Shown here piece by piece: positions 1 to 64,000 of a stretch of DNA of 64,000 bases; positions within the stretch are counted from its first letter, which is position 1; every line of letters starts with the position of its first letter. The stretch comes from an uncultured Gammaproteobacteria bacterium. Lineage in GTDB: Bacteria; Pseudomonadota; Gammaproteobacteria; UBA6429; Thiohalophilaceae. Where the stretch lies: NCBI GenBank assembly GCA_913064945.1, contig CAJYAN010000006.1, positions 1 to 64,000 of the forward strand, given 5' to 3'. The notes beneath the pieces are model-generated. The model worked only from the letters and a program-made list of their open reading frames with translations, searched no databases and was not told the origin of the DNA. The position numbers and the translations under genes are program-made.

Positions 1-60
1 GTTTTTCGCCAGCTCCGCTGCCAGTGCTCTCATGTCCTTTTCGTTCATCGCTATACTCAT
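1..60 (-). CDS. Transposase N-terminus, IS256/Mutator type (partial at window edge)
   Basis: Only 20 codons are visible, starting at an ATG at 60 and running off the left edge. An AGGAG ribosome-binding site lies about 9 nt upstream. The residues read MSIAMNEKDMRALAAELAKN. The stretch MNEKxxRALAxELAKN is the usual opening of IS256-family (Mutator-like, DDE) transposases, which catalyse cut-and-paste or copy-out transposition. The catalytic domain is outside the window, so intactness cannot be judged. The family call rests on the N-terminal motif and on the IS256-like end at about 94-125. Confidence 0.55.
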   Translation of the reverse strand, partial: MSIAMNEKDMRALAAELAKN

Positions 61-125
61 TCCTTATTCTCCTGTAAATTAGAGTAATAATTAATGAGCA
101 GTTACACAATTTAATTTACAGGCTC
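1..125 (-). mobile_element. End of an IS256-family-like insertion sequence, cut by the window edge
   Basis: The segment holds the first codons of a transposase-like gene (positions 60 to 1, minus strand). It ends in an AT-rich motif, GAGCCTGTAAATTAAATTG read on the minus strand from 125, which resembles terminal repeats of IS256-family elements. An 11-bp inverted repeat (71-81 against 112-122) lies inside the end. The other terminus and any 8-bp target duplication are outside the window, so the boundary at 125 is an inference from the motif. Confidence 0.55.
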
Positions 126-343
126 GATTACTTCGCTATTAGCCCCCTCTCCCTACGGGAGATGGCTGGCGTGAGGGAATAGCCAATAGACAACACATTG
201 TTTTATAGATCCCCTCATCTTACCCTACACCTGAGGGGGACTAGGAATGTTTCATTTCTAGTATTGTGAATTTCATTTCAAAAAAGTTTGGCCTTGCTCC
301 TGTCATTTCGAGCAACGCGAAGCAATCTCGAATTTAGTATGCG
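126..343. repeat. Gene-free spacer with short repeat-like hairpins
   Basis: No gene is seen between the IS end and rlmJ. The spacer contains a CCCTCTCCC...GGGAG hairpin followed by GGCGTGAGGG (about 141-178), a CCCCCTCA-like stretch pairing with CTGAGGGGGA (about 211-241), and a palindrome at 307-334 (TTCGAGcaacgcgaagcaatCTCGAA). All three resemble REP-like intergenic repeats widespread in proteobacteria. No clear promoter or terminator was recognised. Confidence 0.5.
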
Positions 344-1183
344 TTACGACTCCCCCACCCACTCATCACACTTAAATGAAGCCCCAACATCTTCCCCAAG
401 TGTCTGAACCAGCTTCGGCAGTATTAGTCCCATGCTCTCCATCAACTTATACGGCGGATTAATGACAACCATGCCCGCTGCCGACATCCCGAGGCCACGC
501 ATATCTTCAGTGATGGCCAATTCAAAGCGCTGAATCTTTTTAATCCCAGAGGCATTAAATTTGGCCTCTAACTTTTCAATGCGTTTACGGTCTACTACCG
601 GATACCAGATGGCATAGACCCCGGTAGGAAATTTTTTGTGCGCCTTAATAACCGTATTCAGTATTTGATCATAGTCCGTTTTGATTTCATAGGGAGGATC
701 AATCAGAACCAGGCCCCGGCGAGACACCGGCGGTAGCAGGGACAGCAGACCTTTATAGCCATCCTCACGCATGACCTTGATACGATCATCCTCATAGGTA
801 TTCTTCACCAGGGTCTCCGCATCAGCCGGGTGAAGTTCGAACAACCAGGCACGATCCTTCCTTCGCAGTAGATGCAAGGCGATCATTGGTGAGCCGGGGT
901 AATGCAGTAACTTGCCGGAAGGATTGTATTTGCGTAGCACATCGAAATATGTAGATAGATCCGGCCAGTCCTCAACCTTGAGCCTGCCTATACCCTGAGT
1001 GTATTCCTGTAACTTAGACGCCTGATCTGAGCTAAGATTATAAAGCCCCGCCCCGGCATGGGTATCGATATAATCAAAGGGACTGTCTTTCTTGATCAAA
1101 TGTTCAAGGATCTCAATAACGACAATATGCTTGATGACGTCAGCGAAGTTCCCAGCGTGGAAGGAGTGGCGGTAGCTTAACAA
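344..1183 (-). CDS. rlmJ: 23S rRNA (adenine-2030-N6)-methyltransferase RlmJ
   Basis: RlmJ methylates N6 of A2030 in 23S rRNA using S-adenosylmethionine. The protein is 279 residues, the same size as E. coli RlmJ, and opens with the family signature MLSYRHSFHAGNFADV. The DTHAGAGLY stretch near residue 40 belongs to the SAM-binding region. The N6-adenine methyltransferase catalytic motif DPPY is in LVLIDPPYEIKTDY (about residue 162). The start is a TTG codon; no ATG fits the conserved N-terminus. A weak GGA lies about 9 nt upstream. It stands alone between repeats and a regulatory gene. Family assignment is very secure. Confidence 0.96.
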   Translation of the reverse strand: MLSYRHSFHAGNFADVIKHIVVIEILEHLIKKDSPFDYIDTHAGAGLYNLSSDQASKLQEYTQGIGRLKVEDWPDLSTYFDVLRKYNPSGKLLHYPGSPMIALHLLRRKDRAWLFELHPADAETLVKNTYEDDRIKVMREDGYKGLLSLLPPVSRRGLVLIDPPYEIKTDYDQILNTVIKAHKKFPTGVYAIWYPVVDRKRIEKLEAKFNASGIKKIQRFELAITEDMRGLGMSAAGMVVINPPYKLMESMGLILPKLVQTLGEDVGASFKCDEWVGES

Positions 1184-1245
1184 AATAATTCCAGTTTAAT
1201 CCATGGCAGTTAAGTTAAGACGCATAAACTCCGTCCCCTTTTACC

Positions 1246-3117
1246 CTACATAAGCTTGTTATTAAGGCTTGCTAATAAATTTTCAAAAATCTCTGTCATA
1301 TGCAGATAAGGCAAAAAGTGTCCCCTCTCGGGCATGATAATTAGCTGACTATCAGGCAGTAATGCAGCAAGTTTTCTTCCCAGAATACAGGGTACATGCG
1401 AATCTCTTTCACCATGCCAGTGTATGGTGGGGATTTTTATGTCTGCGGCTATAAAACCCCAGGGGTGATTGAATAATTCCACTTCACGCGCTATGTGATA
1501 TGATCCCTGATTAGAAGCTTCCTGAAGTGCTCTCAATATCTTTTCACGGAATTCCTGAGAAGAGAACAATTCAGCTTCACACGGCTCTAGTTGTGTCGCA
1601 AATTGATTAAAAAAACGTTCAGGATTACGTAACATTCCACGAACCATAATAGAGGAAAGCATCCTCAGCACTTGTGGAAATTTACGTGCGAGTTTATGTG
1701 ACATTTTATAAAGAGGGATCATCCCATCAAAATCTTCAGCAGAATGTGCTGTAACTCCACAGCTTATAAGCAACAATCGTTCGATTCTTTCCGGAATAGC
1801 GTAAGCCACAGCTTTTGCAAATAGCCCACCCATTACATAACCGGCTATACTAAATTTATCTAACTGCAAAGTATCTGCCAGTGTTTCAATGTCCTGAACA
1901 TAATCAAGAACACTGTCTAGGTGTTTTGGATCTGAGAGTCCAAAGCCAGGTCGGTCAGGTGCTATCAGACGTATGCCTTTTTCTAATGCTGCTTGCGCCG
2001 CAAGATTTTCTATTTCAATCCGGCAGCCACGAACACTATGCAAAAAAATAACTGGCACGCCATCAACTCGACCATATTCCTGGAAAGCAAGAATGCGACC
2101 ATCTGGTAACTTAATCGTCCTCGTATTGCTATCGTTATCCGACAATGTTGATCTATGACCTAACAATCGCATAGAATCCCGTACATTCTCACCTGGTCCA
2201 ACAAGGACTAATCTAATCAGTTCCGACTGTCTGTTCAAACCTGTTTTACTTAATATCGCCTTTACCTGTGAACGTACAGTATGTTCACTAGTCTTTCTTT
2301 TATTGACAATCTCCTTGATACTGTAACCTCGCACCAGTAATGCAGCAATTTCACTTTCTTTATTAGTCAGACTATATAGCGCGCTAAAAGAGGATGGCAA
2401 AATAAACGGCTGTGATTTTGGGCGTGAAACAAACATTGCAACATGCGAAGAATCACTCATATCGCTACCCTTAATAGGACTCAGGTATACCATTATGTTA
2501 TTTGACTCATCAGAGCCATGAGAAAGCATCAACGCAAGATCACTCTTTGAAGATGGCGCGCTATGCGCCATCTTTTCAATTGCACTACGCAAATTCCTGG
2601 AAGTGGATTCATTGACAGATTCTATTCGTCGCTTATCAACATAAAGCAACTCACCGCTTTCTAGTAGCGACAAAGCCTGGCTATTACATTCAATAATTTC
2701 TGCATTAGCATTAACGATAATAACTGAAACAGGAAGGCGGTTTATTAACGTGACAATCATGTCTTTTTGTTCTTCATAATCTACCAGTCGCTTTGACACC
2801 AGTAATGCATTTTTAAAATGAGAAAGTAAAACAGGCGAAACATTACTAAGCGAAAGGGAATTTTGTTGTTCTGGTTTATCTGGCTCCAGACTAGGGAGAT
2901 ACTGTAAAGCTGTAGCCAACGAAAAATTAGTTCGTGCATTTCCGAATAGGGATGCTAAATTTTCACTTCGAATTATATCACTGTTATCTGCCTGTTCAGA
3001 ATCAACTGTATCGACAAAATTTGCCAGTGCATGTAGCAATTCAGGCCATTGTTCAGGATCGGCGGCAGTCGTGTAAATAAGACCGATCATTTTATGTATA
3101 TTAAACTCATTATTCAT
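1246..3117 (-). CDS. PAS / LuxR-type HTH regulator fused to an alpha/beta-hydrolase domain lacking the nucleophile serine
   Basis: This 623-residue protein has three parts. Residues about 120-235 look PAS-like (LPVSVIIVNANAEIIECN). Residues 247-303 form a LuxR/GerE helix-turn-helix (LTNKESEIAALLVRGYSIKEI). Residues about 335-620 form an alpha/beta-hydrolase fold, with RLIAPDRPGFGLSD, the elbow at 423-431, acid candidate Asp572 in GERDSHVP and His600 in PERGHFLPY. The elbow reads G-Y-V-M-G-G, so position 428 is Val (codon GTA) where the nucleophile Ser is expected. The domain may therefore bind a ligand rather than hydrolyse it. It looks more AT-rich than the core genes and sits beside IS elements, which suggests acquisition. 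Target genes and ligand are unknown. Confidence 0.85.
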   Translation of the reverse strand: MNNEFNIHKMIGLIYTTAADPEQWPELLHALANFVDTVDSEQADNSDIIRSENLASLFGNARTNFSLATALQYLPSLEPDKPEQQNSLSLSNVSPVLLSHFKNALLVSKRLVDYEEQKDMIVTLINRLPVSVIIVNANAEIIECNSQALSLLESGELLYVDKRRIESVNESTSRNLRSAIEKMAHSAPSSKSDLALMLSHGSDESNNIMVYLSPIKGSDMSDSSHVAMFVSRPKSQPFILPSSFSALYSLTNKESEIAALLVRGYSIKEIVNKRKTSEHTVRSQVKAILSKTGLNRQSELIRLVLVGPGENVRDSMRLLGHRSTLSDNDSNTRTIKLPDGRILAFQEYGRVDGVPVIFLHSVRGCRIEIENLAAQAALEKGIRLIAPDRPGFGLSDPKHLDSVLDYVQDIETLADTLQLDKFSIAGYVMGGLFAKAVAYAIPERIERLLLISCGVTAHSAEDFDGMIPLYKMSHKLARKFPQVLRMLSSIMVRGMLRNPERFFNQFATQLEPCEAELFSSQEFREKILRALQEASNQGSYHIAREVELFNHPWGFIAADIKIPTIHWHGERDSHVPCILGRKLAALLPDSQLIIMPERGHFLPYLHMTEIFENLLASLNNKLM

Positions 3118-3175
3118 ATTAGACTACTAACTACATTAAACCAATTCAATACAAAGGGTTAAATGGGGTCAACGA

Positions 3176-4517
3176 CTGACCGATCCCCTCAAAATCATAC
3201 ATAACCACATGACTCACTGTGCTGTAGCTGGAGTTGTCTCATTGCTTCAATAAACTCTGATTTCAAAAAATCATCCGCTCCTCGCTTAATGACCTCAAGG
3301 CCCAGAAAAAAAGTTGAAAGCACCTTTTCAGTTTTCACGGTATTTGCCTGATAATGTCGATGCCACTGTTTTAACCCGGCGATCTTGCCAATCAGCCAGA
3401 CAGCAAATGTCGTCAGATGCGCTACCAATAACAGGTTTTCATAGCGGCAGGTGGTGGTGCGACGAGCTTCGTTAACCGCAAATCCCCAACGACTGATCTT
3501 GATGTCACGAAAGCCCTCTTCAATCTTCGTACGTGTTTTGTATAAATGAAAAATCTGTGAAATATTGGCATATCGTTTATCAAGTGAGGCGACAAGCAGC
3601 CATGTCGTGCGTTCACGATGCACGTTCCTCTCAGAGTATTTCATCGCGCAACGTTCACCAAAAACCGTTTTCTTGATGCAGCCTTGTTTACTGTTTTTTA
3701 GTAAATAAGCGTGACATCTCAGCGAGTTGTTACGCAACAGATCGATTTCACCTAAATAACGCCTGCGTGTTGTCGCCATCTCAAATACTTCCTCGACGCG
3801 TATCCACTCTTCCTCTCCTGGTGCAGACAACATCATATGCCCATCGACGCGGCCTACAAAATCCCACCCCATCTCTTCGATAGCACGAAACCACGGTGTG
3901 CGAAAACCGGCATCCGTCACGACGATAGGGTGACAGTGGTCTGGTAATATAGCGTTGAGTCGCATAAGAAAACGTTTGTGTACCTGCGGATTCCCATTGT
4001 GACGTTGGTGATGACTCTCTTCATAGAGCGTTAATGCCCGACCATCAACCGGAATAGAGACCCACAGAAGATGAAATTCGCGATCAGCACTTAGATCTGA
4101 CCAATCAATATGGATGGCTGGCCGACGTTGTGCACCAATCATGTGGGTTGCCATGGCTTTGTAAATGACAGAACGGTCTTGATGCATCGCTGCTCTGCCT
4201 ATTAAACGATCAGCACGTTTAATATTGTGTTTGGTTTTAGTTTGATTACATATGGCACAGCCCAGACCCGTCACGGACAATTTCTTGCCGTTCATTAATG
4301 CTGTGGTAGCTAGTATCAATGTTGTCATTCGCTTCTTATGAACCTCTTGACAGTGCTTCCTTCAAATGCGTATTAAGTAATTGGGTGGCATGCATGTTGT
4401 TTTCCTTATATTAACCTCAGCACCTAATACAAGATCAAAAAATACCATGCGTGTCCACCTGATCATTTTTTATACCTAAATTATTGTTTTTGACCGCTTT
4501 TTTTAGGGATGCCTCAG
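3176..4517 (-). mobile_element. IS10-like element (IS4 family), about 1342 bp
   Basis: The ends are short imperfect inverted repeats of the IS10 type. From 3176 inward the sequence reads CTGACCGATCCCCTCAAAA. From 4517 inward on the minus strand it reads CTGAGGCATCCCTAAAAAA. The shared pattern is CTGA-nnn-ATCCC-nnn-AAAA. The length is close to that of IS10 (1329 bp). The 9-bp flanks, ggtcaacga on the left and agtcagaga on the right, match at 6 of 9 positions. This could be a decayed target duplication or chance. The single transposase gene is frameshifted near its 5' end. Confidence 0.75.
3195..4395 (-). pseudogene. IS10-like transposase, frameshifted after about 16 codons
   Basis: The long frame (4328-3195, 377 residues) is an IS4-family DDE transposase. 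It has Asp75 in HIDWSDLS, Asp139 in VVTDAGFRTPW and Glu270 inside the family signature Y-x2-R-x3-E-x6-K (Y263, R266, E270, K277). The C-terminus HYQANTVKTEKVLSTFFLGLE strongly resembles IS10. The natural start appears to be the ATG at 4395, preceded by AAGGA at the right distance. It reads MHATQLLNTHLKEALS and then runs into a TAA. In the downstream frame QEVHKKRMTTL continues the alignment to IS10 (PELHLKRLNSL). A one-base slip near 4350 separates the two. Re-initiation at ATG 4328 would give a product lacking about 23 N-terminal residues. The element is probably inactive. Confidence 0.75.
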
Positions 4518-4575
4518 AGTCAGAGAACAATTATTGCTTATAGACTCCATAATATACCCCATCCTCGTCCACTCT

Positions 4576-5403
4576 TTATTTTTTCTTCTTCGCCTTCTCA
4601 AGTACTTCCTGCGCCTGTTTCTTGATCCGAAACATTAACTTACTCTGCTGTTCTTTTTGCTCTTCTTCCTGACGCATCTGCTCCACGACTTTCAATTCAA
4701 GTTCGCGACGTATTTGTTCCTGTCGTATTCTTTCCTGGAGTTGTTTTTTGCTTTGTTCGTCAATATCCAGTTGCATAAAACGTTCGGCTTCACGGACGAC
4801 ATATTTCCCCAGGTCGTCCAGCATGCTCTCGTTCACCTGTCTGGGTAGAAGCATAATTTTACGAACACCCAGTTTTTCGAAATTACGGATCCATAGAATA
4901 ATGTTGCCGTTTTCAATATCAGCATTGAACTGGAAGGTGATTGGAATAATATTTTCGACGCTGATCTCCGCCGCGACGACGTTGTGCATATCGTCTTTGA
5001 TCTGGCTGGTCTTGTAGCGTAGGCGGCACTGGTGCATGAACTCATTGAGTTTATCGTAGGTCTTCTTACCCTCAACTCGAAACACCACCTCGCCCGGTGA
5101 CTGACAGTAACAGCGAAAAGCGACCTGCTGCATCTTGTCACGACTGTCGGCTTCCATGCTGTAGTTTTCCTGTTTCAGGGAAGCCAGCTGCACACCGCCG
5201 GGGAGTTCATAGGTAAACTTGAGGTCGGGCTTGATATAATTGAGCTGTTCCGTCAGTTCATTGAGATAGGTATAGACCTGCTCCAGCCGGGGGCGGATCT
5301 CCTGCTGGTAAAATTCCTGTTGTTGTTGTTCACGCTGTCGCTGTGCATCTTCACGCGCACGCTGCTCGGCGGACTGCTTTTTTAAATCGTCCAGAACACC
5401 CAT
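4576..5403 (-). CDS. Conserved coiled-coil protein of unknown function
   Basis: I do not recognise a characterised family. The protein is about 275 residues with no signal peptide or membrane segment. Its ends are strongly charged coiled coils: residues about 8-35 are rich in Gln/Arg/Glu, and residues about 215-275 (QLQERIRQEQIRRELEL, then EEEQKEQQ) end in a Lys-rich tail. The middle (about 50-210) is a globular alpha/beta segment with FRCYCQSPGEVVFRVEGKKTYD and NIIPITFQFNADIENGNIILW. An ATG at 5403 with AAGGG about 9 nt upstream is preferred over the TTG at 5409. It is divergent from csiV, 139 bp apart. A cytoplasmic structural or scaffolding role is only a guess. Confidence 0.7.
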   Translation of the reverse strand: MGVLDDLKKQSAEQRAREDAQRQREQQQQEFYQQEIRPRLEQVYTYLNELTEQLNYIKPDLKFTYELPGGVQLASLKQENYSMEADSRDKMQQVAFRCYCQSPGEVVFRVEGKKTYDKLNEFMHQCRLRYKTSQIKDDMHNVVAAEISVENIIPITFQFNADIENGNIILWIRNFEKLGVRKIMLLPRQVNESMLDDLGKYVVREAERFMQLDIDEQSKKQLQERIRQEQIRRELELKVVEQMRQEEEQKEQQSKLMFRIKKQAQEVLEKAKKKK

Positions 5404-5542
5404 TGACAACCCTTCTCCCCGGTGGCTCCCTTGTTATATCGGGCCGTTTGAATTTTTCTAAACAAATGCCCGGATTGTGCCAAGCATCGCATAATAGAGT
5501 GTTTAAATACAATAACTTATGTGATAATCTTGGTCAAACCCC

Positions 5543-6358
5543 ATGGGAAACTTTATGCTCACTTTACGCACGCTTGCTCAAAAATTCACCTTTCTACTGA
5601 TGGTTATGCTACTTAGCGGGCTGGCCACAAATAGCGATGCCGCCGATAATCAACGCTATTACGACATCGAGATGGTGATATTTCAGAATAATGATGCGTT
5701 AAAGACGTTACCGGAGCTAATTCCCGAGCCACAGCCGCTTAAAATGCCAGAACACTATATCCAGTTGGGGTCGCCTGATCCCAATCCCCCGGCGGAATTT
5801 ATTCCTGATTATTATTTCAGACTGCTGCCCGATAGCGATTATCAACTCTCTAACGCGGCAGCAAAAATTGCCGCTTCAAAGAAGTATCGGCTCCTGACGC
5901 ACCTTGCCTGGCGTCAACCGGGTCTGGAGAGTAGCGTCGCTGTACCCGTGTATTTTCAACAGACCATTCTCCCGGAGACGGCCCCGGCAACGACGGCACC
6001 AGCCGACGCCGCCGGGCAGGCAGCCACAACACCACCGCTATATACCCAGGCAACCCTGCAAGGTTTAATCACTGTGAGCCTATCGCGTTACCTGCATGTG
6101 GAGACGACATTACGCTTTGAGGCCGATGGCCTGGCTCCATTACCCGCCCCGGCTGAGACCATCGACGTCCCTGTTGCGGCAACCGAGGCGGTCGTAAAGA
6201 CCCGTCCTACCTCTGTCGTCTATGTCACCACACAGAGTCGTCGTATGCGCAGCAAGGAATTACACTATATTGATCACCCGGTTATCGGCATGCTGGTATT
6301 GATCACGCCCGTCGATGTGCCTAAACAGCCGGCTAAATCACCAACCCGCCGCAAGTAA
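5543..6358 (+). CDS. csiV: CsiV-family periplasmic protein (peptidoglycan-binding type)
   Basis: The protein has an N-terminal signal peptide (hydrophobic FTFLLMVMLLSGLA, probable cleavage near SDA-ADNQ). The CsiV/DUF2803 opening RYYDIEMVIFQN follows, and later come a Pro-rich DPNPPAEFIPDYYF stretch and the C-terminal HYIDHPVIGMLVLITPV motif. In Vibrio cholerae CsiV binds peptidoglycan and supports LpoA-dependent PBP1A activity. The same role here is inferred from family only. Residues about 150-185 are an Ala/Thr/Pro-rich linker that looks unstructured. Two in-frame ATGs (5543 and 5555) are possible; the second has a GGGA at better spacing. It is convergent with the MTI phosphorylase gene. 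Confidence 0.75.
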   Translation: MGNFMLTLRTLAQKFTFLLMVMLLSGLATNSDAADNQRYYDIEMVIFQNNDALKTLPELIPEPQPLKMPEHYIQLGSPDPNPPAEFIPDYYFRLLPDSDYQLSNAAAKIAASKKYRLLTHLAWRQPGLESSVAVPVYFQQTILPETAPATTAPADAAGQAATTPPLYTQATLQGLITVSLSRYLHVETTLRFEADGLAPLPAPAETIDVPVAATEAVVKTRPTSVVYVTTQSRRMRSKELHYIDHPVIGMLVLITPVDVPKQPAKSPTRRK

Positions 6359-6424
6359 GCATTTCACTTCGGTTGCGCCTGGGCTGAAGGCAAATCGCGC
6401 ACACTGGCTGAGATAATCAACGCT

Positions 6425-7165
6425 TTATAACAGGGCAATAACTTTCTCCAAGAGCGTACGCACATCGGCCATGCCCTTTTGCAGATTTTTATCGATCTCT
6501 TCCATGGTAATCTCCGCCGGGCCTTTACCCGCCGCCATGTTGGCGACGACGCAAATACTGGCATAACAAAGGTCCAGCTCTCGCGCCAGAGAGGCCTCGG
6601 GCATACCTGTCATACCCACCAGGTCACAACCGTCGCTTTCCAGACGTTTAACCTCGGCGGTGGTTTCAAGACGCGGCCCCTGTGTAGCCGCGTATGTCGC
6701 GGGCCTGATGAGTGGAATACCGGCGACCTCGGCGGCTTTTATAATCTGCTGCCGTAATTCCTCGCAATACGGATTGGTAAAATCAATATGTACAACCTGG
6801 GTGAGACCTTCTTCAAAAAAGGTATTAATACGAGACCAGGTGTAATCAATTATTTGATCAGGCAGGACCAGGGCTTCGGGGACCATCTTTTCGGTAATCC
6901 CCCCAACCGCATTGACGGCTATGATCTTTTCAACACCGGCATCTTTCAGGGCCGCGATATTGGCGCGGTAATTGATTTTGTGTGGTGGGATGGTATGACC
7001 ATAACCATGCCGCGCCAGAAATATAATCTCATGACCCGCCAGGAGACCATGTGTCATAGGCCCTGAGGGTTCACCGAAATCGGTATGTACCAATTCGCGG
7101 TTGACGATCTCCAGATTTGTTAATGACGTGAGTCCGGTGCCACCAATAATTGCAATTTTACTCAT
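6425..7165 (-). CDS. S-methyl-5'-thioinosine phosphorylase (MTAP/PNP family)
   Basis: The 246-residue protein belongs to the type-2 purine nucleoside phosphorylase/MTAP family. It shows IIGGTGL at the N-terminus (phosphate site), RHGYGHTIPPHKINYRANI, and GPRLETTAEVKRL followed by DLVGMTGMPEASLARELDLCYA near the base-binding pocket. The GMTGMPEA variant and the short length fit the pseudomonad-type enzyme that splits methylthioinosine to hypoxanthine and methylthioribose-1-phosphate. Ordinary MTA phosphorylase is the alternative. It lies 6 bp downstream of a hypoxanthine phosphoribosyltransferase gene, which would re-use the hypoxanthine. This supports the thioinosine assignment. Confidence 0.82.
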   Translation of the reverse strand: MSKIAIIGGTGLTSLTNLEIVNRELVHTDFGEPSGPMTHGLLAGHEIIFLARHGYGHTIPPHKINYRANIAALKDAGVEKIIAVNAVGGITEKMVPEALVLPDQIIDYTWSRINTFFEEGLTQVVHIDFTNPYCEELRQQIIKAAEVAGIPLIRPATYAATQGPRLETTAEVKRLESDGCDLVGMTGMPEASLARELDLCYASICVVANMAAGKGPAEITMEEIDKNLQKGMADVRTLLEKVIALL

Positions 7166-7171
7166 AATATT

Positions 7172-7714
7172 TTACATCCCGTGAACGGCATAAATTTCAA
7201 AAAGATTACGGAAGTAGCCCTTGTAGTCCATGCCACAGCCAAACACATAGCGATTGGGTAATTCCAGACCAACATAGTCCGCCTCAATGGCGTGTGGACG
7301 GCCATGATGCTTAATCGTGAGGACGGCGGTGCGTACGGATGCGGCATTATTATCTTTACAATACGCAACGATTTCCTTCAGTGTAATACCTTCATCAAGA
7401 ATATCATCAATAATCAGGACATGCCGACCTTCAAGTGACTTGCTCGGTTTTACACGCCAATCCAGAACACCACCACTCGTCTTCTCCTGGTAACGCGTGG
7501 CATGAATATAGTCTATCTCAAGTAAAAAATTCATGTGTTCGAGCAACATACAGGACGGGATTAGACCGCCCGTCATGACACACAGTACCAGCGGTGTCTT
7601 ATCCTGCAGGTCTTTTTCAATCCTGGCGGACATGTGTTTTACCGCAGCCTGAACTTCGAGCTTGGTGAACAGGCAGTCGGCACTGGCCAGGACGTCGGTA
7701 AATGATTCGCTCAT
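7172..7714 (-). CDS. hpt: Hypoxanthine-guanine phosphoribosyltransferase
   Basis: This cytoplasmic purine salvage enzyme converts hypoxanthine or guanine plus PRPP to IMP or GMP. The 180-residue protein carries the type-I PRTase PRPP loop VLIIDDILDEGITL (about residues 99-112), the pyrophosphate loop PLVLCVMTGGLIPSC near residue 40, and the substrate-hood segment YVGLELPNRYVFGCGMDYKGYFRN. The gene is 9 bp downstream of the mscS-family gene and 6 bp upstream of the MTI phosphorylase gene, so the three are likely cotranscribed. The neighbouring phosphorylase would supply its hypoxanthine. Confidence 0.92.
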   Translation of the reverse strand: MSESFTDVLASADCLFTKLEVQAAVKHMSARIEKDLQDKTPLVLCVMTGGLIPSCMLLEHMNFLLEIDYIHATRYQEKTSGGVLDWRVKPSKSLEGRHVLIIDDILDEGITLKEIVAYCKDNNAASVRTAVLTIKHHGRPHAIEADYVGLELPNRYVFGCGMDYKGYFRNLFEIYAVHGM

Positions 7715-7723
7715 AATAGGATC

Positions 7724-8797
7724 CTATGCAGTCGTGGTCGCGTCATTTTCAATATGCAGCGTCCGGGTCGGAAAGGCAATCTCGGCATCATGCCGGCTGA
7801 TAATTTCAGCGATTTTGAGCAGGACATCCTGCTTAACGACGTGGAATTCTTTCCAGTTTGTGGTTTTTGTAAAGGTATAAATAAAGAAATCCAGTGACGA
7901 TGCCCCGAAGGAAGTAAAATTAACCATTAGCGTCTGTTGCGTATCAATATCCTGGTGTGAATGCAGCATGCTTTTTATATCGTTCAGAATTGGTTCGACC
8001 TTGGTAATATCCTCGTAGCGCAGGCCAATGGTCTCATTGATGCGCCGATTTGTCATACGTGAGGGATTCTCAACCGATATACGGGCAAACGTCGAATTGG
8101 GAATATACAGGGGGCGCTTGTCAAACGTGCGTATGCGACTCAGACGCCAGCCGATATTCTCTACCGTCCCCTCAATGTTTTGATCCGGTGAACGTATCCA
8201 GTCCCCGACCGAAAAGGGTCGGTCGAGAAAGATCATTAGCCCCCCAAAAAAATTCGCCAGCAAGTCCTTGGCGGCAAAACCAACGGCAAGGCCACCAATG
8301 CCGCCAAACGTCAGCACCGCAGAAATATTGATACCCACAGTCTGCAAGGTGATTAACAGGGTCGAGATAACGACTGAAATACGCAATAACTGGGTTATAG
8401 CGTGCGACGTGGTTTTATCTAAAAACTTGCTGGCCTTTTCCGCCGAATCGATCATGTTTTTTTCGACAAAATTGATAAACTTGACGACGACCCAGGCGAC
8501 AACAATGATCACGACCAATTGACGAAGCAAGGCACTATATTGAAAATGAAAGACATCCCCGGCGAAGCTCATGCCGAAGACCCAGATCAACACAGACGTC
8601 GGCCCCATTAATGCCTGTAGTAAGGCATCATCCCACAGCGAAGCGGAATCCTTTGTCTTGCTATATAAAAACCGCAAAACCCGTTTATGAAAAAAATCTA
8701 CCAGCAAGGCGATAAAGATAATCGCAAATACCTTGACCATCCAGATCTTGTCCTGTGGCAGATCATGTAGCAACTGATTCAATGTCGATAAATCCAT
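7724..8797 (-). CDS. MscS-family mechanosensitive ion channel
   Basis: The protein is about 357 residues with hydrophobic segments at roughly 23-40, 70-85, 95-112 and 140-160. A pore-lining helix of the MscS type follows (LTFGGIGGLAVGFAAKDLLANFFGGLMIFLD). The beta domain contains RPFSVGDWIRSPDQNIEGTVENIGWRLSRIRT, and a C-terminal alpha/beta vestibule is present. Such channels open under membrane tension and release solutes during hypo-osmotic shock in the inner membrane. The ATG at 8797, with AAGG about 9 nt upstream, is preferred over the TTG at 8803. The Gly/Ala packing pattern in the pore helix is conserved. Specific gating properties cannot be inferred. Confidence 0.9.
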   Translation of the reverse strand: MDLSTLNQLLHDLPQDKIWMVKVFAIIFIALLVDFFHKRVLRFLYSKTKDSASLWDDALLQALMGPTSVLIWVFGMSFAGDVFHFQYSALLRQLVVIIVVAWVVVKFINFVEKNMIDSAEKASKFLDKTTSHAITQLLRISVVISTLLITLQTVGINISAVLTFGGIGGLAVGFAAKDLLANFFGGLMIFLDRPFSVGDWIRSPDQNIEGTVENIGWRLSRIRTFDKRPLYIPNSTFARISVENPSRMTNRRINETIGLRYEDITKVEPILNDIKSMLHSHQDIDTQQTLMVNFTSFGASSLDFFIYTFTKTTNWKEFHVVKQDVLLKIAEIISRHDAEIAFPTRTLHIENDATTTA

Positions 8798-8807
8798 ACT
8801 CAATACC

Positions 8808-9839
8808 TTAAACTGTAAGCTCGGTTAATTCTGCAACCAATCGGCAGGCATGTTGCCAACTACGCTTATATTCATCACTTTCGTGATCGTACACATCCAG
8901 CCCTCTCAGTAATTCGATACGCTGTTGCGATTCACTGCTGATGCCGTATTTTAAACTATCCAGAGTGGCGACAACTGCCTCACGCTGATTACAGATTAAG
9001 ACCATATCACAACCCGCCTCTATCGCTGCTAGTGCTCTATCCGGAATAGCCTCAGCGACAATACTGGCCCCTTCCATACTCAGGTCATCACTAATGATTA
9101 AGCCTTCAAAGCCGATTTTTTTGCGTAAAATTTCCTGCAACCACTGTGCGGAAAAACAGGCGGGCTGGATATCAACCTGTGAATAGATGACGTGTGCCGG
9201 CATAATGGCCGTTAACATATCATTATACAGGCGTGTATAGGGAATGACATCGTGCTGCAGGATACTCTCAAGCTCACGTTCGTCTTGCGGAATCGCAATA
9301 TGTGAATCTTCACGAGCCCAACCATGACCCGGGAAGTGTTTACCCGTCGCGGCCATGCCCGCGGCATTCATACCCTTAATATAATCCCCTGCGATGCGCG
9401 CGACTTTTTCCGGGTCCTGGTGAAACGCGCGATCACCAATGACCTGACTCCGACCATAATCCAGGTCCAGCACGGGGGCAAAACTGAAATCGATCCCCAC
9501 TGCCCGCAGTTCGGCCGCCATGAGCCAACCATGGTGAAAGGCATGATTCAACGCATCTTCCGGGTGCTCATCATAGGCAAGTCCGATCGTGTTGACCGCG
9601 GGTAAGACGGTGAACCCATTACGAAAACGCTGTACCCTGCCACCCTCATGATCAACGGCAATCAACAACGCTGATTGACGAAGTGCTTTAATCGTACGCG
9701 TCAGTTCACGGATCTGTTCACGTGATTCAAAATTACGTGAAAAATAGATTACCCCACCGACCAGCGGATGTTGGAGGATTTCCCGGTCTTCTGCCGTTAG
9801 CTCAAAACCTTCGATATCGATAAACAGTGGACCTAACAT
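8808..9839 (-). CDS. nagZ: Beta-N-acetylhexosaminidase NagZ
   Basis: NagZ is a cytoplasmic GH3 glycosidase of the peptidoglycan recycling route. It removes GlcNAc from 1,6-anhydroMurNAc peptides and produces the signals that can induce AmpC-type beta-lactamases. The 343-residue protein has AVDHEGGRVQRF, the signature KHFPGHGWAREDSH (about 171-184, with the His/Asp pair) and the catalytic-Asp segment IISDDLSMEGA. Its ATG overlaps the stop of the L,D-transpeptidase gene (TGATG), which indicates translational coupling and a joint cell-wall role. Confidence 0.96.
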   Translation of the reverse strand: MLGPLFIDIEGFELTAEDREILQHPLVGGVIYFSRNFESREQIRELTRTIKALRQSALLIAVDHEGGRVQRFRNGFTVLPAVNTIGLAYDEHPEDALNHAFHHGWLMAAELRAVGIDFSFAPVLDLDYGRSQVIGDRAFHQDPEKVARIAGDYIKGMNAAGMAATGKHFPGHGWAREDSHIAIPQDERELESILQHDVIPYTRLYNDMLTAIMPAHVIYSQVDIQPACFSAQWLQEILRKKIGFEGLIISDDLSMEGASIVAEAIPDRALAAIEAGCDMVLICNQREAVVATLDSLKYGISSESQQRIELLRGLDVYDHESDEYKRSWQHACRLVAELTELTV

Positions 9840-10351
9840 CAGCTATTGGACTCCCTGGATTGCACGTCATCAATAATATCCACCACCGTGCCAACCTCGA
9901 CACGGGCGAAGAGATCGATGACATCTGCATTTTTCATTTTGATACAACCATGCGATGACGGTACTCCCATAATGTCGGCGTCCGGACTACCATGGATGTA
10001 AATATAGCGACGCATGGTATCGACATTGCCGAGGCGGTTTCGGCCTGGTTCTTTACCACTTAGCCATAGAATGCGCGTCAGGATCCAGTCGCGCTCTGGA
10101 AATTCCTGCCGCAGCGCCTCACTAAATGTTTCCCCCGTGGGACGTCGGGCCCTGAAGACGGTGTTCGCCCTGGCATCTTCACCAATCTTGGCCCGTATAA
10201 TGTGTCGACCGCGTGGCGTACATTCACTACCATTGATTTCACCCACGCCATTACTGGCGGTGGATATGTCATATCGACAAATAAGTTCATCGGCGGCAAA
10301 CAATTCCAGTTGTTGTCGAGGAATATTGATTTTGATGTGTTGCTGTCTCAT
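9839..10351 (-). CDS. L,D-transpeptidase-type (YkuD) protein without a signal peptide
   Basis: The 170-residue protein contains the YkuD/L,D-transpeptidase active-site block, IHGSPDADIMGVPSSHGCIKM. His120 and the catalytic Cys136 lie in the HxxxxxxxxxPSSHGCIxM pattern. In characterised members the Cys attacks tetrapeptide stems to make 3-3 crosslinks or attach lipoproteins in the periplasm. Here the N-terminus (MRQQHIKINIPRQQLELFAA) shows no signal peptide or membrane anchor, and the domain starts at once. A cytoplasmic L,D-carboxypeptidase-like or recycling function is possible. Its stop overlaps the nagZ start, linking it to muropeptide metabolism. Confidence 0.85.
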   Translation of the reverse strand: MRQQHIKINIPRQQLELFAADELICRYDISTASNGVGEINGSECTPRGRHIIRAKIGEDARANTVFRARRPTGETFSEALRQEFPERDWILTRILWLSGKEPGRNRLGNVDTMRRYIYIHGSPDADIMGVPSSHGCIKMKNADVIDLFARVEVGTVVDIIDDVQSRESNS

Positions 10352-10366
10352 TACAATAGTTGAAAT

Positions 10367-10840
10367 TTACTTATCCCAGGTCGTATACGGATGTTTAACA
10401 AGGCAGACATTATAATAACGCGCATCATCAGAGACCTCTTGTCCTGCCCATTCAGGCATATCGAAGACCTCATCGACTGAGTCGAGCTCTATTTCCGCAA
10501 CAAGTAAACCGACATTTTTACCCTGAAATTCGTCAATCTCCCACTTTTTATTACCAAACATAACATCATGTCGCGCCTTAACGATGAGTGGCTTATCACA
10601 GAGAGACTCCAGCATTTCTCTGGCATCTGTCAATGGAATCTCATACTCATACTCATCACGGGTCACATCGAGTGTTGCACTTTTAATATTAATAAATGCC
10701 TGCTCACCTTCTATGCGTACTCGCACGGATGCCTGCGTTGAACCTATCAGGTAGCCCTGAACAAACTGGCGCGAGCGTTTTATAGACTGACGCCAGGTAT
10801 CGTTTTTCAGCAGAAATTTCTTTTCAATCTCCCTGGCCAT
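10367..10840 (-). CDS. CYTH-domain protein (triphosphate tunnel phosphohydrolase family)
   Basis: The N-terminal EIEKKFLL motif (residues 4-11) is the ExExK signature of CYTH proteins, which bind triphosphate-containing substrates and divalent metal inside a beta tunnel. Alternating charged strands follow: QGYLIGSTQASVRVRIEGEQAFINIKS, EYEYEIP and IEKxRHDV-like KARHDVMFGNKKWEIDEF. The length, 157 residues, fits the short single-domain bacterial form, which often acts as an inorganic triphosphatase. The true substrate is not known from sequence. The start ATG overlaps the rlmD stop (TAATG), so it is translationally coupled. Confidence 0.88.
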   Translation of the reverse strand: MAREIEKKFLLKNDTWRQSIKRSRQFVQGYLIGSTQASVRVRIEGEQAFINIKSATLDVTRDEYEYEIPLTDAREMLESLCDKPLIVKARHDVMFGNKKWEIDEFQGKNVGLLVAEIELDSVDEVFDMPEWAGQEVSDDARYYNVCLVKHPYTTWDK

Positions 10841-12153
10841 TAGCGTGTAAACAGGGCAATTGATTCAACATGTGACGTCTGTGGAAACATATCCATAACA
10901 CCCGCCTTTTGTAATTTAAAACCCAACGCTTCGACCAGGATTTTGGCGTCCCTGGCCAGTGTAGCCGGATTACAGGAGACATAGACAATACGTTCAATTT
11001 TTTTATGTACAACCTTGGGTAATATCTGCATGGCACCACTGCGCGGTGGATCTAGAAACAGCTTATTATATTCCTCAGGTAATTGCTTTTTAATTAAATC
11101 CGTCTCATCAAATAAATCAGCGGTATAGAACTGAATATTCTCAATACCATTTCGCTGTGCATTTTGCAGGGCACGTTCAACCAGACCCTTATCGCCTTCA
11201 AAGGCCGTAATCTGTGCGACCTGCTTTGCGATAGGCAGTGAAAAATTTCCCAGACCGGAAAACAGTTCCAGCACTTTGTCGTTGCTATCCAGCTCCAGTA
11301 ATTCCAGCGCCTGTGCGACCATGCGGGCATTGATGGTTTGATTGACCTGGGTAAAGTCTGACGGCTGAAACTCAAAGCTGACATCATAGGGGGCAATATC
11401 ATATTGCAGCGTAACGGATTCCGGATACAACAGACAAATGGAGTCAGGTCCACTGCGTTGTGAATATATTGCCACCCCATGTTCTTTAGCAAAGGCCAGT
11501 AATTTATTTATGTCCTCTTCTGTTAGATCAAACATGTGGCGTATGACATAGGCATTTATGGCACTGGTTGCCGCCACTTCAATCTGCGGCACTTTATCCG
11601 GATTCGATAAGCTGGCAATAAGTGTGGCAAACGCAGGCAACAGACTGGAGACATCGGTTGGTAATATTTCGCAGTGTGTCATGTCGGCGATAAAGGGTTT
11701 ACGCTTTTCGCGAAAACCGACCAGGACACGGTCTTTCTTTTTTACCCACTTGGCACCCAGGCGCGCCTTGGTACGGTAACCCCAGTGCTCGGCACTATCC
11801 AGCGGCGGGAGCAACGTGGGGATAGTAATACCGCCAACATGTTTTAAGGAATCCAGTAACTGCTTTTCCTTGTACTGAATCTGACGCTCGGCCTTAATGT
11901 GCTGAAAACTACAACCACCACACATGCCAAAATATTCACAGTGCGGCTGAACACGATCCGGCGAAGCCTCCAGGATCTCCACCAGCTCACCTTCGTCAAA
12001 GTTGCGTTTGCGGCGCTGGTAACGGAATGAGACCCGTTCACCCGGCAAGGCACCATCGATAAAGACGGTTTTATTATCAATGCGCGCCACACCCTGCGCC
12101 TCATGTGTCAGGTCGACGACCTCGGCTATATATATAGTAGTATCATGTTTCAT
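10840..12153 (-). CDS. rlmD: 23S rRNA (uracil-1939-C5)-methyltransferase RlmD
   Basis: RlmD makes m5U1939 in 23S rRNA. The 437-residue protein has an N-terminal TRAM domain (IYIAEVVDLTHEAQGVARID), the [4Fe-4S] cluster cysteines C72, C78 and C81 in CEYFGMCGGCSFQH plus a fourth Cys in MTHCEILP, and a SAM-dependent methyltransferase domain with LELFSGLGNFSLPIA. The catalytic region is FLDPPRSGA and the nucleophile Cys is in VSCNPATLARD. It is coupled upstream to cysM (TGATG) and downstream to the CYTH gene (TAATG). Confidence 0.96.
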   Translation of the reverse strand: MKHDTTIYIAEVVDLTHEAQGVARIDNKTVFIDGALPGERVSFRYQRRKRNFDEGELVEILEASPDRVQPHCEYFGMCGGCSFQHIKAERQIQYKEKQLLDSLKHVGGITIPTLLPPLDSAEHWGYRTKARLGAKWVKKKDRVLVGFREKRKPFIADMTHCEILPTDVSSLLPAFATLIASLSNPDKVPQIEVAATSAINAYVIRHMFDLTEEDINKLLAFAKEHGVAIYSQRSGPDSICLLYPESVTLQYDIAPYDVSFEFQPSDFTQVNQTINARMVAQALELLELDSNDKVLELFSGLGNFSLPIAKQVAQITAFEGDKGLVERALQNAQRNGIENIQFYTADLFDETDLIKKQLPEEYNKLFLDPPRSGAMQILPKVVHKKIERIVYVSCNPATLARDAKILVEALGFKLQKAGVMDMFPQTSHVESIALFTR

Positions 12154-13049
12154 CAGGCGGGAAAGACATCCGTTGAGAGATAACGATCACCGCGGTCACA
12201 GACAATCGTCACCACCACGGCATTATCGACCGACTCGGCCACTTTAATCGCGGCGGCGATAGCGCCTCCTGAAGAGATGCCACAGAAAATACCTTCTTCA
12301 CTAGCCATCTGGCGTGTGCATTGTTCGGCCTCCTGTTGTGAGACTTCCATAATGGTGTCGACACGACTGGCCTCGAAGATACTCGGCAAATATTCCCGGG
12401 GCCAGCGACGAATACCGGGAATTTTTGCACCTTCGGCCGGTTGAACGCCGACAATCTGCACTGCCGCATTTTGTTCTTTTAGATAGCGCGAGGTTCCCAT
12501 AATGGTGCCCGTCGTGCCCATAGCACTGACAAAATGCGTCACCGTAGCCTGGGTATCACGCCATATCTCCGGTCCGGTACTCTCATAATGCGCCAGCGGA
12601 TTGTCCGGATTGGAAAATTGATCCAGAACTTTACCCTTGCCCTGTGCTGCCATTTCAAGCGCCAGGTCTCTGGCACCTTCCATACTCGCTTCGGCACTGA
12701 CCAGGATCAGTTCGGCACCATAGGCCTTCATAATGGCACGACGTTCCGCGCTCATATTCTCCGGCATAATCAGCACCATTTTATAACCCTTTATCGCCGC
12801 CGCCATGGCCAGCGCAATGCCCGTATTACCACTCGTGGCCTCGATAAGAGTATCACCGGGTTTGATCTCACCACGTGACTCCGCATGCAGGATCATACTC
12901 AGTGCCGGTCTGTCTTTAACCGAACCCGCAGGATTGTTTCCTTCCAGCTTGGCCAAGACACAACTCCCTGTCGAACGAACCAGTCTTTGCAGACGGACCA
13001 GTGGTGTATTGCCTATAAATTGTTCTATTGTCGGGAAATTCTGTTTCAT
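12153..13049 (-). CDS. cysM: Cysteine synthase B (O-acetylserine sulfhydrylase)
   Basis: CysM is a PLP enzyme making cysteine from O-acetylserine with sulfide, or S-sulfocysteine with thiosulfate. The 298-residue protein has NTPLVRLQRL, the PLP lysine in AGSVKDRPA (about residue 44), the SGNTGIALAMAAAIKGY substrate loop and GTTGTIMGTSRYL, which binds the cofactor phosphate. The length and the RRWPREYLPSIF segment fit CysM better than CysK. It heads the run cysM-rlmD-CYTH-ldt-nagZ. In pseudomonads cysM lies beside the gacS kinase gene; here a small Hpt gene is divergent to it, 78 bp away. Confidence 0.95.
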   Translation of the reverse strand: MKQNFPTIEQFIGNTPLVRLQRLVRSTGSCVLAKLEGNNPAGSVKDRPALSMILHAESRGEIKPGDTLIEATSGNTGIALAMAAAIKGYKMVLIMPENMSAERRAIMKAYGAELILVSAEASMEGARDLALEMAAQGKGKVLDQFSNPDNPLAHYESTGPEIWRDTQATVTHFVSAMGTTGTIMGTSRYLKEQNAAVQIVGVQPAEGAKIPGIRRWPREYLPSIFEASRVDTIMEVSQQEAEQCTRQMASEEGIFCGISSGGAIAAAIKVAESVDNAVVVTIVCDRGDRYLSTDVFPA

Positions 13050-13127
13050 GCGGTTACCAAAATGAATTATTCATATTAAACTTGATGCTTACTTTAACCA
13101 ACCTGCTGCAGAACGCCAAGATACAAG

Positions 13128-13460
13128 ATGGATATATTTAACGAAAAGCTGGCCCTTGAGAAAGTCGATGGTAATCGTGCCTTAATGCTGGAATTATTTG
13201 CCATGATGGTCAGCGAATTACCCAAAAACATGGCTCAGCTGGAGTCTGCCCTGCAAATCGGTAACAAAGAAGAATGCTGGAATATCGCGCATAAAATCAC
13301 TGGTGCCACTGCTTATTGTGGGGTTCCCAGTCTGCAGTCCAGCGCCCGGGCGCTGGAAAATAGCATCCGAAAAGACCTGAACGATGTTGCAACACGCTTT
13401 ACCAGTGTGCAGAAGGACGTCCTGGCAGTGATTCATTACCACCAGGAACACCTGCTCTAA
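13128..13460 (+). CDS. Stand-alone Hpt (histidine phosphotransfer) protein
   Basis: The 110-residue all-helical protein matches a single Hpt domain. The phospho-accepting His55 sits in [14 protein letters not shown], the HxLKGxxxxxG-type motif. The segment [25 protein letters not shown] precedes it. Hpt proteins shuttle phosphoryl groups from a hybrid kinase receiver to a response regulator. GacS/BarA kinases end in such a domain and their gene usually occupies this position next to cysM. Here no kinase part is present, so this may be a split or remnant Hpt. Its TAA overlaps the convergent pdxJ stop by 4 nt. The partner kinase is not in the window. Confidence 0.85.
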
Positions 13461-14200
13461 ACCGCTGCGCGCGCCCGCTGCATCAAGGTCTTCATCTTTT
13501 TGACAGCACTTTCCAGTCCAATAAACAGACTTTCGCTCACAATCGAATGACCAATATTTAATTCATTCACATCAGCGATGGCGGCAATCGTACTAACATT
13601 TTCATAATCCAGACCATGCCCGGCATTAACGATAAATCCCAGCGCCCTGGCATGGTCAACAGCCGCCAGGATACGATTAAATTCCTGCTGACGTTCAGAT
13701 GGCGTGTTCGCATCAGCAAAATGCCCTGTATGAATCTCCACGACAGGCGCACCTGTCCTGGCGGCCGCATCCAGTTGCGCCATATCCGCATCAATAAACA
13801 ATGAGACACGAGTATCATTGTCTGCCAGTCTATGGCAGGCATTGCGAATCGGTGCCTCAAAGCGGATGACATCCAGACCACCTTCAGTCGTCAATTCCTC
13901 ACGTCGCTCAGGGACCAGGCAACACTCTTCTGGTTGTATCTCAAGCGCAATCCTCAGCATTTCGTCGGTCACCGCCATTTCGAGATTCATTCGAGTTTGA
14001 AGTGCCGCTTTTAGCTGCCGAACGTCCTGGTCCTGAATATGGCGACGGTCTTCACGTAAGTGAATGGTAATGGCGTCGGCACCAGCCTGCTCACAAATCC
14101 GGGCGGCATTAAGAACATCGGGATAGGAAGTACCGCGCGCCTGGCGCAGACTGGCAATATGATCGATATTGACACCCAGTAAAATGCTATTTGCGTGCAT
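13457..14200 (-). CDS. pdxJ: Pyridoxine 5'-phosphate synthase PdxJ
   Basis: PdxJ condenses 3-amino-2-oxopropyl phosphate with 1-deoxyxylulose 5-phosphate to give pyridoxine 5'-phosphate. The TIM-barrel protein (247 residues from the chosen start) shows [55 protein letters not shown] and [11 protein letters not shown], all conserved. The ATG at 14200 gives the usual N-terminus and lies 2 nt after the recO stop. An upstream extension to 14233 would overlap recO and is less likely. It is the last gene of the lepA-to-pdxJ block. Confidence 0.96.
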
Positions 14201-14201
14201 A

Positions 14202-14912
14202 TTAATTACCTGCTGTTTTTGCAAACAAGTCACGACTCTTCAAAGGTCTATCTCCCAGATAGTGTTGTAATATTCGTCGCATGAGTTTTTTTGTTTCAAG
14301 CTGTGTCTTTTCATCCGAGAAGTCATCAGCGGCAAAGGCGAGGAGGCTTTTGCCACTCACCAGGAGTTCAGAACGTTGTCCGGGAGCTGCTGCCATAACC
14401 CCTTCACCCGGCGAAACGACATACATTAATTCATCCTCTAGCGCGCGTCCATCGACCGTACAGGTAAAATCTGCACCGTAGCCAATTTCATCGAGTAATG
14501 TTTTTTCGAAACGTCGTAATAGCGGCTCCGGCTTATCAACCTCAGCCAGAGCAAACACGATTTGCTTATAGCTATCGAACAATTGAGGATGTTGATCATG
14601 TTTGTGCAATAGACGCAGTAAAAGTTCATTGATGTAATAGCCACAAAATATATTCTTCTGACCTGCGATAGACGTCGAACGATTTACATCGGCCTGCACC
14701 AGGGTCATTAATTCTGACCTACCGCTATAGGCCACATCCAGCATGTTAAACAATTGCAGATTCAGATAAAACTTTGATTTATTGGATTTTGCGCCTTTAG
14801 CGACCACCGACACCACGCCCTGCTCGCGAGTAAACAAATCGATAATATAACTGGATTCTTTATAGGCACGTTTGTGCAGAATATAAGCCAGGTCCTCGAA
14901 TCGTTCAGGCAC
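14202..14912 (-). CDS. recO: DNA repair protein RecO
   Basis: RecO helps load RecA at single-strand gaps together with RecR (RecFOR pathway) and anneals SSB-coated DNA. The 236-residue protein has an N-terminal OB-fold ([35 protein letters not shown]) and a helical C-terminal part ending [12 protein letters not shown]. The zinc-type cysteines of some RecO proteins are not obvious here, as in many gammaproteobacteria. The start is GTG at 14912. The gene lies 5 nt after era and directly before pdxJ. Confidence 0.94.
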
Positions 14913-14917
14913 CGTCG

Positions 14918-15826
14918 TTAGCCGTTCTCGTCGTGATAGCCTAGCTGATTTAACAGGTTCTCACTATCGATCCAGCCTTCCTTAATTTTAATCCAGACAT
15001 TTAGAAATACTTTTTTATGAAAATAGGCTTCCATATCCTTGCGCGCCAGGGTGCTGATCTTTTTCAGTTTCTCACCCTTTTTGCCAATAATAATGCGTTT
15101 CTGTCCTTCCCGTGCCACCCAGATCGTACAATAGATTTTTACCAGTCTTTTGTCGACGTCAATTTTATCAACAACAACACCAACCTGGTAAGGAATTTCC
15201 TGCGCCAGCATGCGGAAGAGTTTTTCACGGACGATCTCGGCAGAAATAAAAGTATCGGACTTATCGGTATCATACTCGGCAGGATAGTATTGCCCCTCAA
15301 AAGATAAGTAGGCCTGTAATTCCTCTTCGAGGCTGGCGACACCATCTCCTTTGAGACTGGAAACCAGCAGGACTTTCTCAAAGTTTGCCTTACTGCCAAT
15401 ACGCTGTAAAAAAGGTAACAGCTCTTCCTTGTTAGGCATTAAATCGACTTTATTGACGACTAGCAGGACCGGGATACTGGTTGATTTAAATCGCTCAACG
15501 ATACTTTCATCCTCGTCCGACCATTTTCCGGCCTCCACGATAAACAGATTAACATCCGCATCTTCAATGGCTGCATAGGACGTTCGATTCATTCTTTGAT
15601 TAAGAATGGAACCTTTATGTTCATGATGTATACCCGGCGTATCGGCATAGATAAACTGGTGTGTCTCCGTCGTTTTAATGCCCAGGATGCGGTTACGAGT
15701 CGTTTGTGGTTTATTCGAAGTAATACTAATCTTTTTACCAATGAGCTGGTTTAGCAACGTGGATTTACCCACATTTGGTCGACCAATGATGGCAATGAAA
15801 CCGCTTTTAAAAACCACTTCACTCAT
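14918..15826 (-). CDS. era: GTPase Era
   Basis: Era is an essential GTPase that binds the 3' end of 16S rRNA and assists 30S maturation. The 302-residue protein (from ATG 15826) carries G1 GRPNVGKSTLLN, G3 DTPGI, G4 NKVD and G5 SSLKGDG, followed by the KH domain with IIGKKGEKLKKI. The chosen start overlaps the rnc stop by 8 nt, which is normal for coupled rnc-era. A longer frame to 15886 would read deep into rnc and is not conserved. Confidence 0.97.
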   Translation of the reverse strand: MSEVVFKSGFIAIIGRPNVGKSTLLNQLIGKKISITSNKPQTTRNRILGIKTTETHQFIYADTPGIHHEHKGSILNQRMNRTSYAAIEDADVNLFIVEAGKWSDEDESIVERFKSTSIPVLLVVNKVDLMPNKEELLPFLQRIGSKANFEKVLLVSSLKGDGVASLEEELQAYLSFEGQYYPAEYDTDKSDTFISAEIVREKLFRMLAQEIPYQVGVVVDKIDVDKRLVKIYCTIWVAREGQKRIIIGKKGEKLKKISTLARKDMEAYFHKKVFLNVWIKIKEGWIDSENLLNQLGYHDENG

Positions 15827-16493
15827 GTGTGACTCGCTGATACATTTTTTCGGCGGCATCCTGTTCGGCCACTTTACGACTACCACCTTCTCCCTGCGTC
15901 TCTAGCTGCAGGCTATTGATCCGGCATTCGATGGTAAAGTGCTGTTTGTGCGCTGGTCCAGTGACCTCAGTTACCTGGTACTCCGGCAGGTCAATATTGC
16001 GCGCCTGAAGATACTCCTGTAAACGCGTCTTGGGATCCTTGATGATTTTCTCTGGATTGCTATCAGCCAGCGGCTCGATAAACAACCTCAATATCACTGC
16101 TTCTACTGTATGCAAATCCGCGTCAATATAGATTGCGCCAATAATCGACTCAAGAACATCAGCCAGGATAGAGGCTCGGCGACGGCTTCCGGATTTAAGT
16201 TCACCAGGTCCGAAGACAATATACTCGCCAAGACCGAGGCCTCTGGATAACCTTGCCAGGGTTTCGCCTTTAACGACCTGTGATCGTAGCCGCGTCAGCT
16301 CGCCCTCAGTGGCATTTTTAAAACGATTATACAACTCTCGGGACACCACCATACCAAGAACAGAGTCGCCCAAAAATTCGAGACGTTCGTAATGATCTTT
16401 GGCTGCACTTCGATGCGTTAATGCCTGCTCCAGCAGCTTGTTATTTTTAAACGTATAACCGAGCTGCGCCTCGAGCTTGCTAATATCTTGCAT
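15819..16493 (-). CDS. rnc: Ribonuclease III
   Basis: RNase III cleaves double-stranded RNA in rRNA precursors and regulatory duplexes. The 224-residue protein has the catalytic signature ERLEFLGDSVLGMVV (about 36-50) with the metal-binding Glu/Asp, a second acidic site in DVLESIIGAIYIDAD, and a C-terminal dsRNA-binding domain (DPKTRLQEYLQARNIDLPEYQV to GEGGSRKVAEQDAAEKMY). It overlaps the DUF4845 gene by 14 nt and era by 8 nt. Confidence 0.97.
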   Translation of the reverse strand: MQDISKLEAQLGYTFKNNKLLEQALTHRSAAKDHYERLEFLGDSVLGMVVSRELYNRFKNATEGELTRLRSQVVKGETLARLSRGLGLGEYIVFGPGELKSGSRRRASILADVLESIIGAIYIDADLHTVEAVILRLFIEPLADSNPEKIIKDPKTRLQEYLQARNIDLPEYQVTEVTGPAHKQHFTIECRINSLQLETQGEGGSRKVAEQDAAEKMYQRVTHE

Positions 16494-16866
16494 TGGTCGT
16501 CGGAATCGTTACGGCCTTGTTAAATCGTGCAACGATGTCCAGATTTGAAATAATATTTTCCCGCACCTCATAATCTATTTCAATTCTGATCTCATTTTTA
16601 GCCTTGGTAACATAAATATCATTTTTAGTAATATCCGATACCATATTGATATCCATACGACGCCATAACATTTCCTTTATTTCGGAAAGTGACTTATTGG
16701 CCAATCCTGGTTCTTTTGTCATAGAGTCCAGCGATGAGTATGAATTAAAACCACTAATATAGACGGGAATAATCTTCATGGTGAGGAAGACCGTAAATCC
16801 AAGAGCGGACAGTATGATCAGCCAACTGATCATGGTTAGTCCCTGCTGCTGTCTGATATGCTTCAT
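16480..16866 (-). CDS. DUF4845 small membrane protein
   Basis: The 128-residue protein has one N-terminal membrane helix (MISWLIILSALGFTVFLTMKIIPVYI, about 12-37) and a small periplasmic alpha/beta domain. It belongs to the DUF4845 group, which is nearly always encoded between lepB and rnc in gammaproteobacteria. No function is established. The position suggests a link to protein export or envelope biogenesis, but this is inference only. The pilin-like N-terminus (QQGLTMISW) resembles type IV pilin-like leader regions only superficially. Confidence 0.85.
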   Translation of the reverse strand: MKHIRQQQGLTMISWLIILSALGFTVFLTMKIIPVYISGFNSYSSLDSMTKEPGLANKSLSEIKEMLWRRMDINMVSDITKNDIYVTKAKNEIRIEIDYEVRENIISNLDIVARFNKAVTIPTTNARY

Positions 16867-16879
16867 TATCGACTATCTC

Positions 16880-17662
16880 CTAGTGAATGACAGTACCGAG
16901 TCGTTTCAGTTTCAGCCCACCGGCAGACGACCAGTTCATCCAGATTAAAAATGCCTGTCCAATCAGATTCTTGTCTGGCACAAAACCCCAATAACGACTA
17001 TCTCGACTATTGTCCCGGTTATCGCCCATGGCGAAATAACTATGTGCAGGCACCTTGATGACAAAATCTCCGGTGCCAACGATATCGGTTTTCAGAATAT
17101 CGTGTTGTACCGTTTTGAGGTCTTCATGAAACCGCTGATACTGCACATAACTGCCATCCTGATGATAAGTGCCTACATTCTGCTGGGGCATTTTCTTACC
17201 ATTAATATAGATAACTTTATTGTAATATGCGACCTCATCCCCCGGCACACCAATGATTCGTTTGATATAGTCGACACTCGGGTCTTCCGGATAACGAAAA
17301 ACCACGACATCACCGCGATGTGGTGTGCCTGAACCAAAAACCTTTTTATTCCAGACCGGGATACGAATCCCGTAAGCGAATTTATTGACGAGAATAAAGT
17401 CACCCACTTCTAAGGTTGGTAACATTGAGCCTGAGGGGATACGAAAGGGTTCAGCGATAAAGCCGCGCAATAAGAACACAATCAGGACAACGGGAAAGAG
17501 GAATTTTGCATATTCCAGAATAACCGGCTCTTTTATCGTCTGTTCTTCATTGTGTTCCTGTCCCGCCGACCGTTTCCTGGCAAACAACAAAGTGTCTAGC
17601 AGCCAAATCAGGCCGGTCACAACAACCAATACGAGTAATACCAGTGAAAAATCTATATTCAT
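16880..17662 (-). CDS. lepB: Signal peptidase I
   Basis: LepB removes signal peptides from exported proteins at the periplasmic face of the inner membrane. The 260-residue protein has two membrane helices (about 4-22 and 50-67), the catalytic Ser in RIPSGSMLPTLEVGDFILVNKF, the general-base Lys in DYIKRIIGVPGD, and the GDNRDNSRDSRYWGFVP box. Its start overlaps the lepA stop (TAATG), so expression is coupled to lepA. Confidence 0.97.
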   Translation of the reverse strand: MNIDFSLVLLVLVVVTGLIWLLDTLLFARKRSAGQEHNEEQTIKEPVILEYAKFLFPVVLIVFLLRGFIAEPFRIPSGSMLPTLEVGDFILVNKFAYGIRIPVWNKKVFGSGTPHRGDVVVFRYPEDPSVDYIKRIIGVPGDEVAYYNKVIYINGKKMPQQNVGTYHQDGSYVQYQRFHEDLKTVQHDILKTDIVGTGDFVIKVPAHSYFAMGDNRDNSRDSRYWGFVPDKNLIGQAFLIWMNWSSAGGLKLKRLGTVIH

Positions 17663-19470
17663 TATTCTTTTCCTAAGTTTAATACAGCAAGAAATGCCGC
17701 CTGGGGTATATCGACCTTACCTACTTGTTTCATGCGTTTTTTGCCTGCTTTTTGCTTTTCTAACAACTTGCGCTTGCGTGAGACGTCACCACCGTAACAT
17801 TTGGCGATGACATTTTTCCGCAAGGCCTTAACATTGGTTCTGGCAATAATTTTGGCACCTATTGCCGCCTGTATGGCAACTTCAAACATTTGCCGGGGGA
17901 TAAGTTCTTTCATTTTCGATGCCAGTTCGCGGCCGCGATACTCAGAATTACTACGATGCACAATCACCGACAGCGCGTCGACACGTTCAGAATTGATTAG
18001 TATATCCAGCTTGATTAAATCTGCCGCCTGAAAGCGTTTAAATTCATAATCCATGGAGGCATAACCACGACTCACCGATTTGAGCCGGTCAAAGAAATCC
18101 AGCACGACCTCATTCATTGGCAGTTCATAGGTCAGCATTACCTGCTTGCCCATGTATTGCATTTTTTTCTGTACACCACGTTTTTCGACACACAGTGTAA
18201 TGACGTTACCCACATACGTTTGTGGCACCAGGATATTGGATTCGATTATCGGTTCACGAATTTCCTCGATTTGATTTAATTCGGGTAGCGCGGCGGGATT
18301 ATCGATTTGAAGTATTTCACCTTTATTCGTCAGGACTTCAAAGATGACCGTCGGCGCGGTGGTGATCAGGTCAAGCTCGTATTCACGTTCCAGCCGTTCC
18401 TGAATGATCTCCATGTGCAGCAGACCAAGAAAGCCACAGCGAAAACCAAAGCCAAGCGCCTGGGATGATTCAGGTTCATAGTACAACGCGGCATCATTAA
18501 GTCGTAACTTCGACAGGGCTTCGCGAAGGTCTTCATAGTCTTCTCCCTCCACCGGGAAAAGACCGGCAAACACGCGAGGCTGCACCGGCTTAAAACCTGC
18601 CAGTGCCTCGGTCGCCGGATTGTCCGATTGCGTTATCGTATCGCCGACGGGGACACCATCAATCTCTTTAATGCTGGCCACCATGTAACCCACTTCACCG
18701 GTACCCAGAAAATCTTTTTCTACGCGTTTGGGCGTGAATATCCCGACCTTATCCACCTGGTAATGACGCGCCGCCGCCATGACCGTAATTTTCTGTTTCT
18801 TGCGAAGTTGTCCCTGCATGATCCTGACCAGCGAGACGACACCGAGGTAACTGTCAAACCAGGAGTCGATAATCAGTGCCTTGAGGGGCGCATCCGGGTC
18901 ACCACTGGGGGGCGGGATCTTTTTCACAATCTCTTCCAGCAGCTCGGCTACCCCGAGGCCGCTCTTGGCGCTAACCGAGAGTGCCTCATGGGCATCAATG
19001 CCGATGATTTCTTCTATCTCCTCCATAACCCGTTCCGGTTCGGCCGAGGGCAGGTCAATTTTATTCAGTACCGGCAGGACTTCGAGACCCTGCTCTATGG
19101 CGGTGTAGCAATTGGCGACACTTTGCGCCTCCACCCCTTGCGAGGCATCCACCACCAGCAGGGCGCCTTCGCAGGCCGCTAACGAGCGCGAGACTTCATA
19201 CGAGAAATCGACATGACCGGGGGTATCGATAAAATTCAACTGGTAGGTCTCACCATCCTGCGCCTTATAATATAAAGTGACACTCTGAGCCTTGATGGTA
19301 ATACCACGTTCACGTTCGATATCCATGGAATCGAGCACCTGTGCCGCCATTTCACGGTCGGCAAGGCCACCACATTGCTGAATAAACCGATCCGCCAGGG
19401 TCGATTTGCCATGGTCCACATGTGCAATTATGGAAAAGTTACGAATTCGGGAAAGCCGATCATCCACCAA
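17662..19470 (-). CDS. lepA: Elongation factor 4 (LepA)
   Basis: LepA is a translational GTPase implicated in ribosome assembly, initiation and back-translocation of stalled ribosomes. The 602-residue protein shows G1 [14 protein letters not shown]3 DTPGHVDF, G4 NKIDLP, and the EF-G-like domains with the LepA-specific C-terminus ([28 protein letters not shown] type, here [12 protein letters not shown]). The start is uncertain by one codon (TTG 19470 or GTG 19467; AAGGTG lies upstream). A terminator at 19500-19524 separates it from the sigma-E operon. Confidence 0.97.
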
Positions 19471-19499
19471 ACATCACCTTAAGCAGTAAAACATACGAA

Positions 19500-19524
19500 A
19501 AGGAGGCGTCGTGTGCGCCTCCTT
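19500..19524 (-). terminator. Rho-independent terminator between glutaredoxin-like gene and lepA
   Basis: A perfect 9-bp stem (AAGGAGGCG at 19500-19508 with CGCCTCCTT at 19516-19524) encloses a 7-nt loop and is followed on the minus strand by TTTT. It lies downstream of the rpoE-to-grx transcription unit and just upstream of lepA, so it probably ends the sigma-E operon. Confidence 0.8.
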
Positions 19525-19595
19525 ATAAAATTTATATAATTATCATGCAGTTATAGCATGGACAACTGAGTCGGTGTCTATTCTAGCGAATCCCC

Positions 19596-19835
19596 CTACA
19601 GCTTTAAACAAGATTTGATCTTCTCGGCATCAAAAAAGTAGCGGCAGACTTCGGTCTCACCCAACAATAGAATGGGGACCTTGTCACCATACTGTTGCAC
19701 ATGCCCTTCGTCGGCATCCACATCGACAATTATCAGCCGCGGCAACAGGCTGGCATCAAATCGCCGCATTTCATCGATAAACGCCTCGCACAAATGACAT
19801 CCCTCGCGGGAGTACAGTATGAGTGCAGTCGTCAT
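19596..19835 (-). CDS. Glutaredoxin-family thioredoxin-like protein
   Basis: The 79-residue protein is a small thioredoxin fold of the DUF836/glutaredoxin-like type, with the redox motif C-H-L-C (EGCHLCEAF, about residues 13-16) and the cis-Pro region DKVPILLL near residue 54. It may act as a cytosolic dithiol oxidoreductase. The exact partner is unknown. The ATG at 19835 overlaps the degQ stop (TGATG), so it is translationally coupled to the periplasmic protease gene and probably belongs to the sigma-E operon. Confidence 0.85.
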   Translation of the reverse strand: MTTALILYSREGCHLCEAFIDEMRRFDASLLPRLIIVDVDADEGHVQQYGDKVPILLLGETEVCRYFFDAEKIKSCLKL

Positions 19836-21259
19836 CAATCCGTAATTTTAACGGCGAGAAATACCGGGCTACGCCCACGCTGGATAAGGATCGGTACCGA
19901 TCTGCCTTCCGGCATGGCTTCCACCAGCGAGTTAAAACTCTTTAAGCCAGTGACCTTCTTATTATTGATCATCAGGATAATATCACCACGACGGATACCG
20001 GCATCCAGCGCCGCCCCTTTATCAACCTCTTTCACAACGACACCCCTGGTGGGTAACTCCAGCTGCTTATAGATATCATCACTCACCTCGGTGACCGTGA
20101 CATCCAGGCGATTATCATCGGACGTATCATCCGCTTGTTCCTCACTGGAGGCCAGCTTGTCCTCTGTCGGTAGTTCATCAATACTCACGGTCAACAGTTT
20201 TGACTTGCCTTCACGGATAACGCGTACCTGTACTTTTTTACCAACGGGGGTACGCCCGACCACCAGAGGCAGATCCGACGACCGTTCAATCGGGTGTCCG
20301 TCATATTCAACGACAACATCCCCCACTTCAAATTTGGCCCTTTGTGCAGGGCTATTCGGCAGGACCTTCAGTACAACGGCACCCATCGGTCTTTTCATTT
20401 TGAAGGATTCAGCAAGTTCTCGATTGACATCCTGAATCAAAATACCTAACCAGCCACGGCTCACGTGCCCGTTATGCTTCAATTGTTTGATAACATCCAT
20501 GGCGACATCAATTGGGATGGCAAACGACAGCCCCATGAACCCGCCAGTACGGCTGTAGATTTGCGAATTGATACCGACTACCTGACCCTTGAGATTAAAT
20601 AAAGGTCCACCGGAATTACCAGGATTAATCGCAACGTCGGTCTGGATAAAGGGCACATAATTATCGCTGGGGAGACTACGCCCCATAGCACTGACCACCC
20701 CTACCGATACGGAATGATCAAAGCCAAAGGGAGAGCCAATGGCCATGACCCACTCACCCACTTTGAGTTTTGCTGAACTGCCAATTTTGACGACCGGTAA
20801 ATCGTTTGCATTGACTTTTAGCAACGCCACATCACTGCGTTCGTCGGTACCAATGACTTTTGCGGAAAACTCACGTCGATCTTTTAGACGGACAATAATT
20901 TCAGCCGCATCGCGTACAACATGGTAATTGGTAATAATATAGCCATGCTTGTCGACGATAAAACCCGAACCCAGTGAGGTGGCGTTATATTCTTCGGGTT
21001 CGCCATTGCCGCCATTCTCACCAAAGAATTTCTTAAAAAATTCTCCCCAGGGGGCACCTTCAGGCATGTCCGGTATCTGCAGGCCGGGGGGCAGACTGCT
21101 ACGATGCATGGTTTTTTGTGTCGTACTAATATTGACGACCGCGACACTATTTTCCTGAACCAATCCGGTAAAGTCGGGTAATTCCTGCGCCTGTGCAACA
21201 AGTGTTAACAGGAAAAAACCCAGCATCATGCCTGCCGGCCTGGCGATTTTACAATACAT
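19835..21259 (-). CDS. degQ: Do-family periplasmic serine protease (DegQ/MucD)
   Basis: This HtrA-type protease/chaperone degrades misfolded periplasmic proteins. In pseudomonads MucD also restrains AlgU. The protein (about 474 residues) has a signal peptide (MMLGFFLLTLVAQAQ), a trypsin-like domain with His in TNYHVV, Asp in RSDVALLKV and Ser in NPGNSGGPLFN, then two PDZ domains (RGWLGILIQDVNRELAE and RGVVVKEVDKGAALDAG). The start at 21259 gives a normal signal peptide and follows the rseC stop by 4 nt. A longer frame to 21328 overlaps rseC and is rejected. Confidence 0.95.
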   Translation of the reverse strand: MYCKIARPAGMMLGFFLLTLVAQAQELPDFTGLVQENSVAVVNISTTQKTMHRSSLPPGLQIPDMPEGAPWGEFFKKFFGENGGNGEPEEYNATSLGSGFIVDKHGYIITNYHVVRDAAEIIVRLKDRREFSAKVIGTDERSDVALLKVNANDLPVVKIGSSAKLKVGEWVMAIGSPFGFDHSVSVGVVSAMGRSLPSDNYVPFIQTDVAINPGNSGGPLFNLKGQVVGINSQIYSRTGGFMGLSFAIPIDVAMDVIKQLKHNGHVSRGWLGILIQDVNRELAESFKMKRPMGAVVLKVLPNSPAQRAKFEVGDVVVEYDGHPIERSSDLPLVVGRTPVGKKVQVRVIREGKSKLLTVSIDELPTEDKLASSEEQADDTSDDNRLDVTVTEVSDDIYKQLELPTRGVVVKEVDKGAALDAGIRRGDIILMINNKKVTGLKSFNSLVEAMPEGRSVPILIQRGRSPVFLAVKITD

Positions 21260-21263
21260 GCAA

Positions 21264-21713
21264 TTAACTACCTCTATAACTGGAATTAACGATTTTACAG
21301 ATGACCGGATGCAGTTGTTTCGTATCAAGTCGACTCCGAATAATCCGCCTTGATATAACGAGCCCCGCTACCAGCCCAACCAAACCGGCCATCGCCGCGA
21401 AGCCATTGTAATGCGTTACGCTGGCGACTAATAGTGACATGACAAACATCGAGACAATGGGGAACAGGTATGTCCAGAAGGTCATAAAAACCAGCGCAGA
21501 CTCATTGAGCTCAAGCTCTACCATGTCCCCGGCACTGGCCTGTAGAGTATTTAGTGCCCGGACATGTGAAAATCGTTTATTAAATAATGCCGCGAGTGTC
21601 GAAGTACCACACCCCGATTTAACCGCACAGCTTTGACAACCGGATTTACGCTGCACGTCAATAAACGCGAACTGTCCATCAAGCGTCACCACCTGTCCTG
21701 TTTCCGTCAGCAT
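21264..21713 (-). CDS. rseC: RseC/MucC family inner-membrane protein
   Basis: The 149-residue protein has an N-terminal Cys-rich part (SGCQSCAVKSGCGT, four Cys) and two membrane helices (about 76-94 and 100-120). RseC/MucC proteins modulate sigma-E activity and SoxR reduction; the biochemical function is poorly defined. It is gene four of rpoE-rseA-rseB-rseC-degQ, 1 nt downstream of rseB, matching pseudomonad order. Confidence 0.92.
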   Translation of the reverse strand: MLTETGQVVTLDGQFAFIDVQRKSGCQSCAVKSGCGTSTLAALFNKRFSHVRALNTLQASAGDMVELELNESALVFMTFWTYLFPIVSMFVMSLLVASVTHYNGFAAMAGLVGLVAGLVISRRIIRSRLDTKQLHPVICKIVNSSYRGS

Positions 21714-21714
21714 T

Positions 21715-22698
21715 TTATTTTTTGTTTTCCATCTCTACCGAGTCGCAGACTTTCCGAACCGTAATTTGCGGAACTTCACCAACGACAGTAATATTATAAT
21801 TATCCACATGCCGGCCATTGGCGCTAACCGCACCCATGGTGGTTGCTCCAATCAGGTGATTACCCTTTTCAGCATGCGGTTCAATGAAGACAGAAATGGA
21901 GGACAGGCCGTCAGAAAACACGAGGTGTTCAAGCGGTTTGCCCGTTGATGGCAGTTTGTGTGCTGTTTCCATATCCTGTTTGAAGCCGCTCGGTAACCAG
22001 GCCACCACCCATTTACGCTTAAACTCCCCCGGCACCAGCGCTTTATCATCCGCTTCGTACCAGGTATATTCCTTGCCGATCGTTTGAGACTTTAACAGGG
22101 CATCTGGAACCGTCTTTAAATATTCAATGCGGGTAAACATAAATTTTTCGAGCGGCTTGCCTGACTCATTCATCAAATGCTTCTGTAACAACAATCCGGT
22201 GTTCACATCTATCCAGAGTCGATGGCCGTAGCGATATTGGTCTCTGGGCTGAATATAAATTTTTTGTGCCATTTGTCCCGCCACTTTTCCCTGACCGGCC
22301 AACGCAAACTCATAATGCTTCTGCAATTCTTTAATTGAAGAGGGAAAAGGCGGCGGAAAAGGTCCGGCCGGTCGATCCCTCTCAACCACGACGGCCTTAC
22401 TATCCGGCAGAATACAGGTCACTTTTTTGTTATCACGGATCACTTCGCGCCCGGTGTTATCCAGCGAGATCAGACGCTCCTGCTCACCCGTTTTGTCTGC
22501 GCGATGAATCAATCGCATGGCGGTCAGCTGGTCTTCCCGTGAATAGACAAAGGTCCCGTCATAGTTAACCGTATGCGCGGCATGTTGCATCTTCTCCAGC
22601 CAGTGACGGACGTCTTCTTCACCTCCCCATGCCGAGGCGCTGAGCAGCATCAGGAGGACTAGATTTGCAGTAAATAATCGGCCGGGACTACTTTTCAT
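21715..22698 (-). CDS. rseB: Sigma-E regulatory protein RseB/MucB
   Basis: RseB is a periplasmic protein that binds the anti-sigma factor RseA and protects it from DegS until off-pathway lipids or lipopolysaccharide arrive. The protein (about 327 residues) has a signal peptide (LFTANLVLLMLLSASAWGG) and the MucB/RseB two-domain fold, with YDGTFVYSREDQLTAMRLIHR and a C-terminal ISVFIEPHAEKGNHLIGATTMGAVSANG. The ATG at 22698 overlaps rseA by 11 nt; the longer frame starts with a poor codon inside rseA. Confidence 0.94.
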   Translation of the reverse strand: MKSSPGRLFTANLVLLMLLSASAWGGEEDVRHWLEKMQHAAHTVNYDGTFVYSREDQLTAMRLIHRADKTGEQERLISLDNTGREVIRDNKKVTCILPDSKAVVVERDRPAGPFPPPFPSSIKELQKHYEFALAGQGKVAGQMAQKIYIQPRDQYRYGHRLWIDVNTGLLLQKHLMNESGKPLEKFMFTRIEYLKTVPDALLKSQTIGKEYTWYEADDKALVPGEFKRKWVVAWLPSGFKQDMETAHKLPSTGKPLEHLVFSDGLSSISVFIEPHAEKGNHLIGATTMGAVSANGRHVDNYNITVVGEVPQITVRKVCDSVEMENKK

Positions 22699-23269
22699 TG
22701 GCAACCTGTTGGGTTGGTACATAGCCTACGATGCGCACATACGGCAACATTCCCTGCATATTGGAGGTCGCCGAATATTCATTGTGATTGACAATGTATC
22801 GACTCAGCTTTCGCTCTACCGCAGAACTAACGCGAGGTAATTCACTCTGACTGGCGACCGTTTGAAAATTATCTGCAGCCGGCTGGTTGGGGGTCAACGG
22901 GAAACTGGCAACCGTCAATGGCTCATTTTGCGGTGTGACATTACGCTGCTGCACAGTCAGTACGGCGGTAACCGCCATGGTCGCCGCAATCGCAAAACCA
23001 CCGGCCTGTTTCATCAGGTGCTGGGAATTGAAGCGTTTTTTCGGCGCCAGAATGGTCGGTTCACTCTCCAACGCCTGTGAAACTCGAAGGCTCAGATCCT
23101 GCGCCTTAATCGAAACCTGTTGACCGCGCATCACATCGCGAATGATATGAATACGTTCCCACTGTTTCTGAAAGTCCTTATTGGAGGTAACCAATCTTGA
23201 CATGACATCGTCATAGACTGCCTCGCCATCGCTGACTGCAGACAATTTCTCTGATTGATGCTTATCCAT
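22688..23269 (-). CDS. rseA: Anti-sigma-E factor RseA/MucA
   Basis: RseA is a single-pass inner-membrane protein whose cytoplasmic part holds sigma-E inactive. Regulated proteolysis by DegS, RseP and ClpXP releases it. The protein (193 residues) shows the N-terminal sigma-binding domain (KLSAVSDGEAVYDDVMSRL, WERIHIIRDVMRGQ), a membrane helix at about 95-112 (GFAIAATMAVTAVLTV) and a periplasmic tail. The ATG at 23269 has GGCGG upstream; an alternative TTG at 23293 would overlap rpoE. The pair is normally cotranscribed with rpoE. Confidence 0.94.
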   Translation of the reverse strand: MDKHQSEKLSAVSDGEAVYDDVMSRLVTSNKDFQKQWERIHIIRDVMRGQQVSIKAQDLSLRVSQALESEPTILAPKKRFNSQHLMKQAGGFAIAATMAVTAVLTVQQRNVTPQNEPLTVASFPLTPNQPAADNFQTVASQSELPRVSSAVERKLSRYIVNHNEYSATSNMQGMLPYVRIVGYVPTQQVANEK

Positions 23270-23289
23270 TTCTTCACCGCCTTTAAATA

Positions 23290-23865
23290 TCAACTCAACA
23301 GGGGTTTCAATTGTTTATCGATCGCCTCACGTGCCCTGAATATTCGTGAGCGCACCGTTCCTATCGGACAGTCCATGGCCTCGGCAATTTCTTCATAACT
23401 CATATCTTCCATTTCACGCAGTGTTATCGCAACACGCAAATCTTCTGGTAACGACTCGATGGTCTTAAAAATTACCTTTTCAATTTCATCCGTGAGCAGT
23501 CGGCTCTCGGGGGTATCATGGTCATGCAGGCGCGAATCTTCGTAATAAATCGCGTCTTCTGCGTCCACATCCGTCGCCGGCGGTCGTCGACCCTGGGATA
23601 CCAGGTGGTTCTTGGCCGTATTGATCGCAATCCGATACAGCCAGGTATAAAAGGCACTGTCTCCCCGGAATGAAGGCAGGGCACGGTAGGCCTTGATAAA
23701 GGCCTCCTGCGCCACATCCAGGACATCATCCGGGTAACTTCTCATGTAGCGGCTAATCACATTGGCAACGCGCTGCTGATATTTAATCACCAGTAAATCA
23801 AACGCCTTCTTGTCACCATGCTGCACCCGCTCAACGAGTGTCTGATCTGTTACCTGCTCGACCAT
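23290..23865 (-). CDS. rpoE: RNA polymerase sigma-E factor (RpoE/AlgU)
   Basis: This is an ECF sigma factor directing the envelope-stress response. The 191-residue protein has region 2 (FDLLVIKYQQRVANVISRYMRSYPDDVLDVAQEAFIKAYRALPSFRG, then FYTWLYRIAINTAKN) and region 4 (LPEDLRVAITLREMEDMSYEEIAEAMDCPIGTVRSRIFRAREAI), nearly identical in pattern to AlgU. It is first of the operon rpoE-rseA-rseB-rseC-degQ-grx. A candidate self-regulated promoter lies about 63-90 nt upstream. Confidence 0.97.
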   Translation of the reverse strand: MVEQVTDQTLVERVQHGDKKAFDLLVIKYQQRVANVISRYMRSYPDDVLDVAQEAFIKAYRALPSFRGDSAFYTWLYRIAINTAKNHLVSQGRRPPATDVDAEDAIYYEDSRLHDHDTPESRLLTDEIEKVIFKTIESLPEDLRVAITLREMEDMSYEEIAEAMDCPIGTVRSRIFRAREAIDKQLKPLLS

Positions 23866-23927
23866 TCAGGCCTTTTCTCCCCTGCCATCAACTGCTGGAA
23901 CATCATAAAAGGCCCGCAGATGCCTAG

Positions 23928-23955
23928 TACGACATTCACTGTGACCGTTTAGTTC
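23928..23955 (-). promoter_or_regulatory. Candidate sigma-E promoter of rpoE
   Basis: On the minus strand GAACTA (23955-23950) and TCGTA (23932-23928) are separated by 17 nt, close to the sigma-E/AlgU consensus GAACTT-N16/17-TCTGA. The site is about 63 nt upstream of the rpoE ATG. Autoregulation is usual for this gene. The -10 match is imperfect, so this is tentative. Confidence 0.4.
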
Positions 23956-24119
23956 AAAACCACGGGCGCTTCTATGCCACTATGGTCTTCTCGGATATCA
24001 TGGTATTCTTTCGTCAAATCAATAGATTAAGACCTGCACATTGTAGCACCGTCACCCGTGAGAAACTAAACTCTTAAACAATACGAGCCTTCTATCTCTA
24101 ATTACCGATACACTCAATC

Positions 24120-25736
24120 ATGCAACAACTATCCTGTGACGTCTTAATCATTGGCGGCGGTGCTGCCGGCCTGAGTCTTGCCCTGCACCTGGCGGAAAAA
24201 CATCATATCACATTGATTTCTAAAGGTAATTTAACGGAAGGTAGTACCTACTATGCCCAGGGCGGTATTGCCGCCGTCATGGACCCGGAAGACAGCTTTG
24301 AGTCGCACATCGCCGATACCATGAATGCCGGTGCCGGGCTCTGTGACCCGGTGGTCGCCCGTCACACCGTCGTGCATGCCCCGGAGGCCATCAAATGGCT
24401 GATTGGGAATGGTGTCAATTTTACGCGTGAAAGTGGTCGCGCCGAAGATGGTGGTAGTTACCATTTGACCCGCGAGGGTGGCCATGGTCACCGCCGTATC
24501 CTGCACGCCGATGACGCCACCGGTCAGGCCGTCGAGTCGACGCTGCAACAGCGTGTCCAGGAACATCCCAATATCACCGTCCTTGAGCAACACAACGCCA
24601 TTGACCTGGTCACCAGCCGCAAGGTTGGTCTGCCGGGACACCGCTGCCTGGGGGCCTATATTCTCAATCGCCAGACCAATCATGCCGTGGTCTGCCGGGC
24701 CCGCTTCACCGTACTCGCCACCGGAGGTGCCAGTAAGGTCTATCTCTATACCAGCAATCCGGATACCGCCACGGGGGATGGTATCGCCATGGCCTGGCGT
24801 GCCGGTTGTCGGATAGCCAATATGGAATTTAACCAGTTCCACCCGACCTGTCTTTACCACCCACAGGCCAAGTCCTTTTTAATTACCGAGGCCATGCGTG
24901 GCGAAGGTGCCAAGCTCCTGCTACCCGACGGCGAGACCTTTATGCAACACTTCGATGAACGGGCCGAGCTGGCACCACGCGATATTGTCGCCCGCGCCAT
25001 TGACCATGAAATGAAACGCCTTGGTTGCGACAGCCTGTTTCTGGATATCAGTCATCGACCCGCGGCATTTATTACCCAGCATTTTCCCAACATCTACAAG
25101 CAGTGTCTGGCCTTTGGTTATGACATTACCCAACAACCCATCCCGGTGGTCCCGGCGGCCCACTATACCTGTGGTGGCGTCATGACCAATCTCGATGGCG
25201 AAACCGATATCCCGGGCCTGTATGCCATTGGCGAAACCGCCTTTACCGGGCTACACGGCGCCAATCGCATGGCCAGCAATTCGCTACTGGAGTGCCTGGT
25301 ATTTGCCAAAAGCACGGCCGAGCATATCGAACGTCAGGAGAATATTGCCGCCCCGCCCAAGTTGCCGGACTGGGATGAGAGCCGGGTGACGGACTCTGAT
25401 GAAGAGGTCGTGGTAACACATAACTGGCACGAACTACGACGCTTTATGTGGGACTATGTTGGTATTGTACGGACCAACAAACGCCTGCAACGAGCCGAGC
25501 GCCGCGTCCAGCTATTGCAGCGGGAAATCGATGAATACTATGGCAACTTTCGTATTACCAGCGACCTGCTGGAATTGCGTAACCTGGTTCAGGTGGCCGA
25601 ACTTATTATTACCTCCGCTATCCAGCGTAAAGAGAGCCGCGGTCTCCACTATACCCTCGACTATCCAACGCTTGATAAAACTAAACCTGCCTGCAATACC
25701 CTGCTGACGCCGACAAACTTTATTCGTCAGTCATAA
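24120..25736 (+). CDS. nadB: L-aspartate oxidase
   Basis: NadB oxidises L-aspartate to iminoaspartate with FAD, the first step of de novo NAD synthesis. The 538-residue protein carries the N-terminal FAD motif [34 protein letters not shown]-type residues (here [19 protein letters not shown]), HTCGG-like [24 protein letters not shown] and [19 protein letters not shown]. It is divergent from rpoE with 254 bp between them, and its last 17 bp overlap the 3' end of ygfX on the other strand. nadA and nadC are not in the window. Confidence 0.96.
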
Positions 25737-26166
25737 ATTGCCGCAGATTCGTCATACGTAAATAGACACTCAAGCGACGAAAACTGTTTTTGTCCAGCAT
25801 GGGGGCGAAGACCATGACACTACGCGGCTTATCGTTCGGCATTCTAAAATACAGAATAATCAGCCAACGTGTCACATAAGCCTTATCGAGTAGTCTGGCG
25901 CTAACCTTTCTGCCTGTCTGCCCTGTGAGAACCCAGTCAGCATCCGTTTGCTGAATCAGGCTGCTTGGTAAACTGCACAGTTGTCGCCACTGTCCGTACA
26001 GGGCAACACCCAGCATTAATAACAGCAGCAATTTCAGTGAAACTGCCAGACTGGTCAGAAAGAGCATCACCAGCATGGCGCTGGTGTAACCGGTTATCAG
26101 CCAGCATTTGTAGGCGACGCTCAGAGAGAGCTTAAGGCGTAATGGCGTTTCGTATGGAGATGACAA
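25720..26166 (-). CDS. ygfX: YgfX/CptA-family small membrane protein
   Basis: The protein (about 148 residues) has two membrane helices (about [30 protein letters not shown]) followed by a small soluble domain with [31 protein letters not shown]. It matches YgfX, encoded after sdhE in gammaproteobacteria. In E. coli it was first proposed as a toxin (CptA) affecting the cytoskeleton, and later work questioned this role. The start is unclear. A TTG at 26166 giving [16 protein letters not shown] overlaps sdhE by 35 nt; no ATG precedes the helices. The 3' end overlaps nadB by 17 bp. Confidence 0.75.
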
Positions 26167-26401
26167 GATTGGCGATGTCCTTATCGTCGGCCTGTGCCTG
26201 TTGAAAAAAGTATTCCAGTAAATCCTGATCTGAATACGTGAGCAGGCGATCAAACGTCAGTTTTTCAGTAGCGGATAAGTCATGATAACAACGCTCAACA
26301 AATCCCTGTAGCAATATATCCAGTTCCAGCATACCGCGACGACACTGCCACATTAAACGCTGATGCTGTTGCGCGACCGTTACCTGCTCCTCATTGTTCA
26401 C
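26132..26401 (-). CDS. sdhE: Succinate dehydrogenase flavinylation factor SdhE
   Basis: SdhE promotes covalent attachment of FAD to SdhA. The 89-residue protein has the family core MWQCRRGMLELDILLQGF (RGxxExD motif) and the helical C-terminus LLTYSDQDLLEYFFQ. The start is a GTG (26401) overlapping the sdhB stop (GTGA). This gives the expected length (88 in E. coli) and implies translational coupling. An upstream TTG frame would extend into sdhB. It sits directly in the sdh operon, as in pseudomonads. Confidence 0.92.
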   Translation of the reverse strand: MNNEEQVTVAQQHQRLMWQCRRGMLELDILLQGFVERCYHDLSATEKLTFDRLLTYSDQDLLEYFFQQAQADDKDIANLVISIRNAITP

Positions 26402-27093
26402 ACGACATCCTTCATCATCATGCGCTTGATGTTGTGGATGGCCTCGGTCGGATTGAGTCCTTTCGGACAGACATTGACGCAATTCATAATCGTATGACAA
26501 CGAAACATACGATAGGGTCCATCCAGTTCTTCCAGGCGTTTATCATGCGCCTGGTCACGGCTATCCGCCAGAAAACGATAGGCCTGCAATAATGCCGCCG
26601 GGCCACGAAACTTTTCCGGGTTCCACCAGAAGGAGGGACAGGCGGTTGTACAACAACCACAGAGTATACATTCATACAGGCCATCGAGTTTACTCCGCTC
26701 TTCCGGTGACTGTTTGAATTCAACTTCCGGCTCCGGGTCTGTGACGACGAGATAAGGTTTAACTTCTCGATAGTGTTTATAAAACTGCGCCATATCGACG
26801 ACCAGGTCACGGATTACCGGCATGCCCGGTAAAGGACGTACCTCGACAGGCTCTTTTAAACTTGATAAAGGCGTAATACAGGCCAGACCATTCGTGCCAT
26901 TGATATTTAAGGCATCCGAGCCACACACACCCTCGCCGCAAGAATGGCGAAAGGTAAAGGATTCATCCTGCTTCTTGATCAACAATAATGCATCACGCAA
27001 CATTTTGTTTTTATCCAGCCCATCGAGTTCAAAGGCCTGCATATAAGGCTTTTGATCTTTCTCCGGATGATAACGATAGATTAAGAAGCGCAT
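26398..27093 (-). CDS. sdhB: Succinate dehydrogenase iron-sulfur subunit
   Basis: SdhB passes electrons from the SdhA flavin to quinone through three clusters. The 231-residue protein has the [2Fe-2S] ligands in CGEGVCGSDALNINGTNGLAC, the [4Fe-4S] ligands in CILCGCCTTACPSFWW and the [3Fe-4S] ligands in CHTIMNCVNVCPKGLNP. It follows sdhA after 1 nt and its stop overlaps the sdhE start. Confidence 0.97.
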   Translation of the reverse strand: MRFLIYRYHPEKDQKPYMQAFELDGLDKNKMLRDALLLIKKQDESFTFRHSCGEGVCGSDALNINGTNGLACITPLSSLKEPVEVRPLPGMPVIRDLVVDMAQFYKHYREVKPYLVVTDPEPEVEFKQSPEERSKLDGLYECILCGCCTTACPSFWWNPEKFRGPAALLQAYRFLADSRDQAHDKRLEELDGPYRMFRCHTIMNCVNVCPKGLNPTEAIHNIKRMMMKDVV

Positions 27094-27094
27094 A

Positions 27095-28855
27095 TCAGTA
27101 GACTCGCTCTTTCGGGGGAAAAGTATCGACCGTCAGTGGTTTTAGTCTGACGGGTTTATAGGCCATGCGCCGATCCTGCTTATAAAACAACGAGTGTTTC
27201 AACCAGTGCTTGTCGTCACGCTCGGGATAATCAACGCGTGAATGTGCGCCGCGACTTTCCTGCCGCGAAAGTGCCGATTTGACAGTTGCCAGGGCAATAT
27301 CCACCAGATTCTCCAGTTCAAAGGCCTCGATCCTGGCGGTGTTGAATATTTTACTATGATCATACAAGACCACATCATCCAGACGTTGTTCAATCTCCAG
27401 CACCTTCTCCAGGCCCTGTTGCAGGATTTCTTCGGTACGAAATACACCGCAGTATTTTTCCATAATTGCCTGGAGTTCACCTCGGAGACCGGCCACTGAA
27501 ATACCATCACCCTTGCGATCCCAGCGTGTTAAATGCGCCATGGCCTGTTCAACATCTGATTCATTAATGGGACGGTGGTAACGATGCTCGCGGAGATAGC
27601 CAATAATGTCATTGCCCGCCGCCCGGCCAAAGACGACAATATCGAGCAGTGAGTTACCGCCGAGACGATTGGCACCATGCACCGAGACACAGGCGCATTC
27701 ACCAACCGCGTACAGACCGGGGATGGGCTCTTCGCCGTGCTCAATCGGTACGACCACCTGTCCCTGGCGATTGGTGGGAATCCCCCCCATCGTATAATGT
27801 GCAGTGGGATAGATGGGTACCGGGTCTTTGGCCGGGTCGACGCGCAGGAAGGTTCGAATTGAATCACATATCGCCGGCAGGCGTTTGTTCAGGACCTCTT
27901 CGCCGAGGTGATTAATATTTAAATTGACGTAGTCACCGCTCGGACCGCAACCACGCCCTTCCTGTACTTCGATAAAAATGGCACGACTCACAACATCACG
28001 ACTCGCCAGGTCCTTGGCATTCGGTGCATAACGCTCCATAAAGCGTTCGCCGTTCTTGTTCGTCAGGTAACCACCCTCACCGCGCGCGGCTTCAGAGATC
28101 AACATGCCCTTGCCCGCAATGCCGGTAGGATGAAACTGAAAAAATTCCATATCCTGCAATGGAATGCCCGCACGCAAAGCCATGGCCAGACCATCGCCGG
28201 TATTAATATGGGCATTGGTATTGGTCCGAAACAACTGTCCGGCGCCTCCGGTTGCCAGCAGCGTTGTCTTGGCTTCAATTAACAGAGGCTCGCCGGTCTC
28301 AATACTCATCACCAGTGCACCAAGGATCACGCCTTCCTCATCCTTAATTAGATCAATGGCGAAGTATTCATCAAAGAAATGGGTCTTGGCGCGGATGTTC
28401 TGTTGATACAGGGTATGCAAAATGGCATGTCCGGTGCGGTCCGCGGCGGCGCAGGTGCGGGCCGCCTGTTTGCCACCAAAGTCCTGACTCTGTCCACCAA
28501 AGGGCCGTTGATAAATATTGCCATTTTCCAGGCGTGAAAAGGGCACGCCCGCATGTTCCAGCTCAACCACCAGATTCGAGGCGGCGCGACACATGTACTC
28601 GATGGCATCCTGATCCCCCAGGTAATCACTGCCCTTGATGGTGTCATACATATGCCAGTGCCAGTTATCCGGCAGGACATTGGCGAGGGCCGCATTAATC
28701 CCCCCCTGCGCGGCAACCGTGTGGGAGCGTGTCGGAAAGACCTTGGACACGACGGCGACCTTGGCATCCGCCTGTGCCAGCTGCAGGGCGGCACGCAGGC
28801 CACCACCGCCAGCACCGATAACCAGCGTGTCAAACTTGCGTCGCGCGAGTGTCAT
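27095..28855 (-). CDS. sdhA: Succinate dehydrogenase flavoprotein subunit
   Basis: SdhA oxidises succinate to fumarate in the TCA cycle on the cytoplasmic side of the inner membrane. The protein (586 residues) has the FAD-binding TLVIGAGGGGLRAALQLA, the flavin-linking His in PTRSHTVAAQGGINAAL, the active-site HPTGIAGKGMLISEAARGEGG and the HYTMGGIPTN segment. The ATG at 28855 overlaps the sdhD stop (ATGA). A longer frame to 28891 reads into sdhD and is rejected. Confidence 0.98.
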   Translation of the reverse strand: MTLARRKFDTLVIGAGGGGLRAALQLAQADAKVAVVSKVFPTRSHTVAAQGGINAALANVLPDNWHWHMYDTIKGSDYLGDQDAIEYMCRAASNLVVELEHAGVPFSRLENGNIYQRPFGGQSQDFGGKQAARTCAAADRTGHAILHTLYQQNIRAKTHFFDEYFAIDLIKDEEGVILGALVMSIETGEPLLIEAKTTLLATGGAGQLFRTNTNAHINTGDGLAMALRAGIPLQDMEFFQFHPTGIAGKGMLISEAARGEGGYLTNKNGERFMERYAPNAKDLASRDVVSRAIFIEVQEGRGCGPSGDYVNLNINHLGEEVLNKRLPAICDSIRTFLRVDPAKDPVPIYPTAHYTMGGIPTNRQGQVVVPIEHGEEPIPGLYAVGECACVSVHGANRLGGNSLLDIVVFGRAAGNDIIGYLREHRYHRPINESDVEQAMAHLTRWDRKGDGISVAGLRGELQAIMEKYCGVFRTEEILQQGLEKVLEIEQRLDDVVLYDHSKIFNTARIEAFELENLVDIALATVKSALSRQESRGAHSRVDYPERDDKHWLKHSLFYKQDRRMAYKPVRLKPLTVDTFPPKERVY

Positions 28856-29193
28856 CCTTGCAAAACTCCAAACATTAAAAAGACTACCCAAAGCATTAAC
28901 GCCAATAGCAGTATTGAGACCAGGGTGAGGATCATAAAACGGAGGGGTTGCGGCTGCACATAGTCAACCAGAATATCGCGCACCCCAACCCAGGCATGAT
29001 AAAAGATCGAAGCAAACATAAAAATAGTGGCAATATTGATCACCGGTTGATGAAAGAGATCATGCCATGCCGTAAACCCTGTGACGGGGTGGGAATACAG
29101 AACAAGTAAGGCGAGTAGCAGATAGAGCGCCATATAGATGGCGGTCAAGCGCTGTAATAACCAGGTACGTAGACCCTGCGCCCGCCAACTCAT
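28852..29193 (-). CDS. sdhD: Succinate dehydrogenase membrane anchor subunit D
   Basis: SdhD is an integral anchor subunit helping bind heme b and ubiquinone. The 113-residue protein has three hydrophobic helices (LTAIYMALYLLLALLVLY, IATIFMFASIFYHAWVGVRDI, MILTLVSILLLALMLWVVFLM). The conserved HAWVGVRDILVDY contains the heme-ligand His. The ATG at 29193 overlaps the sdhC stop (ATGA), indicating coupling. The N-terminal RAQGLRTWLLQRLTAIY matches the family. Confidence 0.95.
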   Translation of the reverse strand: MSWRAQGLRTWLLQRLTAIYMALYLLLALLVLYSHPVTGFTAWHDLFHQPVINIATIFMFASIFYHAWVGVRDILVDYVQPQPLRFMILTLVSILLLALMLWVVFLMFGVLQG

Positions 29194-29573
29194 AACAGCC
29201 ACCATAGCGCCAGGACCACGAACAGGATCGCCCCGGTAAAATTGACCAGCCAGGCACTACGACGAGCACTCTTTAATGAATGGCCAAGATGTATATCGAG
29301 TAATAAAAAACGTATCCCGGCGAACAGGTGGTGCAAAATAGACCACAGCAGGATTAACAGCACCAGCCTGGTCCATGGACTCGTCAGGTAACCCAGGGCG
29401 AGTTTAAAAGAGGCTTCATTGTGTAGCGAGAGAGAAAAGAGATAGACCCAGAACGGTAGACTAACAAACAGTAATGCACCACTCACTCGATGTGCGAAGG
29501 ATGTTACCCCTGTCACTGGCAGGTGTATTTTAAATAAGTTAAGAAACTTCGGACGTCTAGTATTTGTTATCAT
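29190..29573 (-). CDS. sdhC: Succinate dehydrogenase cytochrome b556 subunit
   Basis: SdhC pairs with SdhD to anchor the complex and bind heme b and quinone. The 127-residue protein has RPKFLNLFKIHLPVTGVTSFAHRVSGALLF (the SDH_cyt signature with the SxxHR-type residues), three membrane helices, and LFAGIRFLLLDIHLG carrying the heme-binding His region. The ATG at 29573 is chosen; longer frames run into the divergent ygfZ region. It is first of sdhCDAB-sdhE-ygfX. Confidence 0.95.
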   Translation of the reverse strand: MITNTRRPKFLNLFKIHLPVTGVTSFAHRVSGALLFVSLPFWVYLFSLSLHNEASFKLALGYLTSPWTRLVLLILLWSILHHLFAGIRFLLLDIHLGHSLKSARRSAWLVNFTGAILFVVLALWWLL

Positions 29574-29655
29574 TCTGTACACTAGTGTAGCGTAATTCCA
29601 GCAAGCATTAAATGTTATACACTCACCGGACAAGTTTTCATAGCGGAGCAGTTTT

Positions 29656-30705
29656 ATGAACGAATATTGGCAGACTTTTCTGCAGCAACAAGGTGCGGCC
29701 TTAGAACAGGGTATTGTCACCGAATTCGCCAGCAGCAAATTCGAAGTTAAGGACATTGATCGGACAACCCTACTGGTCGATCTCTCTCATCGCGGTCTGC
29801 TAAAGGCCAGCGGCGCTGATGCGCAGGCGTTTTTACAGGGACAATTCTGTAATGACGTCCTGGCCGTCGACAGTCAGCAGAGCCAACTATCCGCCTACTG
29901 CACACCAAAGGGGCGTATTCTGGCCAGTTTTCGCCTGTTGCAGGCTGACGATGGCTATTTACTGAGCATGGAACACGATGTTGTCGAGGCCACGCTTAAA
30001 CGCTTACGCATGTTTGTCCTTCGTAGTCAGGTGATTTTTGCCGATGCCAGTAACGACTATGTACAAATTGGGATCGCCGGTCCGGAGGCCTGCCCGCTTC
30101 TCGAGGCCGCCATCGGCTCAATCCCCGACACCAATAATGCGGTCAGCCGCAAGGCCAACCTAATCTGTATCCGCATCCCCGGCCGGTCACCACGCTTTGA
30201 AATTTACGGCCCCATGGCGGAGATCGAGCCACTGTGGACCACGCTATCTGCAGCAAGCTGTCCTGTTGCCAGCCACCACTGGACCTGGCTGGATATCCAG
30301 GCCGGTCTACCCTCAATCACCGCGCCCGTGGTTGAGGCCTTTGTGCCACAAATGATTAATCTGCACTGGATTGATGGTCTGAGCTTTAAAAAGGGTTGCT
30401 ACCCCGGACAGGAGATCGTCGCCCGCACCCACTATCTGGGAAAATTAAAGCGCCGCACCTATCTGGCACATATTGATAGCCCCACCTGCCCCGCGGTCGG
30501 CGATGAGGTTCACCGCCTGTCGGATCCTCAGGGACAGAGTGCGGGCAAAATCCTGCTTAGTCACCCCGCCCCCGAGGGAGGCTGCGATGTGCTGGTCGTC
30601 ATGCAAATTGAAGCCGTTGAGTCTGATGAAATAATCGCCAATCGCGACGTGCAGACGCAACTTCAGTTTAAAGCGCTACCTTACAGCGTCGATGGCGCGG
30701 CCTGA
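29656..30705 (+). CDS. ygfZ: Folate-binding Fe-S repair protein YgfZ
   Basis: YgfZ is a GcvT-like protein that binds tetrahydrofolate and supports assembly or repair of certain iron-sulfur enzymes. The 349-residue protein carries the signature KKGCYPGQEIVARTHYLGKLKRR (about 246-268, with the conserved Cys), GADAQAFLQGQFCNDV and AYCTPKGRILASFRL. It is divergent from sdhC, 82 bp apart. Succinate dehydrogenase needs Fe-S clusters, so the neighbourhood is functionally coherent, though this is inference. Confidence 0.95.
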   Translation: MNEYWQTFLQQQGAALEQGIVTEFASSKFEVKDIDRTTLLVDLSHRGLLKASGADAQAFLQGQFCNDVLAVDSQQSQLSAYCTPKGRILASFRLLQADDGYLLSMEHDVVEATLKRLRMFVLRSQVIFADASNDYVQIGIAGPEACPLLEAAIGSIPDTNNAVSRKANLICIRIPGRSPRFEIYGPMAEIEPLWTTLSAASCPVASHHWTWLDIQAGLPSITAPVVEAFVPQMINLHWIDGLSFKKGCYPGQEIVARTHYLGKLKRRTYLAHIDSPTCPAVGDEVHRLSDPQGQSAGKILLSHPAPEGGCDVLVVMQIEAVESDEIIANRDVQTQLQFKALPYSVDGAA

Positions 30706-30798
30706 TCACGGTTGACATGAAAAAATACTCAACTTTTCAATAGCATTACCGATACAGCCTGAAGACACTACAAATCCAAAACTGTTCTGGGGATCTAA

Positions 30799-31629
30799 AT
30801 GGAAGAGCAATTCATTAAGGAGCTATTGGCAGACCTTGAAAGCGATAACCTCGTTTTACCGACACTGCCCGAGGTGGCCCTCAAGGTCCGCGACACCCTG
30901 GAAGATGAGTCCATGGGGCTCTCGGACGTGGCCAAGATTGTCACCACCGATACCGCCCTGTCTGCACGTCTGATCCAGATCGCCAACAGCCCCCTGCTTC
31001 GCGCCAATCGGGAAATCGATTCCGTTGACGCTGCCATTACCCGCATGGGTGCCAACATGGTACGCAATCTGGTCACCAGTATTGTCATGGAACAGATGTT
31101 TCAGGCCACATCGGATGCCACCGATAAACGTCTGCGCCGGATCTGGGAACACAGTACCGAGGTGGCCGCCATAAGCAATGCCCTGGCGGCACAGTTCACC
31201 TCACTCCCTCCCGATCAGGCCTTGCTCGCCGGACTCGTCCACGATATCGGCAGCCTGCCGATATTGAGCCGTGCCGAAGATGTTCCGGAATTACTACAGG
31301 ATGAGGAACTACTGGATCGTATTATCGCCAGGACACACACCAGCATTGGATCCGCCATCCTACGCAAGTGGAACTTTCCCGAGGAGCTGATCACCGTCGC
31401 GGCTGAACACGAAGACTTGCAGCGCAATAGTCCACAGACTGACCTCGTCGATGTGGTCATGGTCGCCAATCTACAAAGTTACCTCGGCAGCGATCACCCT
31501 TTAACCAAAATCGACTGGAGTACAATTCCGGCCTTCGCCAAACTGGGCCTGCAACCGGATGTCAGCGTGGTCGACATGGACGAGACCAATCAGCAAATCG
31601 AGGCGGTCAAGTCTGCCCTCATCAGCTAG
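30799..31629 (+). CDS. HDOD-domain signalling protein
   Basis: The 276-residue protein is almost entirely one HDOD domain, a degenerate HD phosphohydrolase relative used in signalling scaffolds. It shows LPTLPEVALKVRDTLEDESMGLSDVAKIVTTDTALSARLIQIANSPLL, the diagnostic opening, and the later LLAGLVHDIGSLPIL where an HD pair remains. HDOD proteins are often linked to motility, chemotaxis or cyclic-di-GMP responses. Catalysis is usually absent. It ends at a strong terminator and stands alone downstream of ygfZ. Confidence 0.9.
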   Translation: MEEQFIKELLADLESDNLVLPTLPEVALKVRDTLEDESMGLSDVAKIVTTDTALSARLIQIANSPLLRANREIDSVDAAITRMGANMVRNLVTSIVMEQMFQATSDATDKRLRRIWEHSTEVAAISNALAAQFTSLPPDQALLAGLVHDIGSLPILSRAEDVPELLQDEELLDRIIARTHTSIGSAILRKWNFPEELITVAAEHEDLQRNSPQTDLVDVVMVANLQSYLGSDHPLTKIDWSTIPAFAKLGLQPDVSVVDMDETNQQIEAVKSALIS

Positions 31630-31645
31630 ACGTCCTGTCATCATA

Positions 31646-31677
31646 AAAAAAGGCCGGTTATAACACCGGCCTTTTTT
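31646..31677. terminator. Strong bidirectional terminator after HDOD gene
   Basis: A perfect 13-bp stem (AAAAAAGGCCGGT, 31646-31658, with its complement at 31665-31677) encloses a 6-nt loop. It is flanked by A and T tracts on the two sides. It can end the + strand HDOD gene and also the minus-strand lysS unit. Confidence 0.9.
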
Positions 31678-31806
31678 ATTAGTGTGATTTCATCACTCGG
31701 GGCGTACATTATAATCTCCTTGAGCGTCGTTCAACACTTCCAAAATTATAACTTCGTTATACTTCTGGTCGCACCCCGAGGGCACTTCTTCGTAGCGAAT
31801 ACTTCG

Positions 31807-33312
31807 CTACTCAGGGCGCATATGCGGGAATAAGAGGACGTCACGGATCGAAGGGGAATCGGTAAACAACATCACCAGACGGTCGATACCAATCCCCTCA
31901 CCTGCCGTCGGTGGCATACCATGCTCCAGGGCGGTGATATAGTCCTCATCAAAAAACATGGCCTCGTCATCACCGGCCTCTTTTTCTTCTACCTGTTTCT
32001 GAAAACGCTCTGCCTGATCTTCCGCATCATTCAGCTCGGAAAAGCCATTGGCAATCTCCCGACCACCCACAAAAAATTCGAAGCGATCAGTCACAAACGG
32101 GTCATTATCACTACGACGTGCCAGTGGCGACACTTCGGTGGGATAGGCAGTAATAAAGGTGGGATTCTTTAAACGATGCTCAACCGTCTTCTCAAAAATT
32201 TCAATCTGGATCTTGCCCAGGCCATAAGAGGCTTTCAGGGCAATCCCTAAACGCTCGGCAATCGGCCGCGCCTTGTCGATATCATCCAGCTCCGCCAGGG
32301 TGATATCCGCATTAAAATGTAGAATCGATTCCTTGACCGTCATACGTGCAAACGGCTGACCAAAGTCATACTCGTCGCCCTGGTAGGGAATCAGGGTTTT
32401 ACCGACTACGTTTTCGGCAATCGAGCGCAGCATGGCCTCGGTAATGTCCATCAGGTCATGATAAGTCGCGTAGGCCTCATAAAATTCAATCATAGTGAAC
32501 TCAGGGTTGTGACGTGTCGACAAACCCTCGTTGCGAAAGTTACGATTGATCTCAAAGACGCGCTCAAAGCCACCCACAACCAGACGCTTCAGATACAGTT
32601 CCGGTGCAATACGTAAGAACAGTTCCATGTCCAGGGCATTATGATAAGTCGTAAAAGGTCGAGCCGTGGCACCGCCGGGGATAACCTGCATCATGGGGGT
32701 TTCAACTTCGAGAAAACTTCGCTGCGTCAAAAACTCGCGGATGTGCGTAATAATTCTGGAACGCATCTGAAAGGTATCACGCGATTCCTGATTCATAATC
32801 AAATCAAGATAACGCTGGCGATAGCGGATTTCCTGATCGGTGACGCCCTTGAACTTTTCCGGCAGCGGTCGTAGCGACTTGGTCAATAGGCGAATACTAT
32901 CAACCTTGACCGACAGCTCACCCTTGTTGGTTTTCATCAGCACGCCTTCACCACCGATGATGTCACCCATGTCCCATTTTTTAAACTGTTCGTTATAGAC
33001 ACCTTCGGGCAGGTCATCGCGCACCACGTAAAACTGGATACGACCGGACATATCCTGCACAGTGGCGAAACTGGCCTTGCCCATAATACGCTTGAGCATC
33101 ATACGCCCGGCGACACTGACCCGCACACCGAGCGACTCCAGTTCTTCCTTGCTTTTATCACCGTATTCGGCGTGTAGCTCGCCGGTCATGACGTTACGGC
33201 GAAAATCATTTGGAAAGGCGATGCCCTCCTGTCGAATTTTATTCAGCTTGTCGCGCCGTTCGGCGATGAGCTTGTTTTCGTCGACGGGCGGTTGTGCAGT
33301 ATTATCGGACAT
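31807..33312 (-). CDS. lysS: Lysyl-tRNA synthetase (class II)
   Basis: LysS charges tRNA-Lys. The protein (501 residues) has an N-terminal OB-fold anticodon-binding domain ([23 protein letters not shown]) and a class II catalytic core: motif 1 [16 protein letters not shown], motif 2 [18 protein letters not shown] and motif 3 [10 protein letters not shown]. The ATG at 33312, with GGAAA upstream, is used; a longer frame to 33345 has no conserved residues. Its end is followed after 130 bp by the bidirectional terminator. Confidence 0.97.
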
Positions 33313-33332
33313 GATGTTTCCACTTTTATTAT

Positions 33333-33399
33333 GCAGGGTGGGCACAGCCCACTGTTATGTTCTGTTTAAAACTCAATGCTGGGCGGTGCCCACCCTACA
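33333..33399. repeat. Long inverted repeat between prfB and lysS
   Basis: Two arms of about 25 bp, GCAGGGTGGGCACAGCCCAC (33333 onward) and, on the opposite strand from 33399, GTAGGGTGGGCACCGCCCAG, flank a 16-nt AT-rich loop. Each arm itself contains a GGGC...GCCC palindrome. It resembles GTGGGC-type intergenic repeats of gammaproteobacteria. It lies in the prfB-lysS junction and may attenuate read-through. Confidence 0.7.
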
Positions 33400-33429
33400 T
33401 CCATGAATCATTGCGGTTCAACTGAACGT

Positions 33430-34528
33430 TTAAAGCCCGCTCTTCAGGCTGGCCTCGATAAATTTGTTCAAATCGCCATCCAGCACGGCCTGGGTATTGG
33501 AGGTCTCTACCCCGGTACGCAGGTCCTTGATACGCGACTGGTCCAGCACATATGAACGGATCTGACTCCCCCAGCCGATATCGGCCTTGGTCTCTTCCAG
33601 GGCCATTTTTTCCGCGTTCTGTTTCTGCAGTTCCATTTCATACAGTTTGGCCTTCAACTGCTTCATGGCATTGTCACGGTTCTGGTGTTGCGAGCGGCCG
33701 CTCTGGCACTGTACCACGATGCCGGAGGGCTCATGGGTAATACGAATCGCGGAGTCGGTCTTGTTGATATGTTGCCCACCGGCACCACTGGCGCGATAGG
33801 TATCCACGCGCAGGTCCGATGGATTGATCTCGATCTCAATGGAGTCATCCACTTCCGGGGAGACAAACACCGAGGCAAACGAGGTATGCCGACGGTTACC
33901 GGAATCAAACGGTGACTTTCGCACCAGGCGATGCACACCGGTCTCGGTGCGTAACCAGCCGAAGGCGTACTCGCCGCTGAATTTTATGGTGGCGCTCTTG
34001 ATACCCGCCACGTCGCCGGCCGAGACTTCAATCAATTCAGTCTCAAAACCATTGGCCTCACCCCAGCGCAGATACATACGCAACAACATATTGGCCCAGT
34101 CCTGTGCCTCGGTACCGCCGGAGCCGGACTGCACATCAAGGAAGGCATGATTGGCATCCATCGGTCCGGAAAACATGCGCTGAAACTCCAGCTGCTGGAG
34201 CTGCTTTTCCTGCGTCGCTAACTCGGCGCTCAGCGATTCGACGGTGGCTTCATCATCTTCTTCACTGGCCAGTTCGAGTAGCTCACTGGCGTCGGTGAGC
34301 GAATTTTTCAGATTGCTGAGGGTCTCGACGATGGTCTCAAGGCGGGCGCGTTCGCGGCCAAGTTCCTGGGCGCGCTCCGGCTCGTTCCAGATATCAGGGT
34401 TTTCCAGTTCACGCACAACTTCATCCAGGCGTTCCGACTTCGCATCGAAGTCAAAGATACCCCCTCAAGGACTCGGCGCGTCCCTGCATTTCCTTAATGT
34501 GTTGCTGGATGAGATTTGTTTCTAACAT
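33430..34528 (-). CDS. prfB: Peptide chain release factor 2, with programmed +1 frameshift
   Basis: RF2 terminates at UGA and UAA. The gene is read in two frames. Codons 1-25 run from ATG 34528 to an in-frame TGA at 34453-34451. After a +1 shift the main frame runs to 33430, giving 365 residues, the same as E. coli RF2. The shift site is described separately. The protein shows the SPF anticodon-like motif in [17 protein letters not shown] and the GGQ motif in [16 protein letters not shown], which triggers peptide hydrolysis. It forms the conserved pair prfB-lysS. Confidence 0.97.
34450..34468 (-). promoter_or_regulatory. RF2 recoding (programmed +1 frameshift) site
   Basis: On the minus strand the sequence reads AGGGGGTATCTTTGACTTC. 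It has an internal Shine-Dalgarno-like AGGGGG, the slippery CTT codon, the in-frame TGA stop and a following C, which makes the stop weak. Low RF2 leads to shifting and more RF2, the classic autoregulatory loop. Confidence 0.95.
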
Positions 34529-34593
34529 AACACTACCAAATTTTGTCTCTACATAAAGTCGTACATCATAACACAGCCGATGAAAAAGAGAGC

Positions 34594-36333
34594 CTACCCC
34601 GGCAGACATTGCAGTTGTTCAACCATCAGCTGTGGTGTAACCCGGCCATTGAATTCATTGACCTCCAGTCGATAGGCCAGCTGCAGGCGTTGCACCTCCG
34701 CCGGCCACGCGGCATCCGTGGTATTGAACGCAATGGCATCCATCACCACCTGTGTTCCAGGGGATCGTAGCTGTAACTTAAGGTGGCGCTCACCGACGAT
34801 ACGCTTTTGCACGACCTCAAATTCGCCATCAAAGATCGGTTCCGGAAACCCCTGCCCCCAGGGACCGGCCTCACGCAGGGCCTGCGCCGTTTGCAGGTTC
34901 AGCTCCTGTGCGTTCAGGTCACCGTCACTATAGATCACGCCTGTGAGCAGGTCCTCATTCACCACACTTCTCACCTCGGCATCGAAGGCGGTGGTAAAGG
35001 CTTCATAGGCCGACGGCTGCAAGGTGAGACCGGCAGCCATGGCATGGCCACCGAACTTCTCCAGCAACGCCGGATGATGCGCCGCGACACTAGCCAGCAC
35101 ATCCCGGATATGAACCCCCGGGATAGAGCGCGCGGAACCCTTGATGAGTCCGTTACCCGCCGAGGCAAAGGCAATCACGGGTCGATGCAGGCGTTCCTTG
35201 ATACGCGATGCCAGGATACCGATCACACCTTCATGCCAGGTTTCGTCATACAGACACACGCCAACGGGGAAGGCATCGCTATTATCAAACTGCATGGTCT
35301 TTAAGACCGCCAGGGCCTGTTCCTGCATGCCCGCTTCGATACTGCGTCGCGCATGATTGAGCTCATCCAGCTGCACCGCCAGTGGCATAGCGTGGTTCGG
35401 GTCATCACTCAACAGACATTCAATACCGAGTGACATATCTTCCAGCCGACCAGCGGCGTTGAGCCGCGGACCGACGCAAAAACCCAGGTCGGAGGCCGCA
35501 ATGCGCTGGTAATCACGACCCGCAATTTTTAAAAGTGCGAGAATACCGGGACTGCACTGACCTGAGCGTATACGTGCCAGCCCCTGCGACACCAGGATAC
35601 GATTGTTGTGATCCAGCACCACCACATCGGCCACGGTACCCAGTGCAACGAGGTCCAGGTAGCGGGCGAGATTGGGTTCTTCGATGCCCTGCTGAGTAAA
35701 CCAGTCGAGTTCCCGCAACCTTGCCCGCAAGGCCATCATGACATAGAAAATTACACCGACACCGGCCAGATTTTTACTGGCAAAGTGATCACCGTGTTGA
35801 TTGGGATTCACCAGCGCCACTGCCGCGGGCAAGTCTTCCCCAGGCAGGTGATGGTCGGTGACCAGCACCTCGATACCGTATTCATTCGCCGCCGCAACAC
35901 CGGCGATGCTGGAGATACCATTATCGACGGTGATGATCAGGTCCGGTTTTTCCTGGCTGGCAACCGCAACGATTTCGGGGGTCAGGCCATAACCATATTC
36001 AAAACGATTCGGTACCAGATAACGCACCTGTTGCAAGCCCATGGCCCTTAAGGCGCGCACCGCCAGGGTGGTACTGGTGGCACCATCGGCATCAAAGTCA
36101 CCAACGATCACGACACGCTGTTGCAGTTGTAGACACACGACCAGACGATCGACGGCCTGCTGTATGCCTTTGAGGCCGGTAAAACTCAACAGACGTTTTA
36201 GGTGATAATCCAGCTCATCCGGTCCCTGCACATTACGAGCCTGATAGACCCGTTGTAAGACGGGCACGAGGTCGCTAGACCAGTTCGTGGTATTTTTGAC
36301 AGGCCGACGTTGAATTTGAAAATCAGCTTTCAT
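34594..36333 (-). CDS. recJ: Single-stranded-DNA-specific exonuclease RecJ
   Basis: RecJ is a 5'-3' ssDNA exonuclease used in RecFOR recombination, mismatch repair and base excision. The protein (579 residues) has DHH-family metal motifs (VVIVGDFDADGATSTTLA, TVDNGISS, VTDHHLPGEDLP), then the DHHA1 domain (GKF-like FGGHAMAAGLTL) and a C-terminal OB-fold. The ATG at 36333 overlaps the upstream rpfE-like stop (ATGA), so the two are coupled. Confidence 0.96.
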   Translation of the reverse strand: MKADFQIQRRPVKNTTNWSSDLVPVLQRVYQARNVQGPDELDYHLKRLLSFTGLKGIQQAVDRLVVCLQLQQRVVIVGDFDADGATSTTLAVRALRAMGLQQVRYLVPNRFEYGYGLTPEIVAVASQEKPDLIITVDNGISSIAGVAAANEYGIEVLVTDHHLPGEDLPAAVALVNPNQHGDHFASKNLAGVGVIFYVMMALRARLRELDWFTQQGIEEPNLARYLDLVALGTVADVVVLDHNNRILVSQGLARIRSGQCSPGILALLKIAGRDYQRIAASDLGFCVGPRLNAAGRLEDMSLGIECLLSDDPNHAMPLAVQLDELNHARRSIEAGMQEQALAVLKTMQFDNSDAFPVGVCLYDETWHEGVIGILASRIKERLHRPVIAFASAGNGLIKGSARSIPGVHIRDVLASVAAHHPALLEKFGGHAMAAGLTLQPSAYEAFTTAFDAEVRSVVNEDLLTGVIYSDGDLNAQELNLQTAQALREAGPWGQGFPEPIFDGEFEVVQKRIVGERHLKLQLRSPGTQVVMDAIAFNTTDAAWPAEVQRLQLAYRLEVNEFNGRVTPQLMVEQLQCLPG

Positions 36334-37379
36334 GCGGTGCTTGAGATTAATTGTTGTAACGATTTTGTCCGGCGCCACCAACGATGCAGATGTTGACGAT
36401 TAACTACATAGGTGTGCTGACTACCAAAATCAAACGTTACGCGTAGCGAGCTGTTGGCTTCCAATTGAGCAACGATCGGTTGCAAGACATTGTTTTGCCA
36501 CTGCAGCAGGGCCTCAAACCAGGCCAGGGCATCCTGTTGCTGTTGCCGTTCGCGCCAGGAGAGATCCACCACCAATACCCTGCCCTGCATTTCCGATGGT
36601 ACTGCCGCTGCCAATGGCCGACAGGCAATTTCATGCAGTATTGCCAGACCCTTCACCATCAGGTCATCGCTATAAACGGCGGTGTAGTTGACATCGTTCT
36701 TTACGGGCAGTACACCGCCGCCCCAGGGCCAGACACTCGAGGCGGTTAATTGCCCCTGCGCCTCGCGTTGCTGATTCACTGGGTGGCTATACCAGGTCAT
36801 TTGCACCTCGTTCATAAGTCGGTGCCACTGCATAGCGTCCTCACCCTGCGGCAGATGTCGGCTGATGGTAAAACCCCTTACCTGCGCGGGAGACGTGGTC
36901 GTCAAGGCGATAGGCCGGGGCAGGCGTAGATACCAGTGATGCGAAGTAGTTCCCTGCAAACTCACCGACCACTCATCCAGCAAGGGGCGTATCGCCGCCT
37001 GCAGGGCAGTAGCTTCTTCCGCTGTTAAGGCCAGCTCCTCATGGGCGATTAATATCGCATCGTCACGATCTACCAGCAGACAGACCGGATCCAGTCGTAA
37101 CCAGTAGTCATTGCCAGGAGACCGCCCCTCCGCGAGAAGCGATACCGCCGCCAGCGGCAGTGCCTGTTGTGTGGCATCGACATTAAAATACGAAAAACAG
37201 GCCGCGTTATCATCCCGTGTTGCATGATCATTTTTTATCGAATCTGCACGGGAGAGGAGTTTTTGAAATTGTCCCAGCGCCGGCCAGTCAGCCGCCTGCC
37301 ATTGTTCCTGTCCTGCATACGGCCCCAGTAGGCCAGGGGCATAGACAATCAGTTCAGTGATGGAAGCGGCGCTCGCCAC
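36330..37379 (-). CDS. RpfE-like conserved protein (function unknown)
   Basis: The 349-residue protein resembles a group found next to recJ in gammaproteobacteria and named RpfE in the Xanthomonas rpf region. Some members are annotated as regulatory or phosphoglycerate-mutase-like. Recognisable conserved pieces are YWLRLDPVCLLVDRDDAILI, the LPQGEDAMQWHRLMNEVQMTWYSHPVN segment, and SSVWPWGGGVLP. No clear catalytic motif was identified. The start is GTG at 37379, 3 nt after the thrC stop. The stop overlaps recJ (ATGA). The position suggests a link to DNA repair or amino acid metabolism, but this is not shown. Confidence 0.7.
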   Translation of the reverse strand: MASAASITELIVYAPGLLGPYAGQEQWQAADWPALGQFQKLLSRADSIKNDHATRDDNAACFSYFNVDATQQALPLAAVSLLAEGRSPGNDYWLRLDPVCLLVDRDDAILIAHEELALTAEEATALQAAIRPLLDEWSVSLQGTTSHHWYLRLPRPIALTTTSPAQVRGFTISRHLPQGEDAMQWHRLMNEVQMTWYSHPVNQQREAQGQLTASSVWPWGGGVLPVKNDVNYTAVYSDDLMVKGLAILHEIACRPLAAAVPSEMQGRVLVVDLSWRERQQQQDALAWFEALLQWQNNVLQPIVAQLEANSSLRVTFDFGSQHTYVVNRQHLHRWWRRTKSLQQLISSTA

Positions 37380-37382
37380 GCG

Positions 37383-38468
37383 TTACTGCATATTACTGAG
37401 AATAGCCGCTTTAACCTGATCCAGTGTCGCGTCTACCGTGATCATATTGTTGCTACCTTCACATTGTGTAATTGCCGTATCCGGGTCTTTCAAACCATGG
37501 CCGGTCAGGGTGCAGACAATCTTGCTGCCCTCGGGGATCTTGCCGGATTTGATATCACGCATGGCACCGGCCAGTGAAGTCGCCGAGGCCGGCTCACAGA
37601 AGACGCCTTCTTTTTCGGTCAGCAGTTTTTGTGCGGCCAGGATTTCCTCATCGGTACATTCATCGAACCAGCCCTGTGACTCTTCCTTCACAACCCAGGC
37701 CTTGTCCCAGCTTTGTGGATGTCCAATCCGGATTGCAGTGGCGACGGTGTCCGGGTTATCGACCATCGCCCCACGCATGAAGGGCGCAGAACCCGCGGCC
37801 TGATAGCCCACCATTTTGGGCAGGCTGTTGACGATGCCGTTCTCGTGATATTCCTTATAGCCCATCCAGTGCGCCGTAATGTTGCCGGCGTTGCCGACAG
37901 GGATACAGTGAAAGTCCGGTGCCGCGCCAAGTTCTTCCAGAATTTCAAAGGCAGCGGTCTTCTGGCCTTGCAGACGATAGGGGTTGATCGAATTCACAAT
38001 GGTCACCGGCGCATGTTCAGCAACGTCCTTGACCAGCTGCATGCCTTCATCAAAGTTACCTTTGATCTGAATAACAACCGCTCCATGAATCATCGCCTGT
38101 GCCAGTTTACCCAGGGCAATCTTGCCTTCCGGAATTAAGACAAAGGCTTTAATACCAGCGCGCGCCGCATAGGCTGCCGCCGCCGCCGAGGTGTTGCCCG
38201 TCGAGGCACAGATAATCGCCTTACTGCCCTCTTCAACGGCCTTGGTCACGGCCATACACATACCACGGTCCTTGAACGAACCGGTCGGGTTCAGGCCTTC
38301 GTACTTGACGTAAATATCGACGTCTTTGCCCAGGGCAACCGGGATATTGTGTAAACGAATTAACGGCGTATTACCCTCACCAAGACTGATAATGCGCGTG
38401 TCATCATGTACCGGCAGGCGGTCACGGTATTTATCAATCAAGCCGGTGTAACGTGGTCGAAAAGGCAT
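37383..38468 (-). CDS. thrC: Threonine synthase
   Basis: ThrC is a PLP enzyme that converts O-phosphohomoserine to threonine. The 361-residue protein has the PLP lysine in PTGSFKDRGM (about residue 66), the phosphate-binding STGNTSAAAAAYAARAG, and GNAGNITAHWMGYKEYHE. The length and motifs fit the short bacterial ThrC. It lies after hom, separated by a 192-bp spacer that carries an inverted-repeat element. Confidence 0.96.
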   Translation of the reverse strand: MPFRPRYTGLIDKYRDRLPVHDDTRIISLGEGNTPLIRLHNIPVALGKDVDIYVKYEGLNPTGSFKDRGMCMAVTKAVEEGSKAIICASTGNTSAAAAAYAARAGIKAFVLIPEGKIALGKLAQAMIHGAVVIQIKGNFDEGMQLVKDVAEHAPVTIVNSINPYRLQGQKTAAFEILEELGAAPDFHCIPVGNAGNITAHWMGYKEYHENGIVNSLPKMVGYQAAGSAPFMRGAMVDNPDTVATAIRIGHPQSWDKAWVVKEESQGWFDECTDEEILAAQKLLTEKEGVFCEPASATSLAGAMRDIKSGKIPEGSKIVCTLTGHGLKDPDTAITQCEGSNNMITVDATLDQVKAAILSNMQ

Positions 38469-38488
38469 AACTTTTACTCCTAAATTTA

Positions 38489-38660
38489 TTCATCTTCAAC
38501 GCAAGGGCGCTATGGCGCAAAGAATATTTGATTACGATGCTGCATAACTCTCTGATAATTCAAAGCACTGCTATGCCATACATTTTCCAGTATCAATTCA
38601 AATTGTTATCTTTAAATACTTAATAACGCTTCGCGCCTTTGCGACTTTGCGTTAATACAT
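38489..38660. repeat. Inverted-repeat intergenic element A (AACGCAA-type ends)
   Basis: The hom-thrC spacer is bounded by inverted arms. The left arm is TTCAACGCAAGGGCGCTATG, continuing GGCGCAAAGAATATT. The right arm, read on the minus strand, is TTAACGCAAAGTCGCAAAGG, continuing CGCGAAGCG. The AT-rich centre (about 100 bp) has no coding. Two related elements occur at 42987-43158 and 58963-59098. It interrupts the hom-thrC operon. Confidence 0.65.
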
Positions 38661-39977
38661 TTAATTCGCATCCAGTGCTTCCATACGGATACGAGTCACT
38701 GCACCGTGGATACTCGGTAATGCCTCGATGCTGGCGATGGCCTGGTTCATTCGGGCCTCCTGTACGCGGTGGGTCAGCATGATGACAGACACGTCGGTGG
38801 ACTTGTCGACGGGTTCTTTTTGTATCAATGCCTCGATACTAATCCCCTGCCCGCCCAGTATGGTGGTTACCTTGGCCATGACACCTGGCTCATCCGCGGC
38901 CTGCATACGCAGATAGTATGCCGTCTCAATGTCGTCCATTTTCAAGATGGGGAGATCAGAAAGCGCATCCGCCTGAAAGGCCAGGTGTGGCACACGATTC
39001 TCCGGATCCGAAGTTAATGCACGGACCACATCCACCAGATCCGCGACGACCGCGGAGGCAGTCGGTTCAGCTCCCGCACCGGCGCCATAATAAAGCGTCG
39101 GTCCCACCGCATCGCCCATGACTAAAACGGCATTCATAACACCGTCAACATTGGCAATCAGACGACGTTCCGGGATTAGAGTGGGATGCACGCGCAATTC
39201 AATCCCTTTGTCGGTACGGCGGGAGATCCCCAGATGCTTAATGCGATAGCCAAGGGCCTCGGCATAGTTCACATCGTCGCGAGTGATTTTAGTAATGCCT
39301 TCGGTATAAGCGGCGTCAAACTGCAACGGAATGCCAAACGCAATGGAGGCCAAAATGGTCAGCTTGTGGGCAGCATCAATACCCTCAACATCGAAGGTCG
39401 GGTCGGCCTCGGCATAGCCCAGTGCCTGTGCCTCTTTTAAGACATCGACAAAGTCACGTCCCTTGTCCTTCATCTCGGTGAGAATAAAATTACCCGTTCC
39501 GTTAATGATCCCGGCCAGCCATTGAATCTCGTTACCGGCCAGACCTTCGCGAATGGCCTTAATAATCGGAATGCCGCCCGCGACCGCCGCTTCAAAGGCC
39601 ACCATCACACCTTTGGCCTGGGCCGCCTGGAAAATTTCATTACCGTGCTTGGCGATCAGGGCCTTATTGGCCGTCACCACATGCTTACCATTGGCGATTG
39701 CCTTCTCGACCAGCTCTTTGGCGAGACCATCACCACCAATTAATTCCACAATGATTTCAACTTCTGGGTCATTGACCACATCCATCGGATGAGTCGTCAG
39801 CTTAATACCGGCGGTATCACAAATACGTGGCCGTGACAGGTCGCGCGCCGCGGCGTGTGTGATCTCAATGCCGCGCCCGGCGCGACGTGAAATTTCTTCG
39901 GCATTTCGTTTCAATACATTGACGGTGCCGCCGCCGACGGTTCCTAATCCCAATAGACCTACTTTGACTGGTTTCAT
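38661..39977 (-). CDS. hom: Homoserine dehydrogenase
   Basis: Hom reduces aspartate semialdehyde to homoserine with NAD(P)H in the threonine/methionine branch. The 438-residue protein has the N-terminal Rossmann motif VGLLGLGTVGGGTV, the catalytic core with AGGIPIIKAIREGLAGNEI and GIINGTGNFILTEM, and a C-terminal ACT regulatory domain (YYLRMQAADEPGVMAKVTTILGGQGISIEAL) that usually mediates threonine feedback. It sits 48 bp downstream of the alaA-type gene. Confidence 0.96.
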   Translation of the reverse strand: MKPVKVGLLGLGTVGGGTVNVLKRNAEEISRRAGRGIEITHAAARDLSRPRICDTAGIKLTTHPMDVVNDPEVEIIVELIGGDGLAKELVEKAIANGKHVVTANKALIAKHGNEIFQAAQAKGVMVAFEAAVAGGIPIIKAIREGLAGNEIQWLAGIINGTGNFILTEMKDKGRDFVDVLKEAQALGYAEADPTFDVEGIDAAHKLTILASIAFGIPLQFDAAYTEGITKITRDDVNYAEALGYRIKHLGISRRTDKGIELRVHPTLIPERRLIANVDGVMNAVLVMGDAVGPTLYYGAGAGAEPTASAVVADLVDVVRALTSDPENRVPHLAFQADALSDLPILKMDDIETAYYLRMQAADEPGVMAKVTTILGGQGISIEALIQKEPVDKSTDVSVIMLTHRVQEARMNQAIASIEALPSIHGAVTRIRMEALDAN

Positions 39978-40025
39978 TTTAGCGTAACTCTTTTTCCATT
40001 ATTCATTTCGTATGCGTAAAGACCA

Positions 40026-41249
40026 TTATGCATGCAGCTTGCGGTAGTGCGCCAGAAAACGCTCAATTCTTTGCATGGCGTCCTGCAAGTCATCCGCGTT
40101 CGGCAAAAACACCGCCCGAAAGTGATCCGGCTGCGGCCAGTTAAAACCACTGCCCTGTACGACAAGGACCTTTTCCATTTCCAGCAGCTGCAGGACAAAC
40201 GCCTGATCATTCTGAATGGGATACAGCGTTGGATCGAGACGTGGAAATAAATACAACGCCGCCCGTGGTTTGACACAACTGACACCGGGCATCGAAGTGA
40301 GCATGTCATAGGCCATATCCCGCTGACGTCGCAGGCGTCCACCCTCGGCGACAAGGTCATTGATACTCTGATAACCACCCAGTGCCGTCTGAATCGCGTA
40401 TTGCCCTGGCACATTGGAACACAGCCGCATGGAGGCCAGAATATCCAGTCCCTCCAGATAATCCCTGGCGTGCTCCTTTTCGCCCGAGACCACCATCCAG
40501 CCCGAACGATAGCCACAGGCACGGTAATTTTTTGATAGACCATTAAAGGTCACAAACAGCACGTCGTCGGCAAACGAGGCGATTGCGGTGTGCTGGGCCT
40601 CATCATAAAGCATCTTGTCATAGATCTCATCGGCATAGATGATGAGTTGGTGCTGACGGGCGATCTCAACAATCGCTTTTAAAAGATCATCAGGATACAG
40701 TGCCCCCGTAGGGTTGTTCGGGTTAATGACCACAATGGCGCGAGTACGATCGGTAATTTTGGCGCGAATATCATCCAGGTCCGGTAGCCAGCCATTGGCC
40801 TCATCACAAATATAGTGACGCGCCACCCCGCCGCCCAGGCTCACCGCCGCCGTCCATAGCGGATAATCCGGTGCCGGCACCAACACCTCGTCACCATTAT
40901 TCAGCAGGCCATGCATGGCCAGCACAATTAATTCAGAGGCACCGTTACCAATATATATATCCTCCAGGCCAACACCTTCAATATTCTTCGCCTGGGTGTA
41001 ATGCATGACCGCCTTGCGAGCGGCAAACAGACCTTTGGAGTCCGAATAACCCGAGGCATTGGGCAGGTTGTAGATCACATCCTGCTGGATTTCTTCCGGT
41101 GCGGCAAAGCCAAACGATGCCAGGTTACCAATATTAAGTTTGATGATCCGCTGACCTTCTTCTTCCATTTGCCGCGCACGGGCCAGAATCGGTCCGCGGA
41201 TGTCGTAACAGACATTCGCCAGTTTCAATGATTTTTGAATTGCCTTCAT
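40026..41249 (-). CDS. alaA: Alanine transaminase AlaA-type (class I aminotransferase)
   Basis: The 407-residue PLP aminotransferase closely follows E. coli AlaA (YfbQ): [11 protein letters not shown]-like [57 protein letters not shown] and [13 protein letters not shown]. The PLP lysine is in [19 protein letters not shown]. It makes alanine from pyruvate and glutamate. Its ATG overlaps the alaC stop (ATGA), so a second alanine transaminase is translated from the same message. Confidence 0.93.
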
Positions 41250-42436
41250 TGGATCAGACCATCTTTCTTGAACAGGTCACGGATACCGCGCACCGCCTGA
41301 CGGGTGCGGTGTTCATTCTCGATCAAACCGAAACGCACATGGTCATCGCCATACTCACCAAAACCAATGCCGGGCGAGACCGCCACCCTGGCCTCTTTTA
41401 GTAACAACTTCGAAAATTCCAGTGAGCCCATTTCACGATAGGCCTCGGGAATCGGTGCCCAGACAAACATGGTGGCCCGGGGTTTTTCCACCGCCCAGCC
41501 CAGGCTATTTAAGCCCTCACACAGGACATCGCGACGCTTTCGATAGCGCTCACAAATCTCGGCCACACAGTCCTGCGGACCTTCCAGCGCGGCAATTGCC
41601 GCAATCTGGATGGGGGTGAACATGCCATAGTCGAGATACGACTTCATCCGTGCCAGCGCCGCCACCAGGGTGGCATTGCCACACATAAAGCCAACTCGCC
41701 AGCCGGGCATATTGTAGCTTTTGGAGAGCGAAAAAAATTCAACCGCGACCTCTTTGGCTCCCGCCACCTGTAGAATCGACGGGGCCTTGTAACCATCGTA
41801 GACTAGGTCCGCATAGGCAATATCCTGCACCACCCAGATCTGATGCTCACGGGCGATGGCAATGACTTTTTCATAAAACGCCAGATCCACACACTGCGCC
41901 GTCGGATTACCGGGGAAGTTGAGTATCAGCATCTTGGGCTTGGGCCAGGAATCCTTAATCGCCTTTTCCAGGGCCTCAAAGAAGTCGACACCCGCCACCA
42001 GTGGTACATGACGGATATCCGCACCGGCAATAATAAAACCATAGGGATGAATGGGATAAGCCGGGTTCGGCACCAGGACCGCGTCTCCCGGACCCACAGT
42101 CGCCATGGCCAGGTGGGCCAGCCCCTCTTTGGAGCCGATGGTCACAATGGCCTCGGAATCCGCGTCCAAATCCACGTCAAAACGGTTCTTGTACCAGTGA
42201 CAAATGGCCCGTCTTAGCCGAGGGATGCCCTTGGAAACCGAGTAACGATGCGTATCACCCCGCTGGGCAGCCTCAACCAGCTTATCGACAATATGCTGGG
42301 GCGTCGGCTGGTCAGGATTGCCCATGCCAAAGTCAATAATATCTTCACCCCGGGCTCTCGCGGCGGCTTTCAATTCATTGACGATATTGAAGACGTAGGG
42401 CGGGAGCCGTTTGATTCTAGGAAAGTCGTCGATCAA
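41246..42436 (-). CDS. alaC: Alanine transaminase AlaC-type (class I aminotransferase)
   Basis: The 396-residue protein follows AlaC (YfdZ): [47 protein letters not shown] and [13 protein letters not shown]. The PLP lysine is in [17 protein letters not shown]. AlaC transfers amino groups between glutamate and pyruvate and in many proteobacteria lies upstream of hom-thrC. The start codon is TTG (42436) with AGGG about 8 nt upstream. It is the first gene of alaC-alaA-hom-thrC and divergent from the Mth938-type gene. Confidence 0.93.
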
Positions 42437-42568
42437 GCGAGTAACCCTGAGAAAGTGTTAAAATGTGGTTGTTCCAACGGGCTCAACGCCCGCCCGCAAA
42501 GCTGGTAACATTAACGGCTAGGCCCGCTAACTGTCAATGACGAAACGAGTTTTACGGAAATCCAGGAC

Positions 42569-42979
42569 ATGAAATTCAATCTTGAAAACAGCGACCGCTA
42601 CACTGTCATCGGCTACCAGCCCGGCGAGATTACAGTGCTGCTGGGCATGACGACAGAGACCGAGGACGAACGCCCGCGACCGCAAAAACAAACCCTCAGG
42701 ACCAGCTTTATCCTGACCCCGAACCAGCTAATCACAGACTGGCCGGTATCCAGTATCGAGGCCCTGGGAAGTCATCATTTAGACACGATCCTGGCCTTAG
42801 CACCGGAACTCGTATTAATAGGCTCCGGTGCCACGCACCGCTTTCCCGACGTCAGCCTGCTGGCCCCACTGCTGCAAGCCCAGATTGGTTATGAAATCAT
42901 GGACAGCCATGCAGCCTGCCGAACCTATAATCTATTACGAGGAGAAGGCCGTCGGGTAGTGGCGGGGATTTTGATTTAG
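42569..42979 (+). CDS. Mth938/DUF498-type small protein
   Basis: The 136-residue protein matches the Mth938/NDUFAF3-like family. It shows SFILTPNQLITDWPVSSIEAL, a central GSGATHRFPDVSLLAPL and a C-terminal region ending VVAGILI. The mitochondrial relative NDUFAF3 helps assemble respiratory complex I. The bacterial role is not known. It is single-domain and cytoplasmic, and stands alone between the divergent alaC and the convergent rpoS. Confidence 0.8.
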   Translation: MKFNLENSDRYTVIGYQPGEITVLLGMTTETEDERPRPQKQTLRTSFILTPNQLITDWPVSSIEALGSHHLDTILALAPELVLIGSGATHRFPDVSLLAPLLQAQIGYEIMDSHAACRTYNLLRGEGRRVVAGILI

Positions 42980-42986
42980 AGACGTC

Positions 42987-43158
42987 ATTCAACGCAAAGA
43001 CGCCGTGGCGCAGAGTATTTATTGATTACAGCTCCGGGGAATCATGAGGAAATGATGACTTTACCCAATGCCCCTCTTACTCTTTTCGCGCATTAAACAT
43101 TACGCTTATTTTTTGTCTTTGAAACTTTACGCCTTCGCGTGGTTGCGTTGAAAGGCAC
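42987..43158. repeat. Inverted-repeat intergenic element B (AACGCAA-type ends)
   Basis: The left arm is TTCAACGCAAAGACGCCGTG, then GCGCAGAGTATTTATTGATTAC, which closely matches the left arm of element A including ATATT-like and GATTAC. The right arm read on the minus strand is TTCAACGCAACCACGCGAAG. The centre has no gene. It lies at the convergent junction of the Mth938-type gene and rpoS. Confidence 0.65.
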
Positions 43159-43160
43159 TA

Positions 43161-44177
43161 TTATTTAAATAAGGCCTCACAGGAATAACCTTCGTGTTCA
43201 AGAATTTCACGCAGCTTGCGCAGGGCTTCGATCTGGATCTGTCGCACGCGCTCTCGGGTTACGCCAATACTGGTGCCTACCTCTTCAAGGGTTGAGACAT
43301 CATACCCGTTCAGGCCAAATCGACGAGCCACGACTTCACGTTGCTTATCGGAAAGTTGTGCCAGCCAGTTATCCAGGTTGGCGCGGACATCGTCATCCTG
43401 CAACAGAATAACGGGGTCGGTATTATTCTCATCCGGGATCGCATCGAGCAGAGAGTTATCAGTATCCTGACCCAGAGGGACATCCACTGAGGCAATACGC
43501 TCATTTAGCCCCAGCATTTTTTTCACGTCGCCAATAGGTTTATCCAGCATCTCGGCAATCTCTTCCGGACTGGGTTCATGGTCCAGGGTCTGCGCCAGAT
43601 GACGCGCTGCACGCAGATAAATATTGATCTCTTTTACCACGTGAATGGGTAGGCGAATGGTTCGGGTCTGATTCATGATGGCCCGCTCAATGGTCTGTCG
43701 AATCCACCAGGTCGCATAGGTCGAAAAACGGAAGCCACGCTCCGGGTCAAACTTCTCCACAGCACGAATAAGACCAAGATTGCCCTCTTCGATCAGGTCG
43801 AGCAGGGCCAGACCACGGTTGAGATAGCGCCGGGCGATCTTGACCACCAGCCGAAGATTGCACTCGATCATTTTGGCCCGGGCGGCCATATCACCCTTAA
43901 GCGCCTTACGGGAATAAAAGACTTCTTCTTCCGCCGTGAGTAAGGGAGAAAAACCAATTTCACTCAAATACAGGCGAGTGGCATCCATTTGGCCATCAGA
44001 GACATCGCCCGGTGCAAAAGTCGTCTTGGCCTCACTATCGTCAATGACCTCTTGCGCCGTATCCTCTGTCTCCAGCAACAGCGTGTCGTCATCGTCGACC
44101 AGTTCCTCCGGCTCGACATCCGCATCCGTCGATTTTTTTTCCGCGTCTTTTTTTTGCATCGAGTTACGTCGCTCCAT
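43161..44177 (-). CDS. rpoS: RNA polymerase sigma factor RpoS
   Basis: RpoS is the general stress and stationary-phase sigma factor. The 338-residue protein has region 1.2 ([22 protein letters not shown]), region 2 ([55 protein letters not shown]), region 3 and region 4 with the HTH ([27 protein letters not shown]). It lacks the long region 1.1 of RpoD, which supports RpoS. nlpD is just upstream, and in related bacteria the main rpoS promoter lies within nlpD. Confidence 0.96.
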
Positions 44178-44200
44178 CCTCTCGACCTGCCTGCATTTGT

Positions 44201-44986
44201 TTAGTGTTTGGGTAAATAGCGTAAAGGGTTAACCGGCTTTCCATCGCGACGAATTTCAAAATGTAACTGCACTGTTTTCGTTCCGCTCTTTCCCATATCG
44301 GCAATTTGCTGTCTGGCCTTTACAGTTTGATTTTCTTTTACCAGATTTTTTTTATTATGGGCGTAGGCGCTGAAGTATTCTTCGTTATGCTTCACAATTA
44401 TCAAATTGCCATATCCCCTCAGGCCATTGCCACTATACACAACTTTTCCGGCGGCGGCAGCCCGGACCGGCTGACCGAGACGGCCCCCAATATCGATCCC
44501 CTTGCGGCCTGCATCGGTATGTGAAAATGTGGTTAACAATCGTCCGCTGCTCGGCCAGTACCAGACCAGTTTTTCATTGTCCTGATTTTGTGACGGCAGT
44601 GTCGGCGTGACTGGCGCTGGACGATAGCTGCGATTGCGCCTGATGGGCGCAGGATTACTGCGCTGCACAACCTGTGGTGGCGGTGTTAGTCGAATTTTCT
44701 GCAGGGGAAAGATGGTATACGGTGGTTTTATCCCGTTCCAGCTCGCCAGCTGACGGGTATCATAACCGTGCTGCCAGGCAATAGAATAAAGCGTCTCCCC
44801 TTTCTGTACGACATAATAATCGGCATCTCTATGCGCCCCCGATGGCGACGGCACCGAACCTGAGGCACGCTTCCAGGGATGAAAATAATTCTTGGTATAG
44901 ATACCTGTCTGGGAACAGCCACTCAGTAGCAACAGTGCTACCAATACCAGCGATATTGTCAGCTGACTCGGCTTCACGACTTCCAT
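44201..44986 (-). CDS. nlpD: LysM/LytM lipoprotein NlpD-type
   Basis: NlpD is an outer-membrane lipoprotein that activates the cell-division amidase AmiC. The protein (261 residues) has the lipobox LLLSGC (about residues 17-22), a LysM domain ([30 protein letters not shown]) and a LytM/M23 domain. The LytM part reads GRKGIDIGG where active enzymes have HxxxD. The first metal His is therefore missing and the domain should be non-catalytic, as in known activators. The ATG at 44986 overlaps yqaA by 13 nt. Confidence 0.93.
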
Positions 44987-45552
44987 AAAAAGTAGCCAAC
45001 AATGACTACTAGGATCATTAACCAGCCAAGGCGATCGATATACTGCCGCAGGATATTTTCCATCCGCTCTCCGCCCCAAACCATTAGACCGGCAACGAGA
45101 TAAAAACGCGCCCCCCGCCCAATCGCAGAGGCCAGGACAAAGGGGAGAAAGGCCATGCCGACGACCCCGGCAGAAATCGTAAAGACCTTATAGGGGATCG
45201 GTGAAAACCCGGCCAGAAACACCATCCAGACCCCCCAGACCTTGAACCATTCAACCGTTTCGGTATAACGGCTCCAGTAACCCAGTTTGTGCAACCAGGG
45301 TTCAATGAGGTCAAAGGCAAACATACCAATCAGGTAGCCAAGGATACCTCCGCAGACCGATGCCAGTGTGGTCAGCAGGGCATAACGCCAGGCCTTGTCG
45401 GGTTTGGCCAGGGACATCGGTGCCAGCATGACGTCCGGCGGAATGGGGAAAAAGGAAGACTCGGCAAAACTGAGCCCGGCCAGATATCGATTGGCATGCG
45501 GGTGTTTGGCCCATTGCATGACACGTTCATATAATTTAGAAAAGAGTTTCAA
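44974..45552 (-). CDS. YqaA-family membrane protein (VTT/DedA-like)
   Basis: The 192-residue protein has several hydrophobic segments and the DedA/VTT-like motif LAGLSFAESSFFPIPPDVMLAPMSL (ESxxxPxPxD). The C-terminal FYLVAGLMVWGGERM region and SAIGRGARFYL complete the family pattern. VTT proteins move or organise membrane lipids; DedA members include undecaprenyl-phosphate flippases. YqaA function is not settled. The start is TTG at 45552 with AAAGGACG upstream, directly after pcm. The insertion of yqaA between pcm and nlpD occurs in many gammaproteobacteria. Confidence 0.85.
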   Translation of the reverse strand: MKLFSKLYERVMQWAKHPHANRYLAGLSFAESSFFPIPPDVMLAPMSLAKPDKAWRYALLTTLASVCGGILGYLIGMFAFDLIEPWLHKLGYWSRYTETVEWFKVWGVWMVFLAGFSPIPYKVFTISAGVVGMAFLPFVLASAIGRGARFYLVAGLMVWGGERMENILRQYIDRLGWLMILVVIVGYFLWKS

Positions 45553-45553
45553 A

Positions 45554-46213
45554 CTAGCGTCCTTTTACCAGCGGCACAAAACTGACCCAATCCAGCGCTT
45601 CGTGATGAAAATCATCCGCCAGTCGCCGAATCACAAATAAACGTTGCTGACCGGCCTGCCCAACCGGAATCACCAAGCGCCCTGCTTCACTGAGCTGCAG
45701 CAACAATTCCTTCGGGACCTCCTCCGGTGCCGCCGTGACCAGAATCGCATCATAGGGTGCAAATGCATTCCAGCCCCAGTGACCATCAGTGGTACGAAAA
45801 ATAACATTGCGTAGATCCAGTTGTGCCAGGCGTTGCCTGGCCTGTTCCTGAAGGGGTGGAATACGCTCTACGCTAAACACCTGATCAACCAGTTGCGCCA
45901 GCACCGCCGTCTGATAACCACAGCCGGTCCCGACCTCCAGCACCTTTTTAATGGGCGCCCCCTCCAGCAACACCTCGGTCATACGCGCCACAATATAAGG
46001 TTGGGAGATGGTTTGTCCATGGCCAATGGGCAGGGCCGTGTCTTCATAGGCCCGGCTGGCCAGGGCCTCATCAATAAACAGGTGTCGTGGTGTGGTCCGC
46101 ATAACCTCCAACACCTGCTCATTGACAATGCCCTTATCGCGCAGGCGCTCGATCAGGCGATCCCGGGTTCGCTGCGAGGTCATGCCAATGCCCTGTAACT
46201 GCATTAAGTTCAT
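45554..46213 (-). CDS. pcm: Protein-L-isoaspartate O-methyltransferase
   Basis: Pcm repairs isoaspartyl residues in aged proteins by SAM-dependent methylation. The 219-residue protein shows [41 protein letters not shown] (substrate and conserved region), then the SAM motif [18 protein letters not shown] and [18 protein letters not shown]. The ATG at 46213 overlaps the surE stop (ATGA), as is usual in the surE-pcm-nlpD-rpoS cluster. Confidence 0.96.
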
Positions 46214-46962
46214 GCCTCGGTCTCCAGCCAGTCACCCAGGCTATCAAGCAGGGCGTACTGGGTCAGGTCGACCTGGAGGGGGGTCACGGAGACGTAACCA
46301 TTGCGTACGGCATAAAAGTCGGTGCCCGGACCGGCGTCCTGCTCTGCACCCGGTGGGCCAACCCAGTAAATCTCACGGCCCCGTGGGTCACTCGCCCTGA
46401 CCACCGGCTCGGCCTTGTGGCGATGACCCAGGCGCGTCGCCTGAATACCTTTGATTTGATCCCAGGGGATATTGGGGACATTCACATTGAGGATAGCCGC
46501 CGCGGGCAGTTCATGAGACGCCATACGAGTCAGGAGTTGACGCACCGCCCTGGCGGCCGTCTCAAAGTGTTCCAGTGGCCAGCGACCGCCCAGGGAAACC
46601 GCAATTGCCGGATAGCCCAGAAACCGGCCTTCCATCGCGGCCGCCACCGTGCCGGAATAGAGGACATCATCCCCCAGGTTGGCACCGGCATTGATACCCG
46701 AGATGACCATATCCGGTTCTTCCTCGAGCAGGCCGGTAATGGCCAGATGCACACAGTCGGTTGGTGTACCGTTGACGCGTATGACGCCATCCGCCATTTT
46801 CGTGGCGCGAATCGGGTCTTCCAGGGTCAGGGAGTTGCTGGCACCGCTGCGGTCACGATCCGGGGCGACCACGGTAATCCTGGCAAGGTCATACAGTGAA
46901 ACGGCCAGATGACGGATCCCCCTGGCCTCATAGCCATCATCATTGCTGAGTAAAATATGCAT
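46210..46962 (-). CDS. surE: 5'/3'-nucleotidase SurE
   Basis: SurE is a survival-linked nucleotidase/exopolyphosphatase. The 250-residue protein begins [16 protein letters not shown], giving the metal-binding Asn/Asp-Asp motif, with [25 protein letters not shown], which holds further metal and substrate residues. It is the first gene of surE-pcm-yqaA-nlpD-rpoS and is divergent from an smr gene 142 bp away. Confidence 0.96.
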
Positions 46963-47104
46963 TCGTTCCAGTCACGTCATCCGGTGGGAAAAGAGTTGTC
47001 GGTCGTTGTTACCCCCACGTAACGACAACATACTATACTTGAATCTCCCTCCCCGCACTATGGCAAGCCTTTGTTTCAGGAACAAATCTTTTATACTGTG
47101 TCCG

Positions 47105-47662
47105 ATGAAGAAAAAAATACCGACTGTTTCTGCGAAAGAACGCGATTTATTCCGCGATGCCATCGGCGATGTACGTCCCTTGCCGGAGACTGGTAAAGTC
47201 CGGATCGAAAAGCAAAAACCTTCCCCGCGCGGACGTCAAACCCAAACGATTGAACAGGACAAGCGACTGGATAACTTATCCGATCCTATTCACCTGGCCG
47301 ATGTTACGAGTGGAGAAGAATTACGCTTCTGCCGCAACGGTGTGCCGCCAGCGACAATGAAAAAACTGCGCCGTGGGCAAATATTGATTGAGGCAGAACT
47401 CGACCTGCACCGCATGACTGCCGATGAGGCGCGTCTGGCGACGGCGACATTTTTACAGACCGCCTTTCAACGTGAGCTACGTTGTATTCGGGTCATTCAT
47501 GGCAAGGGCCTTGGATCGCCCAACCAGCTACCCGTACTGAAGACCAAGCTCAACCACTGGCTTAAACAGTTAGATGAGGTCTTAGCCTTCTGCTCTGCCC
47601 GCCCTGCCGACGGTGGCTCCGGTGCAGTGTATGTTTTGTTACGTGCATCGCGCCGCCGTTAA
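47105..47662 (+). CDS. Smr-domain protein
   Basis: The 185-residue protein ends in an Smr (small MutS-related) domain: ELDLHRMTADEARLATATFLQTAF, with the LDLH motif, and IRVIHGKGLGS with the HGKG motif. The N-terminal half is basic and probably disordered. Smr domains can bind or nick DNA or cleave RNA; SmrB-type proteins act on collided ribosomes. The exact role is not assigned. The ATG at 47105 follows a surE-side spacer; a longer frame to 46943 lacks conserved residues. Confidence 0.88.
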   Translation: MKKKIPTVSAKERDLFRDAIGDVRPLPETGKVRIEKQKPSPRGRQTQTIEQDKRLDNLSDPIHLADVTSGEELRFCRNGVPPATMKKLRRGQILIEAELDLHRMTADEARLATATFLQTAFQRELRCIRVIHGKGLGSPNQLPVLKTKLNHWLKQLDEVLAFCSARPADGGSGAVYVLLRASRRR

Positions 47663-48099
47663 CTTCCACAACGTTTATTCCGTACCAGTGTTGTTATTAA
47701 CCATGTGTTAAGCATGGACACTCGCCCGTAGCGTCATTATTTATATGCTCATACATATAAAGTTTTTTAAAAAAGCTGCCGCTATATCGACTGGACAACA
47801 GCACGAACTGTAAGGGAACGGGGCAAGATAGCCAGACCCACAAAATCAATTTTGTACCTGTTTTAACTGTAAAAACAGCACCAGACATATTCAATCTGAA
47901 AGAGACAGCAGATGAAAGTATCCAAACACGACGTCCGCGACGAGGCACACCGGCTCACGATTTTATTTCCAGGCATTCTGTCAGAGACTCATGCCGATAA
48001 AAAAATTTCAAACAGGTGTCAGCACACAACGTCTGACGCAAACGCCGAATAATCGTGATTTGTTGAACACGCCGCACAAACTATTTGAGGACTACGCTC
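47663..48099 (+). other. 437-bp leader region of the first chemoreceptor gene
   Basis: No gene is supported here. The stretch holds a sigma-28 promoter (47758-47785), a second GCCGATAA -10-like motif at about 47994-48001 without a matching -35, and an AAACAGGTGT region. The long distance (about 315 bp) from the promoter to the receptor ATG implies a long untranslated leader. An apparent minus-strand frame at 47697-47948 has no recognisable features. Confidence 0.6.
47758..47785 (+). promoter_or_regulatory. Sigma-28 (FliA) promoter for receptor gene 1
   Basis: TAAAGTTT (47758-47765) and GCCGCTAT (47778-47785) are separated by 12 nt. This is near the FliA consensus TAAAGTTT-N11-GCCGATAA. Confidence 0.75.
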
Positions 48100-49833
48100 A
48101 TGTCATTTCAAAAGATGCTCAACAACATTTCAATACGCACCAAAATTTATGCCATGACAGGTACGCTGATAACCGCGCTGGTTGTGGCAATTTACTATGC
48201 CCTTTTCAGCATCCAGGGTATCGGTGAACAGCTAACGGGAATCGCCGAGGACGATATCCCCCTCACCAGCATCGTCACCAATGTCACGATCAAGCAACTC
48301 GAACAGTCGCTTAGTTACGAGCGTGCGCTTCGCCTTGGTGAGGAAATGCGGCAGACTCCCGCTACCGAGAGTCTGTTCAAGCGCGCCGTAAAGAATTTTG
48401 AAGACGCGACAGTCATTATTCAAACTGAGTTCAAGACAGGCCTGGGTATCGCCGTGGCGGGGCTGGCGGCATCAGGTAGCACACAAGACACGGCACTTTA
48501 TAAGATAGCCAATAATCAGCTGACACAATTACAGCAGGAACATAAAAAATTTGTCGGCATGGTTGAACTGGCACTGGCATCCATTGCCAGTGGCAAGCTA
48601 CAGGAGGCATTGGCATATGCCGATAAAATTGAAAAGTCGCAAACAATACTAAATCAGACAAGTGAGACACTCTTAAATCAGATCAATAAATCAACCGAAG
48701 TCGCCGCACTCGCCGCCGAACATCACGAGCAGTCCGCCTACAAAATACTGATTTCTCTTGCCGTGATTACCGCCATAATCACCGCGGTAATCTTTTTTGT
48801 GGTCATCACCGGCGTCTCCCGCCTGGTCAAGGGACTCTCACATGCGCTGGAAGTCGCCGTAAAGATCGCCAGCGGTGATCTGTCGGAATCGGTGCAGGCC
48901 GATGGTAATGATGAGATCGGAAAATTACTCAGCGCCTTAAGTACCATGCGAGACAAACTGCATGACGTGATCACTCAAATGGGACGTTCATCCGACGAAT
49001 TATCGGCAGCCTCAGAAGAACTCGCCGCGGTGAGTGAAGATAGCAACCGAGGAATCCACCAGCAGCAGTCCGAGATCCAGCAAGCCGCGACGGCCATGAA
49101 TGAGATGACGGCGGCCGTACAGGAAGTTGCCTCCAACGCGCAGCTAACATCACACTCCGCCAATGAGGCCAATACCGAAGCCCGAAATGGCAAACAGGTC
49201 GTCGAAACGGCCGTTGCCTCGATTCAGTCACTCGCCGACGTGGTTGAGAAGGCCGCCGATGTCATTCAACAGGTGGGTAAAGACAGCGACAATATCGGCA
49301 CGGTACTCGATGTCATTAAAGGCATCGCCGAGCAGACCAATCTGCTGGCATTAAATGCCGCCATCGAAGCGGCCCGTGCCGGTGAGCAGGGCCGTGGTTT
49401 TGCCGTTGTCGCCGATGAAGTCCGAACCCTCGCCAAACGAACACAGGACTCTACCGCTGAGATCGAGACCATGATTAGTCGTCTACAGGAAAGTTCCAGA
49501 AATGCCGTCAGCACAATGGATACAGGCCGTGAGCAGGCCATCGCCAGTGTGGCACAGGCGAATGAGGCGGGCACCTCACTGCAAACCATCAACGAAGTCG
49601 TCAGCCGTATTAGCGACATGAACACCCAGATTGCCAGTGCCGCCGAAGAACAGACCACCGTCGCCGAGGAGGTCAATCGTAATGTCACGGTGATTAGTCA
49701 GGTCGCCGAGCAAAACGCCGCGGCGGTAAACCAGATTACGGCCTCCAGTGAGGAACTCTCACGCATGGCGATCAGTTTACAGCGGGTAATCTCCCAATTT
49801 AATGTCGCCCCTCCATTGCCGGAAGGTGCCTGA
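48100..49833 (+). CDS. Methyl-accepting chemotaxis protein 1
   Basis: The 577-residue receptor has TM1 (about 14-36), a helical periplasmic sensor of about 175 residues (four-helix-bundle type), TM2 (about 214-238), a HAMP domain (about 240-290) and the cytoplasmic signalling hairpin with [40 protein letters not shown]. The tip binds CheA and CheW. The C-terminus ends [13 protein letters not shown]-like without an NWETF pentapeptide. The ligand is unknown. The start ATG at 48100 lies after a long leader with a sigma-28 promoter. Confidence 0.93.
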
Positions 49834-49877
49834 TGTGTGGAAGACGCCTCTTCGCCTGATTATAAGTGTCATTCCCC

Positions 49878-49904
49878 TAAAGATTTTCAGTAAATAGCCG
49901 CTAT
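49878..49904 (+). promoter_or_regulatory. Sigma-28 (FliA) promoter for receptor gene 2
   Basis: TAAAGATT (49878-49885), an 11-nt spacer and GCCGCTAT (49897-49904) match the FliA consensus with ideal spacing. The site is about 40 nt upstream of the receptor ATG. Confidence 0.85.
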
Positions 49905-49942
49905 GGGCGGAATAAAACCAATCTCGACTTCTGGAGTATTCG

Positions 49943-51589
49943 ATGGCGTTAAAATCCATGCTAACTATCCGTAACAAACTTATTGCTGGCTTTGTTGTAC
50001 TTGTTGCCTTAACCGCCGTGACGGGAGTCTTTTCACTCGTGCAGGTACAGCTGATGAGCAGCTTTACGGACAAGCTCTATCATCATCCCCTCGCCGTCAT
50101 TCGCGCCTCCTTACAGGCAGACGCCGATATTATCAGAATGCACCGTGAGCTAAAAAATGTGCGCCTCACCACAGACCCCGCCAGCATCGAGGCCATCAGC
50201 AACAAACTCGACGAGCATGAGAAAAATGTCTATCAGGAATTCGACGTTGTCAAAGAACGGATTTCTGGCAAGGAAGGCGAGACCATGCTTGCCGAAACCG
50301 TCGCCCTGTTTCGCTCCTGGAAACCGATCCGCGACGAAATTATTAACGCCAAGAAAAATGCGCCACAGGAACCGGTAACGGTCCTGGCGATCGGCAAAGG
50401 CTCGGCGCTGATTGATAATATCGACCACCACATGAAGGCCCTGGCAGAGTATGCCAACGTCAAGGGTAGCGACTTTTATAATAAGGCGAAGGCAAAGAGT
50501 AGCAGCTCATTTCAAATAATGACTTCGATTATTATCCTCTCGGCGATGCTTGGTTTGATTCTGGCGTATTTCATTGGCCGCTCCATTCTCCGCCCAATCA
50601 ATAATCTGCGCACGACGATTGAGAGCATCGAAGCAAATTCCGACCTGACACAACGAATCGAGATTCATTCAGCCGATGAAATTGGCACGACCTCAGTGGC
50701 CTTTAATGCCATGCTGGAAAAATTTGAGGCCCTGATTCAGCAGGTCGCCAGTTCGACGACACAATTAGCGGCCGCCTCAGAGGAAGTCTCCTCGGTCGCC
50801 CGGGATAGTGCCGATAATGTGGAACGTCAGCGTCACGAGACCGACCAGGTGGCCACGGCCATAAATGAGATGACCGCCACAGTGCAGGAAGTGGCGGGCA
50901 ATGCGACCAGTGCCGCCGGCGCGGCCAGTAATGCCGACAATGAAGCCAGAGGTGGCCGTTCCGTTGTCGAAGGCACTTCACAGGCCATCGCAAAACTGGC
51001 CTCGGAGATTGAAAACGCGGCCGGTGTTATTAAGGGTGTAGAACAGGACTCGGAAAATATTGGGCTGGTGCTGGATGTCATTAAAGGCATCGCCGAGCAA
51101 ACCAATCTGCTGGCCTTAAATGCCGCGATTGAAGCCGCCCGTGCCGGTGAACAGGGACGAGGCTTTGCGGTGGTTGCCGACGAGGTGCGTACCCTCGCCT
51201 CGCGCACGCAGAAATCGACTCAGGAAATCGAGTCCATGATTGAAAAATTACAAAGCGGTGCGCGTAATGCCGTTCAGGTAATGGACAGTAGTCGTGAACA
51301 GGCACAGAGTGGCGTCAATCAGGCCCGTGAGGCCATCGAGTCACTGGATGCGATTACCCGCGCCGTTACCACCATTAATGATATGAATACCCAAATCGCC
51401 AGCGCCGCCGAAGAGCAGGCCGCCGTTTCTGAAGAGATCAATCGCAATGTCACCAGCATTAGTCAAATCTCTGAACAGACCGCCGAGGGCTCGGAACAGA
51501 CCACGGCCGCGGCGAATGAACTGGCCAAACTGGCCTCCGACCTGCAACAGCTAGTCTCGCAGTTCAGGATTCAGGGCAGCAGCTACTGA
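49943..51589 (+). CDS. Methyl-accepting chemotaxis protein 2 (4HB sensor)
   Basis: The 548-residue receptor has TM1 (about 12-33), a periplasmic helical domain of about 155 residues resembling 4HB_MCP_1 ([26 protein letters not shown]), TM2 (191-212), HAMP (about 213-265) and the conserved signalling hairpin with [35 protein letters not shown]. It ends [12 protein letters not shown] with no CheR-binding pentapeptide. The 4HB domain in receptors such as Tar binds small ligands; the ligand here is unknown. Confidence 0.93.
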
Positions 51590-51659
51590 AAAATAGACCC
51601 TGCCTTCCGTAATATCCTTTGCAAAAAAAGTACTGACACTACTATAAGGATTTTATTGC

Positions 51660-51683
51660 ACAAAATTAAAGCTTTAATTTTGT
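51660..51683. other. 24-bp perfect palindrome overlapping the receptor 3 promoter
   Basis: The half-site ACAAAATTAAAG (51660-51671) is followed directly by its exact complement (51672-51683). It covers the -35 element of the sigma-28 promoter. It may be an operator for a dimeric regulator or just AT-rich symmetry. Confidence 0.6.
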
Positions 51684-51693
51684 AAGCCGATAG
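51667..51693 (+). promoter_or_regulatory. Sigma-28 (FliA) promoter for receptor gene 3
   Basis: TAAAGCTT (51667-51674), an 11-nt spacer and GCCGATAG (51686-51693) match the FliA consensus. It lies about 75 nt upstream of the receptor ATG. Confidence 0.85.
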
Positions 51694-51768
51694 CTTTAGG
51701 ACAGACATGGAAACGTCCACGCTGAGGGCGTCTTTTGGGGATAGGTTGAATAAAGGGAGGCGCTCGAT

Positions 51769-53796
51769 ATGAAGTCAATTTTCACACCCGCGATGTTGCT
51801 AATGGATCGTTTGAAGTATCCGGCCAAGTTTACACTGATTTTCGTCATAATTCTGATCTCTTTAGTAGTCTTGAGTTCACTACTCATCTCTTCGCTTGAC
51901 TCTGATGTTGGTTTTCTAAAGCATGAACGCATGGGCCTTACCTATATTAAGGCCGTGCGCAGGCCCTTTGAACAAATACAACAACACGGCGCTATGACAG
52001 CCGCGTTCATTAATGGTGCAGCTAACTTCAAAGATCGTATTTTTGCCAAACGGCGAAGTGTCGACCAACAACTCGCTGCCCTGACTACTGTCGACATGGA
52101 AATGGGGGCTGATTTAAAGACTCAGGGCATGCTTGGTAAAATTCAGCAGCAGTGGGCGACGATCAAAGCCAATAGCATCAACATGACGGCAAATGATGCT
52201 ATCAAGGCACATATCCATTTGATTGAAGATATGCGCGCTTTAATGACCCACGTTGCTGACAACTCCGGGATTACCCTCGACCCGAAACTGGACAGTTATT
52301 ATATGGGCGCTGCCCTCGTCATCACACTACCTCGTCTATTGCAGAATATGGGGATTGCCCGCGCCATCAGTACCAGTGTTGCCGCCCAGGGTAAATTCAC
52401 ACCAAGGACATATACAAAGCTATCTGTACTTGCCAATACAATTAAAAATGACTATTCCGAGCTGCATGCGGGTATGAATGCTGCCTTTGACACCAATCCT
52501 GAAATCGCCAAACACTTGAAGTCGGCAGTCGATACCAACGACAAAGCAATCGAGGCAATGCAAGCATTGATTCAGGGTAAGCTGTTAGACGCAGAGAATA
52601 TTACCGTTAGCGGTAACGATGCCTTTAAGATATCCACCCGGGCCATTGATGGCTCATTTCAGATGTATGACAGCCTGGCACCGGTACTCGATGGTCTATT
52701 TATGGTTCGTATCAAAGATGCCAGTAATACACGCCTGCTGGCGATACTCACTGTAACTATTGTCATCTTTGCCGTGGCCTATTTATTTGTTGGCCTCTAT
52801 TTTGCGGTACTAAAAAGTATTCAGCAAATTGGTGATGCGACAGAACAACTCGCCAATGGTGACCTGACGACACAGATCAAACTGAGCGCCCGTGATGAAA
52901 TGAGTAATATAGCGAATCATTTCAACGCCATGACAGAAAAATTTTCCGCTCTGATCCAGCAGGTCATCAGTGCCACCGGACAACTGGCAACCGCCTCAGA
53001 AGAAGTGTCTTCCGTGGCAGAAGACAGCGCTAAAAATATTGATCAACAACGCAGTGAGACGGACCAGGTCGCCACCGCCATCAATGAGATGAATGCTACC
53101 GTACAGGAAGTGGCCAACAATGCCTCCAACGCCGCCGGTGCCGCCACCAATGCCGACAACGAGGCCAAAGGTGGCAAGGAAGTAGTACAGAATACTTCAT
53201 CTGTCATTGCACGACTGGCTGATGAAATTGAAAATGCTGCCAGTGTCATTTCAGGTGTAGAAAAAGACAGCGAGACTATTGGCACCGTACTGGATGTCAT
53301 CAAGGGCATTGCCGAACAGACTAATCTACTGGCATTGAACGCAGCTATTGAAGCGGCGCGCGCGGGTGAACAGGGCCGTGGATTTGCCGTAGTGGCGGAT
53401 GAGGTACGAACCCTCGCCTCACGCACCCAGAAGTCAACCCAGGAAATCGAAGAAATGATTACCAGACTCCAAACTGGCTCTCGCTCGGCGGTCGAAGTTA
53501 TGCAAAAGAGTCGCGAACAGGCAAAATCCGGAGTCGAACAGGCAAAAGAAGCGGCTTCTGCACTTGAGGCAATTACCCATGCGGTAGAAACAATTACCGA
53601 TATGAATACTCATATTGCCAGCGCTGCTGAGGAACAGTCCTCGGTTGCCGAAGAAATCAACAAGAACGTCACCCGCATTAGCGAAATATCCGAACAGACT
53701 GCAGCGGGCGCCGATCAAACCACAACCTCTTCACATGAACTGGCAAGGCTGGCAACCGATCTGCAAAATCTGGTAAGTCAATTTAAAATTCACTAA
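51769..53796 (+). CDS. Methyl-accepting chemotaxis protein 3 (large helical sensor)
   Basis: The 675-residue receptor has TM1 (about 22-44), an unusually large periplasmic region of about 280 residues, TM2 (about 326-350), HAMP and the signalling hairpin. The periplasmic part is helical, with [14 protein letters not shown] and [17 protein letters not shown]. Such motifs occur in NIT-like nitrate sensors and related helical modules. The tail LVSQFKIH has no pentapeptide. A GGGAGG ribosome-binding site precedes the ATG. Its C-terminal half is closely similar to receptor 2, suggesting duplication. Confidence 0.92.
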
Positions 53797-53854
53797 ATAA
53801 AAAACTGCAACAGGAAGTCAGGGACAAGACATTAACCACGTTGTCTCATATTTG

Positions 53855-54907
53855 TTATCCACTGCTAATAGCACCCTGATCAATAAATAGCTCTCGCATT
53901 ATTGATGTTGCATACGTCCCTCTCGGGAGGGTAAAACATAGCTGCAAACAGCTATCACCTAACCATTCATACTGCATTGTCTGTGGTAGCAGACGGAAGC
54001 TGCGCCGTTGCTGCTTTAACCCCAGACCCTGCAGCGCCTCGCACCAGTCCTGGTAGGGTTGCAATATCTGCGTCTCCAGTGCCAGCGCCTCGGCACAGAG
54101 AAAATCCTGTCCGCGTCCCCACAGCGGACCACTGGGGTGAATCTGGAGATGATCCAGACGCGTCTGAGTCTCGTCACCGATAGTCGCTTCAACAAAGTAT
54201 TGCAGGCTGTCATCGAACATAAAGGCATCGCCAGGCAACGGCTGGTTCCAGCAGGCCTGTCGTACCCGCTCTGCCAATACCAGGTTGAACAACCAGGAAC
54301 GTGCGGCAGAAATATAGAGTCCCTGCTGGTGTCGCTTAGGCCGGATAGCGCGGTCAAACAGCTTGTCTGCCAGGATGAGATTACGGCGCTCTCGGCCAAA
54401 ACGCTGTTCGCCAAAGTAATTGGGGACGCCATGCGCCATAATCGATTGCAGGCGTCGCTCAATGTCATCTTTATCGCCCTGCAGATTGCGGATACGTAAC
54501 ACGAAGCGATTGGCCTTTAAACCACCCTTTTTCAGTTTACGGTGGTGACGGGCCACCTGCAGTACCCTGGCCCCCTCGGGCAGACCGAAGGAGTCAGGCG
54601 TCGGCTTCCCGGGCAGGGTCAGACAAAACCACTGCCGGGTAACGGCACAGCGATCCTTCAGCCCGGCATAACTCACATCCCTGTTGTGTAAACCGAGATG
54701 CCGGGCAAGACTCCGCGCGATGTCATCCGTATTGAATTCACGCTTTTCAATGAACACCAGTACGTGCTCACCCTCACCGGCAGGTGCAAACGAAAGTTGT
54801 TCCTCAACAAAAAAGTCTTCGGCTTGCGTCCGTAGACAGCCCGTACTCGCAGGTTGACCATAGGCATACGGGAAGACGATTTGAATAGCATCAGGATTAA
54901 ACGTCAT
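53855..54907 (-). CDS. truD: tRNA pseudouridine-13 synthase TruD
   Basis: TruD makes pseudouridine at position 13 of tRNA-Glu. The protein (350 residues) contains the family motif VSYAGLKDRCAVTRQWF with the catalytic Asp (about residue 80), NYFGEQRFGRERRNLILADKLF and the TRUD insertion. The ATG at 54907 is chosen because the upstream in-frame extension is entirely the GGGTCGA heptamer array. In pseudomonads truD lies directly after surE and before ispF; here chemoreceptor genes separate them. Confidence 0.95.
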   Translation of the reverse strand: MTFNPDAIQIVFPYAYGQPASTGCLRTQAEDFFVEEQLSFAPAGEGEHVLVFIEKREFNTDDIARSLARHLGLHNRDVSYAGLKDRCAVTRQWFCLTLPGKPTPDSFGLPEGARVLQVARHHRKLKKGGLKANRFVLRIRNLQGDKDDIERRLQSIMAHGVPNYFGEQRFGRERRNLILADKLFDRAIRPKRHQQGLYISAARSWLFNLVLAERVRQACWNQPLPGDAFMFDDSLQYFVEATIGDETQTRLDHLQIHPSGPLWGRGQDFLCAEALALETQILQPYQDWCEALQGLGLKQQRRSFRLLPQTMQYEWLGDSCLQLCFTLPRGTYATSIMRELFIDQGAISSG

Positions 54908-54928
54908 AACGCGGAGTATATAACAAGT

Positions 54929-54996
54929 TCGAGGGTCGAGGGTCGAGGGTCGAGGGTCGAGGGTCGAGGGTCGAGGGTCGAGGGTCGAGGGTCGAG
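54929..54996. repeat. Heptamer tandem repeat (TCGAGGG, 9.7 copies) upstream of truD
   Basis: The unit TCGAGGG is repeated without change for 68 nt, 9 full copies plus TCGAG. It starts 22 nt upstream of the truD start codon. The array is pure, which suggests recent expansion, and lies where a promoter or 5' leader would be. Length changes would alter the promoter-to-gene distance. Degenerate copies of the same unit occur near 55106-55140, 59821-59848 and 59929-59954. Confidence 0.95.
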
Positions 54997-55007
54997 CAAA
55001 GCATACT

Positions 55008-55038
55008 TTCCCGCCTTCGCGGGAATGGCAAATAGCCA
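55008..55038. repeat. Short hairpins of common REP type
   Basis: TCCCGCcttcGCGGGA (55008-55023) is the core of a common GCGGGAAT-type intergenic repeat. It is followed by the hairpin ATGGCaaataGCCAT (55024-55038) and a T tract. It lies between the heptamer array and the cheV terminator. It may form a weak terminator. Confidence 0.6.
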
Positions 55039-55079
55039 TTTTTAGTCACAGCTTATCTTTGGTGTTGTCTAGAATAAGA

Positions 55080-55105
55080 AAAACCGCGCTGAATGGCGCG
55101 GTTTT
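55080..55105 (-). terminator. Rho-independent terminator downstream of cheV
   Basis: A perfect 10-bp stem (AAAACCGCGC, 55080-55089, with its complement at 55096-55105) encloses a 6-nt loop. On the minus strand it is followed by a TTTTTC tract, so it ends cheV transcription. Confidence 0.88.
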
Positions 55106-55140
55106 CATTACTTGACCCTCGTCCCTGGAAACTAGTCCCT
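55106..55140. repeat. Degenerate heptamer array near cheV
   Basis: Read on the minus strand in 7-nt steps the sequence is GATAGGG, ACTAGTT, TCCAGGG, ACGAGGG, TCAAGTA (about 55142-55108). It follows the consensus NCGAGGG in frame, so it appears to be a decayed relative of the truD array. Confidence 0.5.
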
Positions 55141-55146
55141 ATCTGT

Positions 55147-56079
55147 TCATGCTGCATTCGCCACACAATATTGCATCCCTTTGACCACCTCACTTGCCAG
55201 GTCGTTGGGCACAAACTTGGTCAAAAAGGCATTCGCCCCGCACTGCTTGGCACGCTCAGTATTAATCGCCCCATTGAGCGAGGTGTGTAACAGAATATAA
55301 AGATCACGCAGGTCGTTATCCTGTCGAATCGCCTTGGTCAGGGTATAGCCATCCATCTCCGGCATCTCGATATCAGAGAGCACAAAACTGATACGACCCG
55401 CTGGGTCGGCACCGGTCGCATTCGCCTTTTTCAATAGTTCAAGGGCCTCTTTACCATCGATCGCCGTGACATACGGCACCTGTAATTGTTCCAGCGTTTT
55501 TACTGTTTGTGAACGCGCCATAGAAGAGTCGTCAACGACCAGTACACGCTGGTCGTGCCCGCCTTCGGGCATATCTTTACCCAGGTCCTGACTAATCACG
55601 ATGGGCTGATGATTAACCTCTGCCATAATGCGCTCCACATCCAGGATCTGGATCAACTCGTCATCGACCTGTGTCACCCCGGAGGAATAACTGCGAGCGC
55701 CCAGTCCCTTGGGCGGGGGCAGGACATTTTTCCAGTCACGGACCACAATACGGTCCACTGCCGCCACCAGAAATCCCTGCTTGGTACGATTGATTTCGGT
55801 GACAATCACCGAACCATTTTTACAGCCACCCTCTTTTTGCAAACGCGAGCGACCAATGGCCTGTGATAGGTCAACCACGGAAATCGCCTCACCTCTTAAT
55901 GTGGCGACACCACAGACGGAGGCATGGCTGTCGGGGAGTTTGGTTAAAAAGGGACATGGAATGACCTCACTAACCTTAAGGACGTTAATCCCGAACCGCT
56001 GCTTGTCTCCAAGGTGAAACAAGAGAAGCTCCAGATGATTTTCCTGGTTGCCAATGCTGCCTGAATTTTGCGTGGCCAT
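55147..56079 (-). CDS. cheV: Chemotaxis protein CheV
   Basis: CheV couples receptors to CheA and carries a receiver that can be phosphorylated by CheA for adaptation. The 310-residue protein has an N-terminal CheW domain (LELLLFHLGDKQRFGINVLKVSEVI, AISVVDLSQAIG) and a C-terminal receiver with RVLVVDDSSMARSQTV, the phospho-acceptor Asp in FVLSDIEMPEMDGY and the switch Lys in FLTKFVPNDLASE. The ATG follows GGAGAG. It has its own sigma-28 promoter and a downstream terminator. Confidence 0.95.
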   Translation of the reverse strand: MATQNSGSIGNQENHLELLLFHLGDKQRFGINVLKVSEVIPCPFLTKLPDSHASVCGVATLRGEAISVVDLSQAIGRSRLQKEGGCKNGSVIVTEINRTKQGFLVAAVDRIVVRDWKNVLPPPKGLGARSYSSGVTQVDDELIQILDVERIMAEVNHQPIVISQDLGKDMPEGGHDQRVLVVDDSSMARSQTVKTLEQLQVPYVTAIDGKEALELLKKANATGADPAGRISFVLSDIEMPEMDGYTLTKAIRQDNDLRDLYILLHTSLNGAINTERAKQCGANAFLTKFVPNDLASEVVKGMQYCVANAA

Positions 56080-56138
56080 CTCACTCTCCTAACGGATACC
56101 ATCGCGGCACCGTTAATCAAACTATTTTTGTACCTATA

Positions 56139-56166
56139 TTATCGGTCCTGTCGTGGCGAAACTTTA
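56139..56166 (-). promoter_or_regulatory. Sigma-28 (FliA) promoter for cheV
   Basis: On the minus strand TAAAGTTT (56166-56159), a 12-nt spacer and ACCGATAA (56146-56139) match the FliA consensus. It lies about 60 nt upstream of the cheV ATG. Confidence 0.8.
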
Positions 56167-56243
56167 GACCAGAAGTCCAGCCCCCTCCACGGTCTGGATC
56201 GCATGGCAGCCAAAGCGGCTGCCCACCTGCGACGCGTGATACT

Positions 56244-58232
56244 TTAAACTTTGAACTGCCCCACGAGGGATTGCAGCTGTTCACCCAGACGCGCCAGTTC
56301 GGCACTTGAGGTCGAGGTCTGCTCGGCCCCGGCGGCGGTCTGCTCGGAAATCTGTTGAATATTGATGACATTTCGATTGATTTCTTCTGACACCGAACTC
56401 TGCTCTTCCGCCGCGGTAGCGATCTGCGTGTTCATTTGCAGAATGGTTTCGACCGCCCGCGTAATGGATGAGAGTGACTCACCCGCATGTTGTGCCTGCT
56501 CTACCGTCGAGCTGGCACGTTCACGACTCTGGCTCATCGCGGTAACCGCCTGTTCTGCACCGCCTTGCAGAGCCGATATCAGGTTTTGAATTTCAGCTGT
56601 TGACTGCTGGGTGCGTTGCGCCAGGGTACGCACCTCATCGGCAACCACCGCAAAACCACGCCCCTGTTCACCGGCGCGGGCAGCCTCAATAGCGGCATTG
56701 AGTGCCAGCAGGTTAGTCTGTTCGGCAATGCCCTTGATGACATCCAGTACGGTGCCAATATTTTCGCTATCGCCTTTCAGCTTCTCAATCACCACCGCAG
56801 ACTCTTCCACCTCTTTTGCCAGATCATTAATGGCATTAATGGTACTGGCCACAACCTGACTCCCCGCCTTGGACTCACTATCGGCATCGGAGGCGGCGCT
56901 TGATGCCCGCTCGGCGTTGCTGGCGACTTCCTGCACGGTCGAGGTCATTTCGGTAATGGCCGAGGCGACCTGTTCTGTCTCATGCTTTTGATTAGCCACA
57001 CCGGCGCTGGTCTGCTCCGTTACGGCCGCCATTTCTTCTGCCGAGGCCGCCAGCTGCGAGGTGGCACCGGATATCTCACTAATGATGCTCTGTAGTTTCT
57101 CAACAAAGATATTAAAATTGTTACCGAGTTCGCCGACTTCATCCGTACTGTTTACCGGGACGCGTTTCGTCAGGTCGCCCTTACCCTCAGCAATTTCCTG
57201 CAGCATAAGACCCGTCAGCTCGGTTGCCTGACGCAGCGGTCCGACGATGCCACGCATCACAAAATAAGCGATTAATAAGCCGGACAGTGCCGCGATGACG
57301 CTCAGGATGCCAATGGTGGTCTCGGTACTCAGGACACTCGCCTCGACAATCTTGCCCTGCTCGGTTAATGCCGCAAACACACTATCGCGTAGCTTGACTG
57401 TGTCTTCTGCCATCATGGGGCCATTCTTGTCGAGAATATTATTAACCGCGGCATTACGATCCTGAATGGCCTTGACGACCTTTAAAAAGGCCAGGTCATA
57501 GATATCAATATCCTCAATTGCAGTTTTCACGAGTTGGCGACGCTCGGGGTTCGCCAGATTCGCCAGCAGGGTATTCAGACTTTCCTTACTCTTGTCAAAC
57601 TCGGCAATAAAGCGATCCCGTGAGGCATCGCTATTGTCATTCAAAAAACGGAAAACGTTCAGCCGGGCCAGCAACAGATGTTTCTCGGCAACACCACCAT
57701 AGTAGGTGGACCTTGTATCAGAGTCTTTAAACGCTGAATCCATAACTTTTGTAATGGCTTCTTCAATCAGCGGGCCTTTGACATTCAGAACCTTATTGAC
57801 CAGTTCGTGACGCTTATTCATATTGACTACCACCACCTTATGAAAGGCATCGTTGTACTGCTTGTTCAACAAATCGATACTATCCAGCAGCTTGACGCGC
57901 TGCGGACTTTTAATCGCAGCACGCGCTTCGAGCATGATTTTATGTAAATCCTCATCCGCAGTATTAAAGGCATCAATGGATTGAGTGCTGGAGGTCTGAA
58001 GATAATTTTTCACTTGCAAGCGTTTTCGATACACCTGACGCATAATTTTGGCGGCAATACCGGCATCCGGTGCCAGGTCCTGCGTAATCCCCTGAACCTC
58101 ACGCTGAATGCTGTTCAGACTCGTAAAGGCGACGCCACCGACCACCAGCAACAAAATAATAATCACTACAGGCGATATCATTGCCTTGATGGTAATCTTC
58201 AGATTACGAAACACTCCAAATATCGATTCCAC
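56244..58232 (-). CDS. Methyl-accepting chemotaxis protein 4 (HBM-type sensor)
   Basis: The 662-residue receptor has TM1 (about 17-38), a large periplasmic helical region (about 265 residues), TM2 (about 305-327), HAMP and the signalling hairpin. The periplasmic part has two similar segments, [21 protein letters not shown] and [21 protein letters not shown]. The repeated GP motif resembles the helical bimodular (HBM) domain of McpS-type receptors for TCA intermediates or acetate. The ligand here is unknown. The GTG start at 58232 has AAGGGG at 7-nt spacing; an upstream TTG at 58271 is less supported. The C-terminus LVGQFKV has no pentapeptide. Confidence 0.92.
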
Positions 58233-58324
58233 CGCTATACCCCTTAATTTAAAGATTTTCGAACAGCCCAATCAATAACCGACACGCACAAAAACCATCG
58301 CCAGGCTGGTGACTTACTATTACT

Positions 58325-58351
58325 TTATCGGATTGCAACCATGAAACTTGA
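58325..58351 (-). promoter_or_regulatory. Sigma-28 (FliA) promoter for receptor gene 4
   Basis: On the minus strand TCAAGTTT (58351-58344), an 11-nt spacer and TCCGATAA (58332-58325) match the FliA consensus with ideal spacing. It lies about 93 nt upstream of the GTG start. Confidence 0.8.
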
Positions 58352-58457
58352 GCAAAGATGTAGAAAAGACTACTTCGTATACGCGGGAAATTAAGGGGAT
58401 TAACGCCTTCGGACGAGGTTAAAAATGATATCGCAACCAGGCATGACTAGATCGGCA

Positions 58458-58937
58458 TTACTGGCCACCAAGTAAAACGACAGCCGTCACGGCTATGCCC
58501 TCACCCCGTCCGGTGAAGCCCATCTTTTCGGTGGTCGTCGCTTTAATATTAATATTGTCCACCTCTGTGTGCAGATCCGCCGCCAGAATTTGATTCATTT
58601 TATCCAGGTATGGAGACATTTTTGGCGTCTGGGCAATAATTGTGATATCAGCGTTCTTGAGTTGATAGTCTTTATCCCGCATCAGCGCCACGACACGGCG
58701 CAATAAAATCCGACTATCTATCCCTTTATATTTTTCATCATTATCCGGGAAGTGTTTACCAATATCGCCTTCACCCAGCGCACCAAGGACCGCGTCACAT
58801 AATGCATGGATCAGGACATCGCCATCGGAGTGCGCCTCCATACCTTTGGAATACGGAATCTCCACCCCACCAATAATCAGTTTACCGTCGTCCTTAAAAC
58901 GATGGGCATCAACACCCTGTCCAACTCTTATATTCAT
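58458..58937 (-). CDS. ispF: 2-C-methyl-D-erythritol 2,4-cyclodiphosphate synthase
   Basis: IspF makes the cyclodiphosphate in the MEP isoprenoid pathway. The 159-residue protein has the metal-binding [60 protein letters not shown] (conserved Asp and His residues) and the C-terminal [15 protein letters not shown]. It follows ispD, but a 162-bp gap with an inverted-repeat element lies between the two. These are often adjacent or fused (ispDF) in other bacteria. Confidence 0.97.
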
Positions 58938-58962
58938 GTTTTTTCCAGATTAGAAAACAATT

Positions 58963-59098
58963 TCAACGCCAAGACGCAACGTTAAATATTAATTAACCAC
59001 ATCCGCCTGTCACAAACGGCTTGTCGGGAGATTCATCGTCATGCGCTCAACACATACTCAACTGTTAGAAAATAATTCCTGACGCCTTTGCGTTAAAG
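58963..59098. repeat. Inverted-repeat intergenic element C (AACGCCAA-type ends)
   Basis: The left arm is TTTCAACGCCAAGACGCAAC. The right arm read on the minus strand is TTTAACGCAAAGGCGTCAGG. Both fit the AACGCAAAG-type terminal motif of elements A and B, although the centre is unrelated. It separates ispD from ispF. No gene or promoter is recognised inside. Confidence 0.6.
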
Positions 59099-59099
59099 A

Positions 59100-59843
59100 T
59101 CATTGTCCATCAGTAAACGTCTGTGTTTCGTTGTCCTGATTCTGCAAGTAAAACGCCGCCAATGCCAAATCTTCCGGACGCGTGATCTTGATATTGTCGC
59201 TATGCCCTTCAACTAATAATGGTTGCTGACCCGCATATTCCATCGCGGAAGCTTCATCCGTCACCAGGTATCCATCACGTAAGGCGGCAGTTAGCGCCGA
59301 AAGTAATTCCTGTAGACGAAACATTTGAGGGGTCAGGGCATGCCAGAGATGTGACCGCTCGACAGTTTGTTCAACACACAGGTTGTTGTTTGCCTGCTTC
59401 ATGGTGTCGCGTACCGGTATTGCCAATAAACCACCCTGTCCACCCGTTGTAACGGCATCCATGAGAAGTTCAATATCACTCCGACGCACACAGGGCCGTG
59501 CCGCATCATGCACCAAAACCCAGTCGTTTGCGGTTGCGCCATGCGACTGCAAGGTATCCAATGCACTCAGGACAGAATGACAGCGTTCATCACCACCCTC
59601 GGCACGAAACACACTTTGTGGAATATCAAATTGCTGCTCAGGCCAGTAGGGGTCCTGTTTGGCGACGGCAATCGCAATCCCCTTTATCTTACTGACCGCC
59701 GCCAGACGATGTATGGTGTGTTCCAGAATCGTCCGACCCTGCAGTCGCAAATACTGTTTTGGAATATTGGATTGCATGCGTTTACCAACGCCTGCTGCGG
59801 GAATAACCGCCCAATAATTAATGAGTGAAGAAGTTCGAGTCAC
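59100..59843 (-). CDS. ispD: 2-C-methyl-D-erythritol 4-phosphate cytidylyltransferase
   Basis: IspD transfers CMP to MEP in isoprenoid synthesis. The 247-residue protein shows WAVIPAAGVGKRMQSNIPKQYL, the nucleotide-binding motif, and VLVHDAARPCVR, the conserved DAARP motif. The start is GTG (59843) without a convincing ribosome-binding site. Codons 1-8 lie inside a degenerate heptamer array (59821-59848), so the first residues are probably non-conserved. Confidence 0.93.
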   Translation of the reverse strand: MTRTSSLINYWAVIPAAGVGKRMQSNIPKQYLRLQGRTILEHTIHRLAAVSKIKGIAIAVAKQDPYWPEQQFDIPQSVFRAEGGDERCHSVLSALDTLQSHGATANDWVLVHDAARPCVRRSDIELLMDAVTTGGQGGLLAIPVRDTMKQANNNLCVEQTVERSHLWHALTPQMFRLQELLSALTAALRDGYLVTDEASAMEYAGQQPLLVEGHSDNIKITRPEDLALAAFYLQNQDNETQTFTDGQ

Positions 59844-59848
59844 GAGTG
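59821..59848. repeat. Degenerate heptamer array over the start of ispD
   Basis: Read in 7-nt steps on the plus strand the array is ATGAGTG, AAGAAGT, TCGAGTC, ACGAGTG. It keeps NNGAGTN phase and resembles the perfect TCGAGGG array near truD. It covers the GTG start and first codons of ispD. Confidence 0.5.
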
Positions 59849-59928
59849 ATAAGGAAAAAATGGAAAAGTTTTTGAGTGTGTATCTGCATGTTGTTACAAC
59901 CCAATACGACTATCTATTGTTAGGTTCT

Positions 59929-59954
59929 CTCGAGACTCGTCACTCATCCCTCGA
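59929..59954. repeat. Degenerate heptamer array between ispD and ftsB
   Basis: On the minus strand the steps are TCGAGGG (59954-59948), ATGAGTG (59947-59941), ACGAGTC (59940-59934), TCGAG. The first unit is identical to the truD unit. It ends about 9 nt before the ftsB stop. Confidence 0.55.
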
Positions 59955-59962
59955 TACTGTTT

Positions 59963-60232
59963 TTAATCCGCCACCTGGATAAAGACCTCGCCTTTTTTAA
60001 CCATGCCAAGTTCACTGCGGGCCCGCTCTTCAACCGCGTGCAAGCCTGTCTTAAGGTCTTTGACTTCCGCCTCCAGGCTGGCATTGCGTTCTTTAAATTT
60101 CTGATTATTCTGACGCTGCTGTTGAATACTCTGTTGTAATTGCCAGTAACTGGGCAAGCTGGACTCACCGAACCACAGGTCATACTGTAGAAGTACAAAC
60201 AGCCCCGCCAATAGAAGTATTAACAGCTTCAT
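59963..60232 (-). CDS. ftsB: Cell division protein FtsB
   Basis: FtsB is a bitopic divisome protein forming a complex with FtsL and FtsQ. The 89-residue protein has one membrane helix (KLLILLLAGLFVLLQYDLWFG, about 2-22), then a coiled coil (SIQQQRQNNQKFKERNASLEAEVKDLKTGL) and the FtsB tail EERARSELGMVKKGEVFIQV. The position between eno and ispD is conserved in gammaproteobacteria. No Gly-linker anomaly was seen. Confidence 0.93.
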   Translation of the reverse strand: MKLLILLLAGLFVLLQYDLWFGESSLPSYWQLQQSIQQQRQNNQKFKERNASLEAEVKDLKTGLHAVEERARSELGMVKKGEVFIQVAD

Positions 60233-60366
60233 GGTAACCGTCTTATTACCCGCTTTTCTGTGTCATCGTGACCCAAGCTTATCTCCAAACAGTGCGTAAT
60301 TCCAGTAGACACTACTGAGTTTAGATGACGCCAGCGGTTTGTATACCGTACTGCCAAAGCGGAATT

Positions 60367-64000
<3,634 letters not shown>

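Follow-up and report, generated by a model that had tools for sequence, protein, structure and literature searches.

What can an alpha/beta-hydrolase domain contribute to a transcriptional regulator when the nucleophile of its active site is missing? The question is raised by one gene in the window (the whole 64,000 nucleotide stretch of DNA analyzed here, from an uncultured gammaproteobacterium). The gene and the parts of its product that bear on the answer are as follows.

1246..3117, minus strand: whole regulator gene, encoding a 623 aa protein (P0001) with the order PAS-like domain, LuxR helix-turn-helix (HTH), alpha/beta hydrolase
2983..3099, minus strand: helices of the N-terminus, residues 7-45, which carry the family motif LIGLIYxxAxDPxxWPxLL
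2413..2835, minus strand: long helix 95-127 and PAS-like domain 128-235 (below the Pfam cutoff; PAS chains and VqmA match its fold)
2200..2394, minus strand: LuxR/GerE HTH, residues 242-306 (PF00196 above cutoff; matches the DNA-binding domains of VraR, NarL and LiaR at Z 10.5-10.8)
1252..2124, minus strand: alpha/beta-hydrolase domain with cap, residues 332-622 (PF00561, pLDDT and a match to 9wlv)
2035..2040, minus strand: oxyanion-loop His360-Ser361 (invariant His-Gly in unfused relatives)
1825..1842, minus strand: nucleophile elbow G-Y-V-M-G-G, residues 426-431 (Val428 codon GTA at 1834-1836)
1402..1404, minus strand: Asp572, acid position kept
1318..1320, minus strand: His600, kept in 11/11 members of the nearest clade

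The sequence-only reading had described a PAS/LuxR-HTH regulator fused to an alpha/beta-hydrolase, and this architecture is recovered by Pfam for the HTH and the hydrolase and by fold for the PAS domain. GerE was identified at residues 249-303 (26.2 bits, cutoff 23.5) and Abhydrolase_1 (PF00561) at residues 355-604 (53.5 bits, cutoff 25.8). The PAS score of 17.1 bits is below the curated cutoff of 22.6, and the domain is assigned as PAS by its fold. In a separate model of residues 1-310, which comprises the PAS-like domain and the LuxR HTH, residues 128-234 superpose on PAS chains (for 3fc7, Z is 9.9 and rmsd 3.1 over 94 residues), and the HTH matches VraR (Z 10.8, rmsd 1.9, 64 residues). By its GerE score above cutoff and its matching fold, the protein is a LuxR/GerE-type (PF00196) regulator. 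The T, R, K and Q columns of the HTH are conserved in the fused proteins (i.e., those that share this domain order, described below). With E values of about 1e-6 to 1e-5, the quorum-sensing receptor VqmA heads the Foldseek list for the N-terminal model, and EL222 is near the top. VqmA also has a PAS domain followed by a LuxR HTH, but it has no hydrolase domain, and the window family has an extra N-terminal helical segment. Each domain is ordinary when taken singly; no paper describing a LuxR/PAS/alpha-beta-hydrolase fusion was found in a library of open-access papers.

The AlphaFold2 model of the window protein, built on a 58-row alignment, has a mean pLDDT of 83, with the hydrolase domain mostly at 95-98 and the linker between HTH and hydrolase (residues 309-328) below 50. 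The core fold and cap place the domain in the alpha/beta-hydrolase superfamily, where its best sequence relatives are PcaD/esterase-like. The cap is modeled in full, as six helices within 468-549. Residue 428 forms the turn between strand 422-427 and helix 429-440, i.e., the nucleophile elbow, at pLDDT 95-98. Both the reading of Val428 (GTA) in the elbow GYVMGG, with Asp572 and His600 kept, and the claim of a complete hydrolase fold without its nucleophile are upheld, the latter by a confident model in which all cap helices are present. With Val428 instead of a Ser, Cys or Asp nucleophile, the protein does not classify as a catalytic serine hydrolase. The best solved match to the domain is 9wlv (Z 37.0, rmsd 2.2, 286 residues). 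Other solved matches include two engineered Ser-less proteins, S102A PhaZ (8ynw) and S112A BphD with substrate (2puh). These show that such a fold stands without the nucleophile and, in the case of 2puh, that it also binds substrate.

GTA is at least two substitutions away from every serine codon, so a single base-call error cannot account for Val428. The nearest relatives use GCC or GCA (Ala) at the elbow, and a path from Ser through Ala to Val would fit these codons. A search of the family of one relative (L174) yielded eight more proteins with an Ala elbow (L213-L219 and L221). In a 44-row tree, the window protein, L004, L174 and these eight form a nearest clade of 11 (bootstrap 99, SH-aLRT 97, present in all 200 bootstrap trees) that spans four genera and two families; L001 and L004 pair in the same tree at 98/94. 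The elbow residue is Ala in 10 members (GYAMGG, GYATGG or GYAVGG), Val in one and Ser in none. His600 is present in all 11, and the acid in nine (it is replaced by Asn in L218 and by Ser in L219). The alternative that homologues mostly keep Ser, with this copy a lone mutant, does not survive these counts: the nearest clade is without Ser throughout, and Ser occurs in only 27 of the 61 fused proteins compared below. A lone mutant or a sequencing error was rejected on the two-step codon together with the clade-wide loss of Ser. An alternative Ser filling the site was also considered. No Ser adjoins the elbow, and Ser361, which sits at the oxyanion Gly position of the window protein, has counterparts in 10 fused proteins that keep the nucleophile and in 10 that have lost it. 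Given these equal frequencies, Ser361 does not look compensatory, and it was rejected as a compensating nucleophile for want of any association with nucleophile loss.

The domain is nonetheless preserved. Hydrolase reading frames are intact in the nearest clade at 31-41% identity (0.31-0.41 to the window protein, compared with 0.22-0.34 for the N-terminal/PAS part where present). Invariant positions make up 46 of the 284 hydrolase columns, including H360, S361, G426, Y427, G430, G431 and H600. Among L213-L216, all from one sister genus, dN/dS of the nucleophile-less hydrolase is 0.028-0.046 (dS 0.31-0.94), which is as low as that of the PAS part. The nucleophile-less domain is thus under strong purifying selection in this sister genus. 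The other lineages that lack the nucleophile have saturated dS; among the pairs listed, their hydrolase domain has a dN comparable to that of the PAS part or lower.

To place the loss in a wider context, we collected relatives by whole-genome and contig searches. A contig scan with the single window protein as query gave no matches, whereas an alignment-based scan did. In all, 62 non-identical fused proteins sharing this domain order and about 100 unfused relatives were obtained. One fused protein that ends before the acid was set aside, as were three truncated or borderline sequences, leaving 61 fused and 98 unfused proteins. At the nucleophile position the fused proteins have Ser (27), Cys (1), Asp (2) or another residue (31), with the caveat that the elbow alignment is less certain in the most divergent of them. 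They retain the acid Asp in 53 cases, the His in 31 and the oxyanion Gly in 11. The unfused relatives, in contrast, have Ser in 97/98, oxyanion Gly in 98/98 and, where there are data, Asp in 96/96 and His in 94/94. An intact Ser/Cys-Asp-His triad occurs in 16/61 fused proteins (three with the canonical oxyanion HG) versus 93/94 unfused ones (Fisher p 3e-24, a descriptive value since the rows are related and are not independent events).

The pattern is also apparent in the 31 hydrolase columns whose conservation among the unfused relatives reaches 85% or more. From unfused to fused proteins, conservation falls from 1.00 to 0.18 for the oxyanion Gly, from 0.99 to 0.44 for Ser and from 1.00 to 0.51 for His. 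The acid is down only to 0.87 in the fused proteins, and G349, G353, R389 and G391 remain at 0.93-0.98. Some non-catalytic columns drop too (D388 from 0.90 to 0.43, and also G538, R366 and P576). Apparent two-gene versions, in which a PAS-LuxR gene adjoins or overlaps a hydrolase gene, were identified at five loci (L008, L012, L014, L081 and L142), and all five keep S-D-H and HG. Thus, from column conservation and the active sites of the two-gene versions, we conclude that in this sample catalytic residues are lost, with the fold kept, almost only in the fused form.

Other residues occupy the elbow in a few fused proteins. A paralogous fused clade (L220 and L222, the latter identical to L203) has retained Asp and His; its elbow is GFCGGG, in which the Cys (codon TGC) is possibly a cysteine nucleophile. 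Asp is found in L200, L211 and L230 (Ruegeria sp. TM1040, WP_011536845.1), with the elbows GYDVGA, HDVGT and GYDAGA. Dehalogenases and epoxide hydrolases have Asp at this position, and these three fused proteins may catalyze reactions by a different chemistry.

Catalytic residues were lost more than once. A 132-row tree of the hydrolase domain, calculated with the catalytic columns omitted, requires at least 11 changes at the nucleophile and at least 14 at the His, of which four and three, respectively, are forced by supported (starred) branches. A 67-row tree requires at least eight nucleophile changes, four of them forced in the same way. From the near-universal Ser in unfused relatives, we infer that the direction of change was from Ser to other residues. 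A single origin of the fusion is not rejected (AU p 0.716, 67-row tree). The fusion may have arisen once, so the contrast between fused and unfused proteins does not amount to many independent events. A paired phylogenetic test of fusion versus triad loss has just 1-5 independent pairs, too few for power.

Repeated loss of catalytic residues with the shape of the enzyme kept suggests conversion of an enzyme to a non-catalytic sensor, which supports the sequence-only reading. We lean, by a modest degree, towards a one-component regulator whose hydrolase domain functions non-hydrolytically, with binding of a small molecule as its most likely role. In such a protein, the PAS-like domain and the non-hydrolytic hydrolase domain would flank the LuxR-type HTH in one polypeptide. 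Beneath the retained cap, the former substrate pocket would hold a small molecule and leave it uncleaved, and pocket occupancy would alter the packing of the hydrolase against the PAS/HTH part and so switch DNA binding. The invariant pocket-side H360, S361, Y427 and H600 favor binding without proving it. This scheme would be equivalent to the "occupancy" Model 2 for RsbQ-PAS (PMC3183031), except that the partner is fused and catalysis has been given up. For RsbQ-PAS itself, product delivery (Model 1) and occupancy (Model 2) were both left open (PMC3183031); product delivery is hardly feasible for a relative that lacks the nucleophile. Against the sensor reading, the triad survives in about one quarter of the fused proteins, so that catalysis is still conceivable for the family as a whole.

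The main rival, which we regard as possible but rather unlikely, is that the dead hydrolase is a structural scaffold that binds no small molecule but stabilizes, dimerizes or masks the HTH through protein contact, or serves as a docking site for a partner. A fold retained after catalysis is lost suits a scaffold equally well, and the hydrolase follows directly after the HTH, across the short low-confidence linker 309-328. A working precedent exists in PqsE, which has a metallo-beta-lactamase fold. This enzyme fold controls a LuxR-type regulator, RhlR, independently of catalysis, which is dispensable for enhancing RhlR DNA binding (PMC9600345), although PqsE is a separate protein and still an enzyme. 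Less easily reconciled with a scaffold are the complete cap in the model and the nearest-clade invariance of the pocket-side His360, Ser361, Tyr427 and His600, which seems beyond the need of a pure scaffold.

It is improbable, in our estimation, that the domain is still catalytic by another route, be it an alternative nucleophile (e.g., Ser361), a water activated by His600 or a non-hydrolytic reaction. The window protein does keep Asp and His, the His is shared by the whole nearest clade, and the Cys elbows (L220, L222) and Asp elbows (L200, L211, Ruegeria TM1040) offer possible nucleophiles. However, Ser361 is equally frequent with and without Ser428, the acid is lost in two members of the nearest clade (L218 and L219), many fused proteins lack His, the acid or both, and most lack the canonical oxyanion Gly. 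Decay, with the hydrolase domain a relic of the fusion under relaxed constraint, appears very improbable. The catalytic columns are filled by many different residues and the gene adjoins an IS remnant in an AT-rich stretch, as might suit a relic, but the low hydrolase dN/dS (0.03-0.05 among the Ala-elbow orthologues) excludes decay for the sister genus. The dN comparison in other nucleophile-less lineages (among the pairs listed), the frames intact at such low identity and a gene order conserved between two genera (described below) also speak against it.

As a non-hydrolytic sensor, the window protein would resemble several known systems, each in part. In RsbQ/RsbP-PAS of Bacillus subtilis and relatives, a hydrolase paired with PAS likewise controls an output (PMC3183031), and the two-gene relatives of the window family follow the same operon logic. 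RsbQ is, however, a separate protein that needs its Ser-Asp-His triad, and the reported outputs are a PPM phosphatase, a histidine kinase or a diguanylate cyclase (PMC3183031), whereas the window protein is a single polypeptide with a LuxR HTH output and an eroded triad. Being fused, with an HTH output and without the nucleophile, it is not an RsbQ-PAS module.

The plant receptors GID1 and D14 had been offered as analogies, and only GID1 is a fair parallel in principle. In GID1, an alpha/beta-hydrolase fold has turned into a non-catalytic receptor whose pocket is the former active site (PMC3531792). GID1 is of the plant, hormone-sensitive-lipase lineage, lost His while keeping Ser and Asp, and acts via DELLA proteins; the window protein is bacterial, lost Ser while keeping His and Asp, and has its own DNA-binding domain fused. 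Because the opposite residue is lost and the relatives are PcaD/esterase-like, it cannot be classed as a GID1 receptor. The comparison with D14 fails for the point at issue. The strigolactone/karrikin receptors D14, DAD2 and KAI2 are also alpha/beta-hydrolase receptors, but their triad is intact and is required in DAD2 (PMC3531792), and they provide no parallel for nucleophile loss.

We give about even chances to a broader proposal: that these proteins form a widespread, undescribed proteobacterial family of one-component regulators, in which fusion to PAS-LuxR freed the hydrolase from catalysis and repeatedly gave non-catalytic small-molecule receptors. This would be a bacterial counterpart of GID1 evolution with the intermediates extant. 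It is an old question whether signaling by hydrolases (RsbQ, KAI2 and D14 among them) depends on the product made or on occupancy, and the triad-keeping two-gene members and triad-losing fused members are a natural series in which catalysis can be separated from signaling. With DNA binding as the readout, these bacterial proteins are also suited to the study of how an enzyme changes into a receptor.

The gene had been read as AT-rich, lying between IS sequences and perhaps acquired. It is AT-rich (40.2% GC, against 50.4% for the window; GC3 is 31%, and 55% in the neighboring rlmJ), and acquisition is possible. IS sequence is present on one side only, with rlmJ on the other. The gene for a DDE transposase (3195-4328) ends 77 bp upstream of the regulator gene, so the native promoter may be disturbed in this genome. 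This IS is probably decayed. The likely true N-terminus of its transposase (window 3195-4420), MHATQLLNTHLKEALSRGS, is cut by a stop upstream of the ORF start, and contig C7 has, from its edge onward, a partial 95% copy of the transposase.

The regulator gene stands alone in two genera of the sister family, in the order der - gene - xseA - guaB - guaA, which is kept between them. The L004 gene adjoins mnmA, and the window gene rlmJ (rlmJ was named by Pfam; der, xseA, guaA, guaB and mnmA were named from sequence by eye). The surroundings of six loci were searched for a recurrent operon or enzyme partner, and no such partner was found. On a Woeseiaceae contig (L087:4503-7263), a second PAS-LuxR ORF overlaps the start of the fused gene. 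Degenerate fused versions were also identified on plasmids of the alphaproteobacteria Paracoccus, Aliiroseovarius, Maritalea and Peteryoungia (L231, L232, L233, L234 and L235), where they are annotated merely as alpha/beta hydrolase or LuxR regulator.
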